45,011 bases of DNA from a virus. The DNA is taken from IMG/VR virus record IMGVR_UViG_3300030380_000065, positions 1 through 45,011 of that record. One strand, given 5' to 3'. How positions within the stretch are numbered: the stretch's first letter is position 1; each line of letters opens with the position of its first letter. Shown here one piece after another: positions 1 through 45,011 of this stretch. Position numbers and translations under genes: made by a program. Below the pieces are notes generated by a model. It saw nothing but the letters and a program-made list of their open reading frames with translations. It was not told the origin of the DNA and made no database searches.

Positions 1-1043
1 AAATCATTACCAACTGCTAAATCAAAGCTACCATCGTTTTCTGCCGTAACTGTTACACCTACAGATCTGCCAGTAACCTCAACATCGTTACTAACTGTAA
101 CCTTAGTTGATGCAGTTAGGTCTATTGTTGGTGCAGTAATTTCTACCTCTGTATCTGCATCTACATCAAGTTGTCCATCTGTGCTTGAACTTACAGACAA
201 AGCACTATCTCTAAAAGTCATTTTTATTGCGTCATTTAATAATAAAGCAGAGTCATGCACATGAGTTAAAGTTACATCGTTGTTAACACCAAAACCTAAC
301 ACTGCTGCATCACTATCTAATTTTAAATCATTACTTATAAGAACTGCCGTTGAGGCATTTAAATCAATAGTTGCTTCACCATCTACTGTCAAAACACCAT
401 CTGAGCTTTGATGTACAAAACTAGCTGTATCACCAAACGTAAGTTTATTTGTGCCATTTAAAGTAAGTCCAGTGCCATCTGTATGTGTTAAGGTAGTGTC
501 TGCATCTGCACCAAACTTGACTACAGCACTATCACTAGATAATAATAAATCATCTGATACTGTAAGGTCATCTTGCACTTTAAGATCAATTACACTTAAT
601 GAATCTAAAACATCTGTAACTATAGCACCACTGCCACCACCATCTAATGAAACAATTTTAGTATCTCCGTTTGGTATGGTAACTGCTGCTCCAGCACCTG
701 ATCCTTGTTTTATAAGAATATTATATGGACCTGAACTACCACTATCGGTAGTTGCATTTTTTATTATATGAACTCGTTTCATGGTGTCTGGACCTATAGT
801 AATGGTGCAATCAGAATCCAAAGCTCCAGTATATGAGATATATATTGCTCTTCCTGCATCAGAAGTTGCATCTGCCACTGTCGTTGCATGAGTATTAGCG
901 TTAGTAGTTATGGCCTCCGTGCCAAAACCTAAAGCCTCACCTATAAGTTCTAAGTTTGTGTTGGTTTTAGTACCCCATTGTCCTGACTGCTCGCCAGTAT
1001 TCATTTCTTCGAGTCTCAAATTGTTTACAAATGTACTTGCCAT
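1..1043 (-). CDS. Tail fibre-like protein, 3' end cut by window edge
   Basis: The reading frame is open from an ATG at 1043 to the window edge (347 codons, no stop). The start overlaps the upstream stop as TAATG. The N-terminus (MASTFVNNLRLEEMNTGEQ, then GQWGTKTNTNLELIGEA) is a pattern I recall from fibre proteins of marine phages. Residues about 165-238 and 239-312 form two tandem repeats of 74 residues, each with DLxLxSDxAV, DxTLTH, LxLN, K(L/M)TF and SSxDGxLxVD, as expected for a beta-rich trimeric fibre. It is the last gene of the late block visible here. Receptor binding is an inference; the C-terminal tip lies outside the window. Confidence 0.8.
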   Translation of the reverse strand, partial: MASTFVNNLRLEEMNTGEQSGQWGTKTNTNLELIGEALGFGTEAITTNANTHATTVADATSDAGRAIYISYTGALDSDCTITIGPDTMKRVHIIKNATTDSGSSGPYNILIKQGSGAGAAVTIPNGDTKIVSLDGGGSGAIVTDVLDSLSVIDLKVQDDLTVSDDLLLSSDSAVVKFGADADTTLTHTDGTGLTLNGTNKLTFGDTASFVHQSSDGVLTVDGEATIDLNASTAVLISNDLKLDSDAAVLGFGVNNDVTLTHVHDSALLLNDAIKMTFRDSALSVSSSTDGQLDVDADTEVEITAPTIDLTASTKVTVSNDVEVTGRSVGVTVTAENDGSFDLAVGND

Positions 1044-1900
1044 TATGCGACCTCTTGCCAGTTAGCTGTTTGATTTGGAACTATTAAACTATATACTAAT
1101 TCCTCTCCAGTGCCACCAGTAGCACTTACTCCCGTTAAAGATACCACACATTGTGGCACTGTGACAACACTAGATTGTTGTGCTTGTGCAGCATCTAAGG
1201 TGACACTAACGTCAACACTAGCCACAACAGACTCTGAGCCTAATGCAGTTGTTCCAACATTTCCAGTAACAGATGCTCCAGTTGTTGTTGCTATGTTAGG
1301 AATACCAAGAGTATTTCCAAAATAACCCATGAGAGCATGGTTGTAACATTGATAATGCAATGTAGGTGCTCCGTCTGGAACAGTTATTTCTACATATCTA
1401 GTTGTGCCTGCATTAAAAGTAGTGGTGTCAACGTAAGATGACTGAGAAACAGATGAACCATCTATATTGTAACTTACACCACTAGTGTATCTTGTATTTT
1501 TGTCTTTATCCTCATAAAGATTAATTGGATGACCATCATTACTACTGTCATCTTGATTAAATCTATAAGTATTACCCTCATATAAAGTTAAAGTAACATC
1601 AGAAGTAGCTGTCGATCCACCAATGGCATACTTATTTGTTGATCCTTGATTGTAATATGGATGATTTGAAGGGTTGCCAGAAACGACAGTAACAGTGAAA
1701 GTGACTGTACTAGCACCAGTTTGACTTATGGCAGTGGTTGCAGAAACACCTGTTGCAGCAACATTTACACCAGGTATACCATCTGGAGTCCCTAAAGCAG
1801 TTGTACCAACAACACCAGTAACAACAACGTCAATCTCTTCATTCCAAGGACCTTGACCCCATGTGCCTCTACCCCAACCTTGTAAGGTAGAATTTGACAT
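1043..1900 (-). CDS. Tail-associated protein with cupredoxin-like domain
   Basis: 285 residues. The N-terminus is Gly/Trp rich (GWGRGTWGQGPWNEE). Short Ig-like repeats flank a central domain: VTGxVGTTALG occurs near residues 27 and 211, and TGVSAT near 50 and 256. The central domain (about 65-198) has a predicted beta pattern with LTLYEGNTYRF, a GHP motif (His124) and YQCYNHALMG (Cys185, His188, Met191). The C-x2-H-x2-M spacing plus an upstream His matches the ligand set of type 1 copper proteins such as amicyanin. I recall such domains in marine phage structural proteins. It lies between the fibre and another virion gene, so a tail or baseplate location is likely. Copper binding is unproven. 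Confidence 0.75.
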   Translation of the reverse strand: MSNSTLQGWGRGTWGQGPWNEEIDVVVTGVVGTTALGTPDGIPGVNVAATGVSATTAISQTGASTVTFTVTVVSGNPSNHPYYNQGSTNKYAIGGSTATSDVTLTLYEGNTYRFNQDDSSNDGHPINLYEDKDKNTRYTSGVSYNIDGSSVSQSSYVDTTTFNAGTTRYVEITVPDGAPTLHYQCYNHALMGYFGNTLGIPNIATTTGASVTGNVGTTALGSESVVASVDVSVTLDAAQAQQSSVVTVPQCVVSLTGVSATGGTGEELVYSLIVPNQTANWQEVA

Positions 1901-2353
1901 TTAGGCTATCCTTATAATCGCATTACTTGCATCAGCAGTTGGAAACTGAATTGTGAAAGTGCCAGATGTTGAAGTTTTATTAGATGTAAAATCTAACACA
2001 CAAACTGCTTTATCACTATTAGTGTCATTATAAATTAAAGCACCCATAGCGGTAATTGTTGCAGTTGTGAAACTTAAGTCAGCAAAATCTGTAAAAGCAG
2101 TTGTTCCAGAAGTTGTCGGTGCAACTTTAGTTAAAGTGCCACCACCAGAAGTATAAGAACCACTATTTGCAATTTCACCAGTTGTCGTAAAAGCAGTCGT
2201 TGCTGCTCCTAATGTCGCAGTTGTGGAAGATTTGCCTCCACCACCTTCTGCATATAACGCTAATTTAAAAGCATTTCCGTTTGTTGCAAAATTGTGTGTG
2301 CCTAACAATAACTCTTGTTTAAATGCAGTACACATTGCTTGTGCTATAGCCAT
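1901..2353 (-). CDS. Conserved virion structural protein, function unassigned
   Basis: 150 residues. The N-terminus MAIAQAMCTAFKQELLLGTH followed by FKLALY is a pattern I recall as frequent in marine phage structural modules. The rest is Ser/Thr/Ala/Gly rich with beta-strand character (FADLSF, MGALIYND, FTIQFP near the C-terminus) and lacks a signal peptide or membrane segment. It abuts the next gene with no gap and has a good ribosome site (AAGGAGACTTTAAT before ATG). A head or tail decoration role is possible, but nothing in the sequence fixes it. Confidence 0.75.
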   Translation of the reverse strand: MAIAQAMCTAFKQELLLGTHNFATNGNAFKLALYAEGGGGKSSTTATLGAATTAFTTTGEIANSGSYTSGGGTLTKVAPTTSGTTAFTDFADLSFTTATITAMGALIYNDTNSDKAVCVLDFTSNKTSTSGTFTIQFPTADASNAIIRIA

Positions 2354-2354
2354 A

Positions 2355-2642
2355 TTAAAGTCTCCTTATATATTCAGCGGTTTCTTTTTGACCGCTTGAT
2401 CTTAGAACTTGAATTATACTAGCACGTTCCTCTCTTCTTGCCAATAATATATAATGATACAAAACTCCTTTAAGTTGCTCTTTAAATAATTTAGCTTGTT
2501 GCCTAACATGAGGGGGAGCTTGATCTGATATACCTGCTATCTTATCAACAGCTAAGTCTGCTATCTGCTCGTTTGTCAATCCACCCCCTTGTGATGTTTT
2601 AATATTGACACTTCCAACAGTTCCTGATCCTAAATCAAGCAT
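2355..2642 (-). CDS. Small conserved phage protein, unknown function
   Basis: 95 residues from the chosen start. An upstream ATG at 2657 is in frame, but GAGGAG lies seven bases before the ATG at 2642, so I take that start (MLDLGSGTVG). The start overlaps the end of the preceding gene by 8 bases. Residues about 24-60 contain LTNEQIADLAVDKI and APPHVRQQAKLFKEQL, then a helical stretch ending ETAEYIRRL. It appears to be a soluble, mostly helical protein. I recall similar small genes beside tail genes of marine phages but know no function. Confidence 0.7.
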   Translation of the reverse strand: MLDLGSGTVGSVNIKTSQGGGLTNEQIADLAVDKIAGISDQAPPHVRQQAKLFKEQLKGVLYHYILLARREERASIIQVLRSSGQKETAEYIRRL

Positions 2643-3354
2643 TTTTTTTCTCCTCATAACTTATGCCAGGTATATCAACTCTACCTATTAAATTAGGTTT
2701 TGAATCAAGTGGTTCTGGCGGTTCTAACTTTGATTTTTTTGTTATTAACATATTACCTTGTGTGGTTGTAGAAACAAGTGGATCGTCAAGTCTATGATAA
2801 CCATAAAGTTTTTCATCGTCTGGAACATTCATATCTAGCAAAGATGAACTATTAGCTATGTGAACTTTTATTTTTTTTGAAATAGCTATAGCTAACCAAA
2901 ATTCACAACACGCTCTGCCTGCCTCTGCAAAAGCAACATCTTTATGAGTAAAATCTATTCCATACAAATGTAAATCTGACACTTTTTGTGATACTGCATA
3001 ACCTATCGAATAAGATACTGTGTTATTAAAATAAGCATAGCCAGTTTTTTGTATTACTTCTTGTAAAGGATATTCCACAACGTCAGGACATCTTTTATCT
3101 AAACAACAAGAATATATTGGTATGTCCTTTTTAGTTAAAAGTCTTTCTGTCATTACATCTGTTTGTTTACCAGCGTTGGGTGAATCCAAAAACCTAGAGG
3201 GCGGGTCCATCATAAAACACTTATCGTGATAGATAACACCAGACATAGAATTAATTGTCCATACCTCATCAAATTTTTCACTTCTTATTTTTGCTAATAT
3301 ATATTCTGAAAAACTATTGCCAAGTGCAACAATAGCTATGCTTTTGTTTTTCAT
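2635..3354 (-). CDS. Rossmann-like protein of unknown function
   Basis: 239 residues. It begins with a hydrophobic strand and small-residue turn (IAIVALGNSFSEYI), followed by FDEVWTINSM and later SDLHLYGIDF. This resembles the MptE-like/DUF115 type of Rossmann domain sometimes found with surface-glycan or glycosyltransfer genes. Several Cys residues (CCLDKRC at about 103-109) are notable. The C-terminal 45 residues are low in predicted structure. A GAGGG site precedes the ATG. It sits among tail genes, so a role in virion decoration or host surface modification is conceivable, but I cannot assign an activity. Confidence 0.6.
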   Translation of the reverse strand: MKNKSIAIVALGNSFSEYILAKIRSEKFDEVWTINSMSGVIYHDKCFMMDPPSRFLDSPNAGKQTDVMTERLLTKKDIPIYSCCLDKRCPDVVEYPLQEVIQKTGYAYFNNTVSYSIGYAVSQKVSDLHLYGIDFTHKDVAFAEAGRACCEFWLAIAISKKIKVHIANSSSLLDMNVPDDEKLYGYHRLDDPLVSTTTQGNMLITKKSKLEPPEPLDSKPNLIGRVDIPGISYEEKKNA

Positions 3355-3365
3355 CTTGCTACCCT

Positions 3366-4013
3366 CTATTGTTTTGGAACTCTGACCAAACCCTCCCTAA
3401 AAGCATCTGTATTTTCTTGTCCTTCACCATATACTTTAAGTCTGCTTATAGCCTCTGTAAATCTTGCAGTATATAGTTGTATTAAGTCTGACTCACCTTT
3501 CATAAAAGTATATGCCTCTACAAGTGTAGCATATAATAAAGCATCTGGTGCGTTTGTGCTTATCCAAGTGCTTCCAGAATCATCAGTTGTTAACGAAGCA
3601 GGTCTATAATAATAATGTAATTCAACGGCATAACTAGAATCTGGAGTTGGTGCAACTATGAATGTATCAACATCAAAAGATGAATAAAATCTAGGACTAC
3701 CAGTGGTGCTTGAGTTTGGTGTAAATTCTTGTATGTAATTAACATCCTTTTGTAATAAAAAAACATTTTGACTACTTGAGTTAACATAAGATAAAGAAAA
3801 AGTTGCTAAGTAATCAGATGGTTTTTCTAAAAACTTGTTACCACTTGTCATTGTTCCAGTAACATTTTTTCTGAAAAGATCTAAATCAACAACTTTAAAT
3901 ATTCTTTCTTCTGCATTTTTTATAAAAAATGGTATCTCTGCTACAAAAGTTGATTCATCATTTTCAGTCCACTCTTGTATTGAAGCTGTTAATGTTGTTA
4001 ATGTAAAACTCAT
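3366..4013 (-). CDS. Adaptor/tail-tube-like virion protein
   Basis: 215 residues. The N-terminal half is helical (LTASIQEWTEND, IKNAEERIFKVVDLDLFRKN). It is followed by a beta region containing FLEKPSDYLATFSLSY, FVAPTPDSSYAVELHYYYRP and a helical C-terminus. This layout resembles head-to-tail adaptor or tail tubular A-type proteins of short-tailed phages, and a second protein of similar layout lies at 4324-4992. It starts in an ATGA overlap with the preceding gene. The assignment to the neck or tail tube is an inference from fold-like patterns and position. Confidence 0.65.
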   Translation of the reverse strand: MSFTLTTLTASIQEWTENDESTFVAEIPFFIKNAEERIFKVVDLDLFRKNVTGTMTSGNKFLEKPSDYLATFSLSYVNSSSQNVFLLQKDVNYIQEFTPNSSTTGSPRFYSSFDVDTFIVAPTPDSSYAVELHYYYRPASLTTDDSGSTWISTNAPDALLYATLVEAYTFMKGESDLIQLYTARFTEAISRLKVYGEGQENTDAFREGLVRVPKQ

Positions 4014-4324
4014 GTTGTACTCACTGTTACTGTTCCAACTGAAGCCGTTGCACTAAATGTCGTAAGTAATGTTCCTATATTACCTAATCCAGTATTTGTG
4101 TAAACAATGAATTTTTTTCCATCATCTTCCGTGTCTGGTCTAGCATCTCTGATTGCTTGATTATCTGCACGACTTCTTACTGGCTCTAATTGTGGATGTT
4201 TTTCTTCATATTCATCTTTGCCAACAATAGAACCATTCCATTCTTTGCGAGTGTCTTTTAATTTATACCTAAATCCAGATCTGTCTGATATTCTGTAAGC
4301 GTATTTACCACTAGCAAAAGCCAT
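4010..4324 (-). CDS. Conserved virion-associated protein
   Basis: 104 residues. The N-terminus MAFASGKYAYRISDRSGFRY, then KEWNGSIVGKDEYEEKHPQL and ARPDTEDD, is a pattern I recall next to tail adaptor genes in marine phages. The C-terminus is Thr/Ser/Gly rich. It is joined to both neighbours by overlaps (TAATG with the gene upstream, ATGA with the gene downstream), which implies translational coupling inside the neck/tail block. No enzyme motif is visible. Confidence 0.7.
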   Translation of the reverse strand: MAFASGKYAYRISDRSGFRYKLKDTRKEWNGSIVGKDEYEEKHPQLEPVRSRADNQAIRDARPDTEDDGKKFIVYTNTGLGNIGTLLTTFSATASVGTVTVSTT

Positions 4325-4992
4325 TATCCTACCTTATAATAATCTAATTTAGGAGATACGTTAAAAGCAGATCTATCTCTATCTTCTGCCATTGCTCTTT
4401 CAAACTCTTCTTCATACACAGTTTTAAGAAATTGTATTCTATCTGGTGCTCTTTTCATAGATATATAATAAGCCAATCCAGCAGTTAAACAAGGTATAAA
4501 TCTAAAAGGCACCTCCATAGTATTAACTTGCGAGTCTGCGTCTTGTATGCGTGTTAAAGCATCATACACAATAACATCTGTGCTGTTTTCTGGTGTAGGA
4601 AATAATTTTAAATTTGGTGTTATTTGCCTATCTAAAAAATATTGTGTGGGTCTTCCAGTAGAGGTTTTGTTTGGTAAGTTTAGAAAAGCATCTCTGCTTA
4701 TTCTAGTCATTGAAAAGTCAGTCCCACTACGTCTAACAACTAAAGATAATATGTCAATTACATCGGTTGCTAAACTATACTCTGAATCATTTGTTGTGAC
4801 AGTTTGTGTTCTTTGTTCAATAGTCCATTGATTAAGACCACGATTTGCCCACTCTGCCAACATAATATTCATAGACCTTCTAGCAGTTTGTAAGTCGTAA
4901 CCAGTTTTAGCCTCTAAGCCACATCTTTCAAAAGCCTCCTCGATGTACTCTGCTACATCTAAATCAAAATCAGTAGAACTTGAAGTTGCCAT
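4324..4992 (-). CDS. Head-tail adaptor (P22 gp4 / tail tubular A-like)
   Basis: 222 residues. The N-terminal segment (DLDVAEYIEEAFERCGLE, then DLQTARRSMNIMLAEWANRG) and the central LFPTPENSTDVIVYDALTRI are typical of the adaptor family that docks under the portal in podoviruses, as I recall it. The C-terminal helix (IQFLKTVYEEEFERAMAEDRDR) is also characteristic, and the length suits the family. Its place downstream of portal and capsid genes agrees. I expect it to sit between portal ring and tail knob. The family call is from memory of motifs. Confidence 0.75.
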   Translation of the reverse strand: MATSSSTDFDLDVAEYIEEAFERCGLEAKTGYDLQTARRSMNIMLAEWANRGLNQWTIEQRTQTVTTNDSEYSLATDVIDILSLVVRRSGTDFSMTRISRDAFLNLPNKTSTGRPTQYFLDRQITPNLKLFPTPENSTDVIVYDALTRIQDADSQVNTMEVPFRFIPCLTAGLAYYISMKRAPDRIQFLKTVYEEEFERAMAEDRDRSAFNVSPKLDYYKVG

Positions 4993-4995
4993 CTT

Positions 4996-5664
4996 TTAAT
5001 CCTTATACAAATTATTAAACGTAATGCTAGGGTCCATATAACTATTATCACATTCTGCGTTATGAATCCACTGACTTGGTTTAAAATCAGGTGCACCCTC
5101 ACCTGTCTCCCACAAAGCAGGACTTGTAGCACGAACTCTATTATTAGGTAATGCTACTATATTTCCAGTCCATTTACCAGCATCAGTTAATTCAATAACA
5201 TGACTTTGTTTATGTTGTGCGGGGTCGTCAGCTATGTCGGACTCTGTATAATCAACTGTAAAAAGATATTTTCCTATATAAAATTTACCATCAATCTTAC
5301 ATTTCCAAGGACTTGAGCTAACTCTATCCATTTTAATTATGGAGTGATAATGAGAACTACAATCCCAAGGTTGAACTAAATGCACAAGCATAGGATCTGG
5401 CCATTCTTTTAAAGGAGTATCTGCAACTAAAGCTGTAATTGGCATCCTTGCCCACATAGCTCCACCATTTATATTTTGACTATCATCAAAATCTGACTCA
5501 CAACCAGTAAATATAACTTGAAAACTTAAACACCTATCAGGCACAGTCGTAACTGCTATAGCCATAGCGTGTAAAAACTCTCCGTGATATTTTTCGTGGT
5601 TGTGCGTATACTCTCTTCTCACCCAACATTTAAAATGAGGGATGTTACTTTGTAAATAGGGCAC
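4996..5664 (-). CDS. Conserved phage protein of the tail block, unknown function (GTG start)
   Basis: 222 residues, with a GTG start directly after the TAA of the upstream gene and AAAGGTGG about ten bases before it. The protein is rich in aromatic residues, Cys and His (MPYLQSNIPHFKCWVRREY at the start, PWDCSSHYHS in the middle, IHNAECDNSYMDP near the end). No membrane segment is present. I recall proteins with this MPYLxSNIP opening in marine phages, uncharacterised. The Cys/His content could suit metal binding, but no regular zinc motif stands out. Confidence 0.7.
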   Translation of the reverse strand: MPYLQSNIPHFKCWVRREYTHNHEKYHGEFLHAMAIAVTTVPDRCLSFQVIFTGCESDFDDSQNINGGAMWARMPITALVADTPLKEWPDPMLVHLVQPWDCSSHYHSIIKMDRVSSSPWKCKIDGKFYIGKYLFTVDYTESDIADDPAQHKQSHVIELTDAGKWTGNIVALPNNRVRATSPALWETGEGAPDFKPSQWIHNAECDNSYMDPSITFNNLYKD

Positions 5665-5877
5665 TTATACACGGCCACCTTTAGCAAAGCCCTTTTTCTT
5701 CATCGCAGCACCACCTTTGGCAAAACCTTTTTTAGCCATTCCACCACCACGCATTTTCTTTGCAGCCATGCCACCGCCTCTCATTTTTTTAGGTTTTGCT
5801 TCACCACCCTCCATCATTTTAGCAGCTCTGGCTAGTTCTTTTGACATAGCCATCATTTTTCTTGGACTCATTGCCAT
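5665..5877 (-). CDS. Lys/Gly/Met-repeat mini-protein
   Basis: 70 residues, very basic and of low complexity. It has the repeats KKMRGGGMA (twice) and KKGFAKGGxA/R (twice), with an N-terminal helix MSPRKMMAMSKELARAAKMM. An AGGAG site precedes the ATG, and the gene overlaps its neighbour by 10 bases. Similar Lys-Gly-Met proteins are common in marine phage late operons in my recollection; their role is unknown. Binding to packaged DNA or to the capsid interior would fit the charge but is only a suggestion. Confidence 0.7.
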   Translation of the reverse strand: MAMSPRKMMAMSKELARAAKMMEGGEAKPKKMRGGGMAAKKMRGGGMAKKGFAKGGAAMKKKGFAKGGRV

Positions 5878-6419
5878 TTTAGTCTCCTATAGTAGTTTTC
5901 ACGTTGCTCATAAATGTCTTCAACATTGTACCTATTATAATAATTATCATAATAACCAAGTTTCTTCAATTTATTTGCACTTTCTTGAAGCTTACTTAAT
6001 CTTTGTACGAATATCAAAGAATATTCCTCACTGACAACTTCCTCAAAAGAACCATCATCTATTAGTTCATTAACGTCATCATCAGGGTGGAATCCCATTA
6101 ACCAAATATCTCTTTGGTTAAATTTGTTTTGATGTATTAATTCATTCAAATTAGTTAAATTATTATGAAAAACATCATTACTTTCAAAACACATATCAAT
6201 AACAATTATTAAATCTTTTGAGTCATGAAATTTATTAATTAAAGAGTAAACTATGTCGTAACTTTCTGTGGTTTTAAGAGCAAAACCTACTTTTTTATTC
6301 TTCCAAGCACTTTTAGCATAAGGGCAAGATGGTAAATTATTATAATTTTTATTAGGTATTTCTAAAGCGTGTTTAGACCACTGACGTATTTCTTCACAAA
6401 TTTTATGTTCTATATTCAT
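5868..6419 (-). CDS. Conserved phage protein, unknown function
   Basis: 183 residues. The motifs LPSCPYAKSAWKNKKVGF, a hydrophobic strand DLIIVIDMCFES, and DIWLMGFHPDDDVNE suggest an alpha/beta fold. The C-terminus is Tyr/Asn rich and charged (YYDNYYNRYNVEDIYEQREN). The CP(Y/F)AKxAW segment is one I recall in uncharacterised marine virus proteins. It starts in an ATGA overlap with the upstream gene and lies in the block of basic mini-proteins although it is not itself basic. I cannot assign an activity. Confidence 0.7.
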   Translation of the reverse strand: MNIEHKICEEIRQWSKHALEIPNKNYNNLPSCPYAKSAWKNKKVGFALKTTESYDIVYSLINKFHDSKDLIIVIDMCFESNDVFHNNLTNLNELIHQNKFNQRDIWLMGFHPDDDVNELIDDGSFEEVVSEEYSLIFVQRLSKLQESANKLKKLGYYDNYYNRYNVEDIYEQRENYYRRLKWQ

Positions 6420-6694
6420 TTCTTTTTTCTTCTTGCTGCCTGAACTCTTTTTGGTCTGCCTGCTGGTTGACCTAATCTTTTTTTCTGTGCAATACGCTTT
6501 CTTTTTTCTGATGCAGACATTTCTGATGCAGTTTTTGGTGTTTTTGATGAAATACGTTTAGTAGGTCTACAATAAGGAGTGCCACGTTTTTCACCCTTTT
6601 GTCTGCCACACTTTTTACCAGTTCTTTGATCTTTCCAATCTTCCTTAAACCATCGTTTAAGAGCAAGGCCAGCTTTTGTTTTACGAACCGCCAT
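6416..6694 (-). CDS. Small basic protein, DUF5872-like
   Basis: 92 residues, strongly basic. The segment WFKEDWKDQRTGKKCGRQKG, then GTPYCRPTKRISSKTPKTASE, matches the DUF5872-type motif I recall (W-F-x-E-x-W, CGRQKGEKRG, YCRPSKR). The C-terminus is almost entirely Arg/Lys/Gln. The two Cys residues (in KKCG and PYCR) could pair or bind a metal. It belongs to a run of basic mini-genes and is joined by overlaps to both neighbours. Nucleic-acid binding is a guess from charge only. Confidence 0.75.
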   Translation of the reverse strand: MAVRKTKAGLALKRWFKEDWKDQRTGKKCGRQKGEKRGTPYCRPTKRISSKTPKTASEMSASEKRKRIAQKKRLGQPAGRPKRVQAARRKKK

Positions 6695-6975
6695 TATCTA
6701 AACTTTGTAACTTTTCTTCTATTGCTCATAACAACGCCACAACCCCTTGCTATGTTTGGATTTTTAGAAGGTCTTTTTGTTTTACCTTTTGATACGTTAC
6801 CGCCATTAGCCATTGTAATAACGCCACCCTCTGCTTTTTTCTTAGCTTTTTTGCCACCTTTTCCATAGTTGGCTGCTCCAACCTTTCGGCATTTAGCAAT
6901 AGCTCCTGAAGCATAGGCTGATGGAAAAACTCTATAACGAGCTTTAACTTTATGATAACAAGCGTCTTTAGGCAT
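6694..6975 (-). CDS. Small basic protein with KVKARYxVFPSAYASGA motif
   Basis: 93 residues. The N-terminal segment MPKDACYHKVKARYRVFPSA, then GAIAKCRKVGAANYG, is a conserved phage motif I recall without known function. The rest is a Gly/Lys linker (KAEGGVITMANGGNVSKGK) and the C-terminal tail IARGCGVVMSNRRKVTKFR. That tail resembles the ends of other late proteins in this window (17246-18058 and 18527-18802). A good AGGAAG site precedes the ATG. Confidence 0.75.
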   Translation of the reverse strand: MPKDACYHKVKARYRVFPSAYASGAIAKCRKVGAANYGKGGKKAKKKAEGGVITMANGGNVSKGKTKRPSKNPNIARGCGVVMSNRRKVTKFR

Positions 6976-7153
6976 AATATCTTCCTTTCAATACTTTCCA
7001 ACAAGTACACCAATATTTTCTTTTCATGCACTGTGGACAATCACTTAATGGTTTACCTTTTGCTCTTAGAACTTCTCCTTTTTTTAGCGGCACAATGTGC
7101 TTTTTCAGAAAATCCTTTAGGTCTTTTGCAATTGATTTTCCTTTTCCTCGCAT
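6968..7153 (-). CDS. Small Cys-rich protein, zinc-ribbon-like
   Basis: 61 residues. After a basic helix (GKSIAKDLKDFLKKHIVPLK) it carries CPQCMKRKYWCTCWK, that is Cys-x2-Cys-x7-Cys-x-Cys, which could hold one metal ion. The ATG at 7153 is preceded by AGGAAGTGGAGT. It overlaps the next gene by 8 bases, the usual arrangement here. I do not recognise the family. Frame, start site and context support a real gene, but its shortness leaves some doubt. Confidence 0.6.
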   Translation of the reverse strand: MRGKGKSIAKDLKDFLKKHIVPLKKGEVLRAKGKPLSDCPQCMKRKYWCTCWKVLKGRYYA

Positions 7154-7219
7154 TACTCCACTTCCTTTTTTGGGGAGGCTTTGACACTTGCCGTGACATT
7201 TGTGACCTGCCCATAACCA

Positions 7220-7378
7220 TTAGAAAAACTTCTCAAGAACTGCTACTCCTATGATAACTCCATAAATACCCCATAAACGAGTATCTAATTTGTTAAGTTT
7301 ATTATTAATACCATCAAATCTAGCATTACATACAGATTCATGTTTTTCCAACATTTTTAATAACTCTTTACTTGTCAT
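7220..7378 (-). CDS. XhlA-like mini-protein: coiled coil plus C-terminal membrane helix
   Basis: 52 residues (MTSKELLKMLEKHESVCNAR..., ending GVAVLEKFF). The ATG follows the upstream TAA directly (TAAATG). Residues 3-33 form a charged helical segment with heptad-like spacing (LLKMLEKH, FDGINNKLNKLDTRL). Residues 33-48 are hydrophobic (LWGIYGVIIGVAVLEK) and would cross or dip into the membrane. This is the layout of XhlA/haemolysin-type accessory proteins found near phage lysis genes. Involvement in lysis or membrane anchoring is an inference; the main holin-like gene is at 12562-12957. Confidence 0.65.
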   Translation of the reverse strand: MTSKELLKMLEKHESVCNARFDGINNKLNKLDTRLWGIYGVIIGVAVLEKFF

Positions 7379-7663
7379 TTAACATTTCCATCTTCTTCTT
7401 GCTTGTCTCAAACGACTGTTTGGATCTTTTGCTGCTTTAGGAAATTTTTTCATTTGTCCAGCACTTCTTGCACAAAAGGACTTTCTTCTTTTAGCCGCTT
7501 TACTTCCTGCTTTAACTTTGCCAGTCACAGCAGTTTTTAATTTACTACCTGGATTATCTCTTCTATAACGAGCAACACCTGCTTTAGTCATTCCCGCTCC
7601 AGATTTAGTGGAGCGGAAATACTTTTTAGTTTTAGGCGGTTGCTTGTCAGGCTTCCTTGCCAT
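7379..7663 (-). CDS. Small basic protein, DUF6321-like
   Basis: 94 residues, extremely basic. It contains GMTKAGVARYRRDNPGSKLK, then AVTGKVKAGSKAAKRRKSFC and ARSAGQMKKFPKAAKDPNSR, a conserved stretch I recall as DUF6321. The ending is RLRQARRRWKC. Start and upstream stop overlap as TAATG. No function is known to me. The charge and late-operon position suggest a nucleic-acid-associated or internal virion component, which is speculation. Confidence 0.75.
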   Translation of the reverse strand: MARKPDKQPPKTKKYFRSTKSGAGMTKAGVARYRRDNPGSKLKTAVTGKVKAGSKAAKRRKSFCARSAGQMKKFPKAAKDPNSRLRQARRRWKC

Positions 7664-8067
7664 TATTCATAGCTCTTTCTAACTTGCATAATGATAGTGT
7701 AACTATCTGCTGATGAATGACCTACTGTAGTAAACATAATATCACCAGTTACACCAGAACTTGCAGGATTGGTTAATCCCCCAAAAGATGTATAATCGTG
7801 GTGTCCACTTTGATTTTCACCTAACTCAATGCAAAAGTCATCTGTTGAGGCATCAAACAAAACTTTAACTTTCATGCCATTACACTGCCACCAAATCTTT
7901 TCAATGGTAGCTCTAGTGCAAGCCTCTCCTCTAGCATTTGTTGCTAAAGCAGAAACATCAACTTTTTTTACTGCACTTTCACCTGATCCGTCAGAAATAT
8001 TAGTGAATTTTAGAACAGCATTTTGATGTCCGTCTACTAAAGTTTGTGAGGTAACTGCGTCTGCCAT
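7663..8067 (-). CDS. Conserved virion structural protein
   Basis: 134 residues with beta-rich character. The segments AVLKFTNISDGSGESAVKKV, IEKIWWQCNGMKVKVLFDAS, ELGENQSGHHDYTSFGGL and GDIMFTTVGHSSADSYTIIM follow a pattern I recall as a frequent structural protein of marine phages. Only two Cys outside the N-terminal domain are seen, and there is no membrane segment. It precedes the basic mini-gene block and follows the 209-residue structural gene in transcription. A role as a capsid or tail accessory protein is an inference. Confidence 0.75.
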   Translation of the reverse strand: MADAVTSQTLVDGHQNAVLKFTNISDGSGESAVKKVDVSALATNARGEACTRATIEKIWWQCNGMKVKVLFDASTDDFCIELGENQSGHHDYTSFGGLTNPASSGVTGDIMFTTVGHSSADSYTIIMQVRKSYE

Positions 8068-8079
8068 ATTACTCTCCTA

Positions 8080-8709
8080 TTAATAAACTGAGTATTCTAT
8101 TTCCAGAGTTGCACGGAAAGCAGTTAGAGCAGTATCACAAGCAGCACCTGCACATAAATATAAATTTTTACTTGCTATAGCTGCATTTATGTTTGGCTCA
8201 AACACATGGAAAGTACCAGCAGTTGCATCTAAATCTATATCTATTTCTGTCACAGAGTCTGTTGCAGATATTCTTGGATTAAAAGAAGCTACTCCTGCAC
8301 CAACAATCTCTGTTCCAGATGATATTGCAGTATTAGTTGCAGTTCCAGATGTTGCACTTAGTTGTAGATTAGCTACTGACTGTGCATCACTTGCTGCCGC
8401 AGTTGTAATACCTATAACCACTTTATGAATGAAAAACTTACTTGCAGTTACTAAAGCATCTGGATGATCAGTGTTTAATTCACCGAGCTCAACAAGAACA
8501 TCATCGTCTGCATAAGTAACTGATCCTGCATTAGTATCGGCAAGACTTATTGCAAATGTTTGAATTTTTCTTGTACCCATAGATATAAGTTGTCCAGTTG
8601 AATTAACTGAAAACCCAGTTTCTGTTATAGCACCACTTGTGCCATCTTTATTTATTACATTAAATCCACCCTCGGAACGGACTGGACCTGAAAAGGTTGT
8701 GTTAGCCAT
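8080..8709 (-). CDS. Conserved virion structural protein (first gene after the capsid terminator)
   Basis: 209 residues. The N-terminus MANTTFSGPVRSEGGFNVIN is one I recall repeatedly in marine phages just downstream of the capsid gene. The remainder is Ala/Ser/Thr rich and beta-like, with KFFIHKVVIGITTAA and LYLCAGAACDTALTAFRATL near the end. It has a clear ribosome site (AAGGAGACTAAC) and begins 63 bases past the terminator hairpin that follows the capsid gene. A minor capsid or decoration role is likely but not shown. Confidence 0.75.
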   Translation of the reverse strand: MANTTFSGPVRSEGGFNVINKDGTSGAITETGFSVNSTGQLISMGTRKIQTFAISLADTNAGSVTYADDDVLVELGELNTDHPDALVTASKFFIHKVVIGITTAAASDAQSVANLQLSATSGTATNTAISSGTEIVGAGVASFNPRISATDSVTEIDIDLDATAGTFHVFEPNINAAIASKNLYLCAGAACDTALTAFRATLEIEYSVY

Positions 8710-8772
8710 GTTAGTCTCCTTGTCTTGGCCAATGTCGAACTTAATTGTTCGTCAAGGTAATTTAACTATACA

Positions 8773-8801
8773 CAAAAAAAAGGGGTCTGAAAAGACCCCT
8801 T
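8773..8801 (-). terminator. Rho-independent terminator after the major capsid gene
   Basis: The arms AGGGGTCT (8781-8788) and AGACCCCT (8793-8800) pair perfectly around a 4-base loop, with a further A-T pair outside. On the minus strand the hairpin is followed by eight T (8773-8780). It lies about 20 bases after the stop of the capsid gene at 8821. It would set capsid mRNA apart from the downstream tail genes, either as a strong stop or as a read-through attenuator. Confidence 0.92.
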
Positions 8802-8820
8802 ATAAAATATGTAAATATTT

Positions 8821-9732
8821 TTATGCGGCTCCTGGAGAACCAAAGACACATCTTGGATCTGAAAAACCAAAGGCGTAACGCTCTCTAGCTTTATATCTCA
8901 TGTTGCCTGTGTCAAAGTCAGCTTCCATGCTTGTGCTTAATGGTATTCTTTCAAAATATTTGAAACCATTAGGTGCATCTGTTTTTAAGAAAAACGCATC
9001 TGTATCAGTTAAGAAATGATTAATGGTGTAACCATCTGGTATCATCCCTCTGTTCTTAATAGCGTTTAAATCATTATCAGATGTACCAACTCTTAGAGTT
9101 GACTCAAGCAGTCTGTCTGCAACAAATTGCAATGCAGGTGGAACAATTAATTTCATTCCTCTTAATGCAACAATCATGTTTCTTTCATCAACAAATTGTG
9201 AAATGTCAATCAAAGCATTTTCTAATGATGTTTCATTTAGATCTGCTGCAGTTGATGGTTCATTTCTAAATGTACCACCACCACCTAATGGGTGGTCTGT
9301 TGCACAAAGCTCTTTGCCATCACCACCTGCAAAACTTGAATCAAACGCATTGTTTAACACAGCAGCAGCTTTGACTTGCTTTGTGTGAGACATTGATCTT
9401 GCTAACGCTCTTGTATATCTAGCTCCAAGTTGATCATACAAATTGTCTTCCATAGCCTCTTCTGTTAATGCAAAAGCTAATGCAATAGTTTCCATTGTAT
9501 ATCTTGAAGTGTAGACTTCGTTTGCTTGATCAAACTGTACTCCAGCACCTTCTGACTTTGTTGAAGCATTTCCAAATCCACTCAACATTACCTCTTCTTC
9601 AAAAGCTCTGTCAGATGATTCTGTTTCATAGATTTCTAAATGCTCATTGTCGTAACGATCATATTCCATGCCGAATAAAGCGTTAAGACCAGGTTCTAAC
9701 TCTTTTACGAGTTGTGCTCGTGATATAGCCAT
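8821..9732 (-). CDS. Major capsid protein
   Basis: 303 residues. The opening MAISRAQLVKELEPGLNALF, then MEYDRY, and the central YTMETIALAFALTEEAMEDN and KLIVPPALQFVADRLLES are hallmarks of the HK97-fold capsid proteins I recall from marine phages (Mu gpT-like group). The C-terminal KARERYAFGFSDPR also fits. It follows scaffold and decoration-type genes and has a strong AAGGGAG ribosome site. A dedicated terminator right after it agrees with high expression. It should form the icosahedral shell. Confidence 0.9.
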   Translation of the reverse strand: MAISRAQLVKELEPGLNALFGMEYDRYDNEHLEIYETESSDRAFEEEVMLSGFGNASTKSEGAGVQFDQANEVYTSRYTMETIALAFALTEEAMEDNLYDQLGARYTRALARSMSHTKQVKAAAVLNNAFDSSFAGGDGKELCATDHPLGGGGTFRNEPSTAADLNETSLENALIDISQFVDERNMIVALRGMKLIVPPALQFVADRLLESTLRVGTSDNDLNAIKNRGMIPDGYTINHFLTDTDAFFLKTDAPNGFKYFERIPLSTSMEADFDTGNMRYKARERYAFGFSDPRCVFGSPGAA

Positions 9733-9745
9733 AATCTAATCTCCC

Positions 9746-10330
9746 TTACGCTAATCCTGCACCCTTTTGCCCAAATATGTGATTTTGAATCACAACATAG
9801 ACATTGGTTGCATCTGATGAAACATCGCTATTCTCTGGATCTTGCGAAATATCAATCGCTTTCAGAGGTAAACCAGCGGTGGTTGCACCTGTTGTTACAT
9901 CTAACTCTGCACCAGAAATACCAGTTACAGTAGAACCTGCGGTGGTATAAACGATGTCAAAGTTACCTAATAAATCTGCAACTGGAAATGCAGCATCAGC
10001 TTGGATTTCAAAGATAACATTTGGGTCATCTATAATGAAAGCCTCAATGTCCGCAGCATTTGTGCTTGCAGGGTAAAAGTTGGAAAAAGTTTCTTTTCCA
10101 GTTGTAGGGTCTGTAAACCTACAACCATTGAATACTCCAACTATTGGAACAGTACCACCATCAGCGTGAACTTCCACGCCTCCGCCAGTGACTTGCATAA
10201 CCATGTCACCTTGAAATATAGCAGTTCCATAATTGGCAGCGATTCTATATCGGCTTTGACCACCAGTCCAAGGTGCACCACCTATCATTCTGATTGGTCT
10301 CATACCGAAAGCAGCATCTTGATTTGCCAT
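9746..10330 (-). CDS. Capsid-associated structural protein (decoration-like)
   Basis: 194 residues. The N-terminus MANQDAAFGMRPIRMIGGAP and the following beta-rich sequence (TAIFQGDMVMQVTGGGVEVH, VPIVGVFNGCRFTDPTTGKE) match a protein I recall immediately upstream of capsid genes in marine phages. It lies 13 bases before the capsid gene and is preceded by TAGGAGAG. Position and composition suggest a capsid decoration or stabilising protein. An exact structural role cannot be read from the sequence. Confidence 0.75.
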   Translation of the reverse strand: MANQDAAFGMRPIRMIGGAPWTGGQSRYRIAANYGTAIFQGDMVMQVTGGGVEVHADGGTVPIVGVFNGCRFTDPTTGKETFSNFYPASTNAADIEAFIIDDPNVIFEIQADAAFPVADLLGNFDIVYTTAGSTVTGISGAELDVTTGATTAGLPLKAIDISQDPENSDVSSDATNVYVVIQNHIFGQKGAGLA

Positions 10331-10355
10331 TTTACTCTCCTAAGTAAGAATTTTA

Positions 10356-10808
10356 TTAACTTTGTCTCTTGCCACCAAAGTGTACTTGAGACTTTCTTTC
10401 CTTAGATATTGGCATTGCAGGGTTTGACTCTTTCATTAAATCCCTATCAACAGCCTCCATCTGGGTATCTGTCTTATTCCTAAAGTAAGCATTTCTTTCT
10501 TCTACTATTTCTTCAGGAATCCGTGCTAATAAAAGTCCTCCTTGACCAATTACTCCAGCATTTTTGCCTTCATCAATCACGGGAAATTCTGCATCTGGAT
10601 AATCCTCTGCACGAACAAGTTCATATCCCTCTCTTTGCCGTTTATGAACATTAGCTTTATCATCATAGTCCATAACTCGTTCTCTAATCCACCTATGCTT
10701 ATAACCTATAGGTGCTGGTGGAGCATCTAATTGATTTGGCGGTGTCCAACCTTTTTTTCTTTCCTGTTTTTCACGAGTTGCAGACTCTCGACTGGTTCTA
10801 TCCACCAT
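10356..10808 (-). CDS. Conserved protein of the capsid block, unknown function
   Basis: 150 residues, charged and hydrophilic. It contains PPAPIGYKHRWIRERVMDYD, REGYELVRAEDYPD and GLLLARIPEEIVEERNAYFR. The YKHRWIR...EGYE.VR.ED pattern is one I recall between scaffold and capsid genes in marine phages. A strong AAAGGAG site precedes the ATG. No catalytic motif is visible. A head assembly or capsid-maturation helper is plausible from position. Confidence 0.7.
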   Translation of the reverse strand: MVDRTSRESATREKQERKKGWTPPNQLDAPPAPIGYKHRWIRERVMDYDDKANVHKRQREGYELVRAEDYPDAEFPVIDEGKNAGVIGQGGLLLARIPEEIVEERNAYFRNKTDTQMEAVDRDLMKESNPAMPISKERKSQVHFGGKRQS

Positions 10809-10811
10809 TTT

Positions 10812-11744
10812 TTAGGCTCCTTTCCTGGTTTCAATTTTAGATACCTCTTTTGCATATTGATCTAAAGGTATTCTCATTTTTTTAGCAAATGCAACTTGTC
10901 CAGGGGTAAGCTCTATTTGCTTTTTCCGCCCACTTGATACGGCTTTGCCGTTTGCAGGTGCGACAGTCTGGGCGACTTTTCTGTCACTCTGAAACTTATG
11001 AGGAAATTCAATTCTCATTCTTCTATCTATTTCCTTGTAATATTCATCTGTTGATGGATCAAATCCATCTACACTTACTATTTGTTCGTGTATAGCTTGA
11101 GCACCACGAGACATTACCATATCTTGACCAAACCAAGTATTTTTACCAAGCCAAGATTGTAATTTTGGATCTATCTCTTGTTTTTCTTGGGCCTGCCTCG
11201 CTTGAGGTTGGTTTTCTTTACTTTGTCCCTCATCTGCTTTAGTTGCTGCATTTTCGGTTCTAAGTTTTTGTATTCTGAGCCTCTCATTTTCAATAGCAAG
11301 TCTAGCCATGAGGTCACTCGCTTCAGACATTTTTTCAGCATCTCCAGCATCAAAAGCCTCCTTGTATAATTTTTTTGCACTAGCAGTTTGAGCTTCAATT
11401 CTATTTCCAAACTCTGAAGTATAGCCAGTATTTAGTTGTTGAAGTTGTTTTTGAAGCTCCTCATTTTTTCTTTTTTGTTCCTCTGCATATTTGTATGCAG
11501 CATCAGCTTCTTCTAAAGCAACTTTTCTTTTAGCAGTAAGTTGATTAATACGCTTTTGCACATTTTCTGAATACTCATCTAATTCTTCTTCAGATTGTTC
11601 AGAACGAACATCTGTTCGCTCATCTTCTTTTTCAACAACTGGTTGAGTCTCTACTTTTTTTTGCTCTGGTTCCTCGATGTCAACTATTACGTTTTCTTCG
11701 ACAGAGTTTTCTTCTTTAATTTGTTCTTGTGTTTCATTCATCAT
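10812..11744 (-). CDS. Capsid scaffold-like protein
   Basis: 310 residues from the ATG at 11744. A GTG at 11753 is in frame, but GTGGAGAG itself forms the ribosome site for the ATG, so I reject the GTG. The first 70 residues are very acidic, residues about 70-170 form a long coiled coil (RINQLTAKRKVALEEADAAY onward, EELQKQLQQL), and the C-terminus is basic with GQVAFAKKMRIPLDQYAKEV. This acidic/coiled-coil/basic-tail layout and the place just before the capsid gene are typical of scaffold proteins. Its codons also hold one copy of CGAACATCTGTTCG (11605-11618). Confidence 0.75.
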   Translation of the reverse strand: MMNETQEQIKEENSVEENVIVDIEEPEQKKVETQPVVEKEDERTDVRSEQSEEELDEYSENVQKRINQLTAKRKVALEEADAAYKYAEEQKRKNEELQKQLQQLNTGYTSEFGNRIEAQTASAKKLYKEAFDAGDAEKMSEASDLMARLAIENERLRIQKLRTENAATKADEGQSKENQPQARQAQEKQEIDPKLQSWLGKNTWFGQDMVMSRGAQAIHEQIVSVDGFDPSTDEYYKEIDRRMRIEFPHKFQSDRKVAQTVAPANGKAVSSGRKKQIELTPGQVAFAKKMRIPLDQYAKEVSKIETRKGA

Positions 11745-11752
11745 GCTCTCCA

Positions 11753-12223
11753 CTATACATAAGAAATATCTGTTGGATCAAGTATTTTTGCAATAATATT
11801 ATCATCATTTATAAGTCTAAGCTCAAGTCCTTCCACTTTAAACCTATTTCCAGCATATCTGCCCATAAGTACCCATTCTTTCTCAGAACAGTACGCTCCA
11901 TTTGGGAATTTATGAGTGTCTTGATATGCGTCTGGACCCATTTTGACAACATAAGCTACTACTGTTGCAAATGATTCTCTTTCTCTTGTTGCATCAGGTA
12001 TGTATATGCCACCCTTAGTCTTTTCTTTCGGATAATATGGTATTACCAAAAGTCTATAACCAGTTGGTTGTGGCAACCTATTCAATGTAGATTCATCTAA
12101 CTTTGAAGGATCATCTTCATTTTTGTTAGGTTCTTCATTTTTGAATCCTTTGCTTATTGCAGATGGTGTTGGGTTAATATTTTTTGCCAACAATCTGTCG
12201 GGAACATAAAGTTTTTTAGTCAT
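11753..12223 (-). CDS. groES: GroES-like co-chaperonin
   Basis: 156 residues. After a hydrophilic N-terminal extension of about 48 residues comes the co-chaperonin fold: LPQPTGYRLLVIPYYPKEKT, GGIYIPDATRERE for the mobile loop region, ATVVAYVVKMGPDAY, CSEKEWVLMGRYAGNRFKVE and LRLINDDNIIAKI at the end. Cellular GroES is about 97 residues, so the N-terminal extension is extra. Phage co-chaperonins (T4 gp31 is the model) pair with host GroEL to fold the capsid protein, and this gene sits directly before scaffold and capsid genes. The family call is firm; capsid folding is an inference. Confidence 0.85.
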   Translation of the reverse strand: MTKKLYVPDRLLAKNINPTPSAISKGFKNEEPNKNEDDPSKLDESTLNRLPQPTGYRLLVIPYYPKEKTKGGIYIPDATRERESFATVVAYVVKMGPDAYQDTHKFPNGAYCSEKEWVLMGRYAGNRFKVEGLELRLINDDNIIAKILDPTDISYV

Positions 12224-12407
12224 CTTCTATACCTTTCATCGAGGTTCTTATTTCTTCAATTACCCAAGTCATGCCTCGTATCTGACCTGTTATAAACCGA
12301 TAGTCCTCAATGGAGTCTATCGAACCATCTGCTAAAGACTGCGTTAACTCATCTTGTCTTTTGCGAATGTTCTTTAATAAATACTCTGCTAATTTAATAC
12401 CATCCAT
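12216..12407 (-). CDS. Small helical phage protein, unknown function
   Basis: 63 residues (MDGIKLAEYLLKNIRKRQDE..., SIEDYRFITGQIRGMTWVIE). An in-frame ATG at 12446 lies inside the preceding small gene and would add an unlikely Cys-rich leader, so I take the ATG at 12407 with GGAAACC upstream. Predicted to be two helices. It overlaps the GroES-like gene by 8 bases. I recall such short genes in this position in marine phages without known function. Confidence 0.7.
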   Translation of the reverse strand: MDGIKLAEYLLKNIRKRQDELTQSLADGSIDSIEDYRFITGQIRGMTWVIEEIRTSMKGIEDD

Positions 12408-12409
12408 AA

Positions 12410-12562
12410 TTAGGTTTCCACACAAGTAGTAAAGCAAACAGGACATTTATATTCTATATAACGATAAATACCATACTCTGGTATTGGTTCCTCATGCTCT
12501 ACTTCTTTCATAGCAACTTTATGAATATAACAAATAGCAACTTTCTTTTTTTCATCTTCCAT
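12410..12562 (-). CDS. 50-residue Cys/His mini-protein, zinc-finger-like
   Basis: The frame gives MEDEKKKVAICYIHKVAMKE and ends YKCPVCFTTCVET. The start overlaps the stop of the holin-like gene as TAATG, and the stop lies two bases before the next start. Cys11, His14 and the C-terminal Cys-x2-Cys-x3-Cys could coordinate zinc. The position between two coupled genes with no other use of the 150 bases supports it. I do not recognise the family. No strong ribosome site is seen apart from the overlap. Confidence 0.65.
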   Translation of the reverse strand: MEDEKKKVAICYIHKVAMKEVEHEEPIPEYGIYRYIEYKCPVCFTTCVET

Positions 12563-12957
12563 TACTTAGTTAAACCTTTTTGCTTCTCGTATGTCCGCAA
12601 TCCACCAATTCCTAACATTCCGCCAAGAACAGTTAAAAGTGTACCCATATCAAATTCAGGTAGCTCTGGTAGCTCTGCACCAGCAAAACTCGCACCAAAT
12701 ATAATTAAATCTTTTACGATAAAATGATATGCAAAGGCAATCGCACAGACCCATCCAACAGCAGGTCGCCATCCACCCTTAAATATAGAACCACTTGCAG
12801 CCTCAGCTTTGTTTATTTCTAACTGGGCAAGTAACGCTTCTTGAGCGTGTTTTTCGGACATCGTAGCTATCTCGTGGGCGAGTTTTGCTTTTTGATCTGC
12901 GTCTGGAATAAATTTATCTAATAGTCCAGTAACTGGACCTATAAGTGCTTGTAACAT
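12562..12957 (-). CDS. Holin-like membrane protein (HOL3TM type)
   Basis: 131 residues. An amphipathic N-terminal helical part (LIGPVTGLLDKFIPDADQKA, AQEALLAQLEINKAEA) is followed by GGWRPAVGWVCAIAFAYHFI as a first membrane segment (about 63-90) and by a second at about 104-121 (MGTLLTVLGGMLGIGGLRTY). The KGGWRP(A/L)xGW box and charged tail are typical of the three-TM phage holin family. Holins open the inner membrane for lysozyme; the matching lysozyme in this genome is far away at 42216-42665. A family-level call. Confidence 0.8.
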   Translation of the reverse strand: MLQALIGPVTGLLDKFIPDADQKAKLAHEIATMSEKHAQEALLAQLEINKAEAASGSIFKGGWRPAVGWVCAIAFAYHFIVKDLIIFGASFAGAELPELPEFDMGTLLTVLGGMLGIGGLRTYEKQKGLTK

Positions 12958-12966
12958 GGCTACCTC

Positions 12967-13164
12967 CTAGTACACTTTCACTCTCTTTGGATTTATATTT
13001 GGTATGAGTTTACACATACATTGATAGTTTTCAACTTCTTTTGACATATTTATATTTTGATTGCTCAATCTTTTTGAATAATACAAACAATCATTTACAT
13101 TTTTAAAATACACTCCACCATTATAAACATCGTTTAAATAACACATGAGCATAAACACAGTCAT
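12967..13164 (-). CDS. Small phage protein, unknown function
   Basis: 65 residues. MTVFMLMCYLNDVYNGGVYF, then NVNDCLYYSKRLSNQNI and YQCMCKLIPNI, gives four Cys and many Tyr. The N-terminal hydrophobic stretch may act as a signal or membrane segment, and the Cys residues could then form disulphides in the periplasm. It begins in an overlap with the upstream gene and ends nine bases before the holin-like start. I recall a similar protein near lysis genes of marine phages but no function. Confidence 0.65.
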   Translation of the reverse strand: MTVFMLMCYLNDVYNGGVYFKNVNDCLYYSKRLSNQNINMSKEVENYQCMCKLIPNINPKRVKVY

Positions 13165-13445
13165 TTTTTTCTTGCACGCTTCAATGACTCTTTAGCAGAT
13201 TTAGCTATTCTAACTACCTCTGCTTTTTTCATCACTTTTGCCCTTTGTTCCATGACAGTAAGGATTTGAATTTTTCTAGCATAAGGCTTATTAATTCTTT
13301 TGACCTTTGCAACTGTTGCACGAGCATCAGCAGGAGTTGCAAATTTAATCCTAACAGTGTCTTTTGGATTTTCGTCAGTATAGAGTCTTCTTCCCGAACC
13401 TTTAGGTTTTTTTCCTGAACCAGTTTTTGGATCTTTTTTTGCCAT
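13161..13445 (-). CDS. Small basic protein, unknown function
   Basis: 94 residues, very basic. The N-terminus MAKKDPKTGSGKKPKGSGRR, then LYTDENPKDTVRIKFATPAD, and the helical C-terminus (KRINKPYARKIQILTVMEQR, KESLKRARKK) form a conserved phage pattern in my memory. It overlaps the next gene by four bases. Charge and position in the late operon match the other basic mini-proteins here. No known activity. Confidence 0.7.
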   Translation of the reverse strand: MAKKDPKTGSGKKPKGSGRRLYTDENPKDTVRIKFATPADARATVAKVKRINKPYARKIQILTVMEQRAKVMKKAEVVRIAKSAKESLKRARKK

Positions 13446-13452
13446 AAATTAA

Positions 13453-13596
13453 TCACTTTTTCTTTTTGCCATTTTTGTATCTTTTGCTTTGATCTTTTTT
13501 TATTTTTGTCAAAACTTTTGCTTGCTTTGCGTGTAATTTAGAGGCTTTTCGTAACCCGCCTATAACTTTTTTTAAAGGTTTTGTGTAATGTGGCAT
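13453..13596 (-). CDS. 47-residue basic mini-protein
   Basis: The frame gives MPHYTKPLKKVIGGLRKASK and ends RYKNGKKKK. It has a strong AGAGGAG site six bases before the ATG and fills a gap that otherwise holds no gene. About half the residues are Lys, Arg or His. I recall MPHxTxxxKKAxxGLRKASK-type peptides in marine phages. Function unknown; the charge suggests nucleic-acid or capsid-interior binding. Confidence 0.65.
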   Translation of the reverse strand: MPHYTKPLKKVIGGLRKASKLHAKQAKVLTKIKKDQSKRYKNGKKKK

Positions 13597-13620
13597 TTAA
13601 ACTCCTCTGAAAAATTTAAT

Positions 13621-13845
13621 TTATTTTTTTTGTGTGACATTGTTATCTGATTTATGCTCGTGACCCATCCAAATACCGAAAACGCCTGTCATAACGCCCA
13701 TGACGACTGATACGAAAGCGGATTGACTAGCAGTTGGGGAATCCAAGTTCATAAACCATTCTGCACATCTCCATGACATAACTGTACTAGCTAACATCAT
13801 AAATCTTGGTAATATCTTAAGTTTAATTAAAGTTTCTGCGTTCAT
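13621..13845 (-). CDS. Small inner-membrane protein
   Basis: 74 residues with two hydrophobic segments: LPRFMMLASTVMSWRCAEWF (about 12-31) and AFVSVVMGVMTGVFGIWMGH (about 43-62), ended by a charged tail. The LIKLKxLPRFMMLA opening is one I recall from phage membrane proteins beside holins. It overlaps the next gene by four bases. It could be a second holin, antiholin or membrane anchor. No experiment or motif decides this. Confidence 0.7.
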   Translation of the reverse strand: MNAETLIKLKILPRFMMLASTVMSWRCAEWFMNLDSPTASQSAFVSVVMGVMTGVFGIWMGHEHKSDNNVTQKK

Positions 13846-14051
13846 TGTATTAATAGCTCATTCAAACCAAAGCCCTCCAGTAATATCAGAGTGAAAAATA
13901 ACAATAAAATTCCACCTGCTATCAGTTTACCACTAAAATTAGTTGATCCAATCTTTATTGCAACAAACTCGTTACTTAGTATTCTTAAAGATAGCTCGAA
14001 ACTATTCTCGTCAATCTTTACACTTATTGGTTTTTTATCTTTATCACTCAT
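13842..14051 (-). CDS. Small single-pass membrane protein
   Basis: 69 residues. The first 40 are hydrophilic and beta-like (ISVKIDENSFELSLRILSNE, FVAIKIGSTN), followed by one membrane helix at about 43-60 (LIAGGILLLFFTLILLEGF). It is coupled by four-base overlaps to genes on both sides in a run of three membrane proteins. A role in lysis or superinfection control would suit this place but is not shown. Confidence 0.65.
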   Translation of the reverse strand: MSDKDKKPISVKIDENSFELSLRILSNEFVAIKIGSTNFSGKLIAGGILLLFFTLILLEGFGLNELLIQ

Positions 14052-14530
14052 CTTCTACCTTCTTTATAAATCCACGCAAGAAAAAATAAAAATCCTACAA
14101 CTGTACAAGCTAAAAATATCCAGCCTATAACTTCCCATATTTTTCTTACAAATTGTTGTCTGTCATATATTTCTTTTTTTCTTTGCAGCCTTATATCTGC
14201 TTCCATTTGGAGAATCTCATTCCAAGAATTAGGACCATGATAAAAGTTTATAAAAGTTTTAAGTTCTTGTCTTTGAGCCTCTAATTTTTTTTTTGCAGTA
14301 AAAGCTTCTATAGCACTGGCTTGTATTTCGTTGCCTTTAAATAATTTTCTAAGAGGTGAGGCATTTTTTGCAGATTTTTCTGCATTATCAATATCACTTA
14401 AAGCAGTCATCCAGCGACCTAGATCTTTGCCCATAGATTCTATTTCACGACCTGCTTGGAATCCACGCTTTATTGCGTTAAATGCCGTATTCGCTGCCGT
14501 AATAGCTACACCTATGGTTGCTGGGTCCAT
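14048..14530 (-). CDS. Coiled-coil protein with C-terminal membrane helix
   Basis: 160 residues. [20 protein letters not shown], then KRGFQAGREIESMGKDLGRW, leads into a helical region (EAFTAKKKLEAQRQELKTFI). A membrane segment lies at about 131-153 (IWEVIGWIFLACTVVGFLFF), followed by a short basic tail. The pattern is one I recall in marine phages between portal and lysis genes. It might be a spanin-like or membrane-tethered lysis protein or a virion component. Overlaps bind it to both neighbouring genes. Confidence 0.7.
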   Translation of the reverse strand: MDPATIGVAITAANTAFNAIKRGFQAGREIESMGKDLGRWMTALSDIDNAEKSAKNASPLRKLFKGNEIQASAIEAFTAKKKLEAQRQELKTFINFYHGPNSWNEILQMEADIRLQRKKEIYDRQQFVRKIWEVIGWIFLACTVVGFLFFLAWIYKEGRR

Positions 14531-14754
14531 TAAAATATACCCTTAAATTTTTGTGGTTTAGCTATATCAGAAAACTTTTTTATTATACCACCACTACTCT
14601 TTTTTATTGGCTTTTTTCGGTTTACTTTTTTTCTTTGTTTTCCCGCTTTTGACAATGCTATAGCTATCGCTTGTTTCTGTGGATACTTTTCTTTCCTCAA
14701 CTTGCGTATATTCTTGCTGATTGTTTTTTGGCTCGATCCTTTCTTCAATGGCAT
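14530..14754 (-). CDS. Small basic protein with [21 protein letters not shown] motif (DUF6496-like)
   Basis: 74 residues. The N-terminal stretch [20 protein letters not shown], then [16 protein letters not shown], is a well conserved phage and bacterial motif I recall as DUF6496. The C-terminus is Gly/Lys rich ([15 protein letters not shown]). It lies in a different frame from the overlapping gene at 14594-14839 for 161 bases on the same strand and is linked to the next gene by overlap. No known function. Confidence 0.75.
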
Positions 14755-14839
14755 TTACAACTCCTTCTTTTGCAAGTCTTCTTTGTCTTTTCTTTTCTTT
14801 TTCTACTTCCCAAATTTTTTCTCTAATAGAACTTACCAT
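14594..14839 (-). CDS. Small charged protein overlapping the DUF6496-like gene
   Basis: 81 residues ([38 protein letters not shown], then a Lys/Ser-rich tail). It starts five bases after the portal stop, with an adjacent AAAGGATAAAATA. The first half is a charged helix; the second half is low complexity and shares its DNA with the downstream gene in another frame. The N-terminal half looks like a real coding segment, while the overlapping tail is probably under constraint from the other gene. Unknown function. Confidence 0.55.
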
Positions 14840-14843
14840 TATT

Positions 14844-17243
14844 TTATCCTTTCATTGATTTCATTGCCGCTATATCACGTTGCGTTTGATCTCTTTGATT
14901 AGCTATCTCCTCTTGTTGATCTAGTCTTTGTTGATCTAGCAGTACATCATTTCTTTCTTTTTCTTTATCTAGCGTTTGTTTCTTTTCAAACTGATCTTGT
15001 TTTTGTGCTATCTCTTGTCCTCTTAGTGCCAACTCTTGCTTTCTAATTGTTACAAGTGGGTCTTCACTTGGAGGTGGTGTTAAGGCTTGTGCGTATTGTT
15101 CTTGTATCTCTGCGGCTAGTTCTGCACTTCTTGATGCTATCTGATCTTGCATAGCTTTCATTGCATTAGGATCTTGTTGCATCATCATTTGTTGCTCTGG
15201 TGGTATTGATGCCATAACCTCTTGTTGTGCTTGTAATTCAGACATCATAGCTATGTGCTCTGATATATGTCCTTGTAAAGTCATAATTATTGCGGCATTT
15301 GCTTGTGCAACTGGTGTGCTTATCATAGCTAAATGTGCAGTTATATGTGCTTGATGATTTTGTTCTGGAAAAGCGTTTAAAGCACCACCTTTTAAAGCTT
15401 CTTGATTTTCTTTCGCAGGGTTCATGGGCATAGGCTGTGGGGGAGGTTGCAACACAGCCTCTATGTTAGTTACACCCAAAGCTTCATACATTTTTCTATA
15501 TGCTTGGTACATACCATTTGGCCCATGAATATCTGGATTACTCTGTGCCAGTTGTAATTGTGTTTGTGCTAACGCTATGCGTTGTGACATAGAAAATATA
15601 TTTGGATCTGACACAGGTAATATATCAATTCTATCATCAAAGTCTGTTTGCTTTATTTCGGGTGGTGCTCCAGGCACTTGATATGGATACATTGGGACAT
15701 CCATAGCAAATATACGAGCTAGTAATTTAAACTCTATTTTTTGTGAATAATGTAGACGCTTATGAATTGCAGACATGACTTTTGTCCCACGTTCCATAAT
15801 AGCCATAGTTGTGCCAACTGGAGCGTTGCCTTGCATCTCGCCAACTTTCATGTCAGCCATAGACGCAAAACGTCTGCCAGAGTCAATTAATGTTCCAAGT
15901 AAAGAATACAAGGTTTGAGATGGCTCCTTAAATGGTAAAGGCATAATTGCTTGACGCAAATCCATACCCACCATATCTACATCTCTGAACTCGCCAGGAT
16001 TTAGTGGAGTTTCATCATCTCTAATCCTTGCACCTCTTGCTTTAAATCCTGCAGGTAAGTTAGACAATGTACCTGCGTCTATTAGTTGTCTTAATATTGA
16101 TGTTGATGCTCTTGATAAGCCACCTATCATATGAGTAAGGCCAAAGCCATAAAAGCCAAGACCAGGTAAGAACTTATAATGCACAAAATAAGGGATCTTC
16201 CTACGGAATGGATCGCCTTCATTGAAATTCCTTTTGATCGATAATATTTCACCAGATTTCTCCACTATTGTAACAACATAGGGCATCTTCAATCCAGTAG
16301 GTTCTCCGTCTTGACCAATATCTTCAAAGCCAATTAAATCTAAATCTGTGTGAACTTCATATAATGTTATCTCTTCGTTGTAGCCAGAACCTTTGTCAAT
16401 GCCTTGTATGTCATCTATTGTTTCTTTTACCTCATCATAATTTGTTCCTCCACTATCAGATGAGGGTAAATCTATATCTTTGTAAAACCCTTGAAGTTGT
16501 AACTTTCTTATCTCATTTCTATCCATACGGACAACATGAGCTATGCGTGTTGAAGTCCTTAAATCTGTTGCATTGTAAGGAACAATAAGATCCTCTGCAT
16601 GTACAAATTTTGAAACTGCCCTTTGCATAGAAGGGTCAAAATAAATCTTTTTAAATGCTGAACCTACAATTGGAAGATAAAATAACATTTGATCTAACTC
16701 TGGATCATATTCTTCCATCTCATAGGTTATTTGGTAATTCATATAATTTTTAACACGTTCTGCTTGTGATAAAAGTTCTGGACTTTCAGCACCTACAATA
16801 TGTGTTCTAACAGGGCCACTTGCTGGTAGCATCTCTCTGTATGCTTGTGCTTGGAACTGTGTAACGCTTTCTGCTAACAATGGGTGTACCACGCCAGATG
16901 CACCCTCAAAAGGCTCTGCCCTATCTTCATAGTTCATGCCTAATAATTCTAAACCACCTTTATATTGGTCTTCCCAATCTTTACGAGATGATATGTCTTC
17001 ATCAATATTGCCAACAATGTCGCTTGATATAACACCAAGCTCTGAATCATCTATGTATTCTGCTAAATTAGCATTAAATGGCACTGGCATAGATGCTTCT
17101 AATTCTTCTTGCATCTCACCTATAATTGCAGAGCCGTCATCAAGTTCTGTGATGCCTGGAGTTATTTCTGTTTCAGTAACTGAAACTTGCACACCCTCTG
17201 GCAAAGAAGCGTTCTCTATACCATTTACTTTTTCAATAGCCAT
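14844..17243 (-). CDS. Portal protein
   Basis: 799 residues, in the size range of podovirus portals. Key stretches are WEDQYKGGLELLGMNYEDRA, GASGVVHPLLAESVTQFQAQ, YREMLPASGPVRT, GSAFKKIYFDPSMQRAVSKF and PYFVHYKFLPGLGFYGFGLT, followed by the helical LSRASTSILRQLIDAGTLSN and VGTTMAIMERGTKVMSAIHK. The last 150 residues are Gln rich and coiled-coil like (AELQAQQEVMASI onward), as in portals with a long barrel. It lies between terminase and capsid genes. The portal forms the 12-fold ring through which DNA enters and leaves the head. Confidence 0.88.
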   Translation of the reverse strand: MAIEKVNGIENASLPEGVQVSVTETEITPGITELDDGSAIIGEMQEELEASMPVPFNANLAEYIDDSELGVISSDIVGNIDEDISSRKDWEDQYKGGLELLGMNYEDRAEPFEGASGVVHPLLAESVTQFQAQAYREMLPASGPVRTHIVGAESPELLSQAERVKNYMNYQITYEMEEYDPELDQMLFYLPIVGSAFKKIYFDPSMQRAVSKFVHAEDLIVPYNATDLRTSTRIAHVVRMDRNEIRKLQLQGFYKDIDLPSSDSGGTNYDEVKETIDDIQGIDKGSGYNEEITLYEVHTDLDLIGFEDIGQDGEPTGLKMPYVVTIVEKSGEILSIKRNFNEGDPFRRKIPYFVHYKFLPGLGFYGFGLTHMIGGLSRASTSILRQLIDAGTLSNLPAGFKARGARIRDDETPLNPGEFRDVDMVGMDLRQAIMPLPFKEPSQTLYSLLGTLIDSGRRFASMADMKVGEMQGNAPVGTTMAIMERGTKVMSAIHKRLHYSQKIEFKLLARIFAMDVPMYPYQVPGAPPEIKQTDFDDRIDILPVSDPNIFSMSQRIALAQTQLQLAQSNPDIHGPNGMYQAYRKMYEALGVTNIEAVLQPPPQPMPMNPAKENQEALKGGALNAFPEQNHQAHITAHLAMISTPVAQANAAIIMTLQGHISEHIAMMSELQAQQEVMASIPPEQQMMMQQDPNAMKAMQDQIASRSAELAAEIQEQYAQALTPPPSEDPLVTIRKQELALRGQEIAQKQDQFEKKQTLDKEKERNDVLLDQQRLDQQEEIANQRDQTQRDIAAMKSMKG

Positions 17244-17245
17244 GA

Positions 17246-18058
17246 TTATCTAAGCTTAAACTTTCCACCTGCTCTTGCAGCACCCATACCTTTACAGACA
17301 CCACCACCAGAACCCATTTTAACAGGTCCACCTTTTTTAAATTTTTTTGCCAATGTTGGATTCATCTTTTGTTGCACATCCTCTGGTAATTTAGAGAACC
17401 CTTTGAATTTAGCTGGCACAACGCCACCATCTTCCATTCTTCTAGCACCCATCATTTGGCTTACCATACGTCTGTCTCTGTCAGAGATCATTCTGCCACC
17501 TTCTCCCAACATAGCACCTACCATTGCTCTGTCTCTATCTGATATTGTATTTCCAGAAAAATTAGGATTAGGCATTTGTCTGATAATCATGGTTTTACCA
17601 TCTATGTTCCTAAGTTTTTCGCCTTTTCTGACTGTCCCTTGAAATGGCTCGATTGTTTCGATAAATTCTTCTACTGCATTATCTAGTTTGTTCATAGCTC
17701 TCATCGGTTTTGGTGTTTTTCTTCCTCTTATAGGTCCACCCTTTGCTTTTTCTTCAGGCTTAACGCCAGTGGCTTTCATTATTCCAGGTGTTGATTTTTC
17801 TGCCTCCCTAATTAATTTAATTAAATTGGGATCAAGTTCAATTGGTCTTCTTTTTGGCTTTGGAACATCACCACCTTCTTCCATTTCTTTAGCCTTAACC
17901 TTCTCAATGGCTTCCATAAGTCCACCATCTTTTTTGTTTGGAATAAATTTGATACCACCTTCTGGTTGCACCCTTATTGTGCCATCTTTTAATTTAGTCT
18001 TACCAGTTTGTCTTATCTTGCCATCTTTATCGACTTTGATTATAGGTCTTTCTGCCAC
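17246..18058 (-). CDS. Low-complexity Gly/Lys-rich late protein with internal repeat
   Basis: 270 residues, basic and poor in predicted structure. A near-identical repeat ISDRDR(A/R)MV(G/S)xM(L/M)G occurs at 172-184 and 191-204. AKGGPIRG (105-112) and KKGGPVKMGSGGGVCKGMGA (241-260), and the C-terminal ARAGGKFKLR, belong to a Gly/Lys motif shared with several other late proteins here. It ends two bases before the portal start. I recall this C-terminal motif in many marine phage proteins but know no function. A DNA- or portal-associated virion protein is possible. Confidence 0.7.
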   Translation of the reverse strand: MAERPIIKVDKDGKIRQTGKTKLKDGTIRVQPEGGIKFIPNKKDGGLMEAIEKVKAKEMEEGGDVPKPKRRPIELDPNLIKLIREAEKSTPGIMKATGVKPEEKAKGGPIRGRKTPKPMRAMNKLDNAVEEFIETIEPFQGTVRKGEKLRNIDGKTMIIRQMPNPNFSGNTISDRDRAMVGAMLGEGGRMISDRDRRMVSQMMGARRMEDGGVVPAKFKGFSKLPEDVQQKMNPTLAKKFKKGGPVKMGSGGGVCKGMGAARAGGKFKLR

Positions 18059-18059
18059 A

Positions 18060-18527
18060 TTACTCTCCTGTTTCTGGATTAATGATTGTTGATCTAGTCA
18101 TATTAATAACTTCGCCTCCACCAGCCATCTGTATTGTCTTTTGTTGAACACTAAACGGATCTTTCTTAGGGTTAGGTGTTATATCAAAAGTTTGTGGCTT
18201 TGCACTAACCTTACTTACTTTTGCAGATTTTTTCAATTTTTTTATCATGGCGGCATCTTTCTTCTTCTGCATATCAGCAGTCTTGATGCCAGTTTTGCCT
18301 TTTTCAAAGTCAGAGACCATTTTAGCTAAATCCTTTAATGGATCAGCCTCGCCACCTTTTTTAAGCAGTTTTAATTGCTTCATTTTAGTTGTATCAATGA
18401 CTTTTATCTTTGGAGTTTCTTTTTGTTTCATCGGTGGCATACGAGTTCCAAAATATTTACCTGGAACTGGTTGTCCACGTTCTTCTAACTCTCTGTAAGC
18501 TCTTCTTCTATCTGCTTCGTCTGACAT
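18060..18527 (-). CDS. Basic, disordered late protein, unknown function
   Basis: 155 residues. The N-terminus is MSDEADRRRAYRELEERGQP; the middle is Lys rich (MKQLKLLKKGGEADPLKDLA, KKKDAAMIKKLKKSAKVSKV), and the C-terminus carries MAGGGEVINMTRSTIINPET. No membrane segment or enzyme motif is seen. It lies in the terminase-to-portal interval with TAATG-type packing and seems part of the same group of Gly/Lys-rich proteins. Unknown function. Confidence 0.65.
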   Translation of the reverse strand: MSDEADRRRAYRELEERGQPVPGKYFGTRMPPMKQKETPKIKVIDTTKMKQLKLLKKGGEADPLKDLAKMVSDFEKGKTGIKTADMQKKKDAAMIKKLKKSAKVSKVSAKPQTFDITPNPKKDPFSVQQKTIQMAGGGEVINMTRSTIINPETGE

Positions 18528-18802
18528 TATCTTGTTCCTTTAAAACTACCACCACGACCTTTAATTACGCCACCCATATTCATCTTAACTATACCACCTT
18601 TAGCTTTAAACAATTTATCAAAATCTTTGTTTGTCATATTTGGGTTATCTTTAAGAAATTTTTTCCTATTAGCATCCGTTGGTTTAAAAGATGGTTGTTC
18701 TTTCTTAATACCAAATATTCTATCATAATCCTTATCTGTCATTTCTGGATTATCTCTTAAAAATTTTGCTCTATTAGCTGGATTACTTGGATTAAATGAC
18801 AT
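18527..18802 (-). CDS. Small protein with two tandem 34-residue repeats
   Basis: 91 residues. Repeat 1 (about 7-31, NPANRAKFLRDNPEMTDKDY) and repeat 2 (about 41-66, PTDANRKKFLKDNPNMTNKD) agree at most positions, each ending F/Y-D-[RK]-[IL]-F. The C-terminal tail AKGGIVKMNMGGVIKGRGGS and FKGTR is the Gly/Lys motif shared with other late proteins. It couples directly to the large terminase gene (TAATG at 18802). The repeats look like two copies of one helical hairpin. Unknown function. Confidence 0.7.
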   Translation of the reverse strand: MSFNPSNPANRAKFLRDNPEMTDKDYDRIFGIKKEQPSFKPTDANRKKFLKDNPNMTNKDFDKLFKAKGGIVKMNMGGVIKGRGGSFKGTR

Positions 18803-20271
18803 TAGTAATACTCCATCTTTCTTCTATAGTTAGGTTCAAACTCTTCATCGTCTGGTGTGGATATAAAACCACCTTGTCTGAATCTTAGTATAGCCTGAGT
18901 CATCGAGTCTGCCAAGTCATCATGGTCACCATGTGGAAAACTCGCACATTCCTCAACAACTTCCTCTGCAAAATTAGCGTCTGGTCTCCACACCATACCA
19001 CTCTCAAACACTGGAGCACAAGCGTTCATACGAGCAAATTTATCTGCTCCTTTACTTGGCGTAAATGGTGTAACTGGAACACCCATACGTCTTAACTCTT
19101 GTGTAAGTGGCGTACCACTTGCTTTTTGTTCTATCAATATCATGTCAGGATCATATGCCTCGCACAACTCCTGTGCTTTAAGTTTGAGTTCTGGAAAATC
19201 CCATCTGCCCTTTTCTGCATCAAGCAAGATGATGGCATCTCCTTCGCCCTCAACTGGAGTAAAAACACCCCAAGTAGTAATAGCACTATAATCAGAACGC
19301 TCATTTTTTGTAAACGCTGTGTCATAGGATTGTATGATATACGAGCAGGCAGGTGGGTCACCACGATTCCAAACATTCCACCACTCCCTTTTTATAATTG
19401 CACCCTCTTCGGCAGTAGGGTTCTGCATATACTGTGCATTCCATTTGCCTACAGGTATTGACGCTTTAACGCCCTCTAACTCTTCTCTGCTCCAATATTC
19501 TGGCCATAATACATTATCAGTGTCTGGAAAGATAGCTGGAAACTCTACAACATCCCAACTATCAGCACCACCTTGTGCTTGTTTCTGTAATACTCTTGCC
19601 GTCAAATCCTTAATACCCCAACGTGTCATAACAATAATAATTGATCCACCTGGCTGTAATCTTTGTCTTGGTCCAGATGTGTACCACTCATAAATACTAT
19701 CAAGTGCAGTAGGACTTAACGCATCTTGTTCAGATACTGGATCATCAATGATAAGTAAGTCTGCACCACGACCAGCTAAAGCACCACCTACACCAACTGC
19801 ATAATACTCACCACCCTTATTTGTTGACCATCTGCCAGATGCCTTTGCGTCTGCCGCCAACTTTACGTCTGGAAATATATCCCTAAAGTCATCACTATCA
19901 ATAAGATTTTTAACCTTACGACCAAAGCCAACTGCTAACTCTGCTGTGTGTGTAGCTTGTATTATTTTTAAATCTGGTTTCTTTCCCATTAACCAAGATG
20001 GAAATAAATAACTTGCAAACTCTGATTTTGTATGTCTTGGCGGCATATTAACAATCAAACGCTTAATCTTGCCATCTGCTACTTTCTGTAACTTATCTGC
20101 GTATATCTTGTGATGTCTGCCCTCAATGAAAGAAGGCCATATACGTTTTACAAAATCCATGTACTTGTCTTGACTAAGCTTTTGCTTTTCAAGCATCGTC
20201 AGACGATCAAGCATAGGAGCTATCTTGGATAACTCATCATCACTTAAATATTCTGCAAACTCTAGGTTCAT
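18802..20271 (-). CDS. terL: Terminase large subunit
   Basis: 489 residues. ATPase domain: adenine-binding region near 40-47 (FVKRIWPS), Walker A-like PPRHTKS at 77-83, Walker B LLIIDDP at 172-178, and a coupling motif near IIIVMTRW (211-218). Nuclease domain: SYDTAF with Asp317, and a C-terminal HDDLADS at 450-456 supplying acidic metal ligands. This packages DNA into the prohead through the portal. It overlaps the upstream gene by four bases. The small subunit gene is 5 kb away at 25402-25929, an unusual separation. Confidence 0.92.
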   Translation of the reverse strand: MNLEFAEYLSDDELSKIAPMLDRLTMLEKQKLSQDKYMDFVKRIWPSFIEGRHHKIYADKLQKVADGKIKRLIVNMPPRHTKSEFASYLFPSWLMGKKPDLKIIQATHTAELAVGFGRKVKNLIDSDDFRDIFPDVKLAADAKASGRWSTNKGGEYYAVGVGGALAGRGADLLIIDDPVSEQDALSPTALDSIYEWYTSGPRQRLQPGGSIIIVMTRWGIKDLTARVLQKQAQGGADSWDVVEFPAIFPDTDNVLWPEYWSREELEGVKASIPVGKWNAQYMQNPTAEEGAIIKREWWNVWNRGDPPACSYIIQSYDTAFTKNERSDYSAITTWGVFTPVEGEGDAIILLDAEKGRWDFPELKLKAQELCEAYDPDMILIEQKASGTPLTQELRRMGVPVTPFTPSKGADKFARMNACAPVFESGMVWRPDANFAEEVVEECASFPHGDHDDLADSMTQAILRFRQGGFISTPDDEEFEPNYRRKMEYY

Positions 20272-21953
20272 GTTCCTGTTGCTAGAAAATCATCAACAGC
20301 CTTGATCAATCCACCATTCGCAAATCCAGCAACGCCACCTTTAGCCATAGATGTTGGTGATTGAATGCCAGTTATCTGTTGAATTAATCTATTTAAATCT
20401 CCAGTGCTAAATCCAGTGCCTTGAAAATCTCCTACATTTGTTGTGAAAGGCGAGTCAACAACAACTGGCGTTTGTGTGGGTGCAAAAGGATTAGCACCAC
20501 CCATCATTCCAATATTTGTAGGTGTCTTTTCTTCCTCTGGCGGCTTTGGTGTGCGTGGTAGTATTATCGTTGGACTACTATCGTCTCCAATAGGTGTTGT
20601 ATCATCGTACATTCCAATTGAAGGTGATGTATCATCAAAAGGTTTGTAACCCGGCACAGTAGTTCCTTGTCCAAAAAGACCTCCAGGTTGACCCATGCCA
20701 ATACCATAGTTAGTTGTGCCAGTTATATTTCCATCTTTGTCATATGTTGGCGTGAAACCTCTTGAAATATCCCTTATTGTATTTTGAGCACCCTTTTTTG
20801 TAGCGGCATTAATTAAACCAGTTACGAAACCTAAAGTACCTGGAACCTTATCAAGATCTGGAAATGAACCTTTCTTAGCTTGTTCCTCAACATTCGCCAA
20901 AGCATCTATGTCTGTACTGAAATCACTTACATCTCTACCATCTTTGCCCTTACCACCAAATCCAGTGATGTCATCTGGAGAATAACCTGGACCACTTTGT
21001 GGACCTTTTGATGCTACTGTTGGCGTTGATATTGCTGGACCTAAACCTACGCCCTCTAAACTTAAACCTAAAGGATCATTATCTGCACCCTTTGTGCCTA
21101 TATTACTGAAATCCGTACCAGAGGCGGCGGCTACGTTGGCTCCAGTAGTCCCAGATGATAAATTTGGTTGTGTTGTTGTAGTGCCAGATTTAGCAATGTC
21201 AATTTGTGCATCAATTAAATCATCTTTTGCTTTTTGTTGATTGGCTATCGCTTGATTTATGGATTTTTGATTTTGTTGTGCCAACAAACTTTGTTTTACT
21301 TGATTTGCAGTTGCTTGTGCGGCGGCTTCTGCTGCTTGATCAGCAGCTACCTGTTGACCTATCTCTGTAGCTCTATCCATATCATCTTGACCAGTCTCTG
21401 TATCTCCAATTGTGTAGCCATAATCTGGATCTGTGTAATCCATGTCACTGTCTGGATCAGAATCGTCAGTGTTATCACTAAAAGTGTTGTCACCACTGAA
21501 ATCACTATAATCGCTAGGAGCGTCTACACTACTATAATCACTAAAATCACCAAAGTCGCTATCATCATAAAAACTCGGAATACCCATAGGACCTGGCATA
21601 TTTGCACCACCTAAACCCTCTAATAACTGACCCTCTTGTGGCGTGATATAAGCTAACATATGTGGTTGACCCATGATCTCTGTCTGTCTTGGAGCAACAT
21701 TACCACCCTCTTTCATCATCTGCATAGGTGGATTGAAAATATCTATGTCAGACATTGTGGGTGCCAACAAAGGGGCCTGGGCACCCACAGATGGTGCCAT
21801 ACTCGGAGGATTTAACGATGTTGCACCATTCATATTCTTTAAAAAAGTGTTGAAATTACCACGACTTATTGCCGTTGTGTCTAATTTTACGGAAGGAGGT
21901 TGTGCAGGTGCCGCTGGTGTCGGCATGAAACCACCCATAGGTCCATTTGCCAT
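20268..21953 (-). CDS. Low-complexity protein opening the late operon
   Basis: 561 residues from the ATG at 21953; the preceding TTG codon is rejected because GGAG sits eight bases before this ATG. Pro/Gly/Asp-rich and mostly disordered, with an acidic Asp/Ser/Tyr stretch at about 127-180. QTEIMGQPHMLAYITPQEGQ (about 90-109) is a motif I recall from uncharacterised marine phage proteins. The C-terminus ends SMAKGGVAGFANGGLIKAVD, matching the shared Gly/Lys motif. It precedes terL and may be a large internal or terminase-associated protein; no function is assigned. Confidence 0.7.
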   Translation of the reverse strand: MANGPMGGFMPTPAAPAQPPSVKLDTTAISRGNFNTFLKNMNGATSLNPPSMAPSVGAQAPLLAPTMSDIDIFNPPMQMMKEGGNVAPRQTEIMGQPHMLAYITPQEGQLLEGLGGANMPGPMGIPSFYDDSDFGDFSDYSSVDAPSDYSDFSGDNTFSDNTDDSDPDSDMDYTDPDYGYTIGDTETGQDDMDRATEIGQQVAADQAAEAAAQATANQVKQSLLAQQNQKSINQAIANQQKAKDDLIDAQIDIAKSGTTTTQPNLSSGTTGANVAAASGTDFSNIGTKGADNDPLGLSLEGVGLGPAISTPTVASKGPQSGPGYSPDDITGFGGKGKDGRDVSDFSTDIDALANVEEQAKKGSFPDLDKVPGTLGFVTGLINAATKKGAQNTIRDISRGFTPTYDKDGNITGTTNYGIGMGQPGGLFGQGTTVPGYKPFDDTSPSIGMYDDTTPIGDDSSPTIILPRTPKPPEEEKTPTNIGMMGGANPFAPTQTPVVVDSPFTTNVGDFQGTGFSTGDLNRLIQQITGIQSPTSMAKGGVAGFANGGLIKAVDDFLATGT

Positions 21954-21958
21954 CAAAA

Positions 21959-21986
21959 ATCTCCAAATTTAAAGTCTTTTGGAGAT
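21959..21986 (-). promoter_or_regulatory. Hairpin covering the ribosome site of the first late gene
   Basis: ATCTCCAAA (21959-21967) and TTTGGAGAT (21978-21986) form a perfect 9-bp stem with a 10-base loop. On the minus-strand RNA the second arm contains the GGAG that serves the ATG at 21953, so the folded RNA would hide it. The stem is followed by TTTTTG, so a weak terminator is an alternative. It lies between the XRE regulator gene and the late block, a sensible control point. Confidence 0.6.
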
Positions 21987-21995
21987 AGTATCTTA

Positions 21996-22403
21996 CTAGG
22001 TGGCTTTTTGCAACATCATTGTCATCTCTCTGTTGCTCTGATCTAACAATCTCGTTACCCAAATCTCATCTTGACGTTTTTCCGCATCGCCAATTGTGTG
22101 ATCTATAGCATTACAAAGCTTCCAAATGCGTTGTTCTTCATGTTTTGTCAAAGGAGTCTTGCTCTGATCGTAATTTATTACCTCTTCATTGCCCTTTTTC
22201 GGCTTTTTCGCCTCGCTTAAGTACAAAACAGCGTACTTCACGGACAATGGTATGCGATAATGGTCAGTTTCATAGCATCTGTACCCTCTTTCGCTCATGC
22301 CTAACTTCTTTGCCATGTCTATTTGGCTAAGATTTAAACTTTTTCTGTGATCTTTTAGTTTATCACCAGACCAATCACTAAAACTCTTGTCGTTTTTCTT
22401 CAT
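21996..22403 (-). CDS. XRE-family (Cro/C1-type) transcription regulator
   Basis: 135 residues. The helix-turn-helix lies at about 14-60: KLKDHRKSLNLSQIDMAKKL, then GMSERGYRCYETDHYRIPL, with the typical Q-x3-A-x3-G spacing (QIDMAKKLG). The C-terminal half (EEQRIWKLCNAIDHTIGDAE) may serve for dimerisation. It overlaps the gene upstream by 26 bases and precedes the late block, so it could switch early to late transcription or act on nearby operators. Binding sites are not shown; the palindrome at 22818-22847 and the CGAACA arrays are candidates. Confidence 0.82.
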   Translation of the reverse strand: MKKNDKSFSDWSGDKLKDHRKSLNLSQIDMAKKLGMSERGYRCYETDHYRIPLSVKYAVLYLSEAKKPKKGNEEVINYDQSKTPLTKHEEQRIWKLCNAIDHTIGDAEKRQDEIWVTRLLDQSNREMTMMLQKAT

Positions 22404-22641
22404 TTTTTTCCTCTAATACTCCACTTTCTATTAAATCCTCAATAAAATCATCATCAGAACCAAATCTTATGGAGGCACCAGTCCAATCAGACACCATAGA
22501 CGCATAAGTCCTGCGTAAATCTTCTCTCGTTCTAAATGCCATCTCTGATTTGTCAGTGATTTGATCAATTATCTGCTTTGGGTTACCAGATAGAGGCAAA
22601 GTACGCTCTCCACTCCAACCATATAGTGTGTATTTTTTCAT
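22378..22641 (-). CDS. Small phage protein, unknown function
   Basis: 87 residues. MKKYTLYGWSGERTLPLSGN, then PKQIIDQITDKSEMAFRTRE, leads to an acidic C-terminus (DDDFIEDLIESGVLEEKNEE). I recall proteins of this shape (small beta then helices, ending FIxxLIxxGxL) in marine phages. It is the first gene after the promoter at 22649-22677 and overlaps the XRE gene, so the two are co-expressed. It may assist the regulator, but nothing shows this directly. Confidence 0.68.
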   Translation of the reverse strand: MKKYTLYGWSGERTLPLSGNPKQIIDQITDKSEMAFRTREDLRRTYASMVSDWTGASIRFGSDDDFIEDLIESGVLEEKNEEKRQEF

Positions 22642-22648
22642 AATTTAT

Positions 22649-22677
22649 GTTATAGGTGTTCAGTGCCGAAAGGTCAA
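22649..22677 (-). promoter_or_regulatory. Sigma70-type promoter of the XRE operon
   Basis: On the minus strand TTGACC (22672-22677), a 17-base spacer and TATAAC (22649-22654) stand just before the gene at 22641. Five of six bases match consensus in each hexamer. The leader would be very short, only a few bases before the ATG, so translation may begin with a short or leaderless 5' end. Confidence 0.7.
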
Positions 22678-22774
22678 GAATTTTTTTTATAAAATTTTTT
22701 TGGCAGCCGTTTTTCAAAAAACTGGGGGGTGTTTGTGGTGAAGTTAGTGCAAGTGCAACCAGATTGTCAAATAT

Positions 22775-22803
22775 AAAAAAAGGGGGGCATATGGTATGCC
22801 CCC
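22775..22803 (-). terminator. Rho-independent terminator after the amidoligase gene
   Basis: GGGGGCATA (22783-22791) pairs with TATGCCCCC (22795-22803) around a 3-base loop. On the minus strand the stem is followed by seven T (22775-22781). It closes the amidoligase transcript and shields the XRE promoter from upstream readthrough. Confidence 0.92.
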
Positions 22804-22817
22804 ACCGATCCGATTCT

Positions 22818-22847
22818 ATAGATTTACAAGTTAACTTGTAAATCTAT
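22818..22847. repeat. Perfect 30-bp palindrome across the amidoligase stop codon
   Basis: The 15-base arms meet at 22832/22833 with no loop (ATAGATTTACAAGTT and its complement). The TAA stop of the amidoligase gene lies in the centre. In DNA such a perfect palindrome is typical of a dimer-binding operator or resolution site. In RNA a loop-free 15-bp inverted repeat would fold only with a few central bases unpaired. It precedes the terminator by 15 bases. Confidence 0.85.
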
Positions 22848-23946
22848 TTTCAAACCATGTTTTTAAATCTTCTCTAATATTAGACCAAATGCAATCGTTA
22901 TTGTTATTTAATTGAATTGTACCATTTGAGATTCTCTCGATTTCCATTGGAATCTTGTATCCATTAAGATCGTACATTCCATTTGATGAACCATTTAAAT
23001 GACCATAAAATTCTTGGTTCAATGTAATAACACATTGAGTACAACCAACCTTTCGCCTAATTGTGTTAATGGTTCTTCTAACAGATCTTGCATCGTTAAT
23101 ACCACATTGACTCATAATCTCTTGAGTCGTTGCTCCATTAGGATTCTGACATAATTGAAACACTTTCCATAATTTAGAGTTATAAGGCATAGAGTTATTA
23201 AGTGACTCTGTGTAACGTGTGCCTTGATCAACTAAATTAAATCTATTGTGATGGGAATAATCAACAAGAGTAACTATAAATTCAACAAAGTTTTTAAGTT
23301 TAGTATTATTTAATGTTCCTTGATGTTGCCTAAATTCAATCGTTCCTTTACCACCACCATTAGACTCAATATGTGAAATGTTTATTGCGTTAAACTTTCC
23401 ACCACATACATTCTGCAATTGAGATAAGTTATCGCAATTCTCAATCCTTGCGACTCTGTCTGTCATATTTCTTGCATATCTTGAGTCTCTTCTACTAGGT
23501 GCAAGGAAAGAATTTATTGTTGCTTGATGCTTGGCATATCTAAAGCAAATATCTTTTATAATCTCAAATTGAATCGCATCATTTGAGTCTTGAAAATATT
23601 TGTTTTGTCTAAACTTTGCAATTGACTTTGTGTTAAATTCTTCAGAGTCCATTGTAATCGGTTTCAAACCAATATGAACATGATGACCACATGATGTCGA
23701 AACTCTTCCACCAAGTGCGATAATAATGTCATTAACTTGACTTGAAATTCTCCAAGTAGATTCTGCCTTAAAAGATAATGGTGGGAAAACAATCTCGCCA
23801 CCATTAGGAAGAGAACCATCCCTAATAACTCGTAAATAATCCAAATGTGGATAATTTGCGAGAATCTCATTACGTAAAGTAGTAGGACTCAAATTGTCAA
23901 ATTCTCTTTCAAGTCCAATTGCTCTATCTGTTTTTATATTTGTCAT
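22831..23946 (-). CDS. Amidoligase-family protein (Amidoligase_2-like) with C-terminal winged-helix-like region
   Basis: 371 residues from the ATG at 23946, which has AAAGG seven bases upstream; an in-frame ATG at 24006 is rejected because it lies in the promoter region. Motifs: GLEREF (11-16), RDGSL (42-46), GHHVHIG (87-93) and IEFRQHQGTL (203-212), as in the glutamine-synthetase-like carboxylate-amine ligases described as amidoligases. Residues about 260-300 (ATTQEIMSQCGINDARSVRR) look like a winged helix. The substrate is unknown; predicted phage members act on peptides or peptidoglycan-like substrates. It seems to be monocistronic, with its own promoter and terminator. Confidence 0.75.
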   Translation of the reverse strand: MTNIKTDRAIGLEREFDNLSPTTLRNEILANYPHLDYLRVIRDGSLPNGGEIVFPPLSFKAESTWRISSQVNDIIIALGGRVSTSCGHHVHIGLKPITMDSEEFNTKSIAKFRQNKYFQDSNDAIQFEIIKDICFRYAKHQATINSFLAPSRRDSRYARNMTDRVARIENCDNLSQLQNVCGGKFNAINISHIESNGGGKGTIEFRQHQGTLNNTKLKNFVEFIVTLVDYSHHNRFNLVDQGTRYTESLNNSMPYNSKLWKVFQLCQNPNGATTQEIMSQCGINDARSVRRTINTIRRKVGCTQCVITLNQEFYGHLNGSSNGMYDLNGYKIPMEIERISNGTIQLNNNNDCIWSNIREDLKTWFENRFTS

Positions 23947-23983
23947 AATGTAACCTTTCATTTTAAATGTTGTTTGCGAATCA

Positions 23984-24012
23984 AGTATACTAAATTTAAT
24001 AGGCATTGTATA
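23984..24012 (-). promoter_or_regulatory. Probable promoter of the amidoligase gene
   Basis: On the minus strand TATACA (24007-24012), a 17-base spacer and TATACT (23984-23989) lie 38 bases before the ATG at 23946. The -10 is good and the -35 weak. The spacer begins ATGCCTAT, which recalls the TGCCTAT block of other promoters here. Confidence 0.5.
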
Positions 24013-24060
24013 CCTTTAAGTAATAAATGTTCGTTTTAATTTTATCTTAAAAAAAAGCTA

Positions 24061-24436
24061 TTTTCTGCGAAAGTTCGCTCAAAAGGAGGAAGGCTTCAGA
24101 ACTGGGGAGCCGATCCGACACCGAACACCGAATCCGAAGCCCAACACCGACACCGACTCCGAGCCCAATGAACTGGGAGGTCTGGGCGTAACCGAACAAT
24201 AGTTCGCTGATTCAACCAGATCCTCCGGGCAAAAGCTAACAGGAACTGGTGCGTCTGGTCGGGGAACCGAACAATAGTTCGACTCCGAGCCCGGTCCGAG
24301 CAGCCAGGGTGCGGCCTGCTGCCTGGCACCAGAGCGAACAATCGCAGAGTTCTGCGACTTTTTTTCGGCCCGGTGTAACCTCTACCGGGCAACCAGAGCG
24401 AACAATTATTCGGTCTACGCCCAGCTCAGCAAAAAA
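24061..24436. repeat. GC-rich non-coding island A with CGAACA array
   Basis: This stretch has no convincing gene. Its base composition jumps: 37 of 60 bases are G or C at 24121-24180 and 38 of 60 at 24301-24360, against 14 of 60 at 23941-24000. It holds CGAACAATAGTTCG at 24193-24206 and 24268-24281, CGAACAATCG from 24335, CGAACAATTATTCG at 24399-24412, and leads to CGAACAAAAAAAA from 24437. Spacings are 75, 67, 64 and 38 bases. Hairpin-forming inverted repeats lie between the elements (for example GCCCGGT/ACCGGGC around 24369-24390). CCGA words are frequent in its left part. It is a diverged partner of island B; a replication origin, packaging site or regulatory RNA are candidates. Confidence 0.8.
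24342..24365 (+). terminator. Possible plus-strand terminator inside island A
   Basis: TCGCAG (24342-24347) pairs with CTGCGA (24352-24357) around a 4-base loop, followed by C and seven T (24359-24365) on the plus strand. The opposite side lacks a T run. It would stop transcription running left to right, against all neighbouring genes. Confidence 0.5.
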
Positions 24437-24441
24437 CGAAC

Positions 24442-24468
24442 AAAAAAAACCAGAGCTAGAAGCTCTGG
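24442..24468 (-). terminator. Rho-independent terminator after the 107-residue gene
   Basis: CCAGAGCT (24450-24457) and AGCTCTGG (24461-24468) form an 8-bp stem with a 3-base loop; on the minus strand eight T follow (24442-24449). It closes the single-gene transcript started at 24933-24961 and is embedded next to the last CGAACA element of island A. Confidence 0.9.
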
Positions 24469-24572
24469 CTTTTCCGAACAATCCCCCTTTCTATGTGATT
24501 AGTAATAAGTAAAAGAAAAATCCGAACATTGTGATCATGCCGAGTGCATTAACTAAGAACATCCAAAACATA

Positions 24573-24896
24573 TTAAATGTACCTCTCTTTAAGTGCATAA
24601 CCATCGCCATAAAGAACACTCGCTAAAGTGTAGACCATGTGAAAACCCATATCCATTCCACAACCACCAACACCAACAGAGTTAGTTTTATCTTTGTAAG
24701 TCCACTTAAGCACCTTGGCAACATGATAAGAATAATGATAAATGTTACTATCTTTGATTGAGTGGCAACTGATGTGCCTATACATCCCACTTCGTGACAC
24801 TTGTCTAATCACTAAGTAGACAGTTGACCCCTTTGGGAAAGCATCTTTTAACAGTTGTGTTGAATACTCAACAGTATTAAATTTTAAATCGTCCAT
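24573..24896 (-). CDS. Conserved phage protein between the two repeat islands, unknown function
   Basis: 107 residues. KDAFPKGSTVYLVIRQVSRS, then GMYRHISCHSIKD, and the C-terminal VGGCGMDMGFHMVYTLASVL and YGDGYALKERYI are strongly patterned segments that I recall from conserved but uncharacterised phage and bacterial proteins. A strong ribosome site (AACAAAAGGAGT) precedes the ATG. It has its own promoter and terminator and is flanked on both sides by GC-rich islands, so it forms an isolated cassette. The Arg-His and Cys-Gly-Met-Asp-Met-Gly motifs suggest an enzyme or binding site, but I assign none. Confidence 0.78.
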   Translation of the reverse strand: MDDLKFNTVEYSTQLLKDAFPKGSTVYLVIRQVSRSGMYRHISCHSIKDSNIYHYSYHVAKVLKWTYKDKTNSVGVGGCGMDMGFHMVYTLASVLYGDGYALKERYI

Positions 24897-24932
24897 AATA
24901 GACTCCTTTTGTTTTTGTTTGTTTGTACTATT

Positions 24933-24961
24933 AATATAGGCATTTAGTTCCTACTTGTCAA
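24933..24961 (-). promoter_or_regulatory. Strong sigma70-type promoter of the 107-residue gene
   Basis: On the minus strand TTGACA (24956-24961), a 17-base spacer and TATATT (24933-24938). The spacer carries TAGG after the -35 and TGCC before the -10, as in two other promoters of this window (28180-28208 and 41620-41648). The ATG lies 37 bases past the -10. Confidence 0.82.
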
Positions 24962-24993
24962 ACACTAAATTAATTTTTTTTGTGGGTTTTTTT

Positions 24994-25397
24994 GTTCGGT
25001 TCGTCCTGGCGTCAAGCTGGGTGAAAAGCGAACAATAGTTCGTTAACTGAGCTGGGCATGCAGACTTTGTTCAGCACATGCTGACACCAGATCTGGGTCA
25101 GAATCCGAACAATTGTGAAGTCCGAAGCCCGACAACACCAGTTTACCCAGCTTGGCCAGCGGCCAGGAGCGAACAATAGTTCGAGGTGCTCGAAGTCCCA
25201 GCTGGGAAGCTGGGTCTGGAGCGAACAATTATTCGCCACGCCAGCTTAGCCCTGGAAAAACACCGAACAAAAGAAAAAAAAGAGCAGAGGCACGGCAGTC
25301 CGAGCAACTCCGACACCGAACAACTCCGAAAGTCCGAGCCCGACAACCCGACTGGTGAAGTCCGAGCCTCCACGCCTTACCGAACACACCAAGTGTT
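24994..25397. repeat. GC-rich non-coding island B with CGAACA array
   Basis: No convincing gene. G+C is 35 of 60 at 25141-25200. CGAACAATAGTTCG occurs at 25029-25042 and 25170-25183, CGAACAATTGTG from 25107, CGAACAATTATTCG at 25222-25235 and CGAACAAAAGAAAAAAAA from 25264. Spacings are 78, 63, 52 and 42 bases, close to those of island A, and the stretch after the ATTATTCG element shares ACGCC(C)AGCT(C/T)AGC with A. Between elements lie CCCAGCT/AGCTGGG and other inverted repeats. The right part (25295-25385) is dense in CCGA. It adjoins the 3' end of the small terminase gene, so a pac/cos-like or origin role is worth testing. Confidence 0.8.
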
Positions 25398-25401
25398 GGC
25401 G

Positions 25402-25929
25402 TTATTTTGTGGGCGTTACGCTATTATGTTCTATCGTCTGTGGGTCGTTATGGGTCTTTGTGGCTACTTTCATGCGTTTCTGTGCAACATCTTGAAATTC
25501 TTGTAGTTTTTCCAGTATTTGCTCTCTTGTCATAGTGTCTGCTTGTTCATGTAACACATGAGCCTTATTTACAAGCAATCCAGTAGCCTTTAAACGCAGT
25601 TCTTCAGCACGGATAGCTTCACCGAACTTACCACTTTCCCACGCCTCATTTCTGATCTTGAGCAGATCACGGACTGACTTCTCAATCGTTACACCGAACC
25701 TAGACCTAGCTTCCTCACGCATCTCTTGATATCGCTCTTGGACAACTGGGTTACGCAACAAGCGAACAGCATCAACGCCAGGGTTCGCATATCCAGCAGA
25801 TCTTGCTGCCGAAGTCTGCGTCATGTCTTTGTGCATGAAGTTATCTAGAAAAGCCTGTTGCTTATCTGTTAATCTTTTCTGACCAGATAGCCTTTGCTCC
25901 CTAGACAGATCTTCTCCTACTCTTGGCAT
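25402..25929 (-). CDS. terS: Terminase small subunit
   Basis: 175 residues from the ATG at 25929, which overlaps the upstream TAA (TAATG) and has GGGAG before it; an in-frame ATG at 25944 is rejected. RLTDKQQAFLDNFMHKDMTQ, then TSAARSAGYANPGVDAVRLL, forms the DNA-binding helix-turn-helix of Terminase_2-type small subunits. NPVVQERYQEMREEARSRFG follows, then the helical assembly domain (SVRDLLKIRNEAWESGKFGE) and a disordered tail. It recognises the packaging site and directs TerL; such sites often lie in or beside terS, and island B adjoins its 3' end. Confidence 0.85.
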   Translation of the reverse strand: MPRVGEDLSREQRLSGQKRLTDKQQAFLDNFMHKDMTQTSAARSAGYANPGVDAVRLLRNPVVQERYQEMREEARSRFGVTIEKSVRDLLKIRNEAWESGKFGEAIRAEELRLKATGLLVNKAHVLHEQADTMTREQILEKLQEFQDVAQKRMKVATKTHNDPQTIEHNSVTPTK

Positions 25930-26384
25930 TATTTTATCTCCCATCTAAATTTAAGTTGACCATGAATCGGCAACCAATCTCTATTCGGTCTTGTGGTCCA
26001 ACCTTTGTTTTCTTTCCAACCACCTGTTTCTCCCATTATTTTCCAACCTACACCACGAAGACTTGCTCCTGATTCTTTTTGCAACGTATATGTAATCATT
26101 TTGTCGCCACCCATTTGTTGCCATATTCTCCAACACCTTCCATACAAAAACGAACAAGTATTCTTTGGTGCGTTAGGCGTTACACAAACACGCAACACCT
26201 CTGCTGTAAATCCATCATCTAATCTTCTTGCTACTGGTCTACCAACAATAGCAACACCAAACAAGCCATCAAGCGATGCACCTATGGCAAATTTGCCTCC
26301 TTGTGTTGGTTTACTATGTCTATGGAAGTTCGCTACAAATTCATTAGCTTCTTGTATGCTCATAGGTATGGTTTTAAGTTTCAA
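25929..26384 (-). CDS. XF1762-family protein, GNAT-like (TTG start)
   Basis: 151 residues. I take the TTG at 26384 because AAAGG lies eight bases upstream and family members begin with an equivalent of LKTIPMSIQEANEFV before NFHRHSKP. Motifs: GKFAIGASLDGLFGVAIVGR, FTAEVLRVCVTPNAPKNTCS, FLYGRCWRIWQQMG, ITYTLQKESGASLRGVGWK. These match the XF1762 family, which appears to have an acetyltransferase-like fold. The substrate is unknown. It is preceded by the GGTAAGT-rich region and coupled to terS by TAATG. Confidence 0.78.
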   Translation of the reverse strand: MKLKTIPMSIQEANEFVANFHRHSKPTQGGKFAIGASLDGLFGVAIVGRPVARRLDDGFTAEVLRVCVTPNAPKNTCSFLYGRCWRIWQQMGGDKMITYTLQKESGASLRGVGWKIMGETGGWKENKGWTTRPNRDWLPIHGQLKFRWEIK

Positions 26385-26430
26385 AACACCAACCTTTCGC
26401 TTTGGTAAAATATAGGGTATGGGGTGGGTT

Positions 26431-26632
26431 ACTTACCACCCCCCTATACCCCCTATAGGGGGGGAAGTTCGGTAAGTTGGTAAGTACCAATGAAATCAAT
26501 GACTTACAAGCTAAAATTAACTTGCAATGGTAAAAAGTAAGTTCGGTAAGTTGATTTAATTTATCTAATATTATCAATGACTTATAACTTCCCTCTATTT
26601 TTACTTACCAAGTAAGTTGGTAAGTGGTAAGT
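26431..26632. repeat. Cluster of seven GGTAAGT elements with 15-bp direct repeats
   Basis: In this 250-base gene-free stretch GGTAAGT or its complement occurs at 26431-26437, 26471-26477, 26479-26485, 26545-26551, 26603-26609, 26619-26625 and 26626-26632. AAGTTCGGTAAGTTG is repeated exactly at 26465-26479 and 26539-26553. A CCCCCTATAGGGGG palindrome sits at 26449-26462. The layout resembles iterons or a multi-site operator upstream of the XF1762-terS pair. Confidence 0.78.
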
Positions 26633-26635
26633 AAA

Positions 26636-26959
26636 TTACTCATAAATGACCAGTACATTGTGGAAATCTGTACGTTTATACCACGAGCCATTATCGGTAC
26701 ACTCGTAGCCTAAATCACGCATTGCTGCCCATGTTTGAACCCAACAATAATGGCAATCATCATCGCCAAGACCACTACGTTTGTAACAGTTCATTTTATG
26801 ATTAATATCTAGTTTAATTTTTTGTGTTAGACCCATTTCAACAGCACAACCAAGACAGATTGTTCGCTTATTAACAACCAGTTCTCGGTTACGCAGGATC
26901 TGCTCGTTGCACTTTGTGCAGCGAACTCTAGGCAAGTTCTTGGAATTTTGGGAAACCAT
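26636..26959 (-). CDS. Small zinc-finger-like protein, unknown function
   Basis: 107 residues from the ATG at 26959, chosen because GAGGA lies eight bases before it; a TTG at 26974 is too close to that site. CTKCNEQILRNRELVV, then KRTICLGCAVEM, gives two Cys-x2-Cys pairs spaced as in a treble-clef or DksA-like zinc finger. A further Cys/His cluster (NCYKRSGLGDDDCHYCW) follows. It overlaps the upstream gene by 32 bases. Zinc binding is likely; the partner is unknown. Confidence 0.7.
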   Translation of the reverse strand: MVSQNSKNLPRVRCTKCNEQILRNRELVVNKRTICLGCAVEMGLTQKIKLDINHKMNCYKRSGLGDDDCHYCWVQTWAAMRDLGYECTDNGSWYKRTDFHNVLVIYE

Positions 26960-27236
26960 CTTCATCTTCCTCAAATTTTACCTTTTGATATAGCTTGAAA
27001 TCGCTATACATAGGTTGGTTTTCAAGCACACCAACACCATTTAAGCTATCACCATTAGTAATTTTAACCCACATTCGCTCTGAGCCAACACCTTTGCTTT
27101 TACCATAGGCATTTGGTGGAAAGCGAACTTTAGTATAGCCATCAAGCATAAATGCCTGATCTGATGCCAAGCCAACATTTTGTGGCAAGGCAACAACATT
27201 TTCAGCCAATTGTTGACCTACTTTTAATTTAGCCAT
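26928..27236 (-). CDS. Conserved protein, DUF2314-like in pattern
   Basis: 102 residues. SERMWVKITNGDSLNGVGVL, then ENQPMYSDFKLYQKVKFEED, resembles the MWVxV...GxLxNxP...GdxVxF pattern of DUF2314/DUF2185-type immunity or phage proteins. The N-terminal half (AENVVALPQNVGLASDQAFM, YTKVRFPPNAYGK) is unfamiliar. A clear AAAAAGGAG site precedes the ATG. It lies in the operon started at 28180-28208. The family call is tentative. Confidence 0.65.
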   Translation of the reverse strand: MAKLKVGQQLAENVVALPQNVGLASDQAFMLDGYTKVRFPPNAYGKSKGVGSERMWVKITNGDSLNGVGVLENQPMYSDFKLYQKVKFEEDEDGFPKFQELA

Positions 27237-27780
27237 TATTGATTCTCCTTTTTGCTTTGTCTGTTAATGGAATATGACTACCATCCCAATCGTATTCCCA
27301 ATCTACACCAAGTTCTAAATCATCATTGTTAGACACTTTTTTTGCTAGATTGAGTTTAAGACCTTGTGACTCTTCTGCCTCACGGACAGCCCAACACAAA
27401 TAGTCTTTATCCATGCCAAAATCTTCATAACCTTGTGCAAGGCAGTTGTAATAATGAGCTGGTGGAACACCAAACCCTTTTCTACGCATAACATAGAACA
27501 TACACTTTCCTCTTGCTCCTGGAATATCAAGATTTTTGACATACATTTTTTTATAAAGGTATGGAAAGCCTTCGAATCTATCTAAAGCCTTTTCACATTT
27601 GTCTGTAATCTTCCATAAGCCAATAGGCACTTCTGCACCCTTGCACTTAATGATGTCTGCAACACCATTAAATACAAGTTTATAGTCCTTAAGCATAAAA
27701 CTAATCATAGGCTTTGCTTGTGGACAACGCACTTCCATATTGGACATATTTAGATTTGCACCATAAGCACCATAATACAT
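27229..27780 (-). CDS. Gamma-glutamylcyclotransferase-like protein
   Basis: 183 residues. The opening MYYGAYGANLNMSNMEVRCP (YGxNLN then M..RCP.A) is the substrate-binding loop of the GGCT/AIG2-like fold, and LDRFEGFPYLYKKMYVK carries the expected acidic residue (in RFEGFP). Such enzymes cyclise gamma-glutamyl groups, releasing 5-oxoproline. In phages the substrate is not known to me. An amidoligase gene in the same genome may be relevant, since known metabolic clusters link the two families. The start is coupled to a mini-gene as TAATG. Confidence 0.78.
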   Translation of the reverse strand: MYYGAYGANLNMSNMEVRCPQAKPMISFMLKDYKLVFNGVADIIKCKGAEVPIGLWKITDKCEKALDRFEGFPYLYKKMYVKNLDIPGARGKCMFYVMRRKGFGVPPAHYYNCLAQGYEDFGMDKDYLCWAVREAEESQGLKLNLAKKVSNNDDLELGVDWEYDWDGSHIPLTDKAKRRINNG

Positions 27781-27941
27781 TATGATAACTCCTTTAAAGT
27801 GCTTGAGATTTTATTAATAGTCTCTTGACCACTTGTACTCATTCTATCGTAGTCTCTTGACCAATACAAATCGTCAATTAACTTACTGACTTTCTCTAAA
27901 TCTTTTTTAGTAAAGACTTTAACTTTTACTAAGTTCTCCAT
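27780..27941 (-). CDS. 53-residue phage mini-protein
   Basis: The frame gives MENLVKVKVFTKKDLEKVSK and ends INKISSTLKELS. It is joined at both ends by TAATG to real genes, and its 3' end supplies AAAGGAG for the GGCT-like gene. The protein is charged and probably two helices. I do not recognise the family. The double coupling is the main evidence that it is translated. Confidence 0.68.
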   Translation of the reverse strand: MENLVKVKVFTKKDLEKVSKLIDDLYWSRDYDRMSTSGQETINKISSTLKELS

Positions 27942-28144
27942 TACCATTTACCTCCAGTTTTATTAATATCAATAAAAGTATTTTTATCTGTAATCGCTAA
28001 CTCCACTTCTGATTTTTTAAAACAGAGTTGATTATCCTCTGTTTCTGCATCTTCGTCTTCGATTACAACTTCATTTCTATGAATGTGAACACACATACCA
28101 TAAATTTCCTGATCAATTACTTTGATCCTATCTCCAATTTTCAT
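27941..28144 (-). CDS. Small conserved phage protein (SH3-like pattern)
   Basis: 67 residues. MKIGDRIKVIDQEIYGMCVH, then IHRNEVVIEDEDAETEDNQL, reads as a small beta barrel of the KOW/SH3 type followed by an acidic loop. I recall this sequence pattern from marine phages. It is the first gene after the promoter at 28180-28208 with a strong ACAAAAGGAGA site. Function unknown; a small nucleic-acid- or protein-binding module is plausible. Confidence 0.7.
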   Translation of the reverse strand: MKIGDRIKVIDQEIYGMCVHIHRNEVVIEDEDAETEDNQLCFKKSEVELAITDKNTFIDINKTGGKW

Positions 28145-28179
28145 AACAGATTCTCCTTTTGTTAAAATGTTATATCATA

Positions 28180-28208
28180 TATATAAGCACTCATTACCTA
28201 TATGTCAA
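28180..28208 (-). promoter_or_regulatory. Strong sigma70-type promoter at the end of the amino-methyltransferase gene
   Basis: On the minus strand TTGACA (28203-28208), a 17-base spacer and TATATA (28180-28185). The -35 lies inside the last codons of the methyltransferase gene. The spacer starts TATAGGTAAT and ends GAGTGCT, similar to promoters at 24933-24961 and 41620-41648. It should drive the group from 28144 to terS at 25402. Confidence 0.82.
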
Positions 28209-29595
28209 ACAATTTTAACTGGGGTTTTACGTTTTTTATCCTTGCCTTGGCGATTTCGTAGTATTCTTCTTCTTTTTCTATGCCAATGAATCTAAAATCT
28301 TCTTCTCTTGCACCCATGCCAGTTGATCCACTACCCATAAACGGATCGAGCACCAGTCCTCCTTTGGGCGTAACCAAGCGAACAAGGTATCGCATCAGCT
28401 CAACTGGTTTAACTGTTGGGTGAGTGTTCGCTTTAATTTCACCTCCCAGTCCTGACTTACGCTCATCTTTTGATGTCTTTGCACAGTAGAAATACCGAGA
28501 AGCGTTGCCATGATCCCCATAAGCTGGCATATAATCTCCATCATCATCTTTGTTATCTGACCATATTCCCTTGTGTGTTCGTTGTCTGCTGACCTCCGTG
28601 CTGCTCGTTGTTGGAAAGATTTGCTGCACTTGTTCGCTTCCGTCGTGCATAATATTACTGGGCCATCTGCCTCTTGGATCTGCGTCTGCAAACTCCGAAC
28701 CCTCCGACTTCATGCCACTATTATCATCAGTCCACACGCCATCTGCTGTCCGAGCTTTGCGAACAACTTTTTTTCTTTCAATGGGTTTATCTCTATGTTG
28801 CCCAAAACTTAATTTATCTAACCCACCTCTTGCCATAGCTTCTTTTGCAACAGCTCTGAATGATGGATTTGTTGGTGGTCTATCAACTTCTCCATCAATC
28901 CTACAAGCGTCAATGTTTATTGCACCAGTTCCGTGCTTCATCACATTGTCTGCCACCGACTTCTCCGACAAAGGCTTTCTTGCTAACACCATTGGTTCAT
29001 GTGCAGGTTTTAACGCAGTACCCCAACCTTCCCATTCTGAATTGCCTTGCGTATATTTGTAATCTTTATTAGCTATACCACCATCCATGTTAAGACCATT
29101 ACCCAAGCTAGTAGCTATTCTATTGTTCGTTTCAACAACTTCACGCTGATTACCCATTTTCTTATCAACTTCTTTGCCTATATTGTGGCTTTTAGGAAAC
29201 CCACTACCATACAACCAAATACATTGATCTCTAATTTCAAACCCAGCGTCTTCTATGGCAACTGCCATTCTATGGTATGTTCGTGATCCACTAAACGCTA
29301 TCAAATGACCTCCAGGCTTCAACAACTCATAACATTTACGCCATGTGTTCGCTTGGAAAGCTATATCACCTCCATCCCACTCTTTGCCCATAAAACCTTT
29401 TGACGCTCTGGCAAATGCTCCATCTGTACCGAACTGAGCTGGTGCTGAATCTTCTTTACCGAACCTTTTAACTATTGATGTTAGGTGATACGGCGGATCA
29501 GTTACCACGCTATCAACCGAACACTTATCTATTTTCTCCATGACTTCTAAGCAGTCGCCATTGTAAACTTTGCTACCTTCTATTATTATTTCCAT
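28198..29595 (-). CDS. Site-specific DNA amino-methyltransferase, beta class (N6-adenine or N4-cytosine)
   Basis: 465 residues. Motif IV TDPPYHL at 32-38 comes first and the AdoMet-binding motif I DPFMGSGSTG lies at 417-426 near the C-terminus, preceded by THPTVKPVELMRYL. That order (IV, variable target region, I) is the beta class. DPPY usually means N6-adenine, but N4-cytosine cannot be excluded. The central 250 residues would recognise the target. No restriction endonuclease gene is beside it, so protection of phage DNA from host enzymes or regulation is more likely than a full restriction system. It carries at least six AGCGAACA-type words. Confidence 0.88.
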   Translation of the reverse strand: MEIIIEGSKVYNGDCLEVMEKIDKCSVDSVVTDPPYHLTSIVKRFGKEDSAPAQFGTDGAFARASKGFMGKEWDGGDIAFQANTWRKCYELLKPGGHLIAFSGSRTYHRMAVAIEDAGFEIRDQCIWLYGSGFPKSHNIGKEVDKKMGNQREVVETNNRIATSLGNGLNMDGGIANKDYKYTQGNSEWEGWGTALKPAHEPMVLARKPLSEKSVADNVMKHGTGAINIDACRIDGEVDRPPTNPSFRAVAKEAMARGGLDKLSFGQHRDKPIERKKVVRKARTADGVWTDDNSGMKSEGSEFADADPRGRWPSNIMHDGSEQVQQIFPTTSSTEVSRQRTHKGIWSDNKDDDGDYMPAYGDHGNASRYFYCAKTSKDERKSGLGGEIKANTHPTVKPVELMRYLVRLVTPKGGLVLDPFMGSGSTGMGAREEDFRFIGIEKEEEYYEIAKARIKNVKPQLKLFDI

Positions 29596-29899
29596 CTAAT
29601 GTCCTATAAACTATTTCTATTCCGAGCTTTTCCGCTACTTCCATGCCCATTTTCATGCCATCTGATATTCCTTTATCTATGTAAACTGCCATGAGATCTG
29701 CGTGGCGATACCATTCAAATGCTCTTGACATTCCCATACTTCTTAATTCAGGAACTGTATCATCTAACACTTGTGTATAAAGTAAATGCGAGGCAAATGG
29801 ACATTCACCTCGCAAAAGAGAATCGCTCATGCACTTTTGTGCATAAGCTACATTTTGTTTAACTTTGCCCTTATAGGGCGATTCTATGACTACCAACAT
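29573..29899 (-). CDS. Nucleoside 2-deoxyribosyltransferase-like protein (DUF7768-like)
   Basis: 108 residues from the ATG at 29899 (TGATG overlap with the gene upstream). VVIESPYKGKVKQNVAYAQK, then CMSDSLLRGECPFASHLLYT, and the strand DLMAVYIDKGISDGMKMGME fit the small Rossmann-like fold of YtoQ/nucleoside deoxyribosyltransferase-like proteins. ESPYxG at the start and FASHLL are recurrent in phage members I recall. It might act on nucleotides or nucleotide sugars. It overlaps the methyltransferase start by 23 bases. Confidence 0.72.
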   Translation of the reverse strand: MLVVIESPYKGKVKQNVAYAQKCMSDSLLRGECPFASHLLYTQVLDDTVPELRSMGMSRAFEWYRHADLMAVYIDKGISDGMKMGMEVAEKLGIEIVYRTLDGNNNRR

Positions 29900-30129
29900 C
29901 AAACAGCTTTCATACAACTAGCTTGTACGTTATAATCTTCGGGTCCATCGCCAAACTCATCTCTCAAGCGATCAATGACCAGTCTTTTGCTATTGTTTAA
30001 ATCTGCTCTACACTCATCAAGACTGCTATATTCAACCTTGCTGATGTGCATCATACAATTGGTCTGACCACCTTCGTATCTTGAGCCTTCAATCCAAACA
30101 ACGCAAATCATTAGAAACATTTTAACCAT
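29899..30129 (-). CDS. Small protein with N-terminal hydrophobic segment
   Basis: 76 residues. MVKMFLMICVVWIEGS may be a signal or membrane segment, followed by QTNCMMHISKVEYSSLDECR with two Cys and a third near the C-terminus (QASCMKAV). It could be a secreted, disulphide-bonded protein. No clear ribosome site stands out beyond weak GGTTAAA. It is coupled to the next gene by TGATG. I do not recognise the family. Confidence 0.55.
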   Translation of the reverse strand: MVKMFLMICVVWIEGSRYEGGQTNCMMHISKVEYSSLDECRADLNNSKRLVIDRLRDEFGDGPEDYNVQASCMKAV

Positions 30130-30210
30130 TCAACAATCTTTCTATAGTAGCGAACAAAGATGCTCGGCTTTTTGTGGATAGTTGTTTTATGAATATGTAA
30201 CTTCAAATAT

Positions 30211-30408
30211 TTAGTATTCATAATAATAATCTCCGTTATCTAATTTTTCTTCTGCCTTAATTAAATCACAAACATGTTCATGTCCGTGTTCGCCATAATT
30301 TTTTTTAACTAGGGCTAACGCTTGTTTGTTTGTTAGTCCATCGTCATTTAATAGAGTACCGAAATATTCCTCTACTTCAATTAAAAGATTGTTTTGATAA
30401 GCAGTCAT
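30211..30408 (-). CDS. Small acidic phage protein, unknown function
   Basis: 65 residues. MTAYQNNLLIEVEEYFGTLL, then LTNKQALALVKKNYGEHGHE and a Tyr-rich end (NGDYYYEY). Predicted helical with an HGHEH cluster. A strong CAAAAGGAGAGT site precedes the ATG, and it lies one base past the stop of the upstream 434-residue gene, so the two are co-transcribed. Function unknown. Confidence 0.65.
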   Translation of the reverse strand: MTAYQNNLLIEVEEYFGTLLNDDGLTNKQALALVKKNYGEHGHEHVCDLIKAEEKLDNGDYYYEY

Positions 30409-30409
30409 A

Positions 30410-31714
30410 CTACTCTCCTTTTGCTTTTTGTAAGTTATAGTCGTTAATTTTAGAGCCTAGCTCTTTACTGCCAGCCTCACATTGGTCAATCCAAACTCTC
30501 TTCGTGATATTACCTTTTGCATCACGATATCGTCTCCAATGACCTCTTCTCATGTGCCATCTCTTTGGCGTTCCATGACCAGTAAAAATCTTTTCATATA
30601 CAACTCTGCCTTTAGGCTTTGGCAAATCAATATTGATAAGATTATATTCATTAAGTGGTACACGTTTTCCATATCTAACGTGTGTAATTTTATTCTTTGC
30701 AGGTTGTTGTTTTTGTTGAACAATAAGATCATAATTAAGCAATGATAGGACACTAACAATAAATCTCATATCTCCACCTTGCAATAAAGCTAAATGTGTC
30801 CTTGCAATATCTGACATTGTTTGTTGAACATAACCATTTTTAACTTCATCTTTGCCAGCAATCCAATCCATACTGCTTGAATGAGTGGTATTTAATCGTG
30901 AATAAACTTCGTTCATTACTTTATAATCTTCTACATTGCCATCAACTGAAGTGGCTTTCCAATAATCTCTATTATCATCATACTCACCAAAATATTTTAA
31001 AACGTAAGGATGCCCAACTAATTTAACTGCTTCATTTACTTGCTCTTTAATCCAAAAATTTTTATCCAATCTAGGTTTAATGTATTCATCACCAAAAGTA
31101 TTTTCTTTTACAATGGTGTTTAAAAAATGTTGGTACATACGATCATGGCTACAATACTCATCATTGATGATAGTATTTGACATGGGAGACATAATCCATT
31201 TACCTTCTTTTTCTCCATCTTGTTTAGGCAACAAACACCACATTTCATAAGTAGTGATTTTATCGCCAAAAGTTAAACTACCATTGGGATCAGTATCTCT
31301 TTGATGGATATGATAGCCAAGGCGATCCATGTAATCTTTAGGCGGTTCAATCCTATCTTTATATTGAGGTAAATGCTTATGATACAATTTAGTCATTGCA
31401 TAGACACGATAATGTTCATCCCACTCAATAAACATATTTTTAAATGGTGGGATAGCACCCTTAATCATTTCATTCAAAACAAATGGTCTTGATAATGATG
31501 CCTCGATGGCATGATCAATGAGATCATTACTGATAACAAACTTCTGTGCATTAACCAGTTTAACTTGTAATTTTCTGATTGCCGCCTCGGCATAAGAATG
31601 TTGATGATAACCCATAATGGTTCTCTTTGGTTGCGACATAGCACCAATGATTTCACTTGCCATTAATGGTTTATTAACAAACTCATCTTTTACAAATTTT
31701 TCAAACTTTGACAT
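30410..31714 (-). CDS. Conserved phage protein with C-terminal RGHWRRYR box, unknown function
   Basis: 434 residues, soluble. The C-terminal part (FTGHGTPKRWHMRRGHWRRY, then KRVWIDQCEAGS) resembles a conserved ending (V/M)RGHWRxxxx...(V/I)WIxP seen in many uncharacterised phage proteins in my recollection. The N-terminal half is helical with no known motif. It has its own promoter at 31735-31763 and heads a group of small genes. It might belong to early takeover functions. No assignment beyond this. Confidence 0.72.
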   Translation of the reverse strand: MSKFEKFVKDEFVNKPLMASEIIGAMSQPKRTIMGYHQHSYAEAAIRKLQVKLVNAQKFVISNDLIDHAIEASLSRPFVLNEMIKGAIPPFKNMFIEWDEHYRVYAMTKLYHKHLPQYKDRIEPPKDYMDRLGYHIHQRDTDPNGSLTFGDKITTYEMWCLLPKQDGEKEGKWIMSPMSNTIINDEYCSHDRMYQHFLNTIVKENTFGDEYIKPRLDKNFWIKEQVNEAVKLVGHPYVLKYFGEYDDNRDYWKATSVDGNVEDYKVMNEVYSRLNTTHSSSMDWIAGKDEVKNGYVQQTMSDIARTHLALLQGGDMRFIVSVLSLLNYDLIVQQKQQPAKNKITHVRYGKRVPLNEYNLINIDLPKPKGRVVYEKIFTGHGTPKRWHMRRGHWRRYRDAKGNITKRVWIDQCEAGSKELGSKINDYNLQKAKGE

Positions 31715-31734
31715 AATAATTCCTCATAATTGCT

Positions 31735-31763
31735 AGTATAGGATAGTTATAATAGGAAGTCAA
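31735..31763 (-). promoter_or_regulatory. Promoter of the 434-residue gene
   Basis: On the minus strand TTGACT (31758-31763), a 17-base spacer and TATACT (31735-31740), 20 bases before the ATG. A second TTGACA at 31770-31775 lies 17 bases before TTATAA, so two overlapping promoters are possible. Confidence 0.78.
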
Positions 31764-31778
31764 TGCCAATGTCAAGGC

Positions 31779-31813
31779 AAAAAAAAGACCCAGTTTTTAG
31801 CTAGGTCTTTTTT
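31779..31813 (-). terminator. Rho-independent terminator upstream of the 434-residue gene
   Basis: AAAAAAGACC (31781-31790) pairs with GGTCTTTTTT (31804-31813) around a 13-base loop. On the minus strand eight T end the hairpin (31779-31786). It separates the cytosine-methyltransferase operon and the short unit at 31862 from the next promoter. The plus strand also ends in T, so it may work both ways. Confidence 0.85.
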
Positions 31814-31862
31814 AAACAAACATTTTAAAACAAAAGGAGTGATCGATGATCACCATCTTTAT
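31779..31862 (-). ncRNA. Candidate small RNA between promoter and terminator
   Basis: A promoter at 31869-31897 and the terminator at 31779-31813 would yield a transcript of about 80 bases with no gene preceded by a ribosome site; the longest ATG frame has 14 codons. It contains the inverted repeat GTGATC/GATCAC (31839-31853). It also holds 14 bases (31827-31840) exactly complementary to the leader and Shine-Dalgarno site of the gene at 24573-24896 (24902-24915). Read on the plus strand the same bases look like a phage ribosome site, so a decayed gene start is the rival view. Confidence 0.45.
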
Positions 31863-31868
31863 ACGTTA

Positions 31869-31897
31869 TATATAATCAAGATAGGCACTCATGTCAA
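31869..31897 (-). promoter_or_regulatory. Promoter of the short unit before the terminator
   Basis: On the minus strand TTGACA (31892-31897), a 17-base spacer and TATATA (31869-31874). It overlaps the last codons of the gene at 31894. Only about 80 bases separate it from a terminator. Confidence 0.78.
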
Positions 31898-32163
31898 CCT
31901 ATATCATCTAAAATATTTCTGCTAAATACATGGGTGCTGGTTTTATACACTTTACCATACTCTATTTCTTTCAATGCACGAGGATCGTCTTCAAATCTTT
32001 CTTCGGTGTGGACATCAGGCATAGGTACAAAATCTGATTTGTTGTTGTGCATGCTAAGTAATTTTGCTATGACACAACTTTTACAAAGAGTGCCGTACTT
32101 TCTTTTAGTTTTTATTATTGGCAGCAACTTATCGCATTCACAACATCTATCGTATTTTTTCAT
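31894..32163 (-). CDS. Small zinc-ribbon-like protein
   Basis: 89 residues. Two knuckles, CCECDKLLPI at 7-16 and LCKSCVIAK at 26-34, form a Cys4 zinc ribbon. The rest is hydrophilic (HTEERFEDDPRALKEIEYGK). It overlaps the end of the cytosine methyltransferase gene by 17 bases, with GGAGG 11 bases upstream. Co-transcribed with that gene, it might be a DNA-binding helper, but this is inference. Confidence 0.68.
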   Translation of the reverse strand: MKKYDRCCECDKLLPIIKTKRKYGTLCKSCVIAKLLSMHNNKSDFVPMPDVHTEERFEDDPRALKEIEYGKVYKTSTHVFSRNILDDIG

Positions 32164-33442
32164 CAGTTTTATCTGCCTCCTTTATTGCATAAAATATCCT
32201 AGCTACCACTTGTGGAACGATACTATTCCCTAAACATCTAAGTCGGTGTACCCTGTTGGATACCCCATTAGCCACTCTACCCACGTTGGGTTCAGCGTTC
32301 CAGAGGACTGGTCTCTCACGGAAGGATGGTTGCCTAACATCTTTTGCATCTTCCCCCCTGGTCGACCCGCTGCATCTTCGTTTGCCGATGGCGTAGGGAA
32401 CATCTCCTTTTTGGGATAATCCCATTTCTCCATTCTTGGTGGTCTTAGTGTGCAACCTAGCATCTGTTGTGCTTGTTGTTCGGTCAACTCTCCCCTCTCC
32501 ACCTTCTTTCGGAAGATCATCGTCTGACCCATTGATGCATGTCCGTACCCCTTTGTTGTCGGTGTCGGCCACATTGATTCTTTCTCTGCTACAAATGTTC
32601 CCAAAGTGTGTGCTCTCGTTCCCTTTTGAACTGACGGCGGTACTGTGTATCCGTCTTTCCAATCCCTTGCTCTCGGTGTTGGATACATCTTCACGCTGTC
32701 CGCTAGGTTCAAACTGTGAGATGTCTGCCCGTCCTTGCTCAAACGTCTGTTGTTCGGTGTCAAATCCGCTTGCGGGTGTTCTATCTCTTGTGTTGTCGGT
32801 GTTGGCCATAAGGTCGAAGATGTCTGTTTGTACAAACTCATTGTCTGTTCGTCTACTTGCTCCCTCAAGTTCGCTGGTTTGGTTCTGCCCTTGCGTTGAC
32901 CTTCCATTAACTTGGTTGTTCCCTCCTCTGAACGTGGTGGTAGATGATCCATCGTGTTCGGAGTAGCCCACAATCCAGCATCGCATTCGTCTATGTTTGG
33001 CATCGACGGCTGCAGCTGGAATAAGATATGGTATGGCTTTGTACCCAATACTTTCCAAGTCAACGAGACTTCTTCTGAGACCCATTGGCATTGTAACAAA
33101 GCCTGACACATTTTCGCCAATGATCCATCTAGGCCGTATGTCTTCAATAACCCTAACCATTTCGTGCCAGAGATCTCTGTCATCTTCGCTGCCTCTTTGA
33201 GATCCTGCAACCGACCAGGGTTGACATGGAAATCCTCCAACAACGATGTCTGCGTCTTTGTATTCTTTTGCATTAAAACTCCTTATATCACTATATATTG
33301 GTACATCGTGCCAATGTTTACGCAAGACTTTTTGACAATATTCATCTTGTTCAACAAAAGCTATTGTCTCAAAGCCACCTACTATTTGTTCGGCGGCATA
33401 ACTAAATCCACCTATACCACTAAATAAATCTACTATCTTCAA
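32147..33442 (-). CDS. C5-cytosine DNA methyltransferase (TTG start)
   Basis: 431 residues from the TTG at 33442, which overlaps the upstream stop as TTGA and has GGGGAG eight bases before; family members start at this KIVDLFSG point. An ATG at 33472 is in frame. Motif I LFSGIGGFSYA (6-16), motif IV GFPCQPWS with catalytic Cys73, motif VI ENV (110-112), motif VIII RRMRCWIVG (151-159), motif X GNSIVP (405-410). Residues about 165-390 are low in predicted structure with DTDNKG-like repeats, and this part also encodes another gene in a second frame. It methylates an unknown cytosine target. Confidence 0.9.
   Translation of the reverse strand: MKIVDLFSGIGGFSYAAEQIVGGFETIAFVEQDEYCQKVLRKHWHDVPIYSDIRSFNAKEYKDADIVVGGFPCQPWSVAGSQRGSEDDRDLWHEMVRVIEDIRPRWIIGENVSGFVTMPMGLRRSLVDLESIGYKAIPYLIPAAAVDAKHRRMRCWIVGYSEHDGSSTTTFRGGNNQVNGRSTQGQNQTSELEGASRRTDNEFVQTDIFDLMANTDNTRDRTPASGFDTEQQTFEQGRADISQFEPSGQREDVSNTESKGLERRIHSTAVSSKGNESTHFGNICSRERINVADTDNKGVRTCINGSDDDLPKEGGEGRVDRTTSTTDARLHTKTTKNGEMGLSQKGDVPYAIGKRRCSGSTRGEDAKDVRQPSFRERPVLWNAEPNVGRVANGVSNRVHRLRCLGNSIVPQVVARIFYAIKEADKTDEKIR
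32230..33273 (-). CDS. Overprinted gene inside the C5-methyltransferase gene: WPTPT-repeat protein
   Basis: 347 residues, read in another frame of the same strand (start offset 199 bases from the long ATG frame). It is wholly inside the methyltransferase gene. Patterned segments: SLLEDFHVNPGRLQDL, VSLTWKVLGTKPYHILFQLQ (69-88), NTMDHLPPRSEE, GRTKPANLREQV, five (W/Y/F)xTP motifs at about 102, 156, 197, 235 and 292, and the C-terminal GTLNPTWVEWLMGYPTGYTD (325-344). I recall this LTWK...WPTP...LNPxWVEWLMG architecture as a real phage family next to or inside C5-methyltransferases. Its function is unknown to me. No strong ribosome site is seen. Confidence 0.75.
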   Translation of the reverse strand: MQKNTKTQTSLLEDFHVNPGRLQDLKEAAKMTEISGTKWLGLLKTYGLDGSLAKMCQALLQCQWVSEEVSLTWKVLGTKPYHILFQLQPSMPNIDECDAGLWATPNTMDHLPPRSEEGTTKLMEGQRKGRTKPANLREQVDEQTMSLYKQTSSTLWPTPTTQEIEHPQADLTPNNRRLSKDGQTSHSLNLADSVKMYPTPRARDWKDGYTVPPSVQKGTRAHTLGTFVAEKESMWPTPTTKGYGHASMGQTMIFRKKVERGELTEQQAQQMLGCTLRPPRMEKWDYPKKEMFPTPSANEDAAGRPGGKMQKMLGNHPSVRDQSSGTLNPTWVEWLMGYPTGYTDLDV

Positions 33443-34254
33443 CCTGTACACTCCCCACCATCTTGTTGGCAAAGATAAGCCTCATTATTAAATATCCAAT
33501 CTTGTTGAGCATTAACAAATTTAGCAAACTCTTTCATGCTTCTCTTACGTTCAAACCTTTTGTTAAGTCTTTGTTCGGCATCGATCCACCATTGAGCTAA
33601 GTCTGGGTGATCTCTGACCATAGATGCAAGTTGTGATTCAGATTTAAGAAAACACAAATCACAATTACCTTTGATGGTTTTACCTTTAACAACTGGTAAG
33701 TTAAGTTTAAAAGATTGTTCGCTCCAAAAGTGATCTACATCACGCAAACTGTGATTAGCTTCAACCATTGGATAGTGTGGATAGAAGCCATTTTGAAAAC
33801 CATCTTTGCATCTATGCTTCTCATCCGACCTTATGCCCATGATGTTGTGCCATCTCTTCCAACCAAGACTTCTTAAATATTTACTTATAGTGTCTCTTTT
33901 CAAACTACCAGTACAGAATCTTGCTAATGGATTAGGTAACATCTGATGCTTATTTATTAATTTATCAAATGGTTCGCCTCTCTTACTGGCAGTTTCATAG
34001 TCTACAACTTTAAATATATGCTTGTTCTCATCATTCAAATCATATTCTAACCAGACAATTTTCATTCCCCAGTTGAGCGAACAATCATTAATAAACTCAA
34101 GTGTTTGTGGCATCTCTCTGCCAGTGTTCGCAAAACAAACCACTGCGTTATCTGGTAGACCATTGTTGTTATCAATGATTTTTTTCAACATAAAGCCACT
34201 AGTTCTGCCACCACTAAAGCTAATTACACAATTATTGTCTGGAAGTTTATACAT
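33439..34254 (-). CDS. PAPS-reductase-like / adenine nucleotide alpha-hydrolase family protein
   Basis: 271 residues from the ATG at 34254, with GAGGG just before it and an 8-base overlap with the primase gene. A PP-loop SFSGGRTSG at 12-20 binds ATP. VCFANTGREMPQTLEFIND follows as in PAPS reductases, then ARFCTGSLKRDTISKYL with Cys114, MGIRSDEKHR, and a Cys pair NCDLC (198, 201). Phage members resemble sulphur-activating enzymes including DndC-type proteins, but no other dnd gene is seen. A role in DNA or RNA thio-modification is speculative. It overlaps the methyltransferase gene. Confidence 0.8.
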   Translation of the reverse strand: MYKLPDNNCVISFSGGRTSGFMLKKIIDNNNGLPDNAVVCFANTGREMPQTLEFINDCSLNWGMKIVWLEYDLNDENKHIFKVVDYETASKRGEPFDKLINKHQMLPNPLARFCTGSLKRDTISKYLRSLGWKRWHNIMGIRSDEKHRCKDGFQNGFYPHYPMVEANHSLRDVDHFWSEQSFKLNLPVVKGKTIKGNCDLCFLKSESQLASMVRDHPDLAQWWIDAEQRLNKRFERKRSMKEFAKFVNAQQDWIFNNEAYLCQQDGGECTG

Positions 34255-36418
34255 TATCCCTCGCAGTAGTGGCCTCGTATTCACCTCTACTCATATCGCC
34301 ATCTATTGTGCCAAGCCACTTACGACCACCACTTGTGCTAAATGAATACTTGGCGATTCTACCCTCTTGTATCAATTCTCTAACAAGACCATCAATCATA
34401 CGTTGTGTGCAGTTATTAAGCACGTTTGGTGCATCTGTATCAGCAGACATACGTTGTAAGATAGCGTCTGCACCAGACTGTTGTGTCATAGCCCTACCCT
34501 CTCTTTCACAATCTGCAATCCAATTAAACAATGCACTCTTTTTTATCTCTTTATTAGAGCCAGTATGTAATCTTGAAATATCATCACTTCTATCTAACAA
34601 CAATCCACTAAACTCATCTCTAATGAAATGCCTAATGTTTCTGTTTGCTGGACCATTAGATTTTACTACTGCACCATCAAAGCATTTATTTCTTTGATAA
34701 TCTATGCCTAAATCTTGGCAACGTCTTCTGCCAGTTGCCTCATCTACTTGCCATAATGCAAAGGCACAACGAACACCATCAACCAATGCTGACGTACCTC
34801 TAATCATATTTCTTGCTTGTTCAGGCGTACTAACAACTGTGTCTTCTTTAATCTTTGTCATGTGATGACACATAATAACTGATGCACCAGTTTCTGTAGC
34901 TATCTGTGCAAGTAATCCAGTTAGTGCTGCACCCGCCGCTGGATCTGCATTAACGTCTGCGTGAACAAAAGATGCTAATGGATCAAAAACTATAAGTTTT
35001 AAATCTTTCATTTGCAGTATTTGTTCGTAAAGTTTATCAAATTCATCACTTGTTCTGTAGCCATCATGTGTTTCTTGTAGTATGGGAAATACACCACCAA
35101 CATTAGGCAAACTCACGATTCGCAGTTCATGCTCGTAGCTTGATCTTTGATTGTCTATATCAAGTCTTTCTATTCTTCTGTGCATCTCTGCCTCATCATC
35201 TTCAGCAGTAAATATAATTGAATTACCAAACTCACTTATTGTGCCACCAAATGATTCTGACATTGGTTGACCACTTGATACTTTCATGGCTAGATCAAGA
35301 GTCATCATACCTTTACCACTATCACCTGCAGCAGAGAATATAATTGGCACAGCTAATGGCAATGTGTTCGCTATTAGAAACTTCTGTACTGGTGCATCGC
35401 CAACAAATCTGTTTATTAACAAACTATCGTCAAGAAGATTAATGTTCTTTTTTACTTGCTTAACATTGGTGTTTAAAAACTCATTTATATTAAATTGCTC
35501 TGCAACTGCATCAACAACATCCCATCTTTCTGGCTTACCTCTTGGTGGTGTAAGTGTAGTAACTGATTTAACACCAGCGTTTAATGCAAGTTCTTGGACA
35601 AGTTCTGCTAATTTACGACCTGCATTATCATTGTCTGGCCATATTATCAGTTCTTTCTCATGCAACGGAGAGAAGTCAAATAAGTTAGCAGACTTTCTTG
35701 AGAGCATACCCGCACCACCCATAGTGCATGTAGCAGTATAACCAAGCTCATTAAGTGCATCTGCACATTTCTCTCCCTCTACCCATATTATCTTTTCTGA
35801 TGCCACAATGTTCGGTATGTTGTACAAAGGTCTAACGTCTGGCATCTTTGGATAATTACTGCCACCAGTAAATTGTCTAAATTCTTTCTTCGGCTTACCA
35901 TGTCCATCAAGAACTGGATTACCATCATTATCTTTAGTGTTATACCTACGAACGAGACATAATAACTCACCTTGTGCATTAAGATATTTATGTTCGCTAT
36001 CGTATGGTGTGTTTAAATTTATTTGTTGTATGTTTGGATCAACAATAGAACTAATCTTTTCAACTGGTCTTGGTGCGTCATCACTCAAATAATCATCAAA
36101 GAACTCTTTAACTTCAGGCAACTTCATATTTCTGCCCTCCATCAATATCTTAACAATACCTCCAACACCATCAGAACCATTAAAGTCTTGACCTTTCATA
36201 AAGTATGGGGATTTGGGATTAATATCTATTTTCAAAGACTTGCCTGCCTCACCACCAAGTGAACCAATAGTGAATTGATCTCCTCTAACAACCCCTTGTG
36301 GATAAGTGTCTTTTAATAAATTAATCTGAACATTTGCAGGAACTCTCTCACTAATTAGTTCAACTAATTCCTTTGCATCCATAGTTCTTTTACTATTGCC
36401 AAACTTTATAATGTTCAT
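34247..36418 (-). CDS. Primase-helicase (Toprim plus RecA-like ATPase)
   Basis: 723 residues from the ATG at 36418, which has AAGGGGG seven bases upstream; an earlier in-frame start lies inside the previous gene. Toprim domain: IIWVEGEKCADAL (VEGE at 213-216) and WPDNDNAG (DND at 262-264). RecA-like/AAA_25 domain: Walker A region SAAGDSGKGMMTLDL (362-376), Walker B region LIVFDPLASF, and VIMCHHMTK. C-terminal helical region with GGRKWLG. The short N-terminal part lacks a clear zinc finger, so primer synthesis is less certain than unwinding. It is the main replication protein visible here. Confidence 0.85.
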   Translation of the reverse strand: MNIIKFGNSKRTMDAKELVELISERVPANVQINLLKDTYPQGVVRGDQFTIGSLGGEAGKSLKIDINPKSPYFMKGQDFNGSDGVGGIVKILMEGRNMKLPEVKEFFDDYLSDDAPRPVEKISSIVDPNIQQINLNTPYDSEHKYLNAQGELLCLVRRYNTKDNDGNPVLDGHGKPKKEFRQFTGGSNYPKMPDVRPLYNIPNIVASEKIIWVEGEKCADALNELGYTATCTMGGAGMLSRKSANLFDFSPLHEKELIIWPDNDNAGRKLAELVQELALNAGVKSVTTLTPPRGKPERWDVVDAVAEQFNINEFLNTNVKQVKKNINLLDDSLLINRFVGDAPVQKFLIANTLPLAVPIIFSAAGDSGKGMMTLDLAMKVSSGQPMSESFGGTISEFGNSIIFTAEDDEAEMHRRIERLDIDNQRSSYEHELRIVSLPNVGGVFPILQETHDGYRTSDEFDKLYEQILQMKDLKLIVFDPLASFVHADVNADPAAGAALTGLLAQIATETGASVIMCHHMTKIKEDTVVSTPEQARNMIRGTSALVDGVRCAFALWQVDEATGRRRCQDLGIDYQRNKCFDGAVVKSNGPANRNIRHFIRDEFSGLLLDRSDDISRLHTGSNKEIKKSALFNWIADCEREGRAMTQQSGADAILQRMSADTDAPNVLNNCTQRMIDGLVRELIQEGRIAKYSFSTSGGRKWLGTIDGDMSRGEYEATTARDNV

Positions 36419-36464
36419 TACCATCCCCCTTGATGGTGGCACTTTGCTACCTTCTGTGTCACCA

Positions 36465-37175
36465 TCAACCATCTTCCCAACATGTGTCTGCAAACTGACA
36501 CCATTTACAATCAAATACATCTCTATTCTGTGCTATTCTAGGTAGCATTTCATTTTGCTTTGATGCTCTTAATATATCAACTGCTCTATCACTAGCGTAC
36601 TGTGCTAATTCTTGATTAAAAGGAACAAGCTCATAGAATATCTCGCTAGTGTTTTTGTTAATAACTGTGAACAAACAAGGGTTGTCTGTTAAATCCATAT
36701 ATGCTTGATATAACGCAACTTGAACCTCATAAGTATGATTAGCTTTTATACCTTTCATCTTAAAATCTCTAAACTTTTTCTCATTAGCAGACTTACATTC
36801 CCATAACATTGGATAACTTACATTCAAAGGGCCAGAACAAATTACACCATCTATGTGTCCTTTGATCTCATCATCTGCTATGGAAAATCCAAATTGTTCG
36901 CCATTACTATCCATAGTTCTTATGTCAAATCCTGCATTTCTAATCCAACCAGCCATACTTGTTTCTATCTCATGTCCAAACTGAAAGACCCTTAAAGTTC
37001 TAGCATTAAACTTTTTTTCTTCATCAGGTTCGCAGCCAGTATAAATATACTGTATCTTTCTTGCACATTTATCTCCCAACATTGATGCACCTAAATACTT
37101 ACGTCTAGGCTCTTTTCTGTTTTTGTTTACAATAGTTTCGTCAATAACTTCTTCAAAAAGGTATTTCGTCTTCAT
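36465..37175 (-). CDS. Cas4/AddB-like PD-(D/E)XK nuclease with predicted Fe-S cluster
   Basis: 236 residues if the ATG at 37175 is used; the start is uncertain because frames upstream lie in the neighbouring gene and no ribosome site stands out. Nuclease core: GHIDG (Asp109), WECKS (Glu126, Lys128), and YEVQVALYQAY (Gln152). One Cys at 37 (GDKCARK) and three near the C-terminus at 223, 226 and 232 (C-x2-C-x5-C) match the iron-sulphur staple of Cas4 and AddB. It should process DNA ends in recombination, fitting the Sak4-like ATPase and SSB-like genes. Confidence 0.8.
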   Translation of the reverse strand: MKTKYLFEEVIDETIVNKNRKEPRRKYLGASMLGDKCARKIQYIYTGCEPDEEKKFNARTLRVFQFGHEIETSMAGWIRNAGFDIRTMDSNGEQFGFSIADDEIKGHIDGVICSGPLNVSYPMLWECKSANEKKFRDFKMKGIKANHTYEVQVALYQAYMDLTDNPCLFTVINKNTSEIFYELVPFNQELAQYASDRAVDILRASKQNEMLPRIAQNRDVFDCKWCQFADTCWEDG

Positions 37176-37401
37176 TGATTGTGTCGTCTTGCTTTTCATA
37201 GACATATTCAAGAAGTAATTTGTCGAGTCTGTCTTTTGTATATTGTTCATCTGAATCTATCCTTTTTGAAAATTGCATAATCAATATTGTTGCGACTATC
37301 TCATCTTCAGTTAGTTCGCTTAACTTTTTATCCCAACCAAATCTTGTAAATAATTGAGTTAAATTTTTTAGTGAATCGTCTCCGATTGTGGGTTTATCCA
37401 T
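37153..37401 (-). CDS. Small acidic phage protein, unknown function
   Basis: 82 residues. MDKPTIGDDSLKNLTQLFTR, then GWDKKLSELTEDEIVATILI, and the acidic C-terminus (YEKQDDTINEDEIPF). Mostly helical. It overlaps genes on both sides (34 bases upstream, 23 downstream). The C-terminal acidic tail with a final aromatic residue looks like an SSB-type tail, which is a loose resemblance. Function unknown. Confidence 0.65.
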   Translation of the reverse strand: MDKPTIGDDSLKNLTQLFTRFGWDKKLSELTEDEIVATILIMQFSKRIDSDEQYTKDRLDKLLLEYVYEKQDDTINEDEIPF

Positions 37402-37652
37402 CTACCTTCTCCTTCTTTATACAGAGCACCCTCTGCCATTGTTACGCCTTCAAATTTAGCAATGAAGACTATACTTAAAACGTAATCTTTATTTTTATCC
37501 ATCACATTAATCAACGCATCTTGCATCTTATGTGCAGTAACGTCTGGGTGATCATCAAAACTAAACTGAACAAACATCTTGCCATCTTTAAAGTTTTCAA
37601 TACCAACTTTATTTTCCTCTTGGATAGTGTATTCAATTACCATTCTTGCCAT
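37368..37652 (-). CDS. Small phage protein, unknown function
   Basis: 94 residues. MARMVIEYTIQEENKVGIEN, then MFVQFSFDDHPDVTAHKMQD, has beta and helical segments, ending GEGRWINPQ. GAGG six bases before the ATG supports the start. It overlaps the preceding gene by 20 bases and the next by 34. No motif recognised. Confidence 0.65.
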   Translation of the reverse strand: MARMVIEYTIQEENKVGIENFKDGKMFVQFSFDDHPDVTAHKMQDALINVMDKNKDYVLSIVFIAKFEGVTMAEGALYKEGEGRWINPQSETIH

Positions 37653-37920
37653 CTTTTGCCTCTATTGCTAATGCCGCATATCCAATAATATCAATCATGT
37701 TGTCATCGACTTTTGGATTCTGACTGTTTCTAATTTGTTTAATGCCAATCATAGCTCTATATACATCATGTATATCAAGTGGTTCTTTTAACTTTTTTCT
37801 TAATAATATATTCCATATTTGAGCTATATAAGTATGTGTTTCTGTAGCATCTCCATGAGATTTAGCTCTTGGTCCATTAATAATTAAGTCTACTTTTTTC
37901 AATGCTTCACTACGTTGCAT
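37633..37920 (-). CDS. DUF6378-like small protein
   Basis: 95 residues from the ATG at 37920, which has AAGGAG six bases before it; the ATG at 37926 sits right on that site. ALKKVDLIINGPRAKSHGDA, then IAQIWNILLRKKLKE, HDVYRAMIGIKQIRNSQNPK and DDNMIDIIGYAALAIEA match the DUF6378 pattern I recall (four helices, D-x3-DIxGY). It resembles MazG-type helical nucleotide hydrolases in layout, but catalytic residues are not evident. Function unknown. Confidence 0.75.
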   Translation of the reverse strand: MQRSEALKKVDLIINGPRAKSHGDATETHTYIAQIWNILLRKKLKEPLDIHDVYRAMIGIKQIRNSQNPKVDDNMIDIIGYAALAIEAKDGKNGN

Positions 37921-39592
37921 TATCATCTCCTTCGTAATAGCTTAAAATCTTTGCATCAATTTCTTTTTTATTCCACAAATAATTTAACCAACATGCTGCT
38001 TTGTATTTGTTCCAACTAAAATCCATAGGTCTAACAAACTGACCTAATTGTGCTAATGCGTCTTTCTGCTTTACACTCACACCTTGATTTAACCATCTCT
38101 TACCTTTCTTTGAACCATCACCATCTTCTATGCCTCTTAGAAAGTCATCAGCAGACGCAACTGCTTGTTCCTTAGTTCCAACGCTAACAACCCTTAAACG
38201 CCCTTTATTACGCTTTACAAGAGCCACAGATAGGTCATCTAAATGTGCGACAAGACTAAATCCATTAAAACCACTTGCCATCATACATCTATTGTTTTCA
38301 AACAAGTCAAGCCATCTAAATGGTGATCTATCAATAAGATCAACTTCTGTCATAGTAAAGTTATCAAGAACTTCTTTGTCTTGAGTACCAAACTCATGTC
38401 CACAGATAGGACATTCTCTTGATGATAATGGGATTTCAGATTGACACTCTGGGCAGTTTTTAAGTGGTGTTGCTCCATTTACGTTTGCTTGAGCACCATC
38501 AAGATCAACACCTTCATCAAGTGATCCATGTGTAAGAACGCTTGTGCCAAAATCTAAAACGATACAATCTTTCTTGATTACTCCAGGATATTCTTCTTGA
38601 CTGATTGTTCGCAGACCACGACCAATCATCTGCACCATCGTAGACTTATATGAACATGGTCTTGTAAGAACAATGCAACTAATTGGTGGTGCATCAAAGC
38701 CTTCTGTTAATACCGCAACATTGACCACAACCTGGACATCACCATGTTCTAAATCATGTAATATTTCTTTACGTTGTTCGCTTGGTGTATCACCAGTTAC
38801 AATTTCTGCTCTTATGGCTTTCTTCCTAAACTCATCGCAAACGTCTTGTGCATGAGTGATTGTGCTGCAAAAAACAACTGTCTTTCTTTCACCAGACTTG
38901 TCTTGCCATTCTTGAACAATCTTCTCATTAATGGCACGTTTGTTCATAATTTTTTCAACTTCTGACATATCAAAATCAATTACTGTCTTGCGAACATTTT
39001 GTAAGTCTTTCTGCACACCTACATCAACAACGTATGTTTTAGGTGGTACTAAGAAGCCTTCTCTAATTAATGTGTTAATCTCAATTTGATGTGAGCAGTT
39101 GGTAAATACTTTTTTAAGACCTTTTCTGTCTCCACGATTAGGTGTTGCAGTAAAGCCAACAATCTCTACTGATTCATTTGCTTGTTTAACTTTGTCAATG
39201 ATACGCATATATGTATCTGCTACTGCATGATGACTTTCATCAACCACAACTAAGTCAAAGTGATTGATGTTGTTTAGATTGTTCTCTCTTGATAGCGTTT
39301 GCACCATGCTAAATATCGTATTGCCAGACCAGTCTTTTTCTGACCCATCAACAATGCTAGTCGTAATGTTAGGATTAACCTTAGAAAACTTAGTTCTATT
39401 CTGTCTTACTAACTCATCTCTGTGTTGCAGAATAAGAACCTTGTTACCTACTTTGTATCTCTTGCCAACTAGGGCAGATAACATAATTGTTTTGCCTGCA
39501 CCAGTTGGTGCAACTACAATTGTGTTTTTATGTTTGTCTAGTGCAGTTGAGGCATCCTCTACTGCTACTTCTTGGTATGGTCTTAAAATCAT
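37910..39592 (-). CDS. SF2 DNA helicase (DEAD/DEAH type) with zinc ribbon
   Basis: 560 residues. Motif I APTGAGKT (28-35), motif II DESH (118-121), motif III GFTAT (146-150), motif VI QMIGRGLR (321-328). Domain 2 includes VVFCSTITHAQ and VLTEGFDAPP. A zinc ribbon follows at Cys380, 383, 394 and 397 (CPEC, CPIC). The C-terminal 150 residues have no assigned fold. This resembles phage and restriction-type translocases used in replication or recombination. It precedes DUF6378 and nuclease genes and follows the SSB-like gene with an interposed pair of hairpins. Confidence 0.88.
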   Translation of the reverse strand: MILRPYQEVAVEDASTALDKHKNTIVVAPTGAGKTIMLSALVGKRYKVGNKVLILQHRDELVRQNRTKFSKVNPNITTSIVDGSEKDWSGNTIFSMVQTLSRENNLNNINHFDLVVVDESHHAVADTYMRIIDKVKQANESVEIVGFTATPNRGDRKGLKKVFTNCSHQIEINTLIREGFLVPPKTYVVDVGVQKDLQNVRKTVIDFDMSEVEKIMNKRAINEKIVQEWQDKSGERKTVVFCSTITHAQDVCDEFRKKAIRAEIVTGDTPSEQRKEILHDLEHGDVQVVVNVAVLTEGFDAPPISCIVLTRPCSYKSTMVQMIGRGLRTISQEEYPGVIKKDCIVLDFGTSVLTHGSLDEGVDLDGAQANVNGATPLKNCPECQSEIPLSSRECPICGHEFGTQDKEVLDNFTMTEVDLIDRSPFRWLDLFENNRCMMASGFNGFSLVAHLDDLSVALVKRNKGRLRVVSVGTKEQAVASADDFLRGIEDGDGSKKGKRWLNQGVSVKQKDALAQLGQFVRPMDFSWNKYKAACWLNYLWNKKEIDAKILSYYEGDDNAT

Positions 39593-39611
39593 GTTTGTTT
39601 CCTAGTTAAAT

Positions 39612-39680
39612 GGGTAGCTTTGCGGCATCGGTGCTACCCAAACCGACTCTAGCAGACGAGAAAGTAGTCCTGCCGCTAGA
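39612..39680 (-). promoter_or_regulatory. Two tandem hairpins before the helicase gene
   Basis: GGGTAGC (39612-39618) pairs with GCTACCC (39633-39639), and TCTAGCAG (39648-39655) with CCGCTAGA (39673-39680, one G-T pair in the RNA). No T run follows, so they do not look like terminators. They fill most of the 99-base gap between the SSB-like gene and the helicase. An RNA-processing site or translation control element is possible. Confidence 0.55.
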
Positions 39681-39691
39681 AACCTAGAAAC

Positions 39692-40285
39692 CTACTTCTT
39701 TGCCCAAGGTGGTAATGGGCTATTACCATTGGGTTGTTGAGGTTGTTGGTTGTTAGTTTGAGGTGCTTGTGCAGAACCAATATACTCATTGCTATTCACA
39801 GCAAGAGCAACCATCATCTTATTCTTATCTGCATAACCATTAGTACCTTTTTCAACGGCTACCTTGACACAAAACTCTGCACCATCAAGTACGTTTAAGT
39901 CATTGACCTTTCTTTTCATGGCTGCCTCTGGTGAGGTGTCGTTTGGATCAAGACCAAAAGTGCTATTAATAATATCTCTAAAAGTTCTGATGCCAATTTC
40001 TTTACACCAAGGCATACCACTTTCAGGATTAATCTTGCCACCATCAACCATGATATTTTGCCAAAACTTACGTTTGTCATACTTGCCACCAACAACAGTA
40101 AACTCACACTCAAGCCACTTAGTACCAGTTTGACCTTGCTTGAACATAGGTTGTGTTGAGTAATCAGGGATAACTTCAGAACCCCTTTTCATAGTTAAAA
40201 TAACACGAGCCACAGTACCAGCAGGGATTAATTCAAAATCTCCCCCGCCGCCACCACCAGTTGGGACTTCATTAAAATCAATCAT
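39692..40285 (-). CDS. SSB-like protein paired with Sak4
   Basis: 197 residues. The beta-rich N-terminal part includes LIPAGTVARVILTMKRGSEV, KWLECEFTVVGGKYDKRKFW and a following helical region. The C-terminus is Gln/Asn/Pro rich (APQTNNQQPQQPNGNSPLPP), a flexible tail as in single-stranded DNA-binding proteins, though it ends in Lys rather than acidic residues. It overlaps the Sak4-like gene by four bases, and such pairs are common in phages. OB-fold and ssDNA binding are inferred from pattern and context. Confidence 0.72.
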   Translation of the reverse strand: MIDFNEVPTGGGGGGDFELIPAGTVARVILTMKRGSEVIPDYSTQPMFKQGQTGTKWLECEFTVVGGKYDKRKFWQNIMVDGGKINPESGMPWCKEIGIRTFRDIINSTFGLDPNDTSPEAAMKRKVNDLNVLDGAEFCVKVAVEKGTNGYADKNKMMVALAVNSNEYIGSAQAPQTNNQQPQQPNGNSPLPPWAKK

Positions 40286-41151
40286 TTAGTATCTCCTTTT
40301 TCGCTAGATTTGATTGCATTAGGGTCAACGAAGTTTAAATCCCTTTCTCCGCTTGACCTACCACTGATTTTTGCCAATAGCTTACCAAGATGTGGTTCTT
40401 CAATTACTTCTAATTGACCAGATCTATCTTTTGCTGGATAACCCCATTGGTTAAGTGTTTGACATACAAAGGCTCTATATGGCCCATGTTCTTCACTTGG
40501 CATTACTGCCATAGTAATAACTTCATCTACAATACCAGGTAACTCACGACCAGTCTTAGAACCTTCAATTTGTAACTCATACAAAGTTCTACCATAGTCA
40601 TCAACCTTTTCATCTAAGATGCCAACAAAGACAACATTCTTAGACCTAATATGTTGTAGATGTGTTAGCCATGACATCATCTCACGACCTTGCATACCAT
40701 AAACAGCTCTTGTATCAATCTTGCCAGTCCTATCTGATTTATTATCAGGGTGTCCTAAACAATATTGAAAGCACAATCTACCTGCCACAGTAATACTATC
40801 TACAAAGATTGAGTCATACTTCTTCATCATTTCAATTGAGTCGCCATACATTTGTGAAACTCTTTCATATTCCACAACTGAATATGGTTGCTCTGGTGTT
40901 AAAGCTGGATTAGGACCACCTAAGAAACATGCAAAATCTCTGCACTCTTCCCAAGTTTTTGGTCTAATAACGTCAATAGGCCATCTCTCAATAGCCGCAT
41001 CGCCAGCCTCTAAGTCCATAAACAAAGTAGTATCAGGGTCAAGAGTGCGAGCAAGAGTTGTCTTACCCACACCACTTTGACCACAAACCACAACCTTATG
41101 ACCACGCTTTTCTGATAATCTTTCATCAGCAGTAATAATCTTAAGAGTCAT
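40282..41151 (-). CDS. Sak4-like RecA-fold ATPase (AAA_24)
   Basis: 289 residues. Walker A GQSGVGKT (24-31), Walker B SIFVDSI (114-120), then HIRSKNVVFVGILDE. LFMDLEAGDAAIERW (45-59) is typical of the AAA_24/Sak4 group. These are phage single-strand annealing or recombinase-type ATPases that work with an SSB partner. GGAGG before the ATG gives a strong start. The C-terminal 30 residues are charged. The biochemical role is inferred from family. Confidence 0.85.
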   Translation of the reverse strand: MTLKIITADERLSEKRGHKVVVCGQSGVGKTTLARTLDPDTTLFMDLEAGDAAIERWPIDVIRPKTWEECRDFACFLGGPNPALTPEQPYSVVEYERVSQMYGDSIEMMKKYDSIFVDSITVAGRLCFQYCLGHPDNKSDRTGKIDTRAVYGMQGREMMSWLTHLQHIRSKNVVFVGILDEKVDDYGRTLYELQIEGSKTGRELPGIVDEVITMAVMPSEEHGPYRAFVCQTLNQWGYPAKDRSGQLEVIEEPHLGKLLAKISGRSSGERDLNFVDPNAIKSSEKGDTK

Positions 41152-41575
41152 TATTATCCTCCGTAATATCCACAGATGTACCAGTAAGTTCTACAGTTCT
41201 GTGTTCTTGTAGTTTTGCTTTGATAGCAGGAGGTGCATTGTTATACTTACGCTCATCAATGCCATAAGTAATCTTAGCATAGTGCCTTGCATCATCTTGA
41301 TTCATATCCATCAAAGACTGTGCAAGACCCTCTTGATCCCAAGTAACTTTTTGCCTCAAGCTAACTTTAACTTTATAGCCATGCTCATGTAATGTTACAG
41401 AGCCATAATCTTTGCCATCATCTGCAAGTTTATTTCTTGCAGTGTTGCCAAACCTAATTGCAAGATCATCATTAAGATGAGCTTGTTTATCCTTTAACGC
41501 TTGGATTTGGTTCTTCAAGTCCTCACGATACTTGAACAAATCCTGCAAAGGCATATGTAAAAAATCTAAATCCAT
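41141..41575 (-). CDS. Conserved protein preceding the Sak4-like gene
   Basis: 144 residues from the ATG at 41575, with AAAGGA six bases before it; the ATG at 41632 lies inside the promoter and is rejected. A helical start (LFKYREDLKNQIQALKDKQA) is followed by YGSVTLHEHGYKVKVSLRQK, then VTWDQEGLAQSLMDMN. I recall this pattern upstream of Sak4-like ATPases in marine phages, function unknown. It is the first gene after the promoter at 41620-41648 and overlaps the ATPase gene by 11 bases. Confidence 0.7.
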   Translation of the reverse strand: MDLDFLHMPLQDLFKYREDLKNQIQALKDKQAHLNDDLAIRFGNTARNKLADDGKDYGSVTLHEHGYKVKVSLRQKVTWDQEGLAQSLMDMNQDDARHYAKITYGIDERKYNNAPPAIKAKLQEHRTVELTGTSVDITEDNNDS

Positions 41576-41619
41576 AATTGTTCCTTTCTCTTTATATAAA
41601 ATAGACACTAGATACCTGT

Positions 41620-41648
41620 AACATAGGCACACATAACCTAGTTGTCAA
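41620..41648 (-). promoter_or_regulatory. Strong sigma70-type promoter of the replication operon
   Basis: On the minus strand TTGACA (41643-41648), a 17-base spacer and TATGTT (41620-41625). The spacer starts ACTAGGTTAT and ends GTGTGCC, matching TAGG and TGCC in two other promoters. It should drive the genes from 41575 leftwards, possibly as far as 33 kb. Confidence 0.82.
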
Positions 41649-41657
41649 TAAACTTTA

Positions 41658-42035
41658 TTATTTTTTTTTGAAAGAAAGATAAATATCTATATCGTGTATG
41701 GCTTTCATCATCTTCTTTTTCAGACGAAACTCTGGTGTTTGAATGCCTTTTGCATCTTCTATAACTAATCTTGATAACCCATCTTCTTCTTCAAGTAGAT
41801 ATCTAAAATCTGCGATATAATCACAAATTTTTACGTCATTAATACTTAACTCATATTTAATTTGACGTTCCAATTGTGTTACTACACCAGCTCTTTCCAT
41901 AGCTTTTAATTGACCCCAACGCTCTGCTTCCCATCTGCTATCAAACTTTAATCCCATAGCAATTGTTTTCTTTGCAAAATACTTGTTGTTGCTTGTTCTA
42001 TTTTTTTTGGGTATAAATGGGTATGTATAGGTCAT
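41658..42035 (-). CDS. DUF1064 endonuclease-like protein
   Basis: 125 residues. NKYFAKKTIAMGLKFDSRWE, then AERWGQLKAMERAGVVTQLE, RQIKYEL, ICDYIADFRYLLEE and VIEDAKGIQTPEFRLKKKMM match DUF1064, a restriction-endonuclease-like fold with D and E-x-K metal sites (Asp in ADFRY, Glu in IEDAKG). These may act as Holliday junction or recombination nucleases. No ribosome site precedes the ATG, which lies 12 bases from the divergent plus-strand gene. Start uncertain; the family call is good. Confidence 0.78.
   Translation of the reverse strand: MTYTYPFIPKKNRTSNNKYFAKKTIAMGLKFDSRWEAERWGQLKAMERAGVVTQLERQIKYELSINDVKICDYIADFRYLLEEEDGLSRLVIEDAKGIQTPEFRLKKKMMKAIHDIDIYLSFKKK
41989..42017 (+). promoter_or_regulatory. 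Promoter of the plus-strand RHH gene
   Basis: On the plus strand TTGCTT (41989-41994), a 17-base spacer with an eight-T run and TATAAA (42012-42017), 30 bases before the ATG at 42048. It overlaps the 5' end of the divergent DUF1064 gene, so the encoded regulator could control both. Confidence 0.68.
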
Positions 42036-42047
42036 GGAGGTAGTATA

Positions 42048-42245
42048 ATGACAGACACATCAAAATTCAAGTCAATAGGAATAGACATTCCAACTTACAA
42101 CAAACTTAAAGCTATATGCGATAAAGAGCGTAGAAATATACGTCAACAGATTGGATTATTAGTTGATAAAGAATATGAAAAACAAGATTTAAATAGTAAC
42201 GTCAAGACTTTGGGATTAGGTACCCTCGACCGCTCTCATTCTTGA
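42048..42245 (+). CDS. Ribbon-helix-helix-type regulator, the only plus-strand gene
   Basis: 65 residues. FKSIGIDIPTYNKLKAICDK, then ERRNIRQQIGLLVDKEYEKQ, reads as a short strand followed by two helices, the Arc/MetJ-type fold. GGAGG lies seven bases before the ATG. It is divergent from the DUF1064 gene and overlaps the 3' end of the lysozyme gene by 30 bases. A dimeric repressor acting on nearby promoters, such as the one at 41620-41648, is likely. Antisense pairing of its mRNA with the lysozyme end is also possible. Confidence 0.75.
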   Translation: MTDTSKFKSIGIDIPTYNKLKAICDKERRNIRQQIGLLVDKEYEKQDLNSNVKTLGLGTLDRSHS

Positions 42246-42665
42246 AATTAGGCGATTCGCTCTATTTGTTACCTGTTTGTGCCAACGGCTGTCTTCCATC
42301 TGAACGGCACATTCTTGCCAGTTTTTGTTCGCTATTGCAGCACGAAATTTTTTAAAGCCACTTAATCTAGGTCTGCCCATATTAAACATCATGTTTGCAC
42401 ATATTTTTTGTACTTCATTTGGTAGATTATCAAAGTTTTCAAATAACTCTTTGCACTCTGATATTGTTGTTTCAATATCTTTTGCAAACAACTCGTTAAC
42501 TCTCTCTTCTGATACTTCTGTACCAACTGGTTTGCCATACTCCTCATCCCACTCATTTATAAGGTGGCCGATTCCTAGCGTTGGTAGGTTAAGGTGGTCA
42601 AGGTACACGGACATGACCTTGCCCTCATCAGTGGCTATTTCTTCTCTTAACTCATCTATGTTCAT
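42216..42665 (-). CDS. T4-type lysozyme (glycoside hydrolase family 24), endolysin
   Basis: 149 residues. The catalytic set is intact: Glu14 in TDEG, Asp23 in YLDH and Thr29 in PTLGIGH, with the same spacings (9 and 6) as Glu11, Asp20 and Thr26 of T4 lysozyme. NMMFNMGRPRLSGFKKF and WHKQVTNRANRLISRM close the fold. It cleaves peptidoglycan, for host lysis or, given its fusion-like ATGA coupling to the virion protein gene, entry. There is no signal peptide, so holin-dependent release fits. Confidence 0.9.
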   Translation of the reverse strand: MNIDELREEIATDEGKVMSVYLDHLNLPTLGIGHLINEWDEEYGKPVGTEVSEERVNELFAKDIETTISECKELFENFDNLPNEVQKICANMMFNMGRPRLSGFKKFRAAIANKNWQECAVQMEDSRWHKQVTNRANRLISRMRAVEGT

Positions 42666-45011
42666 CTATTAAATAATTCTCCAAATTGTTCCATATTAGC
42701 TGATAGTGGTGATTGAGGCTTACGTCTAGCTGCTATTGCTTGATCTGTTGGTGTCAATCCTAAAGCCGCTCCAGTACCTGGACTCGTTACATCTATACTT
42801 CCAACAGCAGTGTTTGGATTTACTGGTTGCACATTTCTAATCTGATTAGTCGTTTGACCTACAATGTTACCAACTGCTTGATTTATGCCACTACTCTCAG
42901 ATAAAGCTTGTAATTGATTTGATGTGTCCCTTACACCCTCTTGAATTACTTGTGTTGTTGCTTGTCCAGGTCTAAAGGCGTTAGCCACAGCGTCTAAAAA
43001 TACTCTTTGTTGTTCAGCAGTTGGACTAGCAGTATCATCTAATTTTTTAGCAGCCTCAACTATTTCTTTCATAGCTTTTTTACCAGTAAATAGTTGACCA
43101 AGAACAAACATTTTTGCAATTCTTCCAACATTGTTGAATATGTTTGCCAATATACCTTGAGCAACCAAATCACCTTTTGGAATATTTGATGATATTCTGT
43201 TTAATATTTTTCCAAAATCTCTTATGTTTTTTGCTTGACCAGCAGTTTCTCCAACATTAGGAAACACTATATCCAACTTATTGCTCTTATCTGCTCTTGC
43301 AATGTTTTTAGCCAATTGTTTCATACTATCAGCGTTTGTTACCGCACCAACATTATCAAGCATATTTTCTACATAAGTGCCTCTGATAGTTTTTAACTCT
43401 GCAGGACTGTCTTTGAAAAACTCCATGACAGCTCTTATGTCGCCACGAGTCGTTCCTGGTGCCATTACAAAATCTACTGCTTCTTCAGGATCAAGTCTGT
43501 TTTCTCTTATTTTAGTAAACACACTTCTATCTCTTAATCTTGATGTTTCTTGTAATGTCTTTAATGCACCATCTATGGCTTTAGCGACACCTTTATCTAA
43601 TCCTTGTGCGACAGCGTTGGATAATACTTCTTCATCAATGTTTGTTAGTTTTAAGTCCTCAAAACCTTTGGCAACTTGCTTTAATCTATTGTATTCTGCC
43701 CTACCATATAACTCTACGCCAGTTTCACCTAAATCATCTAATGATTTTATAAATTCATTTGGTTTAAAATTAGTTGGTTTGATTGATGCGAAGCCAGTTT
43801 TGGTTAAGGCACTTTGCAACCAATCTCTACCCATCTGACCTTTTATTTGATTATATTGCGTGTCATCTAACGCTTTTTTTAATCTCTTTAGACCAGTAGG
43901 TGTGCCACCCTTACCAATAACTTTTTGAGTTAATCCAGACAAAGCTCCAGGTCTTGTGATGTCAAAAGCTCCACTTCTCATTTGAGATACTAAATCTTTT
44001 GATCCTAAAGTTGTGGATATATCATCATATAATTTTGTACCCTCTCTAAATTGTTTTCTTGCTGTTGGTAATAACTTAGATGCAACTTTAATCTTATTAA
44101 ACGCCTCTGAACCTAGTTGTTTAGTAATATCATCTGTCAAAGCGGTAATATTTGTATCCATAAGTAAGTTGTCAACTGTTTGGATTGCACTATCCCACGC
44201 ATCAGATAAATTTTTAGATCCATCAATAATAGCTTTTTGTGTTAATTCTGCCTCTGTCTTTGGTGCATTTTTAAGATCCCAAAGTTTTCTTCTTAATTGG
44301 TATGCGTCTGTAAAAGATGCTTTGTCACCTAACGCTCTTAATTCTTCTACTAGATTTAGACCTACTGTTCCTTCTTCAGTAGACAGTCTGCCAGTTCCTG
44401 CTTTTGCAAATTTTTTCTCTGCCACATCTGCAACTTCTTTAACTAAGGTAGTAGGTATAATTCTAGCATCACCAATAGATGTCTCAATGACCTCATTTAT
44501 AGTAGCCCATTGTTGTGACATAGTATTTTCAAAGTTCTTTGCAGATTGTTGCACAAAGTTAAAAACATTATCATCTATAAGTTGATTACGCTCTAAACCA
44601 CCTGCTAAATTATCGGCAGACTGTTTTAGAGCACTCATAATTGATCCATAAGCTTGTGTTTGTTTTTTAGCTAATTCTTTACCAAACTTTTTTTCAAACT
44701 CAATAAACAACTCACCAGCTGATTTTTCACTACCTTCTGTCACACCTTGACTTATAAGCTTGTTTAGTTCACCTATCTCTTTTTCCATAGCTGCCGCTAT
44801 TTTTTGTGTTCTTGGTGATCCACCTAATACACTTTCTTGTAGTTGTTGGAACTTGGCTGCAATAGGTCTACCTTTTATTTGTGCAATAGTAGGCTCTAAA
44901 CCTCTTTTAATACCCTCAGCAGTAATTCTTAAATCTTCTTTACTTGCTTCTTGTATAAATTTTTTACCTGATGGAGCTATAGCTCGGTAAGCTAATATAG
45001 GTATGCCGAAC
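42662..45011 (-). CDS. Large virion protein, ejection-like, 5' end cut by window edge
   Basis: The frame stays open from its stop at 42662 to the window edge, so the ATG at 44788 is internal and the visible part is about 782 residues. It is helical and Ala/Lys/Glu rich (RPIAAKFQQLQESVLGG, GELNKLISQGVTEGSEKSAG, KLDDTASPTAEQQRVFLDAV), with a more disordered C-terminus that ends PLSANMEQFGELFNR. No membrane segment is evident. Length, composition and ATGA coupling to a lysozyme suggest a DNA-ejection protein of a short-tailed phage. I do not recognise the family. Confidence 0.65.
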   Translation of the reverse strand, partial: FGIPILAYRAIAPSGKKFIQEASKEDLRITAEGIKRGLEPTIAQIKGRPIAAKFQQLQESVLGGSPRTQKIAAAMEKEIGELNKLISQGVTEGSEKSAGELFIEFEKKFGKELAKKQTQAYGSIMSALKQSADNLAGGLERNQLIDDNVFNFVQQSAKNFENTMSQQWATINEVIETSIGDARIIPTTLVKEVADVAEKKFAKAGTGRLSTEEGTVGLNLVEELRALGDKASFTDAYQLRRKLWDLKNAPKTEAELTQKAIIDGSKNLSDAWDSAIQTVDNLLMDTNITALTDDITKQLGSEAFNKIKVASKLLPTARKQFREGTKLYDDISTTLGSKDLVSQMRSGAFDITRPGALSGLTQKVIGKGGTPTGLKRLKKALDDTQYNQIKGQMGRDWLQSALTKTGFASIKPTNFKPNEFIKSLDDLGETGVELYGRAEYNRLKQVAKGFEDLKLTNIDEEVLSNAVAQGLDKGVAKAIDGALKTLQETSRLRDRSVFTKIRENRLDPEEAVDFVMAPGTTRGDIRAVMEFFKDSPAELKTIRGTYVENMLDNVGAVTNADSMKQLAKNIARADKSNKLDIVFPNVGETAGQAKNIRDFGKILNRISSNIPKGDLVAQGILANIFNNVGRIAKMFVLGQLFTGKKAMKEIVEAAKKLDDTASPTAEQQRVFLDAVANAFRPGQATTQVIQEGVRDTSNQLQALSESSGINQAVGNIVGQTTNQIRNVQPVNPNTAVGSIDVTSPGTGAALGLTPTDQAIAARRKPQSPLSANMEQFGELFNR

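Follow-up and report, generated by a model that had tools for sequence, protein, structure and literature searches.

Phage genomes are already known to contain short repeated sites, and several described systems attach such sites to genes in an orderly manner. The TerS-recognized pac/cosB regions of SPP1 and lambda consist of several short directional words beside terS. In integrons, gene cassettes are arrayed as single accessory genes sharing an orientation, and after each comes an attC repeat with core sites GTTRRRY/RYYYAAC. The DNA uptake sequences associated with terminators are reportedly short conserved words located at the ends of genes, about their intrinsic terminators. The stoperators of Cluster A mycobacteriophages are 20-30 genome-wide sites without dyad symmetry that, when bound by a phage protein, stop transcription elongation (PMC6550527, PMC9283540).

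The locus described here lies in IMG/VR record IMGVR_UViG_3300030380_000065, the 45,011 bases of which are hereafter called the window. Its TerL is 55-60% identical to those of Pelagibacter phages HTVC027P and HTVC023P and of phage 023Pt_psg01, and the window is a marine phage, kin of the HTVC027P/HTVC023P-type pelagiphages, which likewise harbor variable genes between terS and terL. Nearly all window genes are carried by the minus strand, which is thus referred to as gene sense. Two GC-rich islands, A and B, lie on either side of a 107-residue accessory gene, between terS and an amidoligase gene:

21996 to 22403, minus strand: XRE-type helix-turn-helix protein, a candidate binder
22831 to 24006, minus strand: Amidoligase_2 gene, bounding the interval downstream
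24061 to 24490, minus strand: island A, a GC-rich array of elements that separates the 107-aa/micro-ORF unit from the amidoligase gene
24122, 24193, 24268, 24335, 24399, 24437 and 24475: elements of island A, as CGAACA on the plus strand
24193 to 24206, minus strand: full dyad element CGAACTATTGTTCG (gene sense), with identical copies starting at 24268, 25029 and 25170
24342 to 24364, plus strand: opposite-strand terminator-like hairpin TCGCAGAGTTCTGCGA with a T-run
24399 and 25222, minus strand: dyad variant CGAATAATTGTTCG (gene sense)
24443 to 24475, minus strand: strong hairpin GCCAGAGCTTCTAGCTCTGGTTTTTTT resembling an intrinsic terminator, with an element on either side here and likewise in relatives
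24491 to 24571, minus strand: conserved hydrophobic 26-aa micro-ORF MFWMFLVNALGMITMFGFFFYLLLIT, last gene of the 107-aa unit
24573 to 24896, minus strand: 107-aa accessory gene, phrog_12365
24933 to 24961, minus strand: sigma70-like promoter TTGACA-17-TATATT of the 107-aa gene
25000 to 25400, minus strand: island B, a GC-rich array of elements that separates terS from the 107-aa gene
25029, 25106, 25170, 25222, 25264, 25317 and 25381: elements of island B, as CGAACA on the plus strand
25402 to 25944, minus strand: terS (Terminase_2 family), bounding the interval upstream
26385 to 26640, no strand assigned: AT-rich ACTTACC/GGTAAGT iteron array with a GC-rich hairpin, in the intergenic gap upstream of terS and separate from the islands

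The element reads ATTGTTCG in gene sense and usually forms the strong half of a dyad, CGAACAATTGTTCG; CGAACA on the plus strand corresponds to TGTTCG in this sense. Between 24061 and 25397, CGAACA occurs 15 times on the plus strand and once on the minus strand (24993), and the whole window holds 55 copies, compared with 11.3 (s.d. 3.1) in shuffles. The original prediction, of two GC-rich islands in A+T-rich DNA bearing the same ordered array, is borne out as regards composition (GC of 0.549 in island A and 0.544 in island B, about 0.55 in each, versus 0.375 in the window), the four exact copies of CGAACAATAGTTCG (24193, 24268, 25029 and 25170), the two copies of CGAACAATTATTCG (24399 and 25222) and the spacing of island A (75, 67, 64 and 38 bases). 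In island B, the spacings of 52 and 42 are right, but the preceding two are 77 and 64 rather than 78 and 63. The five elements attributed to each island undercount them, since further copies exist at 24122, 24475, 25317 and 25381, while the CGAACA at 24523 falls within the 26-aa micro-ORF and not in noncoding DNA. The order shared by islands A and B is present in the window, but element number and spacing vary in both islands among close relatives, many of which carry more than two islands, and the likeness is therefore, to judge from these sequences, probably a coincidence.

The 107-aa gene has its own promoter (TTGACA-17-TATATT at 24961-24933) and a predicted terminator (the hairpin at 24475-24443), as had been proposed, and the spacer of this promoter resembles an operator-like palindrome seen in other accessory-gene promoters. 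An element lies 9 nt past the stop codon of the micro-ORF that closes the unit. The opposite-strand hairpin at 24342-24364 overlaps the end of the element at 24335 and is kept in close relatives, and a terminator scan of island B returned no convincing candidate. The 107-aa protein yields a confident AlphaFold model (pLDDT 94) that matches no PDB entry significantly; its structural matches are exclusively viral proteins of unknown function. The protein family is widespread in phages and presents an invariant GCGMDMGF motif.

Relatives were gathered by IMG/VR scans using the array, the 107-aa protein and TerS as queries. Elements follow terS in all 67 distinct terS-adjacent loci examined (terS at least 55% identical), among which there were thus none of the island-less relatives that would have spoken against the islands as first described. 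A scan for three spaced copies of ATTGTTCG, made without reference to terS, identified 111 stretches. A relative of this terS was present in 57 of the 84 newly fetched loci, several further loci carrying other genes of the group end before terS, and the remainder contain apparently unrelated repeats, many of them in AT-rich DNA. Searches of the interval against 50,697 phage records produced alignments of 36-48 bases only, mostly in coding parts, and the array is absent from the nearest cultured phages. The terS query gave only weak matches in 398 genomes of one phylum, the matches listed when bacterial genomes were scanned for the array were scattered among unrelated taxa, and the pelagiphage papers searched contain nothing on such arrays. 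The phages bearing the arrays are a large, marine and so far uncultured group. A gene for a Mom-like DNA modification protein adjoins terS (window 25929-26384, minus strand), and the window also encodes an N6/N4 methylase (28198-29595, minus strand) and a C5 methylase (32147-33472, minus strand); given these proteins, the phage DNA may be modified.

Like the window, HTVC027P and 023Pt_psg01 harbor GC-rich islands among accessory genes near terS, but theirs use other words (GCTTGAAGCTTG-type and GGGCCCACCC) and contain no ATTGTTCG array. The HTVC023P/HTVC027P-type phages also possess their own repeat arrays near terS, with CTAGGAAAA upstream, CAAATCTTGAGAATACATACCGAAAATTTTTTG in tandem downstream, and TTGAGACA. 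The corresponding regions are:

L180, 6500 to 8120, and L182, 10300 to 11600: GC-rich islands of HTVC027P and 023Pt_psg01
L429, 3795 to 3900; L181, 4467 to 4570; L538, 4850 to 4960: HTVC-type repeat arrays beside terS

The element holds a regular position across relatives, with clear ties to terS, the amidoligase gene and stop codons. The 65 non-redundant loci with both flanks share a common order of terS, an island, accessory genes with islands in the gaps between them, and the amidoligase gene, and the arrays are confined to this interval. Islands A and B are two members of a series found in relatives. Accessory genes differ widely among loci, with small families recurring in varied combinations, and the 107-aa family is one among several alternatives. 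Among the genes most often seen to end a unit, the first element usually comes 0-13 nt past the stop codon. In a gamma-glutamyl-cyclotransferase-like family, an element lies within 10 nt past the stop codon in 25 of 27 cases; in another family (G2) the stop codon is fused to the element (TAATTGTTCG) in 11 of 12, and two recurrent micro-ORF types present an element 0-13 nt past the stop in 23 of 23. A 25-26-aa membrane micro-ORF closes the first accessory unit in many relatives, regardless of the gene preceding it. Stop codons of other gene families lie 40-500 nt from the element that comes next, partly because more genes of the unit follow. Many accessory units have TTGAC promoters of their own. 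An operator-like palindrome, approximately GYAATNATTRC, was read by eye between the -35 and -10 of accessory promoters, and it is possibly a candidate XRE operator. In the clear cases an intrinsic terminator sits between the first two elements (window 24475-24443, L144 and L150), and many elements lie downstream of a predicted terminator.

Conservation sets the element apart from its surroundings. In aligned arrays of five clades it was intact in 542 of 559 ortholog comparisons (97%), whereas stretches of the same length between elements were intact in 4814 of 16461 (29%). Identity per position is about 0.70 outside, 0.83-0.94 within the left half and 0.97-0.99 within ATTGTTCG, delineating a footprint of about 14 bp, a dyad with its right (3') half strongest and its left half weaker. 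Such strong conservation, while the surrounding DNA drifts, means that the element must be recognized by something. Orientation is also biased, with 535 elements in sense only, 89 in antisense only and 68 perfect palindromes; 86% of the non-palindromic elements match the direction of transcription, although some clades are mixed, with many elements in reverse. The excess of sense copies (535 versus 89) agrees with a function that acts along the direction of transcription.

Recognition by a host factor would make the element a decoy or a host-factor site, its dyad copying a host operator or recombination octamer such as the Gram-positive LexA box (CGAAC-N4-GTTCG) or a Chi-like word. In keeping with this, the element stays the same even in phages with a TerS that is only 58% identical, and a paper on mycobacterial LexA-DNA binding contains CGAACAATTGTTCG (PMC8607333). 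A LexA dimer is expected to need both halves, however, and the CGAAC left half is intact at only 16% of the TTGTTCG sites in the intervals. The octamer, moreover, is just mildly above its reversed control (58 versus 37) in one small proteobacterial genome that may not be the host's. We consider a host-factor site highly improbable; assignment to the Gram-positive type of LexA box was rejected, as the sites do not each carry both CGAAC and GTTCG.

Recognition could alternatively occur on the transcript, where TTGTTCG would pair with the CGAAC half or bind a protein, and a chain of 3' UTR hairpins would protect the mRNA or titrate a factor. Arrays do fold better than shuffles (mean z of about -3.5 in sense and -2.6 in antisense over 25 arrays), but element-free spacers have a mean z of -0.57, so that this signal, which agrees with the structured RNA pair suggested in the original prediction, may stem largely from the palindromic elements. 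The prevailing orientation along transcription is likewise compatible with an RNA. Substitution patterns point both ways. Most changes in the left half turn C into T and so preserve a G-U pair (114 contexts, two C positions, versus 2 for G to A), yet pair-breaking changes of A to T or C outnumber the pair-keeping A to G by 31 to 6, and one clade breaks the stem (TCACAATTGTTCG). No Rfam match was obtained at the gathering threshold, and those at E values up to 10 were weak and at chance level. Covariation terms computed with RNAalifold on orthologous arrays of five clades did not exceed column-shuffled controls, leaving the structured RNA pair without support from either analysis, and a search of the window for tRNA and tmRNA found none. 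Many elements, furthermore, lie past the terminator. This and the broken stem favor recognition as DNA over RNA, and we regard an RNA-level element as unlikely.

The position next to terS suggests a further possibility, already raised in the original prediction: the elements could be binding sites for TerS, or for an initiator, and the islands would then make up a pac- or cos-like region rich in recognition words. The association with terS is genuine. It holds in 67 of 67 terS-adjacent loci, as adjacency to a packaging site would have it, 57 of the 84 loci newly fetched by the element scan contain a relative of this terS, and more distant phages with a different terS carry different repeats near it. 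As in the pac/cosB regions of SPP1 and lambda, the words are short, directional and close to terS; unlike in those regions, they reappear behind several separate genes across 1-3 kb. Elements are found behind genes as far as 2.5 kb away, some of them fused to stop codons, which a packaging site would not need after later genes, and only two or three elements directly follow terS in some genomes. A second array competes for the role, that at 26385-26640 upstream of terS, where AT-rich ACTTACC/GGTAAGT iterons occur in both orientations and with regular spacing in most relatives. By its sequence, this array is the better candidate for a replication origin or packaging site, which lowers the likelihood of either role for the islands. 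We therefore hold a TerS packaging site to be unlikely, and the islands as the replication origin, another of the options first proposed, did not find support. The islands are GC-rich with variable spacing, in place of the AT-rich conserved iterons of an origin.

The layout, in which accessory genes stand singly in a common orientation with a short repeat site after each, recalls integron gene cassettes, and the elements could be recombination anchors for swapping single accessory genes, much like an integron without an integrase. The interval is clearly a hotspot of gene replacement, with gene content that varies widely and small families in varied combinations, and to this extent the proposal of a mobile cassette stands. 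In some pairs of loci (e.g., L108/L119 and L367/L405) whole units were lost or gained between elements, which suggests that elements help units come and go. Similarity nevertheless breaks at an element in just 15% of 201 boundaries, versus 9% expected, so that breakpoints favor the sites weakly, and several swaps break instead in the promoter or leader and near the micro-ORF. No recombinase was detected among the window proteins scanned, which cover part of its genes, and the motif is unlike attC core sites. The locus differs further from integron cassettes in its many sites per gap and its own promoters, and an integron cassette array was rejected given that neither an integrase nor an attC core was found with the proteins scanned. 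Recombination anchoring thus appears improbable, and unit gain and loss is unlikely to be what keeps the elements conserved. A wider proposal, in which a dedicated boundary element read by a phage protein would delimit accessory units, many of them with promoters of their own, and so let genes beside the packaging module be exchanged and independently expressed without an integrase, making this a phage-borne modular cassette locus, is decidedly unlikely.

The reading we favor, tentatively and at somewhat less than an even chance, is that the islands are 3'-boundary sites for a DNA-binding protein and that, by analogy with stoperators, they would isolate separately promoted accessory genes from one another. 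Each island is a run of copies of the 14-bp dyad, with ATTGTTCG as its nearly invariant 3' half, and in the terS-amidoligase interval the run typically begins at or just past the stop codon ending a separately promoted unit, its elements bracketing the intrinsic terminator where one is clear. A sequence-specific protein, for which the phage XRE protein and TerS are candidates, would occupy the elements, and the bound protein together with the terminators would block read-through, resulting in separate expression of each accessory unit. The GC-rich spacer between elements would drift freely, and units could be gained or lost between copies.

This model is that of the stoperators, with the bound state carried over by analogy. 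As in their case, there are many short copies, most of them outside promoters and mostly in one orientation relative to transcription. Here, however, the site is a dyad rather than asymmetric, and instead of being dispersed genome-wide it is grouped in GC-rich islands within one interval and tied to stop codons. The best-supported comparison is therefore that the boundary array would work like stoperators without belonging to that family, the site being a dyad and confined to one interval. A conserved short word at gene ends around intrinsic terminators is also a likeness to DNA uptake sequences; here, by contrast, the word is confined to one phage locus.

Both candidate binders have helix-turn-helix features and, so far as could be checked, occur throughout the group, the XRE protein being encoded in each of the 32 fetched loci that extend from terS to terL. 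No XRE homolog was found in the HTVC-type loci examined, most of which covered 4 kb around terS, and these loci also lack the ATTGTTCG array, which counts for the boundary model. The recognition helix of the XRE protein, on the other hand, varies by clade (SERGYRCYET, SHRMWNHYEH) while the element remains constant, which disfavors this protein as the binder. Other observations also argue against boundary sites. Elements past a terminator would contribute little to ending the transcript concerned, a roadblock would seem to need fewer than the 6-9 copies of an array, island B has no convincing terminator, and some clades have reverse-oriented elements.

Together, these results delineate an 8-bp half-site that an entire group of marine phages keeps unchanged amid drifting surroundings, and that is tied to stop codons within a hotspot of variable accessory genes. 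The combination of an invariant word with universal XRE and TerS proteins makes the boundary idea directly testable. If true, it would show how this phage group keeps interchangeable genes separately controlled.
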